From Hexactinellida sp. DTS-2022 (taxonomy: Eukaryota; Porifera; Hexactinellida), in the NCBI GenBank assembly GCA_028753945.1, contig JAPNXP010000008.1, forward strand, positions 1,054,001 through 1,118,000: a DNA stretch of 64,000 nt, in the 5' to 3' direction. Of the stretch, positions 1 through 64,000 are shown one piece after another (position 1 is the stretch's first letter; each line of letters begins with the position of its first letter). The notes under the pieces were generated by a model, which saw only the letters and a list, made by a program, of their open reading frames with translations, did not search any database and was not told the origin of the DNA. Both the position numbers and the translations under genes were made by a program.

Positions 1-170
1 AATTTTAGTGATTACATCATCGTGCGATAATGAGTAAGCATATTGGCAATCTGGTGAGACCACCATGTCCGCATCATTAATGTGATGTTCTATTAAATTT
101 TCAGATTTTTATCTCTTAGAGGGCGGGAATTATGTGCGATTAAATCTACCACATTTGATATTGTATATGT
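1..170. repeat. Dispersed repeat, inverted copy of 5720-5880
   Basis: This stretch matches, in reverse complement, the interior of the 769-bp TIR element at 5454-6222. Shared tracts include one around 'gataatgagtaagcatat' and one around 'gtccgcatcattaatg'. It is probably a fragment of that element family cut by the window edge. No coding potential is seen. Confidence 0.6.
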
Positions 171-239
171 AAGTATGATGTGATTATTACTTTATCCCTC
201 CATCTTTCGTTCGTTCTATTGCTCAAATTACTATTGTTA

Positions 240-700
240 ATACATTGACAGATCCAATGAGACAAACATTGGCTGACAGTATTGGTCTCCAAAGAATACA
301 CTTACGACCAACTAATTTTCACGTTAGAACAACAACGAGTTGTTACTATCGACTCGTATCTTGCGTAAGAATATGCAGGATCGGTTTAACCTCAGGATAG
401 TACCTGTATTGGCTGATGGCAATTGTTTCTTTAGGACACTGTCTCATATAATATTTGGTGATTAAAGTGAACATCATGTCCGCATTTCACTATTAAATAC
501 TTTTAAACAGAGTAATTAGTTTGCTGCTCTTTGTGGTTTGTAACTTTATATTGTAATTACAATCCAAGAGCGTTTAAATGCAATGAGGTTGAACTATACA
601 TGGGGAACTGTAAATGAAATATAATTGATTATCCTTGGTATTTTAGCCAATGCAACTGATCAAGATCCTTCTAACTGGGTAATAACTGACGTAATGAAAA
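240..700 (+). pseudogene. Decayed OTU-type cysteine protease domain relic
   Basis: One frame near 395-465 reads VLADGNCFFRTLSHIIFG, which is the OTU catalytic signature (acidic residue, G-N-C with the nucleophile Cys, then a helix). A stop follows at once, and the next residues still look OTU-like (EHH..R). About 120 bases later the residues NYTWGTVNEI resemble the conserved WG..EI segment of OTU domains. Several stops and frameshifts separate the pieces, so it is dead. OTU domains cleave ubiquitin from proteins; in invertebrate genomes they often ride on transposons, and a second OTU domain lies in the Ginger-like element at 42.2-43.1 kb. It could instead be a broken host OTU gene. Confidence 0.55.
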
Positions 701-1890
701 TACTCTAGATATACCTACAATCCAATTTTTGTTCCTAAATATACTTGATTGTGCTTTTTCACATTATTGGTTTTTCAGGACCTTCATCTAATAATTATGA
801 TGCAGTTTATTTTTTGCTATAGTTCTATCAAGCTATTATTTTTAGTTAGATATTAACTTGTAACAAAGTTTTAACAAGTTGTTTGAGTATATAAAGTGTC
901 TGTGTTCACCTGGTTTGTAGCAAGTGTCTGCGTAATTATTACCTTATATTTGTATGGGGTATGTTACCTGGCTTGCACAAGTGTCTGTGTAACCAATTAG
1001 GGTGCTTGGCTTGCACAAGTGTCTGTGTGTTCACCTGGCATGTGTAATATACTCGAATAACATTTACTATTATTTCCACAATTATGGCTGATTGTGGTGT
1101 GTCATAAGTGCACATACTGATTCTAATCAGCAACCCTGAGGGAATGAATTAAAAGTGATTAATAGTTTAGTAAAGTTTTTAATTAGAAAATCGAAAGTAA
1201 ACATAATAATAAAGGAATCTAATGAGAAAGTCCAGAGATTAGGTTCTTCGGGAGAGCGAGGATTCTCATTAGTTGTTGGAGCAATCTCCCCATCCTGTTC
1301 GACCCTGCGATTTCTTTTGATGGAGGATCTTTTCCTAAAGTAGATTCACTAGCTGCTCTTTCTCCTTCATAAACTCCTCCACCTCTTTAATACTTTTGTT
1401 ATTACGGATCTTCTAAAAGTCAGATAATCAAGAATTTGTAATGATGTGTTATAGGTAAGACCGCTTACCGGAAATTTTCTTAACTGTTTGAGCAAATCAC
1501 TTTCTTTTAGATAATTGAAGACTTCCTTATTCTTCACAAAATTCCTTGATTTAAATCAGCTCTTAGTGTTGCGAATATTGTTCTCGTAAACCTATTTCCA
1601 TTGTTATTATTATTATTATTATTAAATTCTTACAAAAGTATTTATTTAATTAATTAATTAAATTAATTTATTTTCAACATTTGACACATTAAGGAAAGGT
1701 ACTAAGAATAGGACCAATCTAAACTCATTGCATATTAGAATTTCATTTTTAAACAACAGTATAACTGACTAAATGAGTCTGTTTACTCGCACATAAGATC
1801 TAATCAAACAAACTTTACAACAATTCATTGGTTGAATCTATTATGATATTTAATTCACATCACTAATAAATCTAACGAAAATGGATTAAA
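700..1890. other. AT-rich stretch with minisatellite and simple repeats
   Basis: At about 900-1045 there are three imperfect copies of a unit containing 'caagtgtctgtgt' and 'acctggcttg'. At 1605-1625 lies an (ATT)n run, followed by TTAA-type repeats to about 1675. Between 1330 and 1575 the minus strand has a possible decayed coding stretch (asparagine and lysine rich, reading NKEVFNYLKESDLLKQL), which I could not identify. Nothing else is supported. Confidence 0.5.
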
Positions 1891-1894
1891 GCGC

Positions 1895-2275
1895 TCATTG
1901 GGAAAAAATCCAAATTGAAGTTGTGCAGACAGCAATTTCTTTTGGAGGCACTATCAATTATCCAACCACCAAATGTAGTGCCTCCAAAGGGAAATGCGTC
2001 GGCACAGGCTGCAATTTTGTATTTTATTTATTAATATATTTCTCCGTAGGCGGTGCCCCGGCCAGAGCTTTTAGTTGATGGGCTGAAATTTGGTTGTAGG
2101 TGCGGAGAGACCGTCTAATTTGCACATGGGGTTACGATTTTTGATTAACAAATTTTGGACAAATTTTGGACTTATCCCCCAATTTTTCTTTCCCCTTTGG
2201 ATTTATCATAAAATCTGCGTCTGATGGGAGAAGTAAAATATTAATTTAGGGTTTCATTCATGTCATAAATGGGAG
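1895..2275 (-). repeat. R1 repeat unit, inverted copy, left part (with hairpin)
   Basis: This is a reverse-oriented copy of the repeat that is tandem at 15.5-20 and 55.4-64 kb. It starts with the degenerate hairpin module (arms around 'ggaggcactat' and 'agtgcctcc'), then the conserved blocks 'gtgccccggccagagc' and 'atctgcgtctgatggg'. It breaks off in 'cataaatgggag' where the element at 2276-4618 is inserted, and resumes at 4619. Confidence 0.75.
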
Positions 2276-2412
2276 CTAGCTCACAGTGGTTCAACCTATG
2301 GAAATAGGAAAAAATTTCAGGTTGTATTTTGACCTCAATTGGAGTTAAATATAATGTAGAGATCCTAATAAGGTTGTTCTAATTAATTTAGAGAATTTAT
2401 ATTGGTAAGTAT

Positions 2413-2971
2413 CAGGGTTGGGTTCAAGTACAATTTACTTAAGTACTTCTGTAATTAAGTACATTTTTTGAGTACTTGTACTTGTACTTAAGTACTTTCA
2501 CCATTTTTCCGTTGTACTTGTACTTGAACTTAATTACTTTCCTCATTTTTCTAAAGTACTTGCACTTGTACTTGAGTACTTGTTACTCGTGACTTTTTTA
2601 TCATTCAATATATTTCCAACACACATCATTGATGTTCCTCAAATGAGTCAAATCCCATCTCAAATAAAGTAGTGTTTCTTATACTTAGTATATTAGGAAT
2701 TGTGTTCATGTCAAGGACTACTGCTACTTTCAATTAAATAGATTTGGATGATACTATATAAACTATGTATTTAGCAATTTCTGCTATTAGTACGAGAGAT
2801 TTATCATAAGAGCTTGGGTACTCAAGTACTTTCGTAATTTTTTCATTGTACTTGTACTTGTACTTAAGTACTTTAAGTTTACCTGTACTTGTACTTGTAT
2901 TGTACTTGAATATCTGAAAAGTAGTAGTACTTGTAATTAAGTACTTTCAAATGTACTTGAACCCAACCCTG
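2413..2971. mobile_element. hAT-type MITE with CAGGGTTGGG ends
   Basis: Terminal inverted repeats begin CAGGGTTGGGTTCAAGTAC at the left and are mirrored at the right end. They are flanked by a perfect 8-bp target duplication GTAAGTAT (2405-2412 and 2972-2979), typical of hAT. The interior is mostly variants of 'gtacttgtacttaagtact' and has no transposase. Its ends resemble those of the split MITE at 15094-20332. Confidence 0.85.
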
Positions 2972-3954
2972 GTAAGTATTAAAGTCGGTTTCGGAAAAAT
3001 TATATTCCTCTAAAAACTGCCGAGTGAAATCAGCGAGATTTTCACATGATTTAAATAAATCAAAGGCTTCCTTGTTATTCATTCAAGGCTAATTAATTAA
3101 AATGATTAAAATTATAGTAAGCATATATTACGGTAAGATAATGTTTTAGCATTAAGTTTTTAAATTAAGCGAATTAACAAAATATTTAATCACGATGACG
3201 CATGATTCACGCGATGAGTTAGTATTTGGTGAATGTTTTGACCGACAGGTAGATATTATTTCTCTCCACATCTGGTTGAATTTAGAACTAATTATCAAAA
3301 ATATTGGGTAAGTTGTGGCAAATTAGTCGATTTCGGGATTTATAAAGGTGAAATTGCCTCATAGCCCCATAAATGGTGTGAATCCTTTCCAAAAACTAGA
3401 ATTTTTTCCCGAGGCACGTAAATAACCCTATATACAATAAATGTGCTTAGGGATTGATTATAGGAATAAATTCTGGACATGGAAACATAAATTTACGTTC
3501 ATATTTGTGGAAATTCACTATCGAAACCGGCGGATTAAAAGAGACAAATTTTACACTTGGGTCAACTTGTGGCAATCTGGAATTAAGACTATTCGATTCT
3601 ATATTGAATAAGCTTTCAAATGTAACCGGTGGTATTACTCGCAACCTAACGCATCGAAATTGCGGTAACAGAGAATAAGAGATCGGACAGGGAGAACAAT
3701 TGAAAGAGGACAGGGCGAGAAAATAGGTTTCACAGAAAAACGACTCAATTATCTACTTATAGTTTCTTCCATTAAATAGCTGAGAAAAATTGGTCTAAGT
3801 GAAATTACTAATAAATACATTGTATTGCCTGGGAAAAGTTAATGACAACAAACAGGACTATGCTCTGATATCATTTTGTAGGCTGATGGAAAAACATTAT
3901 TATGCTAAAATTCAAAGTCCATAATCCAATCAAATAGACATCTCAGGATATTAG

Positions 3955-4105
3955 TTTAGTGAAGGTCGAAGAAAATTCGTTCCAGGAAATCTTGCCTTGA
4001 AAATATCTTACCAAGACAACATCAGAGACGTTATTGTTCGTTTAGGAGAGTTTAGTGAGTATGGTAAACTTCACTATAGGCTACTAACTCAAAACAAATG
4101 CAAGT
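3955..4105 (+). pseudogene. RAG1/Transib-like transposase C-terminal remnant
   Basis: The frame here reads ALKISYQDNIRDVIVRLGEF. It aligns with ARKTSFEDNIIDIFARL near the C-terminus of the larger RAG1-like pseudogene at 26.5-27.7 kb, and with the region just after the catalytic Glu of vertebrate RAG1. Only about 35-40 codons are recognisable; stops and frameshifts lie upstream. Its place near the right CACAGTG end of the element at 2276-4618 supports the call. The identification rests on this short alignment made by eye. Confidence 0.5.
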
Positions 4106-4231
4106 CTCTCAAACCTCAAAGCACTGAGAAATCCGAACAAGATATAATTTTTACAGCTTATTGTTGGATAGTGACTCACTACTCTAACTTACTTTATATT
4201 TATAGTTTCCACATACTATTTACTATATTTA

Positions 4232-4600
4232 ACGGATCTTTCTCGAAAGGAAATGACTATTTCCCATGATAATAAAATTTGCACAATTTTATGATGACGT
4301 CATAGCCAATAAACCTGAAGCCATACAAATTATCTGACTTGACCAATCGGTGTATTAGGGGTAAATCCCGGGTAATAGACTATCCACCGATAATCATTTA
4401 GTGGGTCTATCTCGAAAGGAAATGCCTACTTCCCATGATAATAACATTTATCCAATTTTATGATGACGTCATAACCAATAAACCTGAAGCCATATAAATT
4501 TTCTGACTTGCCCAATCGATTTATGATGGCCCATATACTATATACCGATAATACATTTAGTAGGTCTAACTCGAAAGGAAATGCCTACTTCCCCTGAATT
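4232..4600. repeat. Tandem repeat, period about 165 bp, with CRE-like sites
   Basis: Two full copies and one partial copy start with 'ctcgaaaggaaatg' at 4242, 4411 and 4570. The two complete copies each contain ATGATGACGTCAT, a perfect TGACGTCA palindrome (the CREB/ATF site). The repeats lie just inside the right end of the 2276-4618 element and may be its subterminal repeats. Confidence 0.75.
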
Positions 4601-4618
4601 GACCATTTGAACCACTGT

Positions 4619-4888
4619 GGGAGTTGAAATTTCTTTGTTTACTCACACTTCAGTTTCATTAAAACTGTTAAATCTAATTCCATTCTTTCAACTTGTAATA
4701 AATATATTGATTTAACTTGTTAAATCTCTCTTTATTGTTTCAACTTGCGATAATTATTTTGATTTAACATGTGAATTCGATCTGGCTTCTATATAATTGT
4801 AGTATTACTATACAATGGATTATAACAAATTAAATTAAATAAGGAATTCGTTCACTTAACTCAACCCACCATGGATAACATTGCAAAA
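4619..4888 (-). repeat. R1 repeat unit, inverted copy, right part
   Basis: This continues the R1 copy interrupted at 2275. In reverse complement it matches the blocks around 17160-17420, including 'tgagtaaacaaagaaatttc' and the tracts 'aagttgaaacaat' and 'gcaatgttatccatgg'. No coding potential is seen. Confidence 0.7.
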
Positions 4889-4974
4889 ACTAAATAATTT
4901 TAACTAGTATATAAGTCATATAATATATATGTATATGGGATACGGACATATGACTACATGGACAAATGGCTACA

Positions 4975-5303
4975 GACAAATGGGTACACGCAAAAGCAAA
5001 ATACTCTTGTGTGTACTCAATCCATGGGAACTTCATATACCAGTCGAGTTGAAATCGTTTCCCAGTCCCATTACGAGTAGGAAAAACAGAAAGCTCTGGC
5101 TGGTATAGGTTGTCAGTTAATGTTTTTGAAACATCGAAAGGTCTTACTATGTCAAAAATTTGTAATTCTGGCTGAAACACTAATACTGGAGGATCAACCT
5201 CAAATTCTTCGAAATCAATGGTTTGACCCAATTCACTTCCTGTGGTGTCGTCTAAATATGACTGAAATACAGGGCTTTGTTCTTCCACGTCTACACAACT
5301 CAT
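4975..5303 (-). pseudogene. TTF-type zinc-finger hAT transposase, N-terminal fragment
   Basis: An open frame starts at an ATG at 5303 and reads an acidic N-terminus. It continues through PYQP-like and FP..G..RFQLDWYMKFPWIEYT to FAFAC, the pattern of the TTF-type zinc finger that precedes the DDE domain in ZMYM-like hAT transposases (W-Y-..-F-P-W-..-E-Y, then Cys). The rest of the transposase is absent: the frame runs into AT-rich sequence and stops at 4890. It sits just upstream of, and facing away from, the TIR element at 5454. Whether the breakpoint is a deletion or an exon end cannot be told. Confidence 0.6.
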
Positions 5304-5453
5304 TGAGCAGGAGGAAATACTTTACCAAGCGAAAGTTGTCTTTTGGACATGATGAAATTTGAAATGTGCGACTAAAATTTAACGTACAATAGCGTTTAAT
5401 TAATGAAAATCTTGAATCCCCAAATAATGCAAGAGCTAATAATAATAATAATA

Positions 5454-6222
5454 TAGTACACCCTCGCTAATCCGAACAGGAGAAACCAAAATATTTTTCT
5501 AATAAATGTGGGAAAAAATCGTAAATCTATACTATTAATATATATTTGTTTGTATGTTCCGAGTTGATTAAAGAAACTGGACGGTTTCCAAATGTGATTT
5601 TTGGTATATATAATAGGGGTAACTTTTGGCACCCGCCAACAAGTTGAGGTTTCCACTAAAAATTTATCACACCTCGACAAGTTATCAAGTCATTGTCACA
5701 TTTCGAGAACCCTGAAAATTCACTTAATCGCACATAAATCACGCCCTCTAGGAGATAAAAATCTGAAATTTAATATTAATACAACATGGACATTAATGAT
5801 GCGGACACATTGGTCACATCAGATTGACGATATGCTTACTCATTATCGCATGATGACGTAATCACAAAAATTTCACATTATTAATTTGACTATTTTAGGC
5901 CTATTTACGCTTTATAATCAATATTAGCAGTATATAAACCACAAACCAACCGCGAAGCATTCGGTGTGTGGTTGTGTTCTGCCGCGAAGCGACCTAGCAA
6001 GCGAAGCGCGCTAGTTGCAATGAAAGTATAAAAATAAGTCTTCAGGCAAGTATTTTATGGAGTACACTATATGTTTCATGCGGATTAACAAGGTTTGTAC
6101 AATTTTTGGTTTGGATTATCGAGATTCTCATTTATAGATGCCCATCGAAAATGCACTATTTCACTAATCTGAACAGATCTTTGAATCGGAACACCTCTGT
6201 TCGGATTAGCGAGGGTGTACTG
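5454..6222. mobile_element. TIR element with 27-bp ends (Tc1/mariner-like superfamily), no transposase
   Basis: The ends are inverted repeats containing ACACCCTCGCTAATCCGAA, identical over about 26 bp, flanked by TA on both sides (5452-5453 and 6223-6224). Length is 769 bp. No transposase frame is visible. Degenerate single ends of the same family occur near 22345 and 55326. The TA duplication suggests Tc1/mariner/pogo mobilisation. Confidence 0.75.
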
Positions 6223-6516
6223 TAATAATAATTAATAAAAGAGATACTAGTGATTTATTAAACAATATAATTTGAATTATATTTATCACACACATTGATC
6301 GATAAAATATGATTATTTCATAATTAGCATTAAAATCTAGAACTAAGTGATTTGATATTCATGTTCTCCCTGTTGCTTAATATGTTGTTTTCGAATATTA
6401 GATTGAGTAGCAACCTAATCATAGCAACTTTCAATAAAAACTACCATAATAACAAGACACAATACTCATTTAAACATTCTGGCAGGCTGTAACTGAACAA
6501 AATACTTGCACCCCCT
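6223..6516. other. Unannotated AT-rich spacer
   Basis: Noncoding AT-rich sequence between the TIR element and the MULE target duplication. I see no gene, repeat or RNA. Confidence 0.5.
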
Positions 6517-6675
6517 GAATTAAAGAATTATTCCCACCTCGCCTACTGCCGTTTCGCCTACTAACAGTAATATAGTGCCATTTCGCCTACTAATTGTGAA
6601 TGGTAATCTAAATCATTATGTTTATTAATGTAGATTTCAAAAGAAGAATAAGTATTAGAATATGAAATTAGCCCT

Positions 6676-7907
6676 TTAAAATATTGTATGGAAAGATATA
6701 CCGCTCACAAATTCACTGAGAGTTATTGTGTTTGTTAAGAATTTTTCTTTAAGATTTTGTATCCTCTTATCCTTCTGTATATCTTTGTTTGCTCTCCTTG
6801 GTGGTTTTGCACCACTTGCTAGTTGTGCTAGGGTCACCTCTGTATCTGCCTGTTCTTGTTTGAACAATGTCACTATTTCGAAGACATTAGGATGCGCTTC
6901 AACTTATTATGCCAGCCCTCTAAGTGGTTGTTCGTTCTTGGGGTGTGTACTTCGAGCTCAAACACATTCCATAAGGTTGGTGGAAATGGACCTACTAACC
7001 ATGTGTCTTCAAAATATTTCTTGAATTAATTGATTCCCATATGAACATGAAGACCTGACTTAATATCTTGCCAAGCGAGTCGCACTAGATGCACGGGTAT
7101 AAATGCAAGTGCAGCTGTTTTTCGAAAGAATTGGCCTATTGACTCATCTTCTCTGTATGCAATTTGAAGACCCAATGTATTCAGTTTCCTATTTATGGCC
7201 TGTGTAAAATGAAAAAAACAGCCCCTCACCTTAGTAAGTGGAAAAGCTAGCTGAATTGCCTGTATCAGAGCAATCTCAAAATCTGTAACAACCTCAGTGG
7301 GTCTAAGGTTGAAACCTATCTCTCCAGCCTTGAGTATGAGAAGCTCCAATGCACGGAGATAAAGAATTCTTGACTTTCCTGGAAGGAGACAGTATACGAA
7401 AGGAAATTGCTTTCCATTCTTAAAGGCGTGCAATGTGAAAATTTGATAAAATATACTTGGGCATGTTTGAAATGTACCGTCCATATAGATTATGTCAGCA
7501 TTTGATAGATTTTTGATAGACAAGTTGTCAGATGTTGTAAAGATGACCATCCTATCATTTTCATTACTATCTTCTATCAGCAAGAATTGCTCCCCCTTAT
7601 GGGTCCTCGTCCATTCACCTTCGAAATGGATCTCACTTCTGTATTTTGGTAGTGGTGGTACCCGTTCCCTTCGAATCCTATACAATACAGACTTGATTGA
7701 TGGAAAGGTAGGAAGGTGAGCTGCTACTATATCACGATTTTCTTGTGTCGAAATTTCTACCATATTCTTCTGGTAGATAGATGGAATAGGATCAACAGTC
7801 TCTTTCACGATTATTTTCATTTTATCTATTGATTTAACTGTAGACTGCCTAACTGATACACGTTGAAACAGGATAAAAACTTGTCGATCAAATAATTCAA
7901 ATTTCAA
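6676..7907 (-). pseudogene. MULE transposase, catalytic and C-terminal part, with a stop and a frameshift
   Basis: The first frame (7907-7026) contains the MULE core: IYMDGTF (first catalytic Asp), a stretch ending FVYCLLPGKS, VVTDFE (second Asp) and RGCFFHFTQAI (the C..H region before the catalytic Glu). It ends at an in-frame TAA at 7026-7028. The same frame then continues FEDTWLVGPFPPTLWNVF and TNNHLEGWHNKLKR, the typical MULE C-terminal signature, down to about 6876. A one-base shift there leads into the last 65 codons ending at 6676. The family cuts and pastes DNA and makes 8-10-bp duplications, as seen at this element's ends. Confidence 0.85.
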
Positions 7908-8489
7908 GAAAATTCGGATTTAGACATTGTTTTGTACTCTCTATTGATTTCTTTCAAGAAATCAAATTTTTTGAGAAATTGTTATGATGACGTAGCATAA
8001 AAGTGAACTGCTCCACTTGCCTGCAACTTGCTTTTGTAAATTCTAAATGTTATAATTTCACCGTAGATATACCCGAAATAAGATATTAGACTAAATAATA
8101 TCTATTTAGTGTATTTGGTTTGACTAATACAAGAGTTGTGATAAGTATAACTCAAATATATGTATTTTTTCGTAATCCATGGTTCGTCAAAAACAAATTT
8201 GTCGATTTTTTGAAAATCATGTAACTTTCGTTTAGTAAATCGGATTTGTTCAAATTTTGAGATCTGATAACTAATAAGATAGTCGTCATTGTTCAAGTTT
8301 AGAAACAAAGGATTACATACATGTTAACGGCGTTATATCGATTTAAAGGGAAAGTATGTGTCAGCACTTTTTGTCGAAATCCTCTTGTAAATTTCTCAAA
8401 AATTCTAGCATGTTGATATATTATTGTGCTCTTGTTGGATTTCAAATTAATAGGTTGTAGATATTAATTACAAAGAACTACAGGGTATG

Positions 8490-8741
8490 CTATTTTCCTG
8501 GAAATAACTCCGACAGTCTACGGTTAATGGAAATCATTTCCGCTTCATTTGATGGGTGATTGTGCTTATCCGCTCTGGTTGATAATATTGTCCCATCTAA
8601 ACTCGTTATTGATCCACCACAACTGCGATTCTTCGCACATCTCCAAAAGATGCGACCATCCCGACCTCTCCTGTTGATATTATAAATATATCCTTCATAG
8701 ACAAGTGCACGAGCACCTCGAGATGTAGTATCAAATTCCAT
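8490..8741 (-). pseudogene. FLYWCH zinc-finger segment of the MULE transposase
   Basis: The 83-residue frame has the FLYWCH pattern: F near residue 3, L-V-Y-E-G-Y at about 13-18, F-W-R-C at 31-34, C-G-G at about 40-42 and H-N-H near 60-62, giving the C2H2 ligands. FLYWCH fingers bind DNA and often form the N-terminal domain of invertebrate MULE transposases. It is separated from the catalytic frame by about 580 bp with stops, which could be an old intron or decay. The start at the ATG at 8741 is natural; the right TIR lies 150 bp upstream. I am sure of the domain, less so of how it joins the downstream frame. Confidence 0.75.
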
Positions 8742-8968
8742 AAGACAGAAATTAACCTTAAACCTTTGTTCTAAATTTTATTTATAATATTCACTATGTT
8801 ATTTGTATATATTAAACACCGAGAAGATTAGGCAACAATACCATTAATGTATTGTTGAGCGAAAACCTGCAACATTCTGTGATAAATCAATCAGTAGGCG
8901 AAATGGCACTATATTACATTTAGTAGGCGAATCGGGAGTAGGCGAAGCCGGAATAGCCCGAATTAAAA

Positions 8969-9470
8969 TAGCACCTCCTGTTGCACCCCCTATTTTGATG
9001 TGATAGTGCCGCCATTGGTTCCAAATACAATAAATACCTTCCATTATTGAGCACATTCTCATACAGGCTCGTTGCAAGCCAATTAATATTGGTGCGGCGA
9101 AGTGACGTCGAGTTATTGAATCTCAGTGTAACTTAAATTGTACCCGAATATTGATGCGGCCAGTTTAACTATTGTTGCGGTCAAGTCCACACCTGCTCCT
9201 TCGGGCATGTCATATATACTATGTGAATATTTTGACATTTACTAATATTTATGTCTAAGATTACCTAAACAAATTTAACCTTCTCTTATATGTGTTTTTC
9301 TTTATACGTACCTATATTATTTCTTACTCAAAATGTTTACTTATGATCATATTTATTAAGTCTACACCAACCGGCCAAAATATTTGAAATATAATTTGTA
9401 AACATAAATTCTAGTTTCTAGCAGAAAAGTAGCATCTTTAAATGATTCAACATGTTCACATAAAACAATG
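8969..9470. other. Unannotated sequence
   Basis: AT-rich stretch to the right of the MULE. The first 160 bases are less AT-rich than the rest and hold 'gaagtgacgtcgag'. I see no frame that I recognise and no paired ends. Confidence 0.4.
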
Positions 9471-9479
9471 TGTTAAGTA

Positions 9480-9880
9480 ATAATTTTGAATTTAGATGTT
9501 TATGGAGGTGTTAAATTCATTAAATATATAATTAGCTAATTAAATATATATATTTTAGTGCATCATGAGGCAATTAGAATATATAAATTAGGATTTCATA
9601 ATTTAATAGCACATGGTCGAATTAGTCTAGGTGCATAATTTCTAATCATTACGATTATTACAGCCACATTCCCGTTTGTGCCACAAGTGGCACGTGGGAG
9701 GGACACTTATGTAACTTCATGGATATTGAATAAAATGATTTAAAATCACAATCTTATGAAACTATAGCAAGACATTTAGTCATTGCAGAGTACTTAAACA
9801 GCAGTAAAGACGCTGAAAGAAGCACATAGTGCCGAATAAAATTCCTGTAGTTCAAATGCTTTTGGTTGCTTAGTGCACGT
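9480..9880 (+). repeat. Dispersed repeat R2
   Basis: Shares blocks with 39720-40165 (inverted), 47665-47880, 49795-50000 and part of 23260-23330. Conserved tracts are 'ggaggtgttaaa', 'ggtgcataatttc', 'cagccacattccc' followed by 'tgtgccacaagtggcacg', and near the end 'tgcttttgg'. No transposase is visible; the copies look like a nonautonomous family of about 400 bp. Confidence 0.65.
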
Positions 9881-10781
9881 ATATATATTTCTACTTTAAA
9901 ATTTAGTGACCAACATTTTGTTTATACGTACTAATAACTTGTAAAGAATATAATACTATACTGTTTAGTTAAATACCTCTCAATCTCTTGTAAATTAATG
10001 AACTCTTTAATAATAGATGATATTTACTAAATCAAAATAAATAACGCATCCCTCCCAATTTAATCGAAAAAGATGCATGATAAACAAGTAATTTATTTTA
10101 TGTTGCCCAATTGAACTAAAAAGAGAAAACAAATAAGCTACACACAAAATGCAATTAAAATACTCATAGTATAGGGTGATTGTAAGGGAAAATATGTAGG
10201 AAATACTTTCCATTAAAACAGAGTGCTTATATAACCAGAGTATCGCTTGCAGAGGAGTGTGTATAATATTATGAGCGTATTTCACAACTTCATAATAGGT
10301 GTGGATTTTCGTTATATTTGAACTTGTCCGAACAATCAACCTGAACAAAGAAAGAAAAATGTGCATACATTGCAGTTTGCAGAACAGCAATTCAAGAATT
10401 TCTCTCAAATTATTTTGTAACTAAGCGGTAATTTTGATCTCCAAAATTGATCGATCAGTGACGCAATCAAAATTTAAATATTCAACTAAACCACAAATGA
10501 GAACTCTATGGTATACATACAGTTAAATTTAAGAGATGCAGAGTCCAGACATTGTCAAACTAAATTCAAATCCAGTAATATAAATTGTAGATCGAATCAT
10601 TTTCAAGAGAAAGAGAAAGAAATCTGGGGATGTCAGGGAATGGCTTGCCCTCCCCGCTACATTCAACTACGCCTATGTATTTTATAATATTATTTAGGAT
10701 ACAGAAATATCAATAACTTATATGTAACATATATGATGATGACTCTCTGAATAGAATAAACACCACACAACTATCACTGGG
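9881..10781. other. AT-rich stretch without supported features
   Basis: A 133-codon minus-strand frame (10408-10007) is present but is rich in I, Y, L and F with no recognisable domain, so I do not call it. No repeats with partners elsewhere were noticed. Confidence 0.4.
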
Positions 10782-10786
10782 CTAAG

Positions 10787-11913
10787 CACAGTGGGCAAAA
10801 ACAGGTACATCAGCGGTCATAGGTATTTAGGTGCAAGATAGAGGTATAAAAGGTATTAGTTACCTATGGGTTATCACCTATAACAAATTGATTGGGACCA
10901 AACAAAATTTGGTATGGCTTCTATTTTTTAAGTTGTGATGACTTAGCAAAAATGAGATAAATCTAATTCCGAAAATATTTTGATAATTATCATCGATCTA
11001 GTTGGACTATTCATACTAGTAGTATATGTCGATATGTAGAATACAAATGAGCATCTTACATGTTATTTTCCGCTTTATAACTGATTAAAATCATGTCCTA
11101 TGTGAGAAACAACAAATTAATAATTACAACAGAATTCAGAAAATATTAATTATTCTGTTTTGGGATTTGAAATTAAGATACTTTCTGTTCGGATACTTCA
11201 CTGGTAATATCGATGCGTGTTTCTAGAACAATAAATGCACCAATACTAATTACATTATTCATTTTACATTGATTTAACGAATAAAGTTCAATAAACACAT
11301 TAGATATTACATATTTTACATTTTATACTTAACCACAAGTATTTGAATATTTAATAAACAACTCAATTTTTTGAAATTTTAGTCCGATGGACAGTTTAAT
11401 AATGTATGTAACATTTTTGGGTCAAATGATGTCAATTAGTGACTGGTTACATCTTAAAGAGAATTTTCTGTAGTTTAAGATAGCATAGGTGTAATAATTG
11501 ACCATATCTTACCATATAAGGTCGGGCACAAAATATACAAAAAGGATCATCGAAAACGAAATAAAATAAATGATACTGAATTCGGAAACCATAAGAGATG
11601 TACTAAGTATAGACACATATCTGGAAACTAGAAGAAAAACTGATACTAGTATGCTTCAAATGCTCTAGAAAGCTTATTTTATGTTATAAATTTAGCACTT
11701 GAAACTTGATACTATTTGAAAACTCGAGTTTTATCTTGGAAACCATAGTTTATGATCGTAATTCAAATTATAATATCTTGACTTCCAGATGGAATTTGAT
11801 AAAATAAATTATATTTCTATGGTCCTTGACTATCCTAGCAACACATATTTAAGAAATTGAGCATAAACACAGACCTCAAAATTTGAGCTATGACCGCTGA
11901 TTTGCCCACTGTG
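10787..11913. mobile_element. Nonautonomous element with CACAGTG ends and 5-bp TSD
   Basis: Left end CACAGTGGGCAAA at 10787 and right end mirrored at 11913, directly flanked by a perfect 5-bp repeat CTAAG (10782-10786 and 11914-11918). A second shared block, ATCAGCGGTCATAG, lies 15 bases inside the left heptamer but only 5 bases inside the right one. CACAGTG is the heptamer of V(D)J recombination signals, and 5-bp duplications are characteristic of Transib and RAG-like transposases. The 1.1-kb interior shows no coding domain, so it would need a transposase in trans. Confidence 0.7.
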
Positions 11914-11918
11914 CTAAG

Positions 11919-12940
11919 TACTTCAAAATGCATTTGTAAAAGGCAAAATCAAACTAAAATTGGAAAATTTATACTTTTTTTTCAATTAACAAATATTGTA
12001 GACGTCTAATTTATACTATTGAGTGAATAAAATTTCAAATCGAAAAAGTTCCATAAGGTTAGAATTGTTAATAAAGACTCTTGAATAGTATTAACTGCGG
12101 TGAGGTTTGGTATAGAAGATTTAATACTATAATAAATAATACGAGTTAAATATATAATATCTTGATAATGTATGTAAATCATCCGGAAATAGCAAATTGA
12201 CAAAAATTCTAAATTGGAGGAGCAATCGCATTATATATATACTTTCAAGTAGGAGAAGAATCAGGATAACCTTTAAAATATGCGGATTCTTGTTGAGGTG
12301 AAGGCAATTCCTAAATGAAAGAAATATCAAATCAAAAATGATTTAGAAGCTATTTTCCATCATGTACAGGGTCGTACAAGAAATGTAACCTGCCAAGGTT
12401 AAACCTGGTGCATTATTCAATGACAATGACTTTCATTCAACTTTGTATTCTTAAATTTTTTAATATTATTAGATATACACGTTCAAGTACCACTCGTATA
12501 ACTAGGCGATTATTAAACTAATCAAGAATCAGATATACTAGTGTACAGTAAGTTTTATCCGAAAATATTCATCGACGGTTGGCAGTTATGCAACTTCTAG
12601 GTTTGATTCACTACATTAGAAAGTGGTTATACCTACGTGAGTTGGAATATATTTTATGTGGAATTAACTTATATAATACATACTGTATACCTATATTTTC
12701 ATTACAAAGTGGAGTAGTGGAGAGCTGCTCCTTTTTGGGTGAATTACGCTGACTGGGAAATTTCACGAATTTTTGCAGGATTATAGTTGAAAAAAAACTC
12801 AAATTTTAGATATCATTCTACACTTCTATGCCAATTTTCAGCCCATCAGCTATAAACGTCTGGTTAGGATACAAAATAACAAAGTAAAATACAGTAAATA
12901 CTGACACTGAGTTAAATACTACTACAATACCATATGTAGA
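11919..12940. other. Spacer with a weak R1-like fragment
   Basis: Mostly AT-rich noncoding sequence. At about 12820-12870 'ctatgccaattttcagcccatcagctataaa' type sequence (shared in pieces with R1) is followed by 'ctggttagga', so an R1 remnant is likely. Nothing else is supported. Confidence 0.4.
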
Positions 12941-12944
12941 TGAA

Positions 12945-14105
12945 CAGAATTAATTAGAGAATTTGGACACTGACTTTGAGGACTTGGTAAAAGAGTTGTC
13001 TTCAGTGCAAACGAGAATCCGGCACTATGGAGATCCAATACAAACCAAAAATATCACAATGAAACTCTGCACCAAACCCAAGTTTAAGAGACCTGCTCCT
13101 TGATCAATGACTCCGTGAATTTGTTTATACGGTACACAGATCAGCAAGCTTGAGGCAAGATTGGGATCGCATGTGTCCACTGTGATGTTCCAATCCGATT
13201 CGACTCAACATTCATTCTTACATCTCGTTTAGCATCAGAAGAAGTTGTTGCAGTATTGCAAGAATTTGTAATACAACTCTTCCTTGTACTTTTCATTGGA
13301 ATATTTTGATACTTTCCAATTGTTGACATGCCTTGATCCAAGATACTACGTAATATTCAGCAAACCACCTGTCTCCGCCGGCAACAAACAGATAAAAGAG
13401 CTGATGGCTGCTGAATATGATACAGTCGAAATCGGGTTTTCCCCCCCCCCTAAATGCATTGAAAAAGAGGCAAAAAAACCCGTATTTAACAATATACAGT
13501 TCTATGAGGTTATGAAGAAACAAGGAGAAGCAAGGAGGCAAAATAACCCGGAGAGGCAAAAAAACCCGTGGCAAAAAAACCCGATTTCGACTGTACTTGC
13601 AATGTACAATCCCGTCACAATATCTATGAAGCAGCGGTTTCTGCTCCGTCCCCATCCACTGAAATAGTCATGGGAAATTCTGCAATTGAAGACTGGGCTT
13701 CCTTCTTTTTCCGATGAATGGGACATTACATTATGGACAACACAGAAGAGCAAACAATACCAATCTTAAATTCCGGATTGCAAAGTTCATACCCGATCTT
13801 TAAACAAATCGAGGTATATTGTAATGACCTCATCAGCCCGTAGAGTGAACATTTTCTGTAAAACAGCTCAAAGAACGAGGGAATCAATTGAACCAATACT
13901 AGCAAAGCAAGAAGCGACAGTGGCCGGAACTATAAACCTTTGCCCTCGGTCATCTGCGTTCTCAGGAGCAGGTGTTGGGATAGAAAGATTGTTCTCTGGT
14001 GCTTCGATTCAAGTAGAAGGCTGGATGCGATCTTTATCTAACGTAGCACTTAAAGAAAGAACCATGATTGCATCTAATCGTGATTTGTTAGATTTGATGT
14101 ATTAG
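12945..14105 (+). pseudogene. hAT transposase relic with C-terminal dimerisation domain
   Basis: The clearest part is at 13960-14105, reading GVGIERLFSGASIQVEGW..LS..A.ERTMIASNRDLL. This is the hAT C-terminal dimerisation motif (ERLFS.A ... N..LL). Upstream, about 13290-13420 reads QLLTCLDPRYYVIFSKPP, the LDPRYK region found in many hAT transposases, and 13594-13800 continues the same protein (IEDWASFF). Stops and frame changes separate the pieces, and a 171-bp MITE interrupts the frame at 13423. The N-terminal BED finger and the first catalytic region are not recognisable. Confidence 0.7.
13423..13593. mobile_element. 171-bp MITE nested in the hAT relic, TA target site
   Basis: Ends CAGTCGAAATCGGGTTTT and the reverse complement CCCGATTTCGACTG, flanked by TA on both sides (13421-13422, 13594-13595). 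The interior repeats 'ggcaaaaaaacccg'. Removing it rejoins the hAT reading frame across the site (EYD before, CNVQS after). Probably mobilised by a Tc1/mariner or pogo transposase. Confidence 0.85.
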
Positions 14106-15085
14106 CAAATTTGTAATCCTAGAACCATACTACATGCTAGTACTCATACAAGTATCTGCCATGACTAATTACTAGTAATAATATGAGTAATATCTTTTCA
14201 GTTACAGTACAGATAATACTAATCATACATTTAAGTTTGAGTTTCAGTTTAAATAATTAATATATTTCAGTCTACTTTCAGTTTCAGTTCGATAAAAGGA
14301 TAAAAAATAATTTAAGTTGAATTTCAGTTTCAGTTATTTTAAACTTCCAGTTTCAGTTAGCAGCACAACTAGTAAGCAATATGTCGTCACTAAAGCTAAG
14401 CCCAACAGATGCACATCTGGTATGGTGGAAATGGTTCGAAAAACCAAAATACTAAATAGTTCGAATTTTTCAAAATAGGAAATTGTTCGAACCAAAATAG
14501 GAAATAGTTCGAATTTCATTTTGTATTGTATGACCATGGATTCAAGCCGGATTTTTCTCATATCCATGGTGTAGCAACATTAAAATCGAATTATTTCTTA
14601 TTTTGAAAAATCGAACTATTTCCGCATTACAGCACATCTTCTTACTAAGCTTAAAAAGTATGTCAGAAAGGAATGGATAAAGAGAGATTATTTGTCGGTT
14701 TATCATTCAGTTCACAAAACCAACAATTGTTGCGAAGTTCATTACAGATGATTGAAATCGATTATTCATGTGAAAACACCCAATATATGGAAATTTATGG
14801 AAATATTGTAAAATATTACCTGGAGTATGGAAAGGTTATTGAATGGCTTATAAATGGATATTGAAGTTTTTCTCTTAACAGAGAAAAACTTCAAAGCAAA
14901 GAATATACTCCAATGCAATACGTTAAAGATGTATCTTACACAGTCCGTAAATCATAGTTCTGATACTGATATCGACTATTCGGATTGTGAAGAGAGTGAT
15001 GAGGATACTGAAATAAATTAAGAAGCTTTGGTTAATCGATACGTTATTTGCTTGCAAAACAGGAATTCTATATATGTATTCTTAC
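14106..15085. other. Stretch with an inverted-repeat MITE-like segment and a decayed acidic coding tail
   Basis: At 14430-14630 'cgaactatttcc'/'ggaaatagttcg' type repeats face each other around a centre near 14540, suggesting a small foldback element. At 14880-15020 a plus-strand frame ends SSDTDIDYSDCEESDEDTE before a stop, a plausible acidic protein C-terminus that I cannot place. Confidence 0.4.
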
Positions 15086-15545
15086 CAAGTGGGCAGGGTT
15101 GGGGCCGATTACGATTACAATCGCAATCGATTGTAATCGATTATACATTTCGCTGTAATCATAATCGTAATCGTAATCAGATGATTCTATTAGAGTGTAA
15201 TCGTATTGTAATCGTAATCATGTTATTTTATTAACCGTAATATCTTTGAAATTAAGGGTATATTACAAATTCGTAGGATTGCACCTGTGAAAGTGCCTTT
15301 ATTAAATAAAAGTCACATTAAATATGAATTCCATCATAAGATATACAGTAACAGTTAGTTTATTGAAATTGACACTTTTCCTTGTTGTTAGTACTTTTAG
15401 ATTCGAATTTATCAGAGTTGGCCAGAGTTAGTTAGTAACATTTTGGGTTGTTTTCATAATCGTAATCATATACAAGTATATAGTAATCGTAAACGTAAAT
15501 GGCTTAAAAATTATAGATCGTAATCGTAATCATAATCATAATCGT

Positions 15546-16560
15546 TTAAAAAATTCCAAAATTGCAGCCTGTGCCGACGCAGGATCGTTTGGTGGCACTA
15601 TATTTTGATGGTGGTTTATTGATAGTGCGTCCAAAAGGAACATGCTGTCGGCACAGCTGCAATTTTGGAATTATTTTTCGCCATGTCATCATTACTATGA
15701 AGGTGTTAAATTATTTCAGAAAGGTGTTTCAAAAGGTAACGACCCTTAGTGAGTTGGAAGTTTCGTTTTTGCTCACTTCATTTCAAAGATATTCAAGTTT
15801 CAGTTAAATATAATAATTGATGAGTCAGCATTTTTTATGTGCGTGTTGGGTGATCACCCAACACCAACCAACCCATTCGAAATATAGAATTCACAAAATT
15901 GTAAAAACACATTTTTTGACGATGTCATCATCACCTCAAGGTGTCAAGACCCATTTGTAGAGGTGTTACTTGGCATAAGGACCAATTGATAAATTGAAAA
16001 TTTGTTTCTATTTGCTATGATTTCTGAGATTAATGAAATTTAGCTAATTAGTATAAATATTTAATTAACGTACATGTATTCATAATTTAACACCATTATT
16101 ATGACAGCAGAATAAAATAAATTAAATCATTTGTAATAATTATTAATTTAAATTGAATTTTACTAAAATTTGAATTCAGCGCACTCGATAACCCCAATAA
16201 TCTAATTGGAATCGTTTCTATAAGTTAAACACAGAGCGAATTAAATAGAATTAAATATGTCAGTGTATCCATTGTGCAAGAATATTCTAAGTATAATCAC
16301 GTAATCTGTTGTTGTAATCTGTTGTTGTAATAAATATAATCACGTAATCTGTTGTTGTTATGGAATGTAAAATCTTAGTTTTCAATTAGAAAATAGAAGC
16401 CTATTCGATTTCACAAGTGGAATCAATATAATTATCGCAAGTTGAAATAATAGTGAAAGATTTAACAAGTTTAATCAATATATTTCTTACAAGTTGAAAC
16501 AATGAAATTAGATGTCACAGTTTTACTGAAACTGAAGTGTGAGTAAACAAAGAAATTTCA
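15546..16560 (+). repeat. R1 unit, subtype A, with hairpin at its left edge
   Basis: Starts with the hairpin module (about 15550-15675: arms 'ttccaaaattgcagcc' and 'gctgcaattttgga'). Then follows the A-type flank, with 'catgtcatcat', 'gtgttgggtgatcaccca' and 'cgcactcgataacccc'. It ends in the shared block 'gtgagtaaacaaagaaattt'. Subtype A flanks recur at 18880-19650 and 55551-57190. Confidence 0.75.
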
Positions 16561-19500
16561 ACCCCCATTTCTGGCACAAATTGACCCCTTTATTGAAAAA
16601 TTTCTTCACCCATCAGACGCAGAATTTTATGGCGAATCCAAATGTGAAATAAAATTTTGGGGTTTAGTAAAACAATTTTTAAGTTATGGACCAGACAAAA
16701 TTTGAAAGGTGTTAAAGATGTGTCAAAAATTTCTTAATCAAAAATCGTAATCCCAGGTGCAAATTAGACGGTCCCATCGCACCTACATGCCAATTTTAGG
16801 CCCATCAACTATAAAGCTCTGGCCAGGGCACCGTCTACGGAGAAAAATAGAAAAAAAATCCAAAATTGCAGCTGAGCCGACGCATGTTCCTTTGGTGGCA
16901 CTATATTTTGTTGGTTGTTTATTGATAGTGCCCCCAAAGGAACATGCTGTCGGCGCAGGCAGCAATTTTGGATTTTTTTTCGCCAAGTCATCAACGCCTC
17001 AAGGAGTCAAGAACCATTTGTTAATCGGTCCAAGTCACAAGGAACGGTAGATAAATTTGAAGTTTATTTATATCATAAACCATCTTGAGTTTAATGCCAT
17101 TAATCTATTATGTATTGATAATAAATTATATTATTTGTTATTTATTTTAGCAATGTTATCCACGGTTGAGTTGAATTAAGTCAACAAATTTCTTATTTAA
17201 TTTAATTTGTTTTAATTCATTAAATAGTAATTCTAAAATTAAATAGAAGCCAGCTGAAATTTCTAAGTTAAATCAATATAATTATCGCAAGTTGAATCAA
17301 TAGAGTAAGATTTAACAAGTTAAATCAATATAATTATTACAAGTTGAAACAATAGAATTTGATTTCACAGTTTTACAGAAATTGAAGTGTTGAGTAAACA
17401 AATAGATTTCAACTCCCATTTATGGCAGAAATTAAACCCATTATTTAAAAATTTCTTCCCCCAACAGACGCAGAATTTTAATGGGAATCCAAATATGAAA
17501 TAAAATTTGGGGTTTAGTAGAACATATTTTGAGTTATGGACCAGACAAATTTTGAAAGGTTTTAAAGATGTGTCTAAAATTTGTTAATCAAAAATTGTAC
17601 CCCCAGGTGCAAATTAGACGTCGACTCCGAACCTACATTCCAAGTTTCAGCCCTCTATGTATATAGGTGTGGCCAGGGCACCTGCTACGGAGAAATAAAA
17701 AAAATCCAAAATTGCAGACTGTGCCGACGCATGTACCTTTGGTGGGACTATATTTTGTTGGTGGTTTATTGATAGTGCCTCCAAAGGAACATGCTGTCGG
17801 CACAGTCTGCAATTTTGGATTTTTTTTCGCCCAGTCATCAACGCCTCAAGGTGTCAAAAACCATTTGTTAATTGGTCCGAGTCACAAGGAATGGTAGATA
17901 AATTTGAAATTTGTTTCTATCGTAAACCATCTATAGTTTACTGCCATTTATTCATTATATATCGATAATAAATTATATTATTAGTTATTTATTTTAGCAA
18001 TGTTATCCACGGCTAAGTTTAATTAAGTCAACAAATTCCTTATATTATAATATTTTATTTAATCCATTGTATAGTAATACTAAAATTAAATAGAAGCCAG
18101 CTGGAATGTATAAGTTAAATCAATATAATTATCGCAAGTTGAATCACTAGAGTAGGATTTAACAAGTTAAATCAATATAATTATTACAAGTTGAAACAAT
18201 AGAATTAGATTTAACACTTTACTGAAATTGAAGTGTCAGTAAACAAAGAAATTTCAAACCCCATTTATGGCAGAAATAAAACTCTTTATTGAAAGTTTTC
18301 TTCTCCCATCAGACGCAGAATTTTATGGCGAATCCAAATGTGAAATAAAATTTTGGGGTTTAGTAAAACATATTTTGAGTTATGGACCAGACAAATTTTG
18401 AAAGGTGTTAAAGATGTGTCAAAAATTTGTTAATACAAAATCGTAACCCCAGGTGCAAATTAGACGTCGACTCCGAATCTACATGCCAAGTTTCAGCCCT
18501 CTATGTATACAGGTGTGGCCAGGGCACCTGCTACGGAGAAATAATAATAATAAAAATAAAGGCAGTGATTCCAATACTGGGCCACTATACTATAGTATAG
18601 TCGGCACAGTAATAAAAATAAAGGCAGTAAGATTAGAACTGGGCCACTATACTATAGTATAGTCGGCACAGTAATAAATAATAATAATAAAGGCAGTGAT
18701 TCCAATACTGGCCCACTATACTATAGTATAGTCGGCACAGTAAAAAAAAATCCAAAATTGCAGCCTGTGCCGACGCATGTTCCTTTGGTGGCACTATATT
18801 TTGATGGTGTTTTATTGATAGTGCCTCCAAAGGAACATGCTGTCGGCGCAGGCTGCAATTTTGGATTTTTTTTAGCCATGTCATCATCATTATGAAGGTG
18901 TTAAATTATTTCAGAAAGGTGTTTCAGAAGGCATCGACCCTTAGAGTGGTGGAAGTTTCCATTTTGTTCACTTCATTTTAGAGATATTTAAGTTTGAGTA
19001 GAATCTAATAGCTGATGACTCAGTATTTTTTATGTGAGTGTTGGGTCATCACCCAACATCAACTAACCCATTTTAAATATCGAATTAACAAAATTGTAAA
19101 AACACATTTTTTTAACGATGTCATCATCACCTCAAGGTGTCAAGACCCACTTGTGTAGGTGGCACGTGCCATGAGGACCAATTGATAAATTGAAAGTTTG
19201 TTTCTATCTTCTATGATCTCTGAGATTTATGATATTTAATTAATTAGTATATATAATTATTAATATTATTTATAATTTAACACCAATTTCAATGTCAACT
19301 TATATTTATTAAGTTTAATTATTTTGTCATAAATAATAAATTAATTAATTTGGCTATCAAATTTCAATTTCGCACACTCGATAACCCCTAATATACAAAT
19401 TGGAAGCATCTATATAAGTCATATACTGACTGAATTAATTATAATTAATTACGTCAGTATATTAACAGTGCAATAATATTCTCGCTGAAGTAAATATAAT

Positions 19501-19650
19501 CACATAATCTGTCGTTGTTATGAAATATATAATCTTTTTTTTCAATTGGAAAATAGAAGCCTACTCGATTTCACAAGTTGAATCAATATAATAATAACGA
19601 GTTGAAACAATATAATTAGATTTAACACTTTCAATTGAACTGAAGTGTTA
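16561..19650 (+). repeat. R1 tandem array, three units
   Basis: Units start at about 16561, 17418 and 18256, each opening with 'caacccccattt' or 'caactcccattt' and 'cagacgcagaatttta'. Each then carries 'caggtgcaaattagacg', 'ctctggccagggcacc', the hairpin module (about 16855-16982, 17700-17827 and 18745-18872) and an A- or B-type flank ending in 'agttgaaacaatagaatt'. Period is about 840 bp for B-type units and longer for the A-type unit. The third unit has three palindromic cassettes between the 'ctacggaga' block and the hairpin. Small open frames here are hairpin translations and not genes. Confidence 0.85.
18555..18742. repeat. Palindromic cassette array, 3 copies
   Basis: Three units of about 60 bp, each 'ggcagt' + variable bases + 'actgggccactatac' + 'tatagtatagtcggcacagt', joined by A and AAT runs. 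The core ACTATACTATAGTATAGT is a perfect 18-bp palindrome, and the wider 36 bp are an imperfect palindrome. Confidence 0.9.
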
Positions 19651-19970
19651 GTAAACAAAGGAAACTTGCAACTCAATTGTGGCACAAACTAAGTACAATT
19701 TTAAAATTCGTGCACTGTGAAAAGGTGTAGAATTTAATTCTCTATCGAATGCATATAAATTTAATTTTCGGGTACTATTTATTGTTCCTGTTTCAATATT
19801 AAACAGGTGCAAAAATGTGTCCAAAAAAATGTAATAACAAATCATGACCCCAGGTGCACATCTGTAACCCATGAGACACATATCCTGAAAATTTGAGCTC
19901 TTAGTTAATATAACTCTGTTCTGTGGAGAGGATACGGAAGGATAATAATAATAATTACCAACCAAAGCAC
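19651..19970 (+). repeat. R1-related unit, divergent type
   Basis: Resembles 63770-63950: shared blocks 'gtaataacaaatc', 'ccccaggtgcacatctgtaa', 'gagacacatatcctgaaa' and 'cttagttaat'. It lacks the hairpin and leads straight into (AAT)n and the cassette array at 19971. Confidence 0.65.
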
Positions 19971-20280
19971 TAAGACCAATACTGGGCCACTATACTATAG
20001 TATAGTCGGCACAGTAATAATAATAATAATATTAAAGGCAGTAAGATTAGAACTGGGCCACTATACTATAGTATAGTCGGCACAGTAATAATAATAATAA
20101 TAATAACTAACCAAAGCACTAAGATTAGAACTGGGCCACTATACTATAGTATAGTCGGCACAGTAATAAAGGCAGTGATTCCAATACGGGGCCACTATAC
20201 TATAGTATAGTCGGCACAGTAATAATAATGGCAGTGATTTCAATACTGGGCCACTATACTATAGTATAGTCGGCACAGTA
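19971..20280. repeat. Palindromic cassette array, 5 copies
   Basis: Five copies of the same 36-bp imperfect palindrome (centres near 19996, 20070, 20146, 20202, 20262) joined by AAT repeats and 'ggcagtgatt' or 'gcactaagattag' tracts. One to three substitutions occur per copy, while the 18-bp perfect core is unchanged in all five. Confidence 0.9.
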
Positions 20281-20420
20281 AAAATATAGATCGTAATCGT
20301 AATCATCTGAAAAGTAATCGGCCCCAACCCTGCCCGTGGGCATGCACAGGTTTGTGGAAATTGCGAGATCAATTTCACAACAGGAGACAAATGTCCTACT
20401 TGTACGTCTAATCATGACAT

Positions 20421-21166
20421 ACTATATATACGGCTACACATGCCACCGAATCATAAGAAAAAATAAGAGTCCAATTTTGCAATTTTATTCTCAGCTATGC
20501 TTCCTATTGGCATAATTTGCATTGTATATGGGGTAATCAACCATTGCGAGTGCAATGGAACCACTTTTGAGAAACTCATAATTCTGGTAAAGCTGTTTAG
20601 GCGCCATTTAATGATGACACCACAAATATACTATATATACAATTCGAGTCTAGAAGAACTACGAGAAAATGAGATATTTTGCTAATATGCTTAGAATACA
20701 TTTCCGAATATATAATGAGAATGGATATATATATAAACCAGCAATTATTACGTTTTATGGACGAAAATAGTAACTTGTTACTCGGACACTACTTATATTT
20801 TAGCATGTGGTTTTTTAGAATTTTTTAGAATTTTTAGAATGTCGCCATTTTGTGATTTAGAAGCCTTTGAAGTGTGAAATAAATCCATATTATAAAGTAG
20901 AAAGACAATGAAATTTAAGGCATTTGAATTTTTTTCAATTTTTCCAAAAATTGTAATCGTCGTCAAGTAATTGCGCCTAAACAGCTTAACCACAAATCTG
21001 AGATTCTCAAAAGTGGTTCAATTGGACTCGCAATGGTTGATTACCCCATATCAATGCAAATTATTCCAATAGGAACTAGGAAGCATAGTTTAGTATAGAA
21101 TAAATTACAAAATTGGACTTTTATTTTTTATTATGATTCGGTGGCATGTGTTGCCGTATATATAGT
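20421..21166. mobile_element. Foldback element with about 190-bp inverted repeats
   Basis: Left arm 20421-20604 and right arm 20974-21166 are inverted copies with a few indels, ending in 'actatatatacggc' and its complement. Shared internal tracts include 'tgccaccgaatcataa', 'gggtaatcaaccattgcgag' and 'agctgtttaggcgc'. The middle 370 bp are AT-rich and noncoding. Target duplication is unclear. Confidence 0.75.
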
Positions 21167-21676
21167 AGGCCATGGTCTAATATGTATAACAAGCAAATTA
21201 GAAATATTTCAATAAATACTAAGTTTCTAGCTGACTCATAACTCAACTTCAATCATTATTTTTCCTTCGGGTTATCAGTTTGTAACTATGCTCTCAGTAT
21301 TTTATGCTCATTTATTATAAAAATATGATTATCAAATGTTTAGTCCTAATATATTTACTTTGTCTGCATATAGTTATTTTAAACAACTTTTGATAGAATT
21401 TCTACACTACTACATATTTGTAGAACATTGATCAAATTAAATCTTATCAGAATTTGATCAAAGTCTAGTTCAGCAGCATATAGTAGAATTTTAATCAAAT
21501 CACCTCCATTTTTTCTAAATGGCATTTAAGCAGTTGGGTATAGAACTCTGATTAAAAATGGCTAGTGTAAGCAATCAACAGGAATATTTGATAAAAACGT
21601 GCTAAGGTACTACATCAGTTGCAAATGCAGAAATTTAATCAAAAAATTTAATCCTAAATTTGATCAAGTTCGACAT
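21167..21676. other. AT-rich spacer
   Basis: Noncoding. Variants of 'aatttgatcaaa' recur several times (about 21430-21670), but I see no clear unit or gene. Confidence 0.4.
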
Positions 21677-22286
21677 CAGGACCCGTATTCACTAAGATTT
21701 CTTAGTACTTAAGTACTAAGTATATACTTAAGTACTAAGTACGTACTTAGTTAAGTACATACTTAAGTCGTATTCACTAAGAAATATTGTTGTACTTAAG
21801 TACATACTTAACTAAGTAAGTACTTAAGTACGAAATTGAATTATATTTATTCAATTTTATTTAATAGCATAGCATATTAGTGTATGGAATGCAATTGTAA
21901 TAGCTTGCTGTATTCTTTTAACTTTAAAAAGAATATTCTCAATGAAGTTCCTGTGATTTTTGTGCTTGAGAAAAAACAGACTTTTAGAAAACAACAACCA
22001 ATTGTAATAAATGTTGAAAATAGAATCATAAACTTCCCCTAAAGTAAAGCAAGTACTACTAGAAATCTAATACAATGTTTTAATTAAACACCAACGTCTA
22101 AAGAGTCAATAAAAGAAAATTCTTATAAGTTAAGTCAACTTAGTAGGTTACTTAAGTTTTGTACTCAAGTATGTACTTAAGTACACACTTAAATCTTAGT
22201 GAATACGACTTAAGTACATACTTAGTACTTAAGTACTAAGTACGTACTTAAGTAAGTACTTAACTTCTTAGTGAATACGGGCACAG
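21677..22286. mobile_element. MITE with CCCGTATTCACTAAGA ends
   Basis: Ends share CCCGTATTCACTAAGA in inverted orientation, and the arms are built from AAGTACTTAAGTACTAAGTA-type palindromic repeats over about 160 bp each. A half copy in opposite orientation lies at 39440-39612. Such ends occur in Harbinger-type MITEs, but the duplication here is not clear. Confidence 0.7.
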
Positions 22287-22875
22287 TTCGATCAAAGTTC
22301 CATAAATAATGGAAATAGATTTCTTTGAATCAGAACACCTCTGTACGGAATAGCGAGGGTGTACTATACTAATAAAAATGACCAAATTCGACTCCAAATG
22401 TGCGGACCATAGGTGTTAAATTACAAAAAATCATTTACGTAAAGAGATGGGTAGACAGGGGGAAGAAACGGTATCAAATTTATTGAAAAATTGAATTTCA
22501 AATACTTTATCCAGTTTGTATAGTTGTCAACATTTCATACTCGATTATTGGTTTCTAATACGTTCCAATGGTTTGTATCGTTGTCATGTAAATTAATGCT
22601 GTCATATAAAAATATTTTGGTCGCATTACAGATGATGCGACATAATTTTATAATTGGAAGCATTATACTTGGTGGATTAATGATAGTGCATCGAAAAGCA
22701 AATGATGTCAGTACAACTATAATTTTAGATATTTGTGCGAATGCATTTTAAATTAAATATATCCTGAGTTGCCTAATCAATATCACTAGGTAAAATAAAT
22801 AATATGAAAAACTACATTTGTTGAATTCTGCAATTTCAATAACGCCTATAAATTATTAAATAATAGAGTATCTGC
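22287..22875. other. Spacer with a single degenerate TIR end
   Basis: At 22330-22365 'cacctctgta' and 'tagcgagggtgtacta' match the right end of the 5454-6222 family; no left partner was found. A weak R1-like hairpin echo ('gtggattaatgatagtgc') is at 22668-22690. Confidence 0.45.
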
Positions 22876-23260
22876 CAGGCATGGGGCCAAGCCCCAAAGG
22901 GCTTAAGCCCTTTGGACTTAAGCCCATTTTTGAGAGGGCTTAAATCAGGATTTAATTCCTCCTTTAATAAAAGGGCTTAATTCCGGACTTGGACTTAAGC
23001 CCTTTATATTTGAGCTTTAAGCCCTTTTCAAGCCCTTTTTCAAGCTCTTTTCAAGGCACTTATTCAATAAAATACGGTATGGATTACTAAATAATTAGAG
23101 TAAAAGACTTAAGTTCGAGCTTAAACCCGTAATTAAGGGCTTGAGCTTGGACTTAAGCTATTTTTCAAAAGGGCTTAGAAAAAGGGCTTGGGCTTATGCC
23201 CTTCTGATTAGGGATGGGCTTGGACTTAAGCCCTTTTGAAAGGGCTTGATCCCATGTCTG
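22876..23260. mobile_element. MITE rich in AAGGGCTTAAGCCC
   Basis: Ends CAGGCATGGG and its complement CCCATGTCTG, with inner 'caagccc'/'gggcttg'. The interior is a series of 'agggcttaagcccttt' palindromic motifs. No good 8-bp duplication is visible, so the superfamily is open, although CAG ends suggest hAT. Confidence 0.6.
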
Positions 23261-24326
23261 GCTACACTAACCAGTCAAAAGATTTCAACAAGAGGCATAT
23301 TAATGCAGACAAAATATTATTCCAGTTGCGTCGTATAATCTAATTGCCCACTATGTTCGAAAAATAAATAATCCATACAAATTAAAAATCGACATTTTTG
23401 TTAATTTATTATACTTCTAACATATAGTTTTTTTGTAAATAGCCTTGTAGAAGCAACGACAAATCATATATATTATGCTGAAGGAAGTCTTGAATGTATA
23501 CATACATAATATTGTTGCTGAAATATTTTGGCCGGGTAGAGTATATGTTAAATATAAGTTGAAATAATTGTACAGTGGGCATTTTCAGGGGTAGAAGAGG
23601 AATTAATAAAGCCATACTATAATGGTTCTAATGATGTATTATTGGCATATAGGTTTTCGGTAGCACCATAGTGAATGCCATTATCAAAAATGATGTATAT
23701 ACGTACTATTACGTAGTCTCTTAGACGTGGTTCCAGACGTTTAACGATAATTCAGGCAAAAGTTATATTTTAGGTTTGATAACAAATTTTATTCCTCAAC
23801 CATGATTCTTATGACACATTATAGGCATGTACACAATCTGTGTAAGATCGGCGAATTTCGAATATTTTCGACGTATTTACAAAAATGACCACAGGTGATG
23901 CAGAATAATGCCAAACTAGAAAGTGAATAGCATATAATATTTTTTCGAAAGATTTCTCCGTATTTAGACACAAAATTTTTAAAAAATTAAAGTAGAACAG
24001 AAGTTATGGTCGATTGAATATTCTTGCATAAGGAAATATATTCACATAATTTGTATAAAATTATCAAAAGATGGAACTATAGAATAACAATTTCAGTTTA
24101 TATTTATATATGAGCAAACCACAGAAATCAGCACATAAATTACTGGAGAACTAAGGTCAAATATGGATTCGCAATACTTAACAGGTATAGTACAAGAATC
24201 TCTATAAAGACATCTAAATTTGATCATGTTAACGATTCATTATTCTTGTTATGAGCAGGGCTGGAAGACCAACTGTAGTCAACAGCATTCAGCAAGTAAG
24301 GTATTGTTAATAGCAAAATTTAAGTA
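23261..24326. other. AT-rich stretch with an R2 fragment
   Basis: 23260-23330 matches the end of repeat R2 ('acactaaccagtcaaaag', 'gcagacaaaatattatt'). The rest shows no gene or paired repeat that I can support. Confidence 0.4.
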
Positions 24327-24751
24327 CAGTAGAACCTCCCAGATCCGGACCTCTCAGAACCGGGCACCTCCTTAAACCGGGCAACATTTTTGTATAAGTT
24401 CAAAATTAATTCGCCATTTTTCTGGGAATTAGCCCCAAAATATAGTTTATTTTTGCAGATTTATATGTCAAACATGTTACTAAAGTATAAACACCCTTAT
24501 CTGGGAGGTAAATATTGGTTGGATTTGGCCATATGGTAATCTCGCTACTTTATATACGATTCATATTCGAAATTTATGAACTCTTTGGTGCGTATCAGGT
24601 GCGTATCAGGTCAGACAACAGGTATTGAGACATCAGAACATACACACTAGTTGATTAACAATAGAAATTATGATTATTTCCGAGATCCGGGCAAATTCTA
24701 AGATCCGGGCACCCTCTGGACGAGGCTGCCCGGATTGGGGAGGTTCTACTG
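24327..24751. mobile_element. pogo/Tigger-like MITE, TA target site
   Basis: Ends CAGTAGAACCTCCCAGATCC and mirrored 'ggggaggttctactg', flanked by TA (24325-24326, 24752-24753). The ends are built from repeats of 'atccgggca'. The 425-bp interior is AT-rich without transposase. Confidence 0.8.
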
Positions 24752-25085
24752 TACTACTTAATAACCAAAATGTCTACGACAATAGTTTTTATACATAAGA
24801 TAAACTAATTCTCTCTGGTCATGGGAAAAAATGACATTAGAGAGTTTTTTCTTACAGGGTATGATTCTATCTTGATTCACCGAAATTTGAAGTCAATTGG
24901 AAAAGAAAAATCTATTATAGACACTAGAATTTTGATTCCTATGGAACGATTTTAAGGCAACAATAGGAGTTTCGATTAAATTTAGTTATTTGCAGTCATA
25001 ATTGGTTGTCTTATTCTATATAGTAAGTATACCTATATAGGCAGTGTGTGAGCCAAATTTATTTTATTTCCCCAAATGTTTTGAA

Positions 25086-25721
25086 ATACACTCAAACCTC
25101 CGAGAGCCCGACCTCTCAAGTACGGGTACCTCCCTCAATCGGGCACCCTTAATGGTGTTTAGCTAATCTAAATATGTATTCAATTAACAAGTAATGGAGT
25201 TTAATGATAAAATTATATAACAAACAAATTATGCAAAAACAGTTTCAGTTTTAGATTTTTGAATGAAACTAGAAATATTAATTAGAAACTTAGGGATTCC
25301 AGGCAAATTCCCAGTTATGGTCGCTCTGCGGACGACAGTGCCCGGATAAGGAAGTGATTCCCAACTTTTTTTCATTCGTGAACCCCCTGATACCTGAAAA
25401 GTTGGTGGTGCACCCCCAGGACATACGTAAGTCGATGGAATCGATTGACCCAGACTTTTCCACTCAATAAGGACCACATAATGGCAAATAAGACCAGTTA
25501 ACTATCTACGTAAATTTAAGTGAAAATACCATTGGGGGAAGCAGCAAGACCCCCTTATAAGTCGTCCTCTATGCTCGATTTGTTTCTTGGGCACTCGCTT
25601 TTGAACATTTCTAGTCCGCTAGTGATTCTTATACTATAGTAAGGCTATAAGCCAATTAGTTTCATAAGAATTTTGTGTTATTACATGCGGCCGGTATACT
25701 GCAAAAGTTTGCGAACCTCTG
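25086..25721. mobile_element. Second pogo-like copy joined to a hAT-like MITE
   Basis: 25086-25350 repeats the pogo-like design ('caaacctccgagagcccgac' ... 'cagtgcccggataagg') but stops before its right end. At 25352-25721 a segment has hAT-like inverted ends ('aagtgattcccaacttttt' and 'aaaagtttgcgaacctctg'). The hAT-like MITE probably landed near the pogo-like right end; no clean 8-bp duplication is seen. Confidence 0.5.
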
Positions 25722-26489
25722 TTCTAGAGCGGAATAATGTAATTAATTACATGGATAAATCAAAAATGTATTCACAAATCAATATCAGCATGTCCGCTAA
25801 GACGATGCATTCTTTAGCCCATTCGTGGGTAATAACGAGCGCTTTTCTTTTTTGAGACGAGTTGTCTATTGGTTAGAAGCCTGGAATACACTCCCTGGAC
25901 CCTGGAAAGGACTTTTAAAAGCTTTAGAAATGCTTATGTTGCGTTACTAACCATCTAATTAGGTAGTGGCAAATGGGACCAGCACGGTGCAAGGCTTCTT
26001 TGAAATGGTTGTGTAACTCACAGAATACTATAGCAATCAATTAACATAGTCGAGAGTCAGAATGAACTTGTACATTATAACTGCATTCAAACATTTGATT
26101 TAAAATGCTCAATATTCACTTCACCTCTTATACCGTGCCCTCCCCAAATTTTCCATAATGAATATTAGGATAGATTGCACAGTGGCTTAATTTGGCATTT
26201 AGTAAGGAATAGGTATCCGGGAGAATTTTTACCGTGTACGTATAATGTATTATTTTCCTATAGGTTAGTGAACAATAGATATTGATTGAGATAATTCAAC
26301 CTCCTCTAAGTCTTGCGGTATTGGAATTATGACGTATTCATAATTTCCACAAATTTAGAAAGAATGAATAAATTTCCAAATTTTTGTATCTTTTAGCATA
26401 AAATTTATTTAACAATTAGTGAATGTCTATACTATCTATAGATGACTCAATTGTGTTGTTTGAGTTGTATTTGCTACAACACTTGGCAA

Positions 26490-27700
26490 ACCTTCTAGTG
26501 TGATCCTATTCGACGCATCTCTTACACCTCAATTTGAGCGAAATCCTAATAAAACTGGATCACCTTCACAAGCTAGCCTAGCAAAGATGTCAATAATGTT
26601 ATCTTCGAAGGATGTCTTTCTTGCTACATGTTCTCTGTATCCTCTGATACTTCTGCAGAGAAACATTTAAAACCATACCCAGAATTAACTTCCCTTAACA
26701 ATTCTTCGGAGTGTGCCAATAATTTGTGCAATGTGGAGTGAGGTTTGCCCATGTAAATGATTCAAGGATAAAAAAATAGGTACCTTTGCCAAGTTTTCCA
26801 AGTTCATTTGTATTGATCTTTCTACCACTGTTGAAGATTCTCAGAATTGCAGATATTGTGTATGAATTTTTGAGAGTGCTTCTTTGTGCTGTAGCTCAAC
26901 TAATGAAGATACACACTCAATGAACTAGGACTCGATAGAAAAAGCTCTTTGTGCAAAGCTACCAGTAGACGTCGTTTCATCTGAAGGATCCGGTAGGTCT
27001 ATTATTAATCCGATCCTTTCCTGTACGACGTTGCGCACAAAATGCATCGATTGGTGGATAGTTGGGGATGTAGGCTCCCATTTAATTTACCACTGTTCAA
27101 ATGGTATAGTAGTAAATTAAACCCCTGAAAATACATGTATAATAGTGTAGCGGAGAAGCCGGTGTGATATTGATGGTTGAAATACGTTCGTGAGTTAAAT
27201 TGAATCGATCATTGGATGGAAGAGAGAAAAATGATTCGATATCTTCCAGTTCTCCAAACATTTCTATCGCATCAGAAATATGCCTGTTAATGGGGAATCC
27301 TTGCAGTATTAATTGTGGATCCATAAATTCTTTGTGAGTTGCTATGCATAGCTGACAGCTTGCTCCCCCTTCCCCTGAAAGTATTGCAGCCATTCCCCCA
27401 TCGAACGTTGATCTAGTAAAATCTACAGATACATGACCCATTCCAGCTATGTTAAATCCTTCATTCTTCAATTAGACAGTGTCAGGGTTTATCACATCAG
27501 TCATAAATAGTCTGATATTCGACTCATTTTCTTTAGCAGAGCACAAAAAGATTGGCCGTTGGCAAAATGGAGAGTTAGGGGTAGTATTTTCCAGAGTCCG
27601 TTTCCACTTGAAGACTTGAATGGATTTGAAGCAAAAATATCAATGACTTGGTAGAAGTATTTGTATTTTGTTGGTTGTAGATTGTATGACTTCTTGATCC
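26490..27700 (-). pseudogene. RAG1/Transib-like transposase, catalytic core and C-terminal part
   Basis: Reading on the minus strand across several frames: GSRSHTIYNQQNTN directly at the hAT junction (the region of RAG1's first catalytic Asp), then TTPNSPFCQRPIFLCSAKEN (compare RAG1 KPNSELCCKPLCLMLADES). Next come a C..C zinc-binding pair in GGASCQLCIATHKE (RAG1 ICTLCDATR) and ITPASPLHYYTCIF at the second catalytic-Asp region. Then follow STLHKLLAHSEELLREVN and GYGFKCFSAE (RAG1 HKTLAHVPEII ... WASEG, with the catalytic Glu), IRGYREHVARKTSFEDN, and a natural end GDPVLLGFRSN. The second catalytic Asp seems replaced by Tyr. At least five breaks exist. The RAG1 comparison is from my memory of the family. 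Confidence 0.75.
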
Positions 27701-27969
27701 ATCTAAACCAGCCAACGGGGGCTCTACCGCCCCCCAGGGGCGTTTCCTTGAATTAGGGGGGCGCTGAAAAGGAAGGGGCGCTGAGGGGGGCTCTGAGACC
27801 ATAGGGAGGCGGTAAGGATGCTTAATAGGAATAAGTCATTGTTACCACACACAATGTAGAACTACATTATCATCCAAAACATAACAAATTGCCAACAATC
27901 AAATGCTTAGTTTTCACCAATTATAATTCTATCAATATTATTAGATGAAATTTCACTTGTTCTGAATCG

Positions 27970-28255
27970 ACAGCAGTTGGCTTCTTACCAATTTGGTAAG
28001 ACACCAACTGCTGCTTTATAAAAGTCTTATATAAAGTGATTATGCATAATGTCATTCTAAATCTAAAAAATTGAATTAATCGTGATATAATTTGAATTGC
28101 ATTCCCCAGACATGGCTGAAAATCGTAAGAAAATATTTCGTCATTACTCCGAAAAATATCTGAAATTTGGATTAAATGTTAGAACTTCAATAATCTTTGA
28201 GATAATGAGATTATTAGCACTTAATTCTTATATGGTAATAATCTCATTATCTCAA
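27970..28255. repeat. Two perfect short palindromes in the hAT left region
   Basis: At about 27970-28012 nested arms AGCAGTTGG and TTACCAA face their complements. At 28198-28255 an 18-bp arm GAGATAATGAGATTATTA faces its complement across a short AT-rich loop. Each could form a hairpin. They may be subterminal transposase-binding or foldback structures; function unknown. Confidence 0.6.
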
Positions 28256-28689
28256 AAAATATTGAAGTAAAGCCTTGAAAATGTATTATTAATGAATAGG
28301 AAGTTACCAGTTGAGCATAGATCAGTACTATACTAGCATAGTTTACATAAAATAGATAGTTTTTGAGTTATGGCTCATTTTAAGAAATGTGCATTTCCCT
28401 TGGCAACCGAGGAATGTGTCAACATTCCATTTATAATTTCGATATATTTCATTCAACTAGTTATGGACATCCTCATGTTCCAATTTTGAACATTTATACC
28501 GCGTTTAACTATGTTAAAAGCAGGCTATAAAAACACGATAATTCCCACGAAAAATAGCGATTACGTAATCAAATGGTGATATATCACAATTCTGAAGTGT
28601 GTTATGTATGCCTTGATATAATGTTCCTAACTTCCTATATAATTATAATGCATTTCTCAGGTCTGTCATTACTAGCTATCGAGAGAAAG

Positions 28690-30699
28690 ATATGTCAGGT
28701 AAAAATCAATGGCCTTTAAGTAATCCATGGTTCGGAGTAGTAGTAAGGCCTTATATAACGAAGGTCACGGTTTGACCTACTAATCAACAGTTATCCCTTT
28801 GCTTAATCTGCAATCAAGTATTCTCCAATGAAGCTATGAAACATTCAAGGATGTGTGACCACTAAACCAAGAAACATCCTGATAACAAATACAAGGAGTT
28901 GAATTTTTTCCAAGATCTACGCAAGCAGTTTGCAAATCGTAACTCCATAGATAGAATGTTTAATAAAGTTGTTACTTATAACGATGATGGCCTTGTTGCG
29001 TCTTACAATATTTCTCTTCTAATTGCCAAATGTGGAAAGCCCCATATACAGGGGCGGTCGCAGGATCTGGCCAGCCCGGGGCAAAGAGCAGCTTTTAGTA
29101 TAAATCCGGGGCATGCTCCATGTAATTATACTACCAATTGGGCTGGAATCGGGGGAAAAATATTTTAACCCGGGGTATTTGCCCCGGATTCCCCCCCCTG
29201 GGACCGCCACTGCCCATACCACAGGTGAAAAGCTTATTCTTCCAGCCATAAGCGAGGCCATTTCTACTGTCATGCATCAAGATCCATCTATTCAGGTCAA
29301 ATCAATTCCCTTAAGTAATAACTCAGTTTCAAGGAGGATCAGGGAAATGGCTTTAGATGCTGAAGAACAGCTGTGCGAACTTCTACAGACAACAGAATTC
29401 GCTTTGCAACATGACGAATCAACCCTAAACGACAATGAAGCATTACTTATGGCCTATGTTCATTATATTCACGAAAGGAGCACCCAAAGAAGAATGTTAT
29501 TTGCCAAGCCATTGAAAACAGATAGCAAGGGTGAATCGATATTTGGCGTTGTAATGCAATTTTTAGAAGAGAAGAGCATACCGTTAAGAAAATATCGTCG
29601 CATGTGTAACCGATGGAGCACTTTCAATGATTGGAAGAAATCGTGGTTTCATAGCTCATTTGAAACGAGCTGTGCCAAATGTATTTAGTATCCATTGTGT
29701 CATACATCGCCAGCATTTGGTCGCCAAGCACCTAACCGCTGACCTTCATCAGTCTTTGCAAATTGTAATTACTACAACAAATACCATCAAAAAATGCACT
29801 GAATGATCGCATGTTTCAACAACTTTGTCATAACAATGATGAAATTTACAAACTCCTCCTTCTTCATACTGAAGTTAGGTGGCTATCTAAAAGTAATTGT
29901 CTGAAACGGTTCTATGAACCTTTTGATTATATTGTTGAATTCCTTGAAGAATAGCATTCCACTATGGTAGAAGAAGTTAAAAGAGTAATGATTGATGTCG
30001 CTTACTTAGCTAACATATTTGAGAAACTAAATACTATGAATTTGCAGCTCCAGGGTAATAATACTAATTTAATTCAGGAAAAGGGTATTGTTCTATCATT
30101 TCTCAGCAAATTAATCATGTTCCAACTTCCGACAGAATATTGCTCGTCGTGAATTTGGCCACTTCCCATGCATGAGCCAACTGGATGTAATTGATAACAT
30201 TACTATCACAGATGACAAACTTCAAATTTACTGTTTGTATGTTGAATCCCTTCGAGATGATATGTTGATTCGATTCAAAGATTTGACGGGACTAGTTATT
30301 CCCAATTGGGGTATTAATCCATTCTGGACCAATATCGCAACTGTGGACATATATTTGCAGGAAGAATTCATTGATTTACAGAACGATATCGAATGTAGTG
30401 CCGTAATTCCCCAAATTGGATATTATGCATTTTGGATGAGAAAGGAAGTATCTGAGCGGTATCCAGTACTATCCACGCATATATCAAGCAATAAAGTTGA
30501 TGTTTCCGCTTTACCATCATCTTATCTAGTCGAGAAGGGATTCAGCGCAGTAATTACTCTCCTCACAAAACAGCGAAATCGGCTGGAAATATCCACAAAA
30601 GGCGATTTCCGACTCTTACTGCCCCAGTTAGTACCAGATGTCATTAAACTGGCAAAAAGTCACCAAAGCCAAGGATTACATGTTTCTACATATACTTAG
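28690..30699 (+). pseudogene. hAT transposase of the SCAND3/ZBED5-like type, frameshifted
   Basis: A BED-type finger (SLCLICNQVFSNEAMKHSRM..H) is followed by HPDNKYKELNFFQDLRKQF and ASYNISLLIAKCGKPH, then, after a nested MITE, TTGEKLILPAISEAISTVM. Then come FALQHDESTLNDNEALLMAY (first Asp region), PLKTDSKGESIF, a frameshift near 29590, and in another frame VTDGAPSMIGRNRGF (second Asp) and SIHCVIHRQHLV. Further on, LHTEVRWLSKSNCLKRF, and at 30520-30690 YLVEKGFSAVITLLTKQRNR, the C-terminal dimerisation motif. Order and spacing match SCAND3/ZBED-like hAT proteins of animals. At least three frame breaks and several stops make it nonfunctional. Confidence 0.9.
29049..29212. mobile_element. 164-bp hAT-type MITE inside the hAT transposase gene
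   Basis: Ends CAGGGGCGGTCGCAGG and, inverted, CAGTGGCGGTCCCAGG (14 of 16 identical), with flanks CCCATATA (29041-29048) and CCCATACC (29213-29220) as an 8-bp duplication with two differences. It splits the transposase between GKPH and TTGEK. G/C-rich interior with palindromic CCGGGG tracts. Confidence 0.9.
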
Positions 30700-30863
30700 A
30701 CGCCAACTGCAAGTGGATTTGGTATCATTAAATAATTACTTAAATAATTACATACTAATAATAACTATCAATTAATGCTGAGGTGTGGGGGGGGGCATTC
30801 AGAAAAATTAAACCCCCTTAGGAGGCGATTCAATGAATAAGGTTGGGAACCACTGATCTAAAC

Positions 30864-31430
30864 CATCTACTATTTGATAACTAAGCAGGAAATCCTCTAC
30901 TAATTGATGAGCTATCGTAGAAAGGATTCTAGTAAATGTATGTTCTATATATATTGGGCTTAGGATACACATGCACCAATCGGTTCTAAAACATTAGGAT
31001 ATAGCTTTATTGAAGAAAGTAAATTATACTGTTTCTCCTATCGACTAACTTCTGTTAAGCAGGAAATGAATATAACTAGATAGTAAATGTTGACGCAGCT
31101 TAGTATATTTCCTCTTGCCTATTTCCAGCATATCAAGAGGAAGAATGACTTATCAACATCAACATCTTTCTTGACTACTTTACCAAAATCCCCAGGAAAA
31201 TTGTCAGTTACAATTAACTTAGATACCTTAGCTACTTGTCTGGTATCATACTCATTAGAAACTAACTGAGCAATCTTGATTTCTGAAATGTTTTCAAGTT
31301 CAGCAAGTACTTTGATAGACTAATACATTTTATAGAAGTAAGGTTGTCAATACTCTTCCTATGATGTACTGAAGAAATTGGTGAATCAGCATCGCAAGAA
31401 AAACGCCTCTTCTTCAAATCTGGTTCGAGA
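30864..31430 (-). pseudogene. RAG1/Transib-like transposase, N-terminal part
   Basis: On the minus strand, from about 31430 downward: PDLKKRRFSCDADSPISSVH, then VLAELENISEIKIAQLVSN, KVSKLIVTDNFPGDFGKVV and KYTKLRQHLLSS. After frame breaks it reads RILSTIAHQLVEDFLLSYQI ending VDG at the hAT target site. The VDG..DGS that straddles the site is where I place the first catalytic Asp by comparison with RAG1 (CDGMGD). The upstream pieces are coherent protein but I cannot match them to a named domain. The upstream stretch to the 32267 end is AT-rich and noncoding. Confidence 0.55.
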
Positions 31431-31439
31431 AAAACAGCA

Positions 31440-32250
31440 GAGTTCCAGAATTCTCCACCCAGTGAGTGAATAGATTTCCTAGATTTCCTGATTGTATTCC
31501 GAACCGTGGTTAGGATTGTGTATATACTATGAGTTCAGCCATAGATGAGGACATAAGTACGTAATTGGTTATTATAATTATTGAAATATTATTTATTATT
31601 TATATTATCTTACATTTAAGTATATAGTGTATATAATAAATTTGTAGATTGTACAACATGCCGGCCATTTGCATATTCCGAAAGGTATATTGTTAAACAA
31701 CAACAAATAACAATGATTGGAATTTCCTTAGCAACATAAATTGACAATGGAATTCAATAACTTTTAAAAGTTGAGCACTGTTTCGGGAGCTAAGATTTCC
31801 ATGATTAATTCTTACAACATTAATCTATAAAAATTTATCGTCGTTGTCCGATTTTTCCGCTTAGCGGAGATTTCAAATTTTAATAATTTTGAACAATTTG
31901 GGAGATAATAGTTTATATCCCGTATTAAAATTAAAATGCATCAATGTAACAATAAATCAGTATATAAATATATATTTAGCATACACATTTTGTATATATT
32001 TGAATATACAAAATAACAACGATTCCATATACATTGTAATTCAGAGTGAAATAAAATATGATGTATTTTTGGAATTATCAAAACCACAAATGGAACTATC
32101 TATTAGATATAATTCAAAAGAATATTTATAGACGTAGTTTGTATTCAAATCAATTGAAATTTCATATGAAAGTTAGTATATTATCAAACTTGAATTTAAT
32201 ACCATTTAGATGAATTTTGATAACCACAAATATTTTCCTAATTCCAGGTG
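31440..32250. other. AT-rich 5' part of the RAG1-like element, no coding seen
   Basis: No kelch-like repeats (RAG2 hallmark: GG, Y, W spacing) in any frame. A short 80-codon plus-strand frame is rich in I, N and Y and has no domain. Confidence 0.4.
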
Positions 32251-32267
32251 TTAATTAAGCCACTGTG

Positions 32268-32556
32268 GATTGAGGGTTTAAAGCACTAAAGAAGGTAAAT
32301 TCGTTATAGATTAACAGTCATTATGAGTCATAGCATGTAGTATAGTCCACATCGGTTTTTTTGAAACTTCGTTTGCATGAAAAAACGAAAAAAAAAACAA
32401 TAGTAAAAATAGTGTTGCTCATTCCGTAACGATGTACTTTAATCTTAGTATTTCTATCAAGTCAGTAAAGTTAACATAAAGTATAGAGTAAGTAGATGAT
32501 CATCAGCAGTCAATGGTTTTTGAGAAGAAATAAATTATCACAGACGTTTCTGTTTC
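32268..32556. other. AT-rich spacer
   Basis: Noncoding sequence between the RAG1-like element's right target duplication and the next MITE. An A-run lies at 32379-32398. No feature is seen. Confidence 0.4.
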
Positions 32557-32564
32557 CAAGTGGC

Positions 32565-32909
32565 CAAGGGAATCAATCCTGGGGGGAAAGGAGGGCATTC
32601 GCCCCCCATAATGTAAATAACGGCGAGCGAGTGAATCATTTCGTCCCCCATAAGGTTTCGTGCACGTCAAAATTTATCTTTCCTAATCAGTAAATATTGT
32701 TGTCTTAAAATATTTAGTAATATTGAATAATATTTGAAAATCTTCTTAACTACAAAGATTTTTCCCGCACGAAGCTCTCGCTCGTTTATGAAATCCATTT
32801 ATACTTAGTTTAACCTTGTGTTACAACACTGACGCTCTTCATCCTAATGAAACCATATTACGTCCCCCCCCCCTCCCAACCCAATGTGATATTCAAATCG
32901 ACGCCTCTG
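32565..32909. mobile_element. hAT-type MITE, 345 bp
   Basis: Perfect 8-bp direct repeat CAAGTGGC at 32557-32564 and 32910-32917 brackets an insert that starts CAAGGG and ends CCTCTG. The terminal inverted repeat is weak. Interior has G/C-rich tracts and two facing 'cgagcgag'/'ctcgctcg' motifs. No coding. Confidence 0.65.
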
Positions 32910-33923
32910 CAAGTGGCTATCATGAGCTAAAATGGATGAAATTTGTGTGTTAAAAAAACCTTTAAGTCGACTGTAACTGAACATGAAATTTTTGGAACAA
33001 AAACAGTAGGCCAGGTAATATTAATTAATTGTTTATAATTGTTTAGTAAGACGAGTTGAAATTTATTTGCTATGAAGCATTTATTCGCAAAAAGAATCAT
33101 CCTATTAGTCCAGCCGCTTACAACCAAAAAAAGGCATAATCAATGCATCTTAATATAGAATTTTCAGACTTTATAGGTTTGTTCGTTAATGCAAATAGTG
33201 TATTTTTTGGATATAGTGCCATCTCCAAATTCCAATGTGTCGGCCACAATTGACCACTTAAGGGACACATCTTGAAGGTGTTAGAACTCATCTAACTTCC
33301 TCAAATCAAGTCTAATCCAATTTTTATGCCGATATTCGTAATCAACACTAAATTTGGCGTCATTTAAGTGGTCACCTGAGACATATTTTCCTTGACGACG
33401 CTGGAATGTTGTAGGAATTTAACAACATTCCATTCTCAAATTTTATTCTAACCCTAATACCCCATCTAGTGACCCCTTGTTCGACTCCACTCAGCTTCCT
33501 GAAGCTAGTTAGACACATGCGGACCCTCTCAAAAGTCATTCGGAGCAATTGTACTGTTCTGACATATTTGTTCCGGCTGCAAAATGGTTCCGACCGGTAC
33601 CAATTTGTAATAAATTGTTCATTTAACAAATTAGTTCCGGGCTAAGTCATTTCTATGGGTTCGTCTATTCCATTTTAAATTCGTTCCGGCTTAATTTATA
33701 CCAGTAATCACACTTAGACGGGTTCCTTATGCAACACTTAAGTAACACTTCAAACCAAGTTTACAAAATAGAAGGCAAATACAATATATTTTTATGTAAA
33801 TACGGGTTAGAATCCCGGGACCGGATATATTTCTGGGATTTGAATCCCGGGAATTCTTTCTAAATCCCAGGCTTCAATACTTCATTTGTTAATAGTTTTT
33901 CTGTTATACGGTATATACGTAAT

Positions 33924-34035
33924 ACCCCTTCGTTGCCCCGGTATGTGAATTTCAAACTGAAACTAAATTCAATTTCAAATGAAATCAAATGGGATTTTTC
34001 TATTTATACATTTTACCCCAGGCAACGAAGGGTTT
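33924..34035. mobile_element. Small foldback MITE, about 110 bp
   Basis: Inverted ends 'cccttcgttgcccc' and 'caggcaacgaaggg' around an A/T-rich middle. Nested in the centre of the long-TIR element. Confidence 0.55.
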
Positions 34036-34166
34036 AATTGACCTAACAACAGTTAGAATATGGAATAAGTATTCAAAATCTCAATTGTAAGATCACTCAA
34101 CCGCTACGCGCTCTCGTTTATTCATTAAATATGGCTCATTATTAGTTGTTTCAACTTAACAACAAA

Positions 34167-34285
34167 CAGTGGCTGCGAGGGGGGGGCATGACCCCTTCTT
34201 TTGAAGCTGCCCACCTCTAGAATAACAATGTTGTACAGTGTGACCCCCCCTGGCCCCCTACCTGAAAATCCTGGCGCCGCCTCTG
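34167..34285. mobile_element. 119-bp hAT-type MITE
   Basis: Perfect 8-bp duplication ACAACAAA (34159-34166, 34286-34293). Ends CAGTGGCTGCG and, inverted, CAGAGGCGGCG. C/G-rich interior without coding. Confidence 0.85.
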
Positions 34286-34571
34286 ACAACAAACATTCTC
34301 TTATTTGCCAGAAAACAAGTTCTATTCAGCAAATGTATTAACCAGTATATTTGTCGAAGGCTAGTCTTTAGGTGAAGTATAAAACTTGACAACTTTTTTC
34401 CTATTTGCCACAAAGTGTCAAAGACAACAATAAATATCATTATAGAAATATTCCGATTCTAAATTGGAAATCATCATCCTTGTTTACCTATTAAACCCGT
34501 TGGAAGCTGGCCTCTATGTGCATTTCGAATTTATCAACTTTTTGCTTATTTTGTAACAGCAACAATAAATA

Positions 34572-34727
34572 CAGGTGAACTCCGTTATAACGAATTCGGG
34601 TATAAAGAAATACCCGCTTATTATCGGAGCACTAAATGCATTAATTATTTTCCGCTTATAACGAATATCCGGATATAACGAAGGAATTTACAGGTCACGA
34701 GCACTTCGTTATAACGAGAGTTTACTG
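34572..34727. mobile_element. 156-bp Tc1/mariner-type MITE
   Basis: TA on both sides. Ends CAGGTGAACTCCGTTATAAC and, inverted, CAGTAAACTCTCGTTATAAC. Interior repeats 'ttataacgaa'. A longer relative is at 41857-42077. Confidence 0.85.
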
Positions 34728-35767
34728 TATTCATAAGAAAAATTTGTAAATGCGAAATTCGTTTTCATACTTACTGTTTAAGAACAAAGCTAGTATAATA
34801 AAGACCACTATGTTTAACAATAATCCAGTAAATATCATACACAGTGCCGGCAGAATCGGTCAGGCCAATAGCCTAACCACTCTTACGTCACTAGTTAGGC
34901 CGGTAATGTCATGGCCTGACCACTATAACTGCTTCCACCGGACATGATATATACCTTGTATTAATAATCAAATATTGGTTAACATCTAATTCAAAATCCT
35001 GAGACTATAAGCTCTATTTCTAAGATTAATTCAATTAGTACGTAGAATATTACACAAATTTACTACTTCCCAGAGGCCGAGGGTACATGGTTTTTAATTA
35101 TAATGTACCTAAGCAAGGGTGATGATTACGTAAATGTTACTTAAGTGTTGCATAAGGAACCCGTCTTAGTGTGATTACTGGTATAAATTAAGCCGGAACG
35201 AATTTGAAATGGAATAGACGAACCCATAGAAATGATTGACACTCTAAATTCAACCCGGAAATAATTTGTTAAATGGACAATTGATGACAAATTGGTACCG
35301 GCCGGAACCATTTTGCAGCCGGAATAAATATGTCAGAACAGTACAATTGCTCCAAATGACTTTGAGAGGGTCCGCATGTGTCTAACTAGCTTCAGGAAGC
35401 TGAGTGGAGTCGAACAAGGGGTCACTCGATAGGGTTAGAATAAAATTTGAGAATGGAATGTTGTTAAATTCCTACAACATTCCTGCGTTGTCAAGGAAAA
35501 TATGTCTCAGGTGACCACTTAAATGACGCCAAATTTAGTGTTAATTACGAATATCGGCATAAAAATTGGATTAGACTTGATTTGAGGAAGTTAGATGAGT
35601 TCTAACACCTTCAATATGTGTCCCTTAAGTGGTCAATTGCGGCCGACACATTGGAATTTGGAGTTGGCACTATATCCAAAAATACACTATTTGCATTAAC
35701 GAACAAACCTATAAAGTCTGAAAATTTTATATAAAAATGCATGATTAATGTTGTAAGCGGCTGGACT

Positions 35768-37200
35768 ATATGCACAATTGACCGAACAAATAATCTGCAA
35801 AATGCACAAGAATTTCTCCAAATTCCAAAACTTTAGCTATACTCTAAATAATTAAGAGTAAGATCCACTAGGATCTCAGATGGATATTTTAGACATCCAC
35901 GATAAGAAAATTATTTAAGCTTAAACTGAGGTGTGGTGGAAAAATAATGTCATCTTTCAAAGAAATCTTGGTATAAATTACAATGACTATGTTTCAAGTG
36001 TAACCAACAATAAAAGCCTATGCTGAAATAGTTGGGCGTCACATTCTATGCAGGTTAAACTGATATTTCACTCAAAAAGGATCAAGGTTATTCTCTGCTT
36101 GGGATTCTACATTATCTGAAGCAGAAAATAATTCCTGTAAAGATTGGATACTAGTTTGAAGATGGTGTGAAAAATTTCTTAAGATGTTAGAAACCTTTAG
36201 ACGACATTCCGTTTCTAATATTTGAAGATATTATATATACCTTTGTGAAGGTTTTCTACCTTGGTACAAATTAAAGTATAGTACCGTAAAGGGCTAGATA
36301 TTTATCTCGACATGCGAGTTGCCCTACCAAAAACTTCCCCTCACATTGCTGATCTAGTGTTCAAAACTCCAGACCAAGGGGCGCATTGACCATATTAGTT
36401 ATTTTAAAATTACATTGTTGTGAATGCACATGTGCATTTATAATTGAAATGTCATTAAATACCGACTGATCGGTTTTAAATTTAAACTGGCCACATAATG
36501 GCTAAGTACCAAAAGTCCACATATTGGCTAAGGATCACACTACGACATAATGGTACAAATACATCATAACCACATAAAGCCCACATAAGGACCAGAAAAT
36601 GGCAATTAAAATTCTGGTATTTGTAGAATAAAATTATCCAGTAAAAGGGGTACACGGTAATCAAATTGTGGTTAGAGTAAATAGTCAGTTACATGGCAAT
36701 GCTATAGTATCTAGATTCTAAATCAAAATACCAATATCAAATTTCAAGAATTAGAGGATGTTAAAATCTCCTTAAAAATGACAAAAAGTCAAAATTGTCC
36801 TCGTAGAATATTTTGACGTATTGCTGCTAACGGCCGGACCAAAGAAGCATACCGGCCGCTTGCGGCCTAAAAGGCGAGTTTTCGAACCTGGTGTAGAATA
36901 AAAGGAGGCATGGTGCAAGTTTGGCTCAACTATGATTCTTTGATTGTAAAGGGCTCTGAAATCCCGTAAAGCTAAACAATCTCAAATGAAAGGAACTGTG
37001 ATATTTGTGAAAATAGGCTAAATCAGGATAAGCGAAGGTTTAGCTGTCAGATAATTAATTGAGCCAATTGTACAGACTACGTTACTATAGAATATTCACT
37101 GAATTTACCATGGATTACTTCAAGTCTAGTGCTTAGATAAGTCAAATCTATAATATACTCTCTAATATTTGATATCATGCTTTGTAAAGTTTAATAACTT
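35768..37200. other. Stretch without supported genes
   Basis: AT-rich. A G/C-richer patch at 36828-36890 contains 'ccggccgcttgcggcc' inverted motifs. No coding or paired mobile-element ends were found. Confidence 0.4.
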
Positions 37201-37207
37201 GAATGAT

Positions 37208-37345
37208 AACGAAATGGTTGCATTCAACCATATTACGAATACTTGAATGCATACAATTAACTAATAATAAGTTCTACAACGAAATGGTTGCATTCAACCA
37301 TATTACGAATACTTGAATGCATACAATTAACTAATAATAAGTTCT
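37208..37345. repeat. 70-bp tandem duplication
   Basis: Two apparently identical copies starting 'aacgaaatggttgcattc' at 37208 and 37278. Perfect identity implies a recent duplication. Confidence 0.9.
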
Positions 37346-37500
37346 TTTATTGTTAATCTACTAGTCGATTAACAATAAAAGAACAACGATTAAACCAAAA
37401 GTTGTTCAAAGCAAATTTCATATGCTCGATATTATTTGTAAGGTATACGTATGTATAATACGTATTACATTATACGTATTATACGTAATACGTAACCAAT
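37340..37500. repeat. Perfect 18-bp-arm palindrome and TATACGTA-rich palindromic tract
   Basis: GTTCTTTTATTGTTAATC at 37341 faces its complement ending at 37384 across 8 bases. From 37440 to 37497 'atacgtattacattatacg' type motifs make a second dyad. They lie about 150 bp beyond the 3' end of the Harbinger gene, where an element terminus would be expected. Confidence 0.65.
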
Positions 37501-37643
37501 AAAAGACGTATTAAACAACTTAGGAAAATATGAATGGAGAATTGATCTCGATAATGTTTGGCAGCCATATGGCCAGTATCCTCAACCTCCAAAAGCTCAC
37601 TCGGATCAGTTACATTGGAGAATTCGTCATCTAATAGAGGCTG

Positions 37644-38525
37644 TTACCACATAATTGCCATGTTATGCAATACTGCACAAGCAACTATTATCATGCATAC
37701 TTTATCTGGAGTCATCCGAAGTTCGCCATGAAGACAATGAAATCTACTTTTCCATCTTCCAAATGTTTGCTCAATTATAACACGTGTATTCTTATGAGCA
37801 TAGTTACAATTGGATTGGGGAGTCGAGGCTGGTTGTCGATAGGGTGTCAGTAAATAGGGCTTTGGCATGTAACCACTATCACCTAATATGTGCTCCCCGA
37901 TTAATAAGTTGTTTTCAACATATATTTCAGCCCGGGAAATCTTCAAAATGCGGGAATCGTGAACAGACCCAGGAAAATGAGCCAACACATCACTAAATAT
38001 ACCATCCGATCGACATATAACTTGGACATTAATTGAGTGGTAAAATGTTGATTCACGTAATCTGCTTCATTTTCAGATGGTTTTTGAATAGGTATATGTG
38101 TCCCGTCAACTAGTCCAAGGACGCATGGAAAATGAGCAATTTCGTAAAATTTGTTCTTGACTTCTGCCTTCTCAGCTGAGCTTGGCATACTAACATACTG
38201 GTTGTATATATCCTGAAAACCTTGTGAAACATCATGAATATAGCGAAAACCTGAAGACTGGCTTACATTAACTCCATCTCCACAGATTATCTGGAACGTT
38301 CCAGAAGCAAAAAACTGAAGTGCAACACAAACCTGTAAATGTGGGGGAGCGGCATGGGAGCGATCTGTAAAGTTTAAAAGATGAGCTATTATACTCAGTG
38401 ATTCTTGAAATTGATGATCTAGAGAAGCGGAAACGTTGAACAAGTTCCAAATCATCATAACAATCTAAGGGATCAGTAATAGCCCTAAATTCTTGGACGT
38501 GGCAAAGATGAAGAGTTTTCTTCTT
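37644..38525 (-). pseudogene. PIF/Harbinger nuclease (HARBI1-like, DDE_4), frameshifted
   Basis: From about 38525 the frame reads FRAITDPLDCYDDLELVQRF. It changes near 38400 to AHLLNFTDRSHAAPPHLQVC and VALQFFASGTFQ (the helical region before the nuclease), then LGLVDGTHIPI (first catalytic Asp). It breaks again near 38040 in a T run and continues DVLAHFPGSVHDSRIL (second Asp), GDSGYMPKPYLLTPYR and IEQTFGRWKSRF (catalytic Glu), ending LHNMAIMW at 37644. Length and motif order match HARBI1-like transposases, which act with a Myb-like partner. I did not find that partner nearby. Both breaks are single-base. Confidence 0.9.
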
Positions 38526-38529
38526 CTTC

Positions 38530-39440
38530 TTCTGCTAGAAATAGTGGAAGCATTTGTGCCATTTGTAGGAATTTTGTGAAATTCGAGAGCCTAGGCCTGT
38601 TAAATAACCAGTTTTATTAACATCAACGATTCGACCAGTTTTTCTTGATCCAATTTTGCCATTTGATCACCCTTGCGTTTTCTATTCCATTACAGCAACC
38701 TGTATAGATTCTGCAACCCGTAACTTCTAAATTATTCATTTTAGTTTACTAATTGAGGAAATTTTGATAAGAAAAATTAAAATCTTCGTATATGAATTTT
38801 CAAAGCCCCCGTATATAGACAAGTAGATTTTGGTTTGCGCGGGTTTGCGCGGGGTTAGAAAGTGGTTAAAACAGAAGTTTATTAGGTCATTATAAGATAA
38901 AAACGTGTCTGGGTACACAGCACTTGACGACACCACAAAATTAGGCACTTCCTAAAAAGCTATATTTCTGTCCGGACTTTTAGTTGAAACATATTTTGTA
39001 ATGATCCACTACACTTAGAGTTGACGTGATATATATTAGAAGCTCAACTGTTTTAGGATGATCTAAGGTACAATAATATGTATTGAAAGTCTTAGGTCAT
39101 AATGAAAGAAGCCTACAGAGAATATGAGCATGATCTAAAGCAAGATTATGAAACCACAAAATTCAAAAATAAAATGATTCTGTTGTGTCATGATTTGATT
39201 CATTATATCTCCTAAACCCTTTCGAATTCTTGGCTGAAATTTATCTTTCCTATGTTTTAGCTTATGCTTAAAACGATAAAAATGGTTTAGTGTAATTTGA
39301 GAACATTGAAATTTTGCACTACTTGCTGTCAATAAACCACTGTGCATTATTAATTAAACTAAGATAAAATGTAATTTAAATATTGAATTATCAATACTAC
39401 GTTGAATATTACGTAAAGTCAATTCCAAAAGAATGAACAG
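38530..39440. other. Spacer without supported genes
   Basis: Contains a short CTT repeat (38515-38535) and AT-rich sequence. Small frames have no domain. Confidence 0.4.
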
Positions 39441-39612
39441 TGTACTATAAATATAAATGAATAAATATAAATTTAATTTCGTACTTAAGTACGTACTTAG
39501 TTAATTGTGTACTTAAGTACAACAATATTTCTTAGTGAATACGACTTAAGTATGTACTAAACAAAGTATGTACTTAGTACTTAAGTACTAGTAATCTTAG
39601 TGAATACGGGCC
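39440..39612. mobile_element. Half copy of the 21677-22286 MITE
   Basis: Matches 21677-21860 in reverse orientation and ends 'cttagtgaatacgggccc'. The other half is missing. Confidence 0.7.
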
Positions 39613-39719
39613 CATTCCAAAATTTGGATATAAGATCGATAAATTGATGAGTCTGGTTGAAAATTTTGTTTCTCTGGTTGAATACAAAGATAGCGTTGTG
39701 TGTTGATTGATCCCAAACT

Positions 39720-40165
39720 AACTAGAGCTAAGGGTACACTAACCAGCCAAAAGTCTTTGAACAATTGGAATTTAATTGCAGACACAATAGTCGTCTGGTA
39801 ACTTATTAACGGCTGTTTAAACTGCACTGAAAGGATAATAAATATCTTGATTTAGTTTAAATTATAAAATATTTTGAATTCACGTCATTTTAGTCAATAT
39901 CCATCAAGTGGCATAAGTGTATCTACCACGTGCCAATAGTGGCACAAGTGGCACAAATGGGAATGTGGCTGTATTTCAGTAGAAAATGACATAATGATCT
40001 GAAATTATGCACCCAGATTAATTCGACCATGTGGAATTCAAATCTGCAATCAGAACTTGTATATTCTCATTACATCTTGATGATCAGAAATTATGTATTT
40101 AATTAGCTAATTATATAGTTAATGAGTTTAACACCTCCATATAAATGTAAATTCAATAATCTTGC
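39720..40165 (-). repeat. Dispersed repeat R2, inverted copy
   Basis: Reverse complement of the R2 unit at 9480-9880, including the tracts 'gccactattggcacgtgg', 'cagccacattcccat' and 'ggaggtgttaaa'. Confidence 0.7.
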
Positions 40166-40219
40166 TATTTTATTATGCTTTAAATATCGTATCATGTAAA
40201 TAGCAGTTTTTTTTATTAC

Positions 40220-40460
40220 AAATTATACAGTGATATTTTGAGACATTGTATTAGCAAACCATGGATGTGCTATTAGAATTTATACAGTGATATTTTGAGA
40301 CACTACTATAAAAGTAATTTTTGGCTTATTTTTACTTTTTATTATGAATTAAAGATTCTAACAATTTTGAGACGATAGTAAAGATAAACCAGAGACATAG
40401 ATGTGCTATTTTGTATTCTTTTGAGACACTGGTATATAACAATTTCTGAGTGGATACCTG
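40220..40460. repeat. Left terminal inverted repeat of the Ginger-like element
   Basis: Contains two 'tgatattttgagac' copies and 'caaaccatggatgtgctatt', in inverted orientation to 46225-46495. Two degenerate 'gagac' repeats follow to 40460. Confidence 0.75.
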
Positions 40461-40469
40461 TTTAAACGT

Positions 40470-42200
40470 CTCACTATATGTTATATTCTATCTACAATAA
40501 GTATCTCTTTTAAATTAATTTAAATTACTGATAATTATAGCAACTTAAACGCCCAATTTCCAATGTATATCTGATTTGACTAGTTTACCTAATCTACTAA
40601 TTTCCCAATTCACCATATGGTTATAATACTAAAAATTGTAGAGACACAACTTTAATTAAGTTAAACAAAAACAACTATTACAAACAAACAGAATAAACAT
40701 ACTAAATTAATATAAACGAAACCTAATAATAAATACATAAACTAAATAAAAAAACACAACATTAAATAAATTATTATAATAACCCCATCAATATCCCCCT
40801 CCTCCTCCACATCCTCCTCCTCCTGTCTTCCCTCCTCCTCCTCCTCCGGCTCATTCCCTCCCTCAACAGTCCCCTTAACGTTATTATTTCCCCCTCCTTC
40901 CAAAATCTTTCAACGTCCCATCCCCTTCTCTCCCCTTCCCAAGCCCTCCTCTCCCCATCCCACTTTCTTAAATAATATAATAATAAATATAATAGTAACA
41001 TTTAAATTATGTAGCTTTGTTAGCTATTACTTATAGTTATAAAATTTTCATAGCCAACCTACGAAATTCTAATACACAGTGTCAATTACGTCAATTGCCA
41101 GCACTTACCTTATCTGATTACGATTAACAAAATAATACAAACAAAATATTTTAAACCAAATTTTTGTCTTGTTAAGTAAGTTTGTTACCTATTACTTAAT
41201 TAAAGTAAACTTTGGATTGCCCACAAACGAAAATATAATACACAGTGTCAATTACTTCAGTTGCCAACACATACCTTATCTGATTACGATTAACAAAATA
41301 ATACAAACAAAATATTTCTAACAAACTTTGTTGTTACGAAATAAAACGATTTTTTAAAAATGTTTAAACCTTTATATTTCTCCTGAATTTCTATAATATA
41401 TTCCTAGATTTCTGACGACTTATGGTTACTAGCCTACCAATATAATAGCTAAAAGAAATAATCACAACGATTAACTTATTTCTTAATGTATCATACTTAA
41501 ACTTGGAGAATGTCTAGAAAGAGATATACATATGTATATTTATAAGATCAGTAAAAGGTAAACTATTTTTTCAATCAGTTTTGATTGTATTAACCTATTA
41601 TTAATTTGGGGGCCTCCTCCTTTTCCCCACACAGCCGCCCTATCCTCTCCATTCATACAGTGGAAACCGCATAGCTATATCCATTCAATCGGCCCCAATT
41701 TTTAAGTTAACTAGCCTTCGTTCGTATGTGTGTAGCAGAATGAGCATCGCATTGATGCGCCCTGATAATGCGGTTCCCAGTGTACAAAAAAAACTCTCAA
41801 AGGAAAATAGGTTAAGTTACAGTAAATTACTCAAACTCTGAAATTAAACACTATTACAGTGAACTCCAATTCGGATATAAATCGGCTTATAACAAAGTTC
41901 AATGGTCCGTACATCCTTATATTTGACTATACAATAATCAAATAAATTCATATATGTAATCTCTTTTTAACGAAGATATTTCTTACCCCATAAATTAATT
42001 TTAATCTGCTTATAACAAATTAGGTGTATACAAATATTAAATCGATGTCCGCAATTCGTTATAACGGGAGTTCACTGTACTTAATAATATACGATGTAAC
42101 AAACTTACATCGTCTATGGTGGACTTACTAAATAGAAACTAATTAATTACTTAGTATAAAGTATATTAGTAGATAATTAAAAATGTTAACTCACTTGATT
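40470..42200. other. 3' noncoding part of the Ginger-like element
   Basis: Holds a pyrimidine-rich (CTC)n tract at 40790-40970, whose minus strand translates to an Arg-rich low-complexity frame. Two 110-bp tandem copies ('ataatacacagtgtcaatta' and 'gattacgattaacaaaataa') lie at 41058-41170 and 41240-41330, and a nested MITE at 41857-42077. No further gene is seen. Confidence 0.5.
41857..42077. mobile_element. 221-bp Tc1/mariner-type MITE
   Basis: TA on both sides. Ends CAGTGAACTCC and inverted CAGTGAACTCCCGTTATAAC. Related to 34572-34727, sharing the 'ttataacga' motifs. Confidence 0.85.
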
Positions 42201-42215
42201 CGACAGATAATTTAC

Positions 42216-45200
42216 CTACATACTTGTCGTCAGTCTTTTGCATCCTAGATCGTAGATAACAGCTCGTCTTTCGCCACTGGGGATGTGCCGTTGCAGGTCA
42301 CGTTTCCATAATCTGGGCTCACCATGATTGGGATTGCGTTGCCTGAATAACCTCGAGCAGAGGTCCCACAAAGTTCGATGTACCTTGCCTTTGAGCGCTT
42401 TCGATAGAGTGTTGTGAGTTGTTATTCAATCGTTTGGACATCATCTGAAATAGTTCCATATGTCTTGTAATTCGTGATCAGCATTGATACGACAGGTTGA
42501 TAGTGGTCGAAGTAGTTTTGGATATAAAGGATGGCTGTAGGCTTATCTGTGGCTCTGTGTAAACTCCAACGCAACTCGCGAATTAATGAGTCTTTCGGTG
42601 TGTAGAAGTTATTGGCAACGTATACATCGGCATCAAGAATAGCAGAAGCAGCATAAATTTCCACATCTGTTCCCCAAATGGATTCACGATTCATAAGTCT
42701 TTGTGTGCTAAGGTATTCACACGGTGTCGTTCGTTTAGTTTTAAAATACCATCCTAGTTTCCTTGTTCCTTCACTGGCGATAAAGCGAGAGATGATGGAA
42801 CGAAGATGTGGTGGCTGTTTTCACTCCCAGTAATTAATTTGGATATGCATCGAAATAGACAATTACCATCTCCTTCGATATGTTCAGCTTCGCAAGGTTC
42901 AAAATCGCTAAGTAACTTCCCAACGCTTTTAAATGGTTGTCTACAAATTGCTTCAAATGATATCCCCAACATATCGCATTTACTTCGCTGCCAATTTTCA
43001 TCTATCACTGTGATCCTTGGGTCCATCGGTGTGTGGTAGGGATTACGAAGCGGAACTGCGTCGTGAAATGATTCCCATAGCATTGTATTTAGGTACTGCA
43101 TTCCCTAAAATATCAATTTATTTACAATTTAATAAATATAAGGATTATTTTAATGTCACAACTTGCTTTGATATACTAAACAAACATACCAATTTAAATT
43201 GAATTGAGTTGTATGAGTGTATTGGTAGATAGTTTTGACTTACCAAGAAATACAGTACTTTGTGTGTGTATCTAGCACGTTGGGTATCTGTATAGCTGGG
43301 GTAGAGATCTGATGTCCATCCGAGTATAATCTCCATAATATCTCTCTTCTACAATAAATGGGTAAAATGGTAATTTGTAGTTATCGTATGAATCATTGTT
43401 AATTAACTTACAACTTCCTCTTCTTTTCCGCCATCCAAATACTCGAATAACATCGTGTTGGCAGTGTAGCTGTGCGCTTTGTATAGCAAGTGGTCCAGCT
43501 CTTCATGTAGAGGAGTCATGAAGGTCTGCCACGTATATTCTGCTTTAGGATTTCCTACAAATGACAACATTGTAATAAGAAAAATATTATGGAATGTTAC
43601 AAATATTCTGGATTGACGTCAAGAGAAGGTGTAAAGCGTAAATAACAATGAGTGTCAATAAAGATTACACTAAATGAATTAGACTATAGATGTGAAACGG
43701 GAAGCTTACTTTTAAGTTATTAAGGTGTTGAAATATAGATTCCGTAGAAAATCCGAAGAGATTCTGGTACATCTAAAAAAGGAATATTTTACTATTAACA
43801 CTATTTTATATTTTAAATAACAACTCAATCACAATGAATTTACCTGTGAGGTGTTGATTCCGATGCTAGTATCGAGGCTTACTTTCTTCTTAGTATTCTT
43901 GGGACTAGAGGATCTTTCGAAGTAAGGTCTTGTGATATGGATTGGAATCTTTTTGTCCTTCTTCGTTCCTAATTTTGTTTGAGAAATTATAACATGGCTT
44001 TCTGTTGATTTCGACACCGTGTAAGGCCCGAGATGTTTCGTTTGCTTCTTTGTTTTGGGCATGTGTTTTATTTTGGGCATGTTGGTATAGATGATCTTAT
44101 CACCCTTCTTTAGAGGTGTACTAATTACAGAGATAATAATTATGGAAATAATTATTATCGAAGGAATGAATCGAACTTTAGTAACAAGATAGACTGTGTG
44201 TTATGTATGAATTAAATATCGTCAGCAGTTCAACTAACCGACTAGTGTTAACTTTCTTATCATATTGTATCTTCTGCTTGAGTTGTTCAAAATTGATGCA
44301 GTCCATAGCTGATTGCTGTGTTGAAGTTCTAGATTCATCGATGTTGCTAACTGCTTCGAGGGGATTATCAGGAGGTGGGCAAAAGATGTCGTTTATACCT
44401 TCGGTATCATCTAGTGGATCTGTGAGTTCTGAGAAAATCGATTCTTACAAATCAAAGTCTTCCTCGTCGTTGGTATGCAGGTCGTTAATGGTGGACAAGA
44501 GGTCTTGATGCCGGGACTCTCTTCCCCACATAACCTTGAATGGAGTTTGTCTGAGGGATCTTTTCTTGCAGGAGTTCATTGCAAGCACAGCCTGTTTGAG
44601 CAGTTTGGACCAATGATCCCCTATCTGGCTCTCCATTTTAATCAGTTTTCTATATGGATAATTCGTAAATTGGTCTTAAAATTATATTACAAAATACTAA
44701 CTGTTTCAGAATCTTGTTGTGCGCTTCGACTAAGCCGTTAGCCATGGGGTGGTAAGCACGAGTGCTACGATTGTCGATACCCAATTTCTGGTTGAATTCC
44801 TTAAATATCTGTTAAATACAATAAATAAAAATACAATAAATAAATAAATACAAATAACAATACATACTATAATATAATTATTAATGTTAGTGTGTAAAAT
44901 TAGATAATGATGATAATTATATAAGTTATTTAATTTTAATGAATGAATTAATTAATTAACTCTAATCTAACAAACAGTATTACATTATACTACTCACATT
45001 GCTTGTGAACTCTTTGCCCTGGTCGTGCTGGATAATATCAGGTAATCCCATATCGAGATAGATGTCCTTCAGATTCTGAATAACTTCTTGTGAAGTCTTG
45101 GTCTTGAGAGGGCGTACTGCAACATATTTGCTCAGGTAGCATACAGTGACTAGAACGTGTTTGTAGCCGTCTTCACTCTCAGGGAGGTCGCATATAAGGT

Positions 45201-46070
45201 CCATTCCTATATGTCTCCACGTTTTAGAAGGAGGTGGTATTGGTTGGAGTTTCTTTTGCGGTTGAGGTGGCAAGGCCGCTGTCATCTGACATATATGGCA
45301 CGTCTTTACCTTAATAATATAAGAAAGCCATTACTAGTGTATAATTTAAGAAATATATTACAAGATAAAGTCATTTGAGAGTAGTTTAATTCAGCAGGCT
45401 TTATTACGCTAACGAGAAGTATATTGTAATTTTTTAACAGGAATAAAAATACTGTTCAAATAGTTTTGGTGACTTAGTATACATTAAGTTAGATTGCATC
45501 ATACCCTTTGAAATGATTCAAAATTAAAATACCCCAATTGAATAATATAAATAAGAATGTTCAATTGAAACGAGATAGGTAGGTAAATCTTACAAGCTAC
45601 GAACAAATTACAGAAGTGGTCCGGCCAATGACCGAACCACGTGCTACATAGGAAAGTATACCGGATAATTTAACTAACATATTCTTTAACGTCTTGGGAA
45701 ACGCCTGCCCATGTGTATCTTTGCTGAACTGAATGTAGGGTAGTATTTATTCCGGGATGACCGACTTCGTCATGGAACTTCTCATAGATGCTGTCCAACT
45801 CAGACTGCAATGGAACTGCCAAATCTGCTTCTGTGCCTTCCAGTTTTACTCTCTAAAGGGAGAATTCAATTAAACCATGGAATATATAAAAATGGTCTAG
45901 GGGAATAAGGAAGTCAATATTACCTTGTAAAGTCTGTTGGTATCTCCAATAAAATAGGAAGACACTCTTCTTTTGTAGTTCCATTTTGTCTGACGTGAAG
46001 CTTGAGATGCTTCAGGATATTTTTCTTCACGAAGAAAGTGAATGATTTCGTCATATTCATTTGGATTCAT
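42216..46070 (-). pseudogene. Integrase-like transposase with OTU domain (Ginger-like), about ten exons
   Basis: Exons by GT..AG sites: 46070-45924, 45852-45679, 45309-44998, 44808-44702, 44649-44239, 44120-43844, 43772-43710, 43554-43412, 43348-43244 and 43104-42216. Domains in order: start MNPNEYDEIIHFLREEKYPE; H2C2 zinc finger (FHDEVGHPGI, TCHICQ); integrase core with D in IGMDLICDL, D in QHDQGKEF and E in NGLVEAHNKILK; GPY/F-like motif (HLGPYTVSKS); an unassigned linker; OTU protease with EGDGNCLFRCIS (Asp, Cys) and His in YFDHYQ. Four exons in a row keep phase 0. Breaks are an in-frame TAA at 44445-44447, single-base shifts near 42803 and 42424, and apparent one-base losses at two splice junctions. 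The integrase core inserts DNA; the OTU part would remove ubiquitin. Confidence 0.8.
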
Positions 46071-46224
46071 TTCGAAATAAGAATAGATTTGTTTGTTTGT
46101 TTGTTTGTCGTAAATGAATAAGACAATTAATGCATATATTAAATGTCTTATATAGTAAATTTGATAATAGTATAGGGTTTATCTATACTATGATATGAAA
46201 ATCATAGTAATTTTAATTAAATTC

Positions 46225-46495
46225 ATAATAAAAAGTAAAAATAAGCCAAAATTTCCTTTTATAGTGTCTCAAAATATCACTGTTTAATTTCTAATAGCAC
46301 ATCCATGGTTTGCTAATACAATGTCTCAAAATCTCACGCATCTCAAACTTAAATTAAATTCATAATAAAAAATAAAAATAAGCCAAAATTTCCTTTTATA
46401 GCGTCTCAGAATATCACTGTATAATTTGTAATAGCACATCCATGGTTTGGTAATACAATGTCTCAGAATCTCACGCGTCTCAGAATATCATGCAA
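46225..46495. repeat. Right terminal inverted repeat of the Ginger-like element, tandem duplicated
   Basis: Two direct copies of about 125 bp (46228-46350, 46352-46490) containing 'cacatccatggtttg' and 'gtctcaaaatatcactg' variants. Both are inverted relative to the left end. Confidence 0.8.
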
Positions 46496-46499
46496 CAGG

Positions 46500-48425
46500 C
46501 CTCACGTAGAGTAGGCTATGATAATAGTAAATTCATAATTCTACAAAATCTACACACAATATGGTTGATAATGTACTCAGTTATCATTAATATACTGTAG
46601 ATGGATCCTGAGATGTTTACCGAAGGAGACTCAAAAGAATCAATTAGTTTAGCACCTCAACCAGAGAACACCATCCCTTTCTTACCCATATCTGAACTAA
46701 ATAATAATTATCCGTCAACAATAATAAGGCTGTAGCCAATAACTCCACGTCAGTACCCCATGTAGAATAGATTAGACGACATAATCGGAAACATTACAAT
46801 AATTAATGACTCTTTGGAAATTTATTAACAACAAACATATTGCATGCTCCCTTCAGCTTACCTAACATTTTCTACAACTTTCGACATTACTAATTTAAAG
46901 GTATCTATAGCTACTGCTTCCTGTTAGAACTGTAAGACATTTCCTATCAGACAAAATGCAAATTAAGAGTTTCCACTCCAGGAATTCACAAAAACTTCGA
47001 AGGAACAAATTCTTTCAAGTTAGAACTAATTGGAGTATACTTTAAATGTAATTCGTCACAAAAATGAACTGTCAGCGATATGTTAGTCAGGATGTGATAC
47101 AGAGGGGGGGAGGTGGGGGCTGGGATTCCCCCCCCTCCCCCACCCCCCAAGGAAAGATGCTCCCATCCCAGGAATTGTCTTAACTTTGCTCATAGTTATT
47201 AAATAAAGGATAAGTAATTGCTAATATAAACAGGATTAAAGCATAGAATGATTATGCCAACAAAATACATTAATTTTGGTCTATACATGTACGTATATGC
47301 AACTCCTTTATCCAAGGGAACAGTCAGTTTCTAGGAAAGTTACCCCCCAATGGAAAAATTTCTTTATCAAAACCTGTTAGTGGTTAGAATCCGGTAGCTT
47401 ATATTCCAAGATAGCCAGAATCCCTTCTATTTATTCCAAGATAGAAGGGATCCTGTATGAAATACTGAACATAGACTGGTAATCAGGAAGTAGATAACGG
47501 AATACTGATACTTATTCAATATATATTTTAGATATTTCGAGCGTATATGAAAACCTAAGTTTAGTTAATTCCATGACAATAGGTAATTAATTTACGAGCA
47601 ATTAGAAAGTAAAAAATGGCCTGGAAATTAAATGAGCAAATATTTGACTTATCTAGCCGTATAATATAGTAGGCCATGGATGGACACATATGCCACTTCA
47701 TGGTTATTGATGAAGATGACATAAAATCTCAATGTTATGATATTGTAAGTATAAGAAGAAATTTTAAGTAATTTCAGAGTAGTTTAAGCAGCCGTTAAGC
47801 ACTACGTGAAGTATATTGTGTCTTGAATGAGATTCCTGTGCTTCAAATACTTTTAAGGCTAGTGTAGGTTAATATTAACTGGAAGTAATATTAGACTCTT
47901 AATTCGAGGAAATCAAAATGGAATTTCTATGATAAAAATAACACCCATTAGTTGACATTGAAGTGCAATTACAATGATTAAGGCATGTTAATTGTCGGTG
48001 AGAACACTTGAAATGCACCTAAATAGTATTTACAGGATTTTTAAAAATATAGAGTAATTATGAAACATGAAAACAATAAGCGCAGCGGAAAATAGGTAGT
48101 TCTCAGAAAAAATTGGTTATGAACAGATACAGAACATAAAATTTTCTAGATTATTGTAAAAATTACACATACTGTCAATCAAATTTATATATAACACTTT
48201 TTCATCTGTTCAATATGAAAACTCTTTAATGTGAACAAGCCATATGATTTCAATTCAACAACTTAATATCGTGTGTATTAAGATGAGTTCACAGATTATG
48301 ACGTCCCTCAGGTATAAACAAAAATTGACCCCTAAATTTTATATTTTAACTATTTTTTCAAGCATTTATAAAAATGATGATAAATATCAGAATTTCCATT
48401 GTAATATTAACTGAGTACACATAAA
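46500..48425. other. Stretch with G/C-rich tract and an R2 copy
   Basis: 47103-47152 has 'aggggggggaggtggggg' followed by the opposite C-rich strand, able to form G-quadruplex or hairpin structure. 47665-47880 is an R2 copy ('acatatgccacttcatgg', 'cagagtagtttaagcag'). The rest is AT-rich without recognisable coding. Confidence 0.45.
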
Positions 48426-48430
48426 CTAAC

Positions 48431-48623
48431 TGGATTTTGAGATTCTTCAGATTTACTTAATTTTGATTTGATATTAGATAATTCAACCAATTCATCATAT
48501 CTCGAAAGTAATTTTTTTGCAACAGGATCTTCTTGACCGTAATATCTATCTCTCAAATTTTGAAAAGAGAGTGGATCTGAAGGATCTGTGGGTGTTTCAT
48601 GTCTATAAGGACACTCTTCTCCT
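48431..48623 (-). CDS. RBM22: RBM22 pre-mRNA splicing factor, one exon (partial)
   Basis: The 193-bp exon lies between an acceptor (tatttAG at 48625-48624) and a donor (GTTAGT at 48430-48425). It reads [18 protein letters not shown], the end of the CCCH zinc finger and following region of RBM22 (animal proteins have [18 protein letters not shown]). It continues [19 protein letters not shown], also conserved. RBM22 sits in the activated spliceosome, contacting U6 snRNA and the intron through its zinc finger and RRM. The upstream CSFWVKGEC exon and the downstream RRM exon were not found within several kb. Either introns here are long and filled with transposons, or the exon is a displaced fragment. 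The C-terminal [12 protein letters not shown] part differs from vertebrate RBM22. Confidence 0.75.
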
Positions 48624-48629
48624 CTAAAT

Positions 48630-49320
48630 AGAAGGATAATTAATAAAGTGTTTAAAATTAGGAGGCTACAAACAGATGAAAGAAAATTGAACCAAACGAA
48701 ACTGAACAAATGGTAGTGTGAGTTATATGCATTGCGCTGAAAAAAATATTTAGAAACCAGAATATATAATTCGAAACTTGTATACTAATGATGAATAAAT
48801 TAAGGTACTAATAGATCGTTAAAACTATGTAAGAAACAACAACATTTAAGAGCATGAGGGGCAAAGTGGCGCCTGGCGCAGTTTGTACCAAACAGTTTTC
48901 TCAGAAATGCAGTATAAAATATTTTAAAAGTATATGGACTATGTACAACCTGTCACAAGTCGTATCCTTGGACTTTAACCAGAAATCTATTTATTATCTG
49001 AATACCAACCGTATCCAATTTGGCAAATAGAATATTGAACAATAGCTTTAATCTTGGAATTTTCAGCCGATTACAAATTAGCAGATGCTATCAGTTTTTG
49101 AACTGAAAAGTAAATCAAGGTCAAATCTCCTTTATTCCTGATTAAATAAATAACGACAATGAACAAAAATATCATACTTAAAAGGGTCATAAAACAATAT
49201 ATACCATTAAAAGTGAATTGAAAAATTAGAATTGAAATTGAAAATGATTTAAAATTTTACATAAGAAGAGCTATGACTTCATAAAGTAAATAATCAGATT
49301 TATTATGGGCACTTAACAAT
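48630..49320. other. Probable intron or intergenic sequence
   Basis: AT-rich with no domain. I searched for the Cys-rich RBM22 upstream exon and did not see it. Confidence 0.4.
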
Positions 49321-49334
49321 CTACTTTATGCACA

Positions 49335-49742
49335 TCACTTCCCAGTTCTTATCATTTGGGGCGGCTTTTTCCAAGAGTTCCTTGGTAACTGATTCCATCT
49401 AATAACATTTAATAGAGCCTCCCTCGAGCTACATGCCCACGCCGGTATATCGTGACTAACTGTTCTAAGCGGATTATGAAAATCAGTGTTAATCTCTCCG
49501 ACAGAGGCGTAGCCAGATTGCGGCACTTGGGCACAGGCCGCACCCAAAAAGAATTGTGCCCACTAAAATGCCCATTAGTATAACACTATAGAGCGAAATG
49601 ACGCAACCATAATCTACCAGTGCCGCACCTTCATGCAGGCCAAGCTACGCCTCTGATCACCGATAGATAATGCTTCTGGATCTGCGTTGAAATGATCCTC
49701 AGGTTCTGAAACTATTTCAGGGTTCGCTATACGAGCTCCTTT
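49335..49742 (-). CDS. Unidentified exon-like coding segment interrupted by a MITE
   Basis: Acceptor AG at 49744-49743 is followed by an open frame ARIANPEIVSEPEDHFNADP. It is interrupted by the MITE at 49502-49655, and resumes GEINTDFHNPLRTVSHDIPA up to NSWKKPPQM and a stop at 49335. Across the MITE the frame rejoins cleanly once one duplication copy is removed. I do not recognise the protein. It is on the same strand as the RBM22 exon but shares no RBM22 similarity. It may be a terminal exon of a host gene or a transposon gene. Confidence 0.4.
49502..49655. mobile_element. 154-bp hAT-type MITE
   Basis: Ends CAGAGGCGTAGCCAG and inverted CAGAGGCGTAGCTTG. Flanks CTCTCCGA and ATCACCGA agree at 6 of 8. 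Interior carries 'tgcggcacttgggcaca' type sequence without coding. Confidence 0.8.
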
Positions 49743-49744
49743 CT

Positions 49745-50480
49745 AAATTAGCACAGACGCACAGCTCGAATTTGCATATTATTTCTACAGATTTACAAAC
49801 ACAAGGCTAATTGTGTCACTTGTACCACAAGTAGCACGTGGCAGGATCACACGCCACTTCAAGGATATTTGCAGAAAATGGAATAAAAAATTTCGAAATT
49901 AAAATTAAATCAAGAAATTGGAAGACATCTAATAGCTAAATAGCCGTTAATACATAACAAGAATCATATAGTGTCTTCATTAATTCTCTGCAATAAACTG
50001 GTAAGTAAATTAGTCAATTAAAACTCCCAGTTTCCAGCATACAATAAAGTAAATATACAATCACAAAAAATCAATTTAAAAAAAACGTGTCATTTGCTAT
50101 GAACTGCCGGTATTCGTCACTGTTACACATCATATAGGCAGTCAATATATTGTCAAAAAATCACTTTAGCAATGCTTCTTCTAATGACGATATCATCAGG
50201 GGCTGAATTGACCCTGATACAGACATATGCTCACCCATAGCCTACTCTATATAAGGCCTAACAGTAACCTTGAAATTATTGACTAGGGATGCACTAATAG
50301 ATGGTAATATTTAACCAACCACAATATATTAACCCCTATTTCTATTTACAAGGAACCACATTTTTTTTGTTACAACTACCCCACTAAATAGTAAGTTTAA
50401 AATTTCTTTGATTATTAGCCTCTCTTTTTATTTATTTTGTCATTTTCTTGTCCACTTACTGTTCCTATTCACTTCTAACT
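49745..50480. other. Spacer with an R2 fragment
   Basis: 49795-50000 resembles R2 ('accacaagtagcacgtggca', 'cgccacttcaaggatatt'). The rest up to the THAP gene is AT-rich; the terminal repeat expected for the P-like element was not identified. Confidence 0.4.
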
Positions 50481-50497
50481 ATTAGATTCACTTACAT

Positions 50498-53354
50498 TAT
50501 GCCCAGCAGTTGCTCAGCCCGCGGATGCAGAAGTAACTACAGCCCAGATGAGAGAGTTCGTATATTCAGGATGCCTGAACATCCACCAGAACTCAGACAA
50601 GCTTGGATACGGGCTCTTCACCGAGAGGATATTGATGACCTGAAGGTAGTCAACGTATGCGTGAAGCACTTTCGAGAAGAAGATGTCGAAGTTTCTCACA
50701 AGGTTCCAAATGGAGACGGAACTTTCACTGAAATACCTCGTGCAAAGCCCAAGTTGAGAGACGGCGCAGTTCCCTGCTTACTTCCCGGTTGTCCATCCTA
50801 CTACTCTTCAACCACAACAACCAAACGGACTCGCTTGTCGTATGACGCAAAAGAAGAAGAATTGATGAATCAGACACTACAGCTTAGCTTACTATCTGAG
50901 AGTGAGGAGAAACATAAGTACGTCATCAGAAATTTACAGGATCTAAAAGCTAAGTTAATCTTGATTGCATTACCTGATAATTGGTTAGATGGCATCCTGA
51001 TAATCATAATACTAGGTTCATTCAACCCAATAAGGTTGATAGGACTGTTTCTGTCAATTTATATCTGGAAGTAAATAATTTTTTATCTGTATCCGCCTGG
51101 TTCCATGGACAAATTATTCCCCTTTCGGTAAATTCAATTAATTATATTCGACAAATTGAATCTATACTGCATGAAATCTCCTTAAAATCTGTCTCTGATT
51201 CTAGTTGTAACTCACATTCAGACAATATTCCTCTTGCCAAAAAACATATAAATAATGTTATTGATGATTTAGCGCGTATCGACGGACCTACATACAATTC
51301 TTCAGATTTTGCTAAGCTTCAATTTATCCTCTGTCAATTAGATAATACATTTATTCCTAAAAACAGGCGAAGATACAATATAATAACACAAATTATGTCC
51401 ATTAAGACTCATCTCATTTCTCCAGCTTGTTATATCTATCTTCAGGGTTTAGAATGTATTACTCTACCACATGTCCATACATTAGATAAGTTGTATTCTT
51501 CCTTCGGTCTTGAAAATGATTTTTGCACTTATCTCACCCAGGCTACATCTTGCTTTAGTTCCGAGGAAAAAAATGTAATCATTCAAATGGATGAAATCCA
51601 TGTTAAATCTGATATTGCTTATAAAGGCGGGAAAATATTTGCACCAAATTTGAACCCTGAGGATCCGACGAAAACTGTATTCGCGATTATGGTGTCTAGT
51701 TTGCATAGGAAATGGTCTTGTATTACCCGTTTGTTACCATGTGCAACTATCTCAGCTAAAAAAATCTTTCCCACTATCAAATCTTGTATAATCGATATTG
51801 AGCATATTGGATTAAAGGTCCAAATGATTTCTACCGATAACTACCCATTGAATGTAAACTTGTTTAAATTGTTTTCTCTTAGTGGAAAGCTGGAAACTAG
51901 AGTACCCCACCCTTTTGATGAAAATAGACCTCTCTTCCTTACATTTGATTTTGTCCATATATTGAAAAGTATACGCAATAATTGGTTAAATCAGAAATTT
52001 TTTGGTAAACATTTCGTTTTCCAAATTTAGAACATATTGACATTGATAAATGCAGCTACCCCCTCAGTGTCCATACTGCTTCCTTTCAAGATGTACGCCT
52101 TCTCTACAATTCTGAACGATACAGTTTAGCAAAACTAGCCTCACTTGACTGTAAAAGCTGGTTTTCCATCAAGTATAGAAAGGTAAATGTCAAATTGGTT
52201 TTGAAGGTTGTTAGCGAACTTACACTATCTGCTCTTGAAATCCAAAATGAAAGTCGTTGTCCGGAGTATCGTAATAATACATCTAGTTTCGTAAGTATCC
52301 TTCTTACTCTTTGGAAAATATTCAATATCAATACGCCGTTCAAAGGGACCCGTTTAAATGATAGCCTCTCAAGAACGTTGATCTTAAACGATGAACGATT
52401 TTTATTTTTGACACGTATAGTATTTTGGCTAGATGCTGGGCAGGATTTACCTGACAAAACGGGTAAATTGAGTAAGCAAACGTATACTAGTTTTAGACAC
52501 GCCTGTACTGCCTTACCACTTATAACTAACCATCTAACTGAAAACTGTGGCTTTTCTTATGTATTATCATCCTTTTTACAAACTGACCCGTTGGAACACC
52601 ATTTTGGACTCTACCGTATGATGTCGGGTTCGAATTACCATATTTCTTACCTTCAGATTCTTGAAACCGAGCGTCGTCTTAAACTTTCTAGTATATTAAA
52701 CATGTTTGCAGACCAACAAGACGTTTTCCAAACGATTCAGACATTTGTAAAGTCTTTTTCTACCCACTCTGATACATCTAGTGATGATGGAATAGCTGTG
52801 TGGCCTTTTCTTGATGAAATTGGCGATCTATCATCTATTGAATGCTCTCAACAAATCCTTCAGTCGTTAGCTTTTATCGCAGGCTATACGGTCCATAAGT
52901 TCTTAAAAAGATCTCCGGAATGCCATGTGTGCACTGATACTTTAACTTATGATAAAGAATTTGTTTTTGATGTTGAGTCACATACTGAGTTTAAGCTCTT
53001 ACAATTAACAGATCGGGGCGGACTTAAGTATCCGTCCGAGCCTGTTCTTACTTCAGTTATAACTTTATGGAAGATAATGATTGCAATAGAAAATAATAAT
53101 CAGCTGTTGACTTTGCTTGTAGACGGTCCCTCTAGAAGGTATTAGTAGAACTCACCTTGATATACATGGAAAATGATGATGATATTGCTATCTGGAAATC
53201 AAATTGTATTAATTGCGATGTGTACAGTTGGAGTATTTTGAGCAAGTTAATCTTTACTGCTGCTAATTGTTTTCTTGCCAATAAAATTAAAAACTACAAC
53301 TCCTCTGTGCTTCAAATAGGTATCGATAAGCGTAAATTGAAAAAATTCTCATGA
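50498..53354 (+). pseudogene. P-element-like transposase with THAP zinc finger, frameshifted
   Basis: The likely start is the ATG at 50498 (MPSSCSARGCRS). The THAP finger has CSARGC, the conserved Pro and Trp (PPELRQAWIRAL), CVKHF as the second C..H pair, and AVPCLLPG. After a frame change at 50960-51060 (a 62-bp GT..AG intron at about 50954-51015 would also explain it) comes the P-type core. This includes IIQMDEIHVKSDIAYKGGKI, MISTDNYPLNVNLF and FLTFDFVHILKSIRNNWLN. A one-base shift near 52016 leads into a frame with FRHACTALPLIT and LQTDPLEHHFGLYRMMSGSN, the C-terminal part seen in THAP9. A further shift near 53130 precedes the last 65 codons. Total about 900 residues, the usual THAP9/P size. 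Confidence 0.85.
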
Positions 53355-53735
53355 ATTATTATTTACCATTACAGAATATTTATTGTTGTTAGCACTTAAT
53401 TTCTTTATATTTGTATCTTAGATTTCGCGCTATCAAGTATAAATAATTGTCAAGTTTGAGAAAGAGAGAGATACAGAGAGAGAGAGAGATAGGAAAGAGG
53501 AGTTCCAAGACATGTCGTGTTTCGTATATGTGTTGTGTATTACAGTAGTTTATATGTTTGTATTTTGTATGTAGGTTTACTTATTATCATTAAAATATAT
53601 TAATTCCAGATAAATGTATGGGTTTATTCTTCACAGGATATACTTGGTTGGGAAATATTTGACTTGATATGCACTTAAGTGCTTTTATGTTCACTCCCAT
53701 AAGATTATTCTATTCCTAAGTATAATGCAGAGACG
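53355..53735. other. Downstream spacer with GA repeat
   Basis: An imperfect (GA)n run occupies 53457-53492. No terminal repeat of the P-like element could be assigned. Confidence 0.5.
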
Positions 53736-53738
53736 AAC

Positions 53739-53931
53739 CTGTTTCAGAAAACCAATATGTCTCTCGAGACTCGAGCCTCAACCACTCTATTCCTAGATAT
53801 GAAAATATCTCGTGAATCGCGGTTCTAATAACATTCATGAATTGATCAGTATCCATAATTGTGGGAAACACATGGGCCATATTTTCTAAACTTATGACAT
53901 CAACTATAGTCTCTTCACCATGTACTTTAAC
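53739..53931 (-). CDS. Unidentified 193-bp internal exon
   Basis: Acceptor TTTTAG ends at 53932 and a donor GTTCGT lies at 53738-53733. Between them one frame is fully open for 64 codons: VKVHGEETIVDVISLENM, then HVFPTIMDTDQFMNVIRTAI and FSYLGIEWLRLESRETYWF. The composition (balanced, with W, H, M, E) is that of real protein, unlike the AT-rich shadows. I do not recognise the family. No adjoining exon was found. Confidence 0.45.
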
Positions 53932-53939
53932 CTAAAATA

Positions 53940-55420
53940 AAAAATTCATACATAAGATTCGCATAATTAAATATCATAGCTGTTTCCACAATCCTGCTCT
54001 AAGTTGATTACTATAGAATAAGCACCTTCGATAATGTGTTAGTACAGGGCCCTCCAGGCGCGCAATTACAAAGGAAAATTTTTGTAGGCGCGCGAAAATC
54101 GAGAGATGCTCCCATTGACGTGATACAAATTGAGCATTTTAGGCGCGTGTGAGCGAGCTCAAACTTAATCTAGGCTCGCGGGAAATTTTGCCTGGATGAA
54201 AGCCTGACTGTTAGTATCTCCAGAAAGAAAGAATTTTCAGTATAATAAATATGAAAATTTCTTTCTTTCTGGCTTAAGAAGGATAAATTGATTTAAAAGA
54301 AATCTGCAAAATAGAATAATACTCAATGCTGTTGAGTGATCAAGGAAATTCACGAAAAGAACTATATAAATCTACATATAAGGTAGTACAGTGGAGCCTC
54401 CCATAACACTCCAAATAGCGGACAACCTCAAATAACCGACAACCCTCGTGGCACGGATTTATCTAAGAAATCAGGAGGGAATAAAGATATATTCACTCGA
54501 TACAAAACAAATCATTGATTCTAGGCCAAATTTTTTGAATCAATAAATTTTTTGGAAACAAATGACTTTTTCGATTGCAGTAGAGCTTATTTATAAACAA
54601 TTTCAATAATAAAAAATACGAAATCCAAAATTCAGCAATCTTTTTCTGAATATGTCATTTATTGGCACATACATCACCACATTAGAGAAGCGTTTGCATG
54701 TGCTTGTTTTAATAATGATTTGAAATGATTCGAAAATGATTCGAAAATGAGTCGAAATGATTCGCAAATGATCCGAAATAGTTTTAAAAATGATGTAAAA
54801 TGATTTAGAATTATTTGAAAATGAATAGAGAAAGATTAGAAAATGAAAAAAATTATTCAAAACAATTCAAATCAAATTATTTGTCACTAAATACCATTAA
54901 ATTAAATTAAATCAATTCAAACCTTTGAAATATTTGATTTGATTTACACTCCTCATAGTAATTGACAAAACAAATGACTACACAATCTAATCAAAATAAT
55001 TACTATTTGCTTTTTAGAAAAATGTTAAATACTACTATAACATTTACGTCCCCATATCTTCTCACAAGCATGTGTGGACAGTGTGGTTCTTGTAAGATAA
55101 TATATTTCTGCATTTTTTAGTTAATTAGGTAGGTGAAGGTGTAGAATTAGTATTAAACTCCTTAGGGAGTGTTCGTTTGTTCCGAATTGGTTGAAAGACT
55201 AGGCGACCTCAGAAAATGATTTTGTGGCATACTTAAGTAAAGTTTAAGTAGTTAGGCCTGTTCTGATTCAAATTAGAAAATTCGTTCGGAATAGATAAGT
55301 CATACATTTTCTATAGGCATCTATTTAATGAAAACCTCGCTAATGCGAACCTGATCCGAAAAGATTAAAACTTTGTATACGAACAAAATATCTAGCAAAA
55401 TACATTTAAAAAAATTATGA
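53940..55420. other. Stretch with a single pogo-like end and an ATGATTCGAA minisatellite
   Basis: 54395-54470 looks like one pogo/Tigger end ('cagtggagcctcccata', then 'aaccgacaaccctc') without a partner. 54705-54850 is a run of imperfect 'aatgattcgaa' repeats. 55326-55350 has a degenerate end of the 5454-6222 family. No gene is seen. Confidence 0.5.
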
Positions 55421-57439
55421 AAAAAATCCAAAATGCAGCTGTGCCGACGCATGTTCCTTTGAGGCACTATATTTTGGTGGTGGCTTATTGATAGTGCCTC
55501 CAATGAAACATGCTGTCGCCACAGCTGCAATTTTGGATTTTTTTTTCGCCATGTCATCATCACTATGAAGGTGTTAAATTATTTCAAAAAGGTGTTACAG
55601 AAGGCATCGACCCTTAGAGTGGTGGAAGTTTCCATTTAGTTCACTTAATTTTAGAGATATTCAAGTTTGAGTAGAATATAATAGCTGATGACTCACCATT
55701 TTTTAAGTGCGTGTTGGATATTCACCCAACTCCAACCAACCCAAGCGAATTATATAATTCACAAGATTGGAAAAATACATTTTTTTTACGATGTCATCAT
55801 CACCTTAAGGTGTCAAGATCCACTTGTATAGGTGGTACGTGCCATAAGGAAAAATTGATAAATTTAAAGTTTGTTTCTATCTTATATCATTTCTGAGATT
55901 AATGAAATTTAGATAATTAGTATAAATATTTAATTAATCTATTAATAATTTAACACCAATATTATGTGCATCAAAATAAATTAAGTTCAATTATTTGCAA
56001 TTATTATTAATTTAAATTAAATTTCATTATCATATTTGAATTAGCGCACTCTATAACCCCAATAATCTATATGGAACCATCTCTATACGCTAAACAGAGA
56101 GCGAATTAATTAGAATTAAATATGTCATGTATCCATTGTGCAAGAATATTCTAAGCAGAAATAAATATAATCAAATAATCTGTCTTTGTTATGGAATGTA
56201 GAATCTTAGTTTTCAATTGGAAAATAGAAGCCTACTCGATCTCACAAGTTGAATCAATATAATAATCACAAGTTGAAACAATAAAATTAGATTTAACACT
56301 TTCAATTGAAATGAAGTGTCAGTAAACAAAGAAATTTCAACCCCCATTTATGGCATGAATTACAAATTATAAGAATTTGCATTTTTTCCCAATAGACGCA
56401 GAATTTTATCGTGAATCCATTAGTTTAAAAAAAAAATCCAAAATTGCAGCCTGTGCCGACGCATGTTCCTTTGGTGGCACTATATTTTGTTGGTTGTTTA
56501 TTGATAGTGCCTCCAAAAGAACATGCTGTCGGCGCAGGCTGCAATTTTGGATTTTTTTTTTAAACTAATGGATTCACGATAAAATTCTGCGTCTATTGGG
56601 AAAAAATGCAAATTCTTATAATTTGTAATTCATGCCATAAATGGGGGTTGAAATTTCTTTGTTTACTGCTGATGACTCAGCATTTTTTATGTGAGTGTTG
56701 GGTCATCACCCAACATCAACTAACCCATTTTAAATATCGAATTAACAGAATTGTAAAAATACATTTTTTTGACGATGTCATCATCACCTCAAGGTTTCAA
56801 GACCCATTTGTTGAGGTGTTATGTGGCATAAGGACCAATTGATAAATTGAAAGTTTGTTTCTATCTTGTATCATCTCTTTGATTAATGAAATTTAGCTAA
56901 TTAGTATAAATATTTAATTTATTAATTTATTATTTAACACCATTATTATATACAGCAAAATAAATAAAGTTCAATTATTTGCAATTATTATTAATTTAAA
57001 TTGAATTTCACTATAATATTTGAATTCCACGCACTCGATAACCCCAATAATCCAAATGGAACCGTCTATAAGTTATATACAAAAGGAATTAATTATAATT
57101 AATTAAGTCAGTACATTAATTATGCAAGAATATTCTCGCCGAAATAAATATAATCACTTAATCTGTCGTTGTTGTGGAATGTAAAATCTTAACGGTTCTA
57201 TCATAAACCATCTTTAGTTTAATGCCATTCATTCATTATGTATTGATAATAAGTTATATTATTAGTTATTTATTTTAGCAATGTTATCCATGGTTGGTTG
57301 AGTTGAGTCAACAAATTCCTTATATTATATTATTTAATTTAATCAATTGTATAGTAATACTAAAATTAAATAGAAGCCAGCTGGAATTTATAAGTTAAAT
57401 CAATATAATTATCGCAAGTTGAATCACTAGAGTAGGATT
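55421..57439 (+). repeat. R1 array, left of the DIRS insertion
   Basis: Begins with a hairpin (55425-55552), continues with an A-type flank, then the large palindrome at 56320-56668, a second A-type flank from 56669, and at about 57190 switches to a B-type flank ('ttctatcataaaccatctt'). It stops at 'agtaggatt' (57439), exactly where 18150-18167 reads on uninterrupted. Confidence 0.85.
56320..56668. repeat. 349-bp near-perfect palindrome containing the R1 hairpin
   Basis: The outer arms (56320-56442 and 56546-56668) appear identical in inverted orientation, from 'cagtaaacaaagaaattt' inward through 'catgaattacaaattat' and 'atagacgcagaatttta'. The inner R1 hairpin arms have a few mismatches. 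The normal downstream flank is missing and replaced by an inverted copy of the upstream flank. Confidence 0.9.
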
Positions 57440-57598
57440 CTACTTCATGGCTCCGCCAGACAATGACATATATTTGGATAGTGTTCCTTGACCGCAAGTT
57501 TTACTCTTATTACTTTTAATCAGGATGTGTGTGGAACACCCACATCGATTATAAACAACTGGCCTATATATAGGCTTCACTAGTAGGTACTCCAGCTT
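57440..57598. repeat. DIRS left inverted terminal repeat
   Basis: Starts 'ctacttcatggctccgcc', ends 'actccagctt'. Inverted to 62131-62280 with a few substitutions ('cctatatatagg' versus 'cctatgtatagg'). Confidence 0.95.
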
Positions 57599-57627
57599 CT
57601 AGCGCAAATTACTTACTTACTTACCTT

Positions 57628-58203
57628 ATGGACGATCCTTACGATCCAGACTCACCAATACAATCACTCTCAGATTATGAGAGCCACGCGATTATCTCTG
57701 ATGAGGACGAAATGTTCCTCCCATTTCAGAGACAGATAATTACAAACCAGGCAGCCCGATCTGCCCCACAATGGTTTCCGCCGGGTAGATCAACGGATGA
57801 TCCTATAATACCCAATACTAAGGACTTGGTAATTCAAACTGCCCCTTCAAAGTCCAAGGTGCAACAAAATGCACCAGATACTGCTGGGCCGACAAGCTCA
57901 AAGGAGCACACAAGTGTTGCTGCTACTGAGCAACAGAGTGAGGCGCTCAATACCCTCAATACGCTCCTTCAGCAAACCATATCCCAGCTGCAAGGATACT
58001 TGCCAGCTCCTACGCCTGCCAGCCAGGAACTCCCGGCTGCAACCCAGGCTATGGCCATCCAGTCCCAAACGAGCACAACGGAGCATGCTGAACCAACCTC
58101 CGCGTCGACACCTAACGAGACAAATCCTTGTTTTTTGACCCTTCTGGATTGGTCGAAAGGAAATATTTTGCAGGGGCCCCAAACAGTATATGCTCGTACC
58201 TAA
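57628..58203 (+). CDS. DIRS gag-like ORF1, N-terminal part
   Basis: Starts MDDPYDPDSPIQSLSDYE just downstream of the left ITR. It is acidic and then rich in S, T, P, Q and A, with no Cys-His knuckle, as is usual for DIRS ORF1. The recognisable protein leaves this frame at a T6 run (58131-58136) and continues one frame back. The last 20 or so codons of this frame are therefore probably not real. DIRS ORF1 is thought to package the RNA. Confidence 0.75.
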   Translation: MDDPYDPDSPIQSLSDYESHAIISDEDEMFLPFQRQIITNQAARSAPQWFPPGRSTDDPIIPNTKDLVIQTAPSKSKVQQNAPDTAGPTSSKEHTSVAATEQQSEALNTLNTLLQQTISQLQGYLPAPTPASQELPAATQAMAIQSQTSTTEHAEPTSASTPNETNPCFLTLLDWSKGNILQGPQTVYART

Positions 58204-58880
58204 ACAAATACTTTGTGGACGGTCTTGACACAGAGCAAAAACTCGAGATGGCTAAACGCTATAAGAGACCTGATATCCCCTCCATGAGAGCACAAAAGTT
58301 GGACACCCTTTTCGAAGGGACAAACTTTAGCTTATTGAGGGTGAGAGACGACAATCTCAAAGACATTCAGAAATGCATGCTTTATGCAGTAGGACCTCTT
58401 ACGGAGTTACTGCGGAAACTCACATCTAACGAAGAGGTGCCAAAGGACAAACTAATTGAGAACATATCGGCCTCCCTTGTTCTAACTGGGGCTGCAGTTC
58501 ATTTCACGGTACGCACACGCAGGAAACAGGCCTTAAGAGCTATAAATCCGTCACTGCTCCCCAACTTAGATAACCTCTCCGGTGAGCCGGACCCTAACTT
58601 GCTATTCGGAACAGCAAAGCTTAAGCAATTACGTGACCTGAGTGCCGAACACTCCCAACTTGGTAAATTGTCTACAACAGTACCAGACCCAAAAAGACGG
58701 AAACTACAAACTAGTTTTCGCAAGGACCCCGAACCCAACCAGTTTTTTCGAAGGGGTCCCACTGGAGGAGCGGGCTCGAGTGGGACAAACAACCCTTTCC
58801 GTTCAAACAGAAGGAACACTTACAGAGGGAACTACAAACACCCCGAGGCAAGTCAACCTCTCACAACTACTGACTGGTCT
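58134..58880 (+). CDS. DIRS gag-like ORF1, C-terminal part in the -1 frame
   Basis: From the T run the frame reads FFDPSGLVERKYFAGAPN, then LLRVRDDNLKDIQKCMLYA (helical capsid-like region). Basic, Arg- and Gly-rich sequence follows from about 58690 (PKRRKLQ, RRGPTGGAGSS), fitting a nucleic-acid-binding tail. The frame has no stop until 60926, so the true C-terminus is uncertain. The 3' part overlaps the RT ORF. The junction with the upstream gag frame is a one-base shift at 'gttttttg'. Confidence 0.7.
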
Positions 58881-60324
58881 TCCTCCTCAGGGGGATCACT
58901 TTGCAGCCAGGCTCCCCCTTTTCATGCACAAATGGCTTCAAATACTTCCGGGACCCGAGGTCCTCTCCTTTGTAGAGGGGCTTTACTTGACTCCACCTCC
59001 ACCATTGGAAAACATCACACAGCCCCACAATTATACAACAAACAGTTTGCAGCAAGAAGAGATGAGAAAAGAAATAGCCCGCCTACTAACTATCGGCGCT
59101 ATAGAGAAAACTACACATCCGTACTTTCTCAGCCCCATTTTTCTCAGACTCAAGAGCTCGGGACAGTGGAGGCTAATTCTCAATCTTCGAGAGTTGAATC
59201 AACATTTGACTCCTCCACATTTCAAGATGGAAGGGCTCCATTGCCTTCAGTACACAATGACCGAGAATTGCTACATGGGGAAGATCGATCTGAAAGATGC
59301 CTATCTTACAGTGGCTATACGAGCAGCCTCACGGAAGTACCTCCAATTCCACTGGGAGGCACAAACTTACCAATACCGTGCCATGCCATTTGGGCTGAAT
59401 ATAGCACCTTACGTGTTTACCAGGCTGCTCAAGAGACCTCTTTCAATTCTCCGTTCACACGGAATAAAAATGATCGTCTACCTCGACGACATGCTTCTGA
59501 CGGCCACGACTCAATTCCTCCTGTTACAGCACTTAGCGACCACGCAGAACTTGTTACAGGCCTTGGGATTCAGAGTCAATCAGGAGAAATCCGTCACCAT
59601 ACCACAACAAATCCTGCAATTCCTGGGAATCGAGTTAGATTCCATTCATATGGTCATTCGGGTTCCCCGGAAAACGATGACACGAATCAAAACTCAATGT
59701 TGGCATTTGAGTATCAAAGAGCACTGTTCTCTACGCGAACTATCAGCACTACTGGGTCTACTGATTTTCGCCAAAGTGGCCATCCCTATGGCTCCCCTTT
59801 TCTATCGACATCTTCAATTCGACCAGATCGAAGCTCTAGCAATCGAGAACAACTACCACCAAATGCTGTCTCTCAGTCAGGCAGCTATCCTAGACTTGCA
59901 ATGGTGGATAGAAGAAAGTCACCTGTGGAACTCAAAACCCATCCTGAGGCCCGAAATAGACATCATGATTCAGACAGACTCCTCACTGACAGGCTGGGGT
60001 GCAGCCTGTCAGGAGGACAAGGCCTCAGGCAGCTGGTCTCAGGAAGAGAAACAACATCATATCAATTTCCTAGAGCTGAAAGCAGCATTCTTCGGAATCA
60101 AACTTTATGCGAAACCAGGAACCCACATTTTGATCCAAACAGACAACATAACTGCACTGAGGTTCCTCAACAAATACGGAGGGACCCACTCTCTGAAACT
60201 CTGCAATCTCGCGATAGAGATACTAACCTACACAATGCAGAAACAAATATTGGTCACTGCGGAATATATTCCAGGCAAAGAGAATACCACAGCCGACAGT
60301 GGCCCGACACCCTCTCTCGCCTGA
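58642..60324 (+). CDS. DIRS reverse transcriptase-RNase H
   Basis: RT motifs by residue: KIDLKDAY with the first catalytic Asp (216), RAMPFGLNIAP (246-256), IVYLDDMLLT with the YxDD box (280-283) and FLGIEL (327-332). RNase H follows: MIQTDSSLTGWGA (Asp 446), LELKAA (Glu 478), IQTDN (Asp 501) and YIPGKENTTAD (Asp 552). All are characteristic of DIRS/Ty3-type enzymes. It makes and matures the cDNA. The frame stops at 60324, but the conserved continuation DTLSRLKD lies one frame back from about 60306, so one base seems lost near 60300. It overlaps the gag frame upstream; the start is not determined. Confidence 0.92.
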   Translation: MPNTPNLVNCLQQYQTQKDGNYKLVFARTPNPTSFFEGVPLEERARVGQTTLSVQTEGTLTEGTTNTPRQVNLSQLLTGLPPQGDHFAARLPLFMHKWLQILPGPEVLSFVEGLYLTPPPPLENITQPHNYTTNSLQQEEMRKEIARLLTIGAIEKTTHPYFLSPIFLRLKSSGQWRLILNLRELNQHLTPPHFKMEGLHCLQYTMTENCYMGKIDLKDAYLTVAIRAASRKYLQFHWEAQTYQYRAMPFGLNIAPYVFTRLLKRPLSILRSHGIKMIVYLDDMLLTATTQFLLLQHLATTQNLLQALGFRVNQEKSVTIPQQILQFLGIELDSIHMVIRVPRKTMTRIKTQCWHLSIKEHCSLRELSALLGLLIFAKVAIPMAPLFYRHLQFDQIEALAIENNYHQMLSLSQAAILDLQWWIEESHLWNSKPILRPEIDIMIQTDSSLTGWGAACQEDKASGSWSQEEKQHHINFLELKAAFFGIKLYAKPGTHILIQTDNITALRFLNKYGGTHSLKLCNLAIEILTYTMQKQILVTAEYIPGKENTTADSGPTPSLA

Positions 60325-61720
60325 AGGACCGGGACGAAAGCGATTGGCGCCTACATCACCCGATTTTCAACAAAATTGTGATACATTTCAATGTAGTCCC
60401 AGCCATAGACCTATTTGCCTCTCGCCTGAACACTCAGCTAGACAAATTTGTCAGCTGGAGACCAGATCCAGAGGCATGGGCAGTGAATGCCTTCACCCTG
60501 AAATGGAAATATCTGGGCGTACTCTACCTCTTCCCACCGATGATCTTAATCGGACGCACACTCTCCAAAATTTCCGAGGAGAAGATAGAGGTAGCGATCA
60601 TAGTAGTCCCATTTTGGACGAGCAGACCCTGGTGGCCTCTCCTCTTGCAATTGCTTATACAACCACCGACTCTCCTGCCTCAGATCCTGCCACTACTCAC
60701 GAACAGGAACGGGGAGAGCCACCCTCAAACATTGAGCAAGCGAATGCAAATGCTAGCCTGCTTGATTTCAGGGAACTCCTTCAAAACAGAGGGATTTCAG
60801 CTAGATCTACAGAAATTATCCTCCGATCGTGGAGCAAGTCAACACTCAAAACATATGGTTCATGTTGGAGAATATGGGTACGCTGGTGCACTGAGAGGCA
60901 CAAAGATCCCTTGGACCCTACTTTAGAAGAGGTAGTCACCTTCCTAACTGACATATTCGATTCAGGAAAATCTGCTAGTTGGCTAGCTACCATTCGGTCA
61001 TCATTGACAACTATTTTCGAAACCCTGGATATTGCTAAGGTCATACCAAGAGACCCTTTGTTCTCTCGACTAATTAAGGGCATAGGAAACATGCAACCGA
61101 AGAAACCACGTTACTCCCACACATGGGACATAAACCCTCTATTGGAATACCTTAAAACTGATAAGCCTGGACTAAAATTCCTTTCAGGAAAAGTTGCAAC
61201 ATTGGCTGCAATAGCCACAGCATCGAGATGCTCGGAAATCGCTGCGTTTGATACCAGGTACATTACCATACGGGAGAACGAAATATGTTGTCAGATTGGT
61301 CAGGCTAAAACTTGGAAGAAAAAGTTCATGAAACCTATAATAATCTCACGCTTTCAATCTAGTAGTCTGGTTTGCCCCATGACTAACTTAAATCGCTACC
61401 TAGATTACACTAAAGATTTAAGACCTGAGACTGTTCACCCAGTATTCATCAGTTTAACAAAACCTCACAAGAGTGTAACCCCATCGACCATCGGTCGTTG
61501 GATCAAAAACACTCTAGCAGCAGCTGGAGTGGACACCGATATATTCAAAGCCCACTCGACTAGATCCGCTTCTACATCTAAGGCAGCTAACGCAGGACTG
61601 CCAGTACATCAAATTCTTACAGTAGCGGACTGGTCCAATGCACAATCTTTCGAAAACTACTACCGGAGAGATACTCACTCAGAGACTCATCTCAACGATG
61701 CAGCAAATGCTTTCACATAG
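60299..61720 (+). CDS. DIRS tyrosine recombinase
   Basis: Catalytic residues of the tyrosine recombinase family are visible by residue in this frame: Arg 310 (ATASRCSEIAAF), His 419 and Arg 422 (FKAHSTRSAST), Trp 445 and nucleophile Tyr 454 or 455 (ADWSNAQSFENYYRR). An N-terminal SAM-like core-binding domain spans about 175-265 (STLKTYGSCWRIWVRWC). The first 130-150 codons overlap the RT extension and are probably untranslated shadow, so the real start may be near residue 145-160. The protein inserts the circular DIRS DNA at the target. The frame is intact. Confidence 0.92.
   Translation: MARHPLSPEGPGRKRLAPTSPDFQQNCDTFQCSPSHRPICLSPEHSARQICQLETRSRGMGSECLHPEMEISGRTLPLPTDDLNRTHTLQNFRGEDRGSDHSSPILDEQTLVASPLAIAYTTTDSPASDPATTHEQERGEPPSNIEQANANASLLDFRELLQNRGISARSTEIILRSWSKSTLKTYGSCWRIWVRWCTERHKDPLDPTLEEVVTFLTDIFDSGKSASWLATIRSSLTTIFETLDIAKVIPRDPLFSRLIKGIGNMQPKKPRYSHTWDINPLLEYLKTDKPGLKFLSGKVATLAAIATASRCSEIAAFDTRYITIRENEICCQIGQAKTWKKKFMKPIIISRFQSSSLVCPMTNLNRYLDYTKDLRPETVHPVFISLTKPHKSVTPSTIGRWIKNTLAAAGVDTDIFKAHSTRSASTSKAANAGLPVHQILTVADWSNAQSFENYYRRDTHSETHLNDAANAFT
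60303..60926 (+). CDS. DIRS RT/RNase H C-terminal extension (-1 frame)
   Basis: After the shift near 60300 the frame reads WPDTLSRLKDRDESDWRLH, then AIDLFASRLNTQLDKFVSW and PDPEAWAVNAFTLKW, and ends its conserved part with VVPFWTSRPWWPLLLQLL. This block (IDLFA, N.Q...F.S, DP.A...AF, PW.P.L) follows RNase H in DIRS polyproteins. The first 625 bases overlap the start of the recombinase frame, as in other DIRS elements. The last 100 residues before 60926 have no conserved look and are probably shadow sequence. Confidence 0.8.
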   Translation, partial: PDTLSRLKDRDESDWRLHHPIFNKIVIHFNVVPAIDLFASRLNTQLDKFVSWRPDPEAWAVNAFTLKWKYLGVLYLFPPMILIGRTLSKISEEKIEVAIIVVPFWTSRPWWPLLLQLLIQPPTLLPQILPLLTNRNGESHPQTLSKRMQMLACLISGNSFKTEGFQLDLQKLSSDRGASQHSKHMVHVGEYGYAGALRGTKIPWTLL

Positions 61721-61962
61721 TCAGTACTAGACTCTACAAACGAGTCCTAATATTAGCTACTATATTGAGATTAGATTAGTTACTAATCTATCCATAGACT
61801 AGAACACATAACGACCACTTATTTAGTGCTATATAGCTATTATGTATGTTATGAGGTCATCTAACCTCCTAAAGTAATAATTATCTAAACTTGCAAATAT
61901 GTTCATTTGCGGAGGCAACCAACTATCCTAAATTTCAGGATGCTGACTACGGTTAAACGACC
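61721..61962. other. DIRS 3' untranslated segment
   Basis: Noncoding sequence between the recombinase stop and the internal complementary region. No terminator or poly(A) signal could be assigned with confidence. Confidence 0.5.
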
Positions 61963-62080
61963 TATCCAAATATATGTCATTGTCTGGCGGAGCCATGAAG
62001 TAGAATTTAGAATTCGACAAGCCCCGTAGGGGCGATGTCGAATTGGAATTCTACGAAGTGGCGTAGCCAGACAATGACAT
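61963..62080. repeat. DIRS internal complementary region
   Basis: Consists of the complement of the left end ('tgtctggcggagccatgaag'), a shared AAT, and the complement of the right end ('aattcgaca' ... 'gtcgaattggaattctac' ... 'gtagccagacaatgacat'). Contains a hairpin with arms 'gaattcgaca' and 'tgtcgaatt'. In DIRS replication it templates joining of the two ends into a circle. Confidence 0.95.
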
Positions 62081-62130
62081 TAAACTCCCGCCCTCTCCTA
62101 CCCTTCAATTAAGAGGTAATTGGGCGCGAT

Positions 62131-62333
62131 AAGCTGGAGTACCTACTAGTGAAGCCTATGTATAGGCCAGTTGTTTATAATCGATGTGGGTGTTCCACAC
62201 ACATCCTGATTAAAAGTAATAAGAGTAAAACTTGCGGTCAAGGAACACTATCCAAATATATGTCATTGTCTGGCTACGCCACTTCGTAGAATTCCAATTC
62301 GACATCGCCCTTACGGGGCCTGTCGAATTCTAA
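62131..62333. repeat. DIRS right inverted terminal repeat with extension
   Basis: Inverted copy of the left ITR to about 62290. It then extends with 'cttcgtagaattccaattcg' and a hairpin-forming G/C-rich tract to the ATT border at 62334. Confidence 0.95.
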
Positions 62334-62737
62334 ATTTAACAAGTTAAATCAATAGAATTATTACAAGTTGAAACAATAGAATTAGATTTAACACTTTACT
62401 GAAATTGAAGTGTGAGTAAACAAAGAAATTTCAACCCCCATTTGTGGCAGAAATTAAACCCCTTATTGAAAAATTTCTTCTCCCATCAGACGCAGAATTT
62501 TATGGCGAATACAAATGTGAAATAAAATTTGGGGATTAGTAAAACAATTTTAGAGTTATGGACCAGACAAAATTTGAAAGGTGTTAAAGATGTGTCAAAA
62601 ATTTCTTAATCAAAAATCGTGACCCCAGGTGCAAATTAGACGTCGACTCCGAACCTACATGCCAAGTTTCAGCCCATCAACTATAAAGCTCTGGCCAGGG
62701 CACCGTCTACGGAGAAAAAATAAAAAAAATAAAAATA

Positions 62738-62792
62738 AAGGCAGTGATTCCAATACTGGGCCACTATACTATAGTATAGTCGGCACAGTAAA
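62738..62792. repeat. Single palindromic cassette
   Basis: One copy of the 36-bp imperfect palindrome with the perfect 18-bp core ACTATACTATAGTATAGT, placed between the 'ctacggaga' block and the hairpin, the same site as in the third unit of the first array. Confidence 0.9.
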
Positions 62793-63641
62793 AATAATAA
62801 AAAAAATTGCACCCTGTGCCGACGCATGTTCCTTTGGTGGCACTATATTTTGTTGGTTGTTTATTGATAGTGCCTCCAAAGGAACATGCTGTCGGCGCAG
62901 GCTGCAATTTTGGATTTTTTTTGCCAAGTCATCAACGCCCAAGGTGTGAAGAAGCATTTGTTAATTGGTCCGAGTCACAAGGAACGGTAGATAAATTTGA
63001 AGTTTGTTTCTATCTTAAACCATCTTGAGTTTGATGCCATTCATTCATTATGTATTGATAATAAATTATATTATTAGTTATTTATCTTAGCATTGTTATC
63101 CACGGTTGAGTTGAATTAAGTCAACAAATTCCTTATATTATATTATTTTATTTAATCCATTGTATGGTAAATTAAATAGAAGCCAGCTGCAATTTATAAG
63201 TTAAATCAATTTAATTATCGCAAGTTGAATCAATAGAGTAAGATTTAACAAGTTAAATCAATATAATTATTACAAGTTGAAACAATGGAATTAGATTTAA
63301 CAGTTATACTGAAACTGAAGTGTGAGTAAACAAAGAAATTTCAACCCCCATTTATGGCAGAAATAAAACTCTTTATTGAAAGTTTTCTTCTCCCATCAGA
63401 CGCGGAATTTTATGGTGAATCCAAATGTGAAATAAAATTTGGGGGTTTAGTGAAACATATTTTGTGTTATGGACCAGACAAATTTTGAAAGGTGTTAAAG
63501 ATGTGTCAAAAATTTCTTAATCAAAAATCGTTACCCCAGGTGCAAATTAGACGGTCCCATCGCACCTACATGCAAAGTTTAAGCCCATCAACTATAAAGC
63601 TCTGGCCAGGGCACCGTCTACGGAGAAAAAATAATAAAAAT

Positions 63642-63755
63642 AAAGGCAGTGATTCCAATACTGGGCCACTATACTATAGTATAGTCGGCACAGTAATAAT
63701 AAAGGCAGTGATTCCAATACTGGGCCACTATACTATAGTATAGTCGGCACAGTAA
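63642..63755. repeat. Palindromic cassette pair
   Basis: Two copies, 54 bases apart, joined by 'aataataaaggcagtgatt'. Core palindromes are identical to those at 18.6, 20 and 62.8 kb. Confidence 0.9.
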
Positions 63756-63944
63756 AAATTGTGGCTTTAATATAACATTTTTTGAGTTAAGAACCAGACA
63801 AATTTTGAAAGGTGTTAAAAATGTGTAAAAATTTGTAAATAAAAAATCGTAACCCCAGGTGCACATCTGTAACCTACGAGACACATATCCTGAAATTTTG
63901 GGTTCTTAGTTAATTAAACTCGGTTCAGTGGACGAGCTACGGAA

Positions 63945-63999
<55 letters not shown>

Positions 64000-64000
64000 C
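63945..64000. repeat. (AAT)n microsatellite
   Basis: About 17 AAT repeats running to near the window end. (AAT)n tracts also accompany the palindromic cassettes. Confidence 0.9.

Follow-up and report, generated by a model that had tools for sequence, protein, structure and literature searches.

Transibs of Subgroup I encode a RAG1-like transposase without RAG2 and are characterised by a retained zinc segment, a C-terminal CCHC tail (CTT1-type) and asymmetric ends, and in Subgroup II both asymmetric and symmetric ends occur (PMC9435367); asymmetry alone therefore does not rule out Subgroup II. Ends of a 12/23-like kind are reported for Drosophila Transib5, Anopheles Transib2 and N1-N3 in the portions of a review drawn on here (PMC8355894), and since these few Transibs have no RAG2, asymmetry without RAG2 already has precedents. 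The same portions state that the 12/23 rule is recognised only when RAG1 is together with RAG2 and that, among invertebrate RAG-like elements, asymmetric ends are confined to ProtoRAG; a figure legend in them also calls the oyster ends asymmetric. Invertebrate RAG-like complexes have been proposed to be rather insensitive to asymmetry (PMC7204232, in the part cited). In AanRAGL of Aureococcus each end has a 13-bp element and a 10-bp element separated by a spacer of 4 or 13 bp (PMC9435367); from these lengths, its second motif falls near positions 18 and 27.

The family reported in the current study was recognised from one copy in a stretch of 64,000 nucleotides of glass sponge DNA, referred to as the window. 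Compared by description, it resembles Transib Subgroup I in its RAG1-like transposase without RAG2, in a zinc segment absent from HzTransib, in a C-terminal CCHC read by eye in many but not all members and in its asymmetric ends, and differs in its glass sponge host and its exact V(D)J heptamer (CACAGTG) ends. It also has at least 150 genome matches, whereas autonomous Transibs typically occur as one or a few copies per genome according to the part of PMC4411706 drawn on. With Transib5, Transib2 and N1-N3 it shares, again by description and as far as the cited portions of the review go, the lack of RAG2, heptamer-like tips and a spacer difference of about one helical turn, but their second element is nonamer-like while that of the family is non-nonamer, varies by subfamily and is shifted by 9–10 bp. 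AanRAGL likewise has two conserved end elements, unlike ends and 5-bp duplications, and its second motif lies near the core of the family (GGAA-TAGG, beginning at 19 and 28 in both L043 and L049); in contrast to the family it carries RAG2L and its ends begin CACACCC (PMC9435367).

HzTransib (PDB 6pqn, 6pqx) has the same catalytic residues and is the nearest solved protein by both sequence and predicted fold, but it is without most of a 42-position segment and its ends are described as symmetric in the part of PMC8289069 used. ProtoRAG with BbRAG1L (PDB 6b40) shares the fold, the catalytic and zinc residues, asymmetric ends and a CCHC tail motif, given as Cx2Cx3GHx4C in the excerpt of PMC7204232; it differs in the presence of RAG2L, in the heptamer CACTATG and in spacers of 27 and 31 bp, a 4-bp difference (PMC8289069, same part). 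Vertebrate RAG1 with its 12/23 RSS resembles the family in a predicted fold that includes the nonamer-binding domain, in CACAGTG and in a spacer difference of about one turn, but is domesticated and works with RAG2; its nonamer differs from the second motif of the family, and its shift is 11 as against 9–10.

The RAG1-like element in the window

An earlier note on this DNA had proposed a RAG1-like or Transib-lineage transposon with inverted CACAGTG ends, a perfect 5-bp duplication and minus-strand pieces in the order of the RAG1 core, and its reading of the kind is supported and its observations were borne out: the two ends are identical at 15 of 15 positions and recur in genome copies, GATTG lies on both sides, and tblastn with the frames of the relatives L002 and L014 recovered the coding pieces in order. 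The features are as follows.

26173..26177, no strand: target site duplication GATTG, left copy
26178..32267, gene on minus strand: RAG1-like element, window copy
26178..26192, plus: terminal inverted repeat CACAGTGGCTTAATT, gene-3' end (long-spacer end)
26178..26184: heptamer CACAGTG in the gene-3' end
26206..26213, plus: second end motif GGAATAGG, position 29–36 from the tip, long spacing; recognised from relatives
26245..26254, plus: ATGTATTATT, conserved subterminal motif, gene-3' end
26404..27708, minus: decayed transposase, C-terminal half, several frames
27701..27708, no strand: hAT-like target duplication ATCTAAAC, left copy
27709..30855, plus: nested hAT-like transposon in the RAG1-like gene (8-bp duplication, interrupted reading)
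29049..29212, no strand: 164-bp element inside the hAT-like element, ends CAGGGGCGGTC / CAGTGGCGGTC
30856..30863, no strand: hAT-like target duplication ATCTAAAC, right copy
30856..31525, minus: decayed transposase, N-terminal half, to ..IVDGLD
32237..32245, minus: second end motif GGAATTAGG, gene-5' end, its spacing altered by 4 bases that L033 lacks
32253..32267, minus: terminal inverted repeat CACAGTGGCTTAATT, gene-5' end (short-spacer end in relatives)
32268..32272, no strand: target site duplication GATTG, right copy
10787..11913, no strand: second element with the same kind of ends, 1127 bp, tips CACAGTGGGCAAA on both sides, duplication CTAAG

On the minus strand the coding order is 31525–30856 followed by 27708–26404, with stops and frame changes; the two halves were read separately on either side of the nested element, which interrupts the gene at the codons for the first catalytic Asp motif (DGLDG). 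The C-terminal half retains the second Asp motif (STFDGGM), a Cys pair (ASCQLC), a His pair (LHKLLAH) and a zinc knuckle remnant. The nested insertion, the stops and the frame changes show the window copy to be dead. Its history would comprise insertion at GATTG, the hAT-like insertion and entry of the small element into the latter, with decay. Relative to L033, the gene-5' end has an additional ATTA, through which the repeat appears 15 bp long and the second motif there is displaced from its usual spacing; the 15-bp shared end of the earlier note thus holds for the window copy and not for the family, as the sisters L033 and L038 share 13 and 12 bp, respectively.

Copies in the genome

The window holds ten inverted repeat pairs of at least 12 bp bracketed by 5-bp direct repeats (five of them of 15 bp), and an end pair with its duplication is therefore not decisive taken alone. 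Twenty base shuffles each gave no or one pair of 12 bp, with one pair in 4/20, counts that cover 12-bp pairs; to this extent a chance inverted repeat, a chance 5-bp repeat and an unrelated gene fragment might have come together. The decisive evidence for the element is provided by its genome copies, which have the ends, the duplication length and the gene in common and have already refuted that coincidence, whose probability we regard as negligible.

The genome of the window comprises 112.4 Mb in 18 contigs. Across all of it, the 15-mer end with at most one mismatch gave 22 matches against 4 for a reversed control, a sister 20-mer with at most three mismatches 196 against 5, and the pattern CACAGTGGN{38,58}ATGTATTATT 97 against none, at least two of the 97 appearing unrelated or rearranged by eye. 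A 124-aa piece of the C-terminal half scored at least 150 genome matches, that of the window counted, this being a lower bound from 347 candidates seen; the closest among the matches listed were L002–L004 (83–86% protein identity). At the DNA level, L033 matches the halves of the window copy with 84–89% identity.

Twenty-four copies were fetched, picked mostly for long frames. Thirteen (L033, L035, L038, L039, L043 and L045–L052) carry both ends together with a perfect 5-bp duplication, and in all thirteen the tips start CACAGTGG; in ten of the 24 an end was missing or the flanks differed. As the end searches required CAC[AT][AG]TG or CACAGTG tips, other tips could be missed. Taking all loci and the window together, 5-bp duplications mark 16 distinct insertions in a scan that required exactly 5 bp, and L041:2384-5438 has the 6-bp GCATGT on either side in place of such a duplication. 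At L031:3002-3013 two CACAGTG tips lie 11 bp apart at one end, perhaps through a nested or misaligned insertion.

Coding capacity and recent activity

Open-frame copies exist, as the earlier note had sought: these members measure 3.0–3.7 kb with one transposase frame of approximately 710–750 codons, and nine of the twelve both-ended elements (L035, L038, L039, L045, L046, L047, L049, L051 and L052) have a single open frame of 711–749 codons, the frame being broken in L033, L048 and L050. The note's observation that no RAG2-like sequence is present extends to these relatives, since none of the twelve has a second gene (stop-to-stop frames of at least 100 codons, introns left aside) or, broken transposase frames aside, another frame of at least 125 codons. 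A genome-wide RAG2 search returned no match, and no control matched either. L047 and L048 occupy different target sites and share 99.86% identity across 3.66 kb; the family has therefore moved recently. All 16 named proteins among the 75 hits come from the glass sponge Oopsacas minuta, which agrees with the host, although horizontal transfer is conceivable. The family is large and recently active in a glass sponge.

Protein relationships

The family has conserved DDE and zinc residues, and sequence, fold and tree identify its protein as a homologue of the RAG1 core, a transposase of the DDE RNase H type for which modelling predicts the RAG1/Transib fold. CAC-heptamer ends and the 5-bp duplication, both traits of the RAG1/Transib superfamily, are present. 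Very probably, then, the element in the window is a cut-and-paste DNA transposon that belongs to this superfamily and is now dead.

The tree, built as the note had advised, is unrooted and comprises 24 sequences and 354 columns. Two pairs are recovered at 100% each, HzTransib with P0101 and BbRAG1L with mouse RAG1, and the 17 family members (including P0056, whose own position is weak) are separated by a 98% split from P0116, P0132, P0137, P0101, HzTransib, BbRAG1L and mouse RAG1 together; it follows that the family is nested in neither pair, and nothing more. P0132, P0137 and P0101 are distant relatives, the last close to HzTransib, and the C-termini of P0132 and P0137 bear a CCHC with the exact Cx2Cx3GHx4C spacing.

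The combination of traits makes it likely that the family belongs to Transib Subgroup I, as judged from sequence. Profile positions 408–449 are filled in the family and in BbRAG1L, HzTransib having 7 residues for these 42 positions, and by comparison with PMC9435367 they would be equivalent to the alpha11-alpha12 segment of the zinc-binding domain. Of 23 aligned relatives inspected by eye, 13 show a C-terminal CCHC (Cx2Cx4Hx4-6C), which is missing or altered in ten, one of them truncated. Assignment of the family to the ordinary Transibs represented by HzTransib (Subgroup II) would agree with the nearest solved protein, with the asymmetric ends also found within that subgroup (PMC9435367) and with the ten relatives lacking an intact CCHC; it is nevertheless improbable, given the contrast over the 42-position segment, the separation of HzTransib and P0101 from the 17 members, and the symmetric ends ascribed to HzTransib in the cited part of PMC8289069. 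Descent from a ProtoRAG-type RAG1L-RAG2L transposon after loss of RAG2L is, in our estimation, very improbable. It would account for the asymmetric two-part ends, the frequent C-terminal CCHC and the segment missing from HzTransib, all of which are common to the family and RAG1L; against it, the family scores 156.7 bits with HzTransib and 70.9 bits with BbRAG1L, falls outside the grouping of BbRAG1L and mouse RAG1 in the small unrooted tree, and shows a remnant second frame in 0/12 elements.

Unlike ends and a possible pairing of long and short spacing

Complete elements of the putative Subgroup I family have two unlike ends bearing the same second motif, deeper at one end than at the other. 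Examples are TCTTCGAATAGGCA in L047, AGGTCGATTAG in L051, CACAGGAAGTAGG in L041 and ATCAGCGGTCATAG in window 10787–11913, and the motif mostly ends in TAG or TAGG. The heptamer CACAGTG of V(D)J signals is present, whereas a nonamer ACAAAAACC at 12/23 spacing was not found, the shift in the family being 9–10 bp. A 12-mer scan of 20 end pairs, several of which belong to the same subfamily, placed the best match at a shift of 9 or 10 in 16/20 pairs as against 5% in shuffles, with starts at 11–17 at one end and 20–27 at the other; the four pairs missed were L033, L039, L052 and the window copy.

With subfamilies delimited by eye and one pair drawn from each, 14 of 16 pairs had their best 11-mer match at a shift of 9 or 10, the exceptions being L039 and L045 (in the latter 9/11 at shift 9 as against 10/11 at shift 0). 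Four of these pairs (L034, L040, L041 and L042) are without a perfect 5-bp duplication. A gene lies between the ends in 13, and in 11 of these it is the gene-5' end that has the short spacing, L039 and L045 being the other two; for L007, L034 and window 10787, with no gene between the ends, the short end was assigned by choice. Pairing of ends within elements scores 153, compared with 120.9 on average and 138 at most in 2000 random pairings, indicating that the motif varies between subfamilies yet stays matched within one, over pairs that are not independent because subfamilies share ancestry. The small elements L007:1916-2897 and window 10787–11913 each keep one short and one long end, the second motif of the latter beginning ATCAGCGGTCAT at position 23 at one end and 13 at the other; its size suggests that it is a non-autonomous derivative.

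From the known RAG/Transib mechanism, a transposase dimer would nick at the CAC of CACAGTG, the flanking DNA would form hairpins, and insertion would be staggered by 5 bp. The counterpart of the RAG1 nonamer-binding domain in the alignment, from model residue 104 onwards, may grip the second motif, and synapsis may favour one short-spaced and one long-spaced end with no need for RAG2. Such a short-long pairing rule, read from the anatomy of the ends, is a tentative proposal to which we would give at best an even chance. It is unlikely, though less so than the other alternatives considered, that the end difference is unrelated to pairing, one end carrying a promoter or polyadenylation signal and the 9–10 bp shift being inherited. 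The position of the short end at gene-5' in 11 of 13 gene-bearing pairs (the other two being best matched elsewhere), the additional conserved ATGTATTATT at the gene-3' end and the common ancestry of the subfamilies would all fit that explanation, but the motif varies by subfamily and still matches between ends, as expected of two sites of one protein, and both small elements retain a short and a long end.

In the literature searched, we did not find described a glass sponge host, an exact heptamer across many subfamilies, a high copy number or a co-varying second motif. What the family adds is a set of open-frame elements that are RAG2-free, end in the exact V(D)J heptamer and maintain a one-turn asymmetry as the second motif varies from one subfamily to the next. 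It is conceivable, if somewhat doubtful, that the one-turn rule predates RAG2, a lone RAG1-like transposase reading CACAGTG and a co-evolving motif and pairing short with long ends; if so, the 12/23 rule would descend from a RAG2-free transposon, owing its origin neither to RAG2 nor to vertebrates. With near-identical open-frame copies of a RAG2-free animal family bearing exact CACAGTG, the origin of the 12/23 rule becomes directly testable, and subfamilies that differ in the second motif represent natural swaps for testing the one-turn rule.

Nested and neighbouring repeats

The nested hAT of the earlier note is a genuine insertion, with an 8-bp duplication, while its family assignment fared less well, as Pfam scans of two frames of the element found no hAT family; the label for 27709–30855 is our presumption, from the duplication length and the ends. 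The 164-bp element within it (29049–29212) has imperfect 8-bp flanks, CCCATATA / CCCATACC. At window 33718–35164 an inverted repeat ACGGGTTCCTTATGC with 5-bp flanks CTTAG delimits approximately 1.4 kb. Long frames at 57574–61720 resemble what we take by eye to be a DIRS retroelement with a tyrosine recombinase, and those at 50412–53145 resemble a THAP-type P element transposase, likewise by eye.
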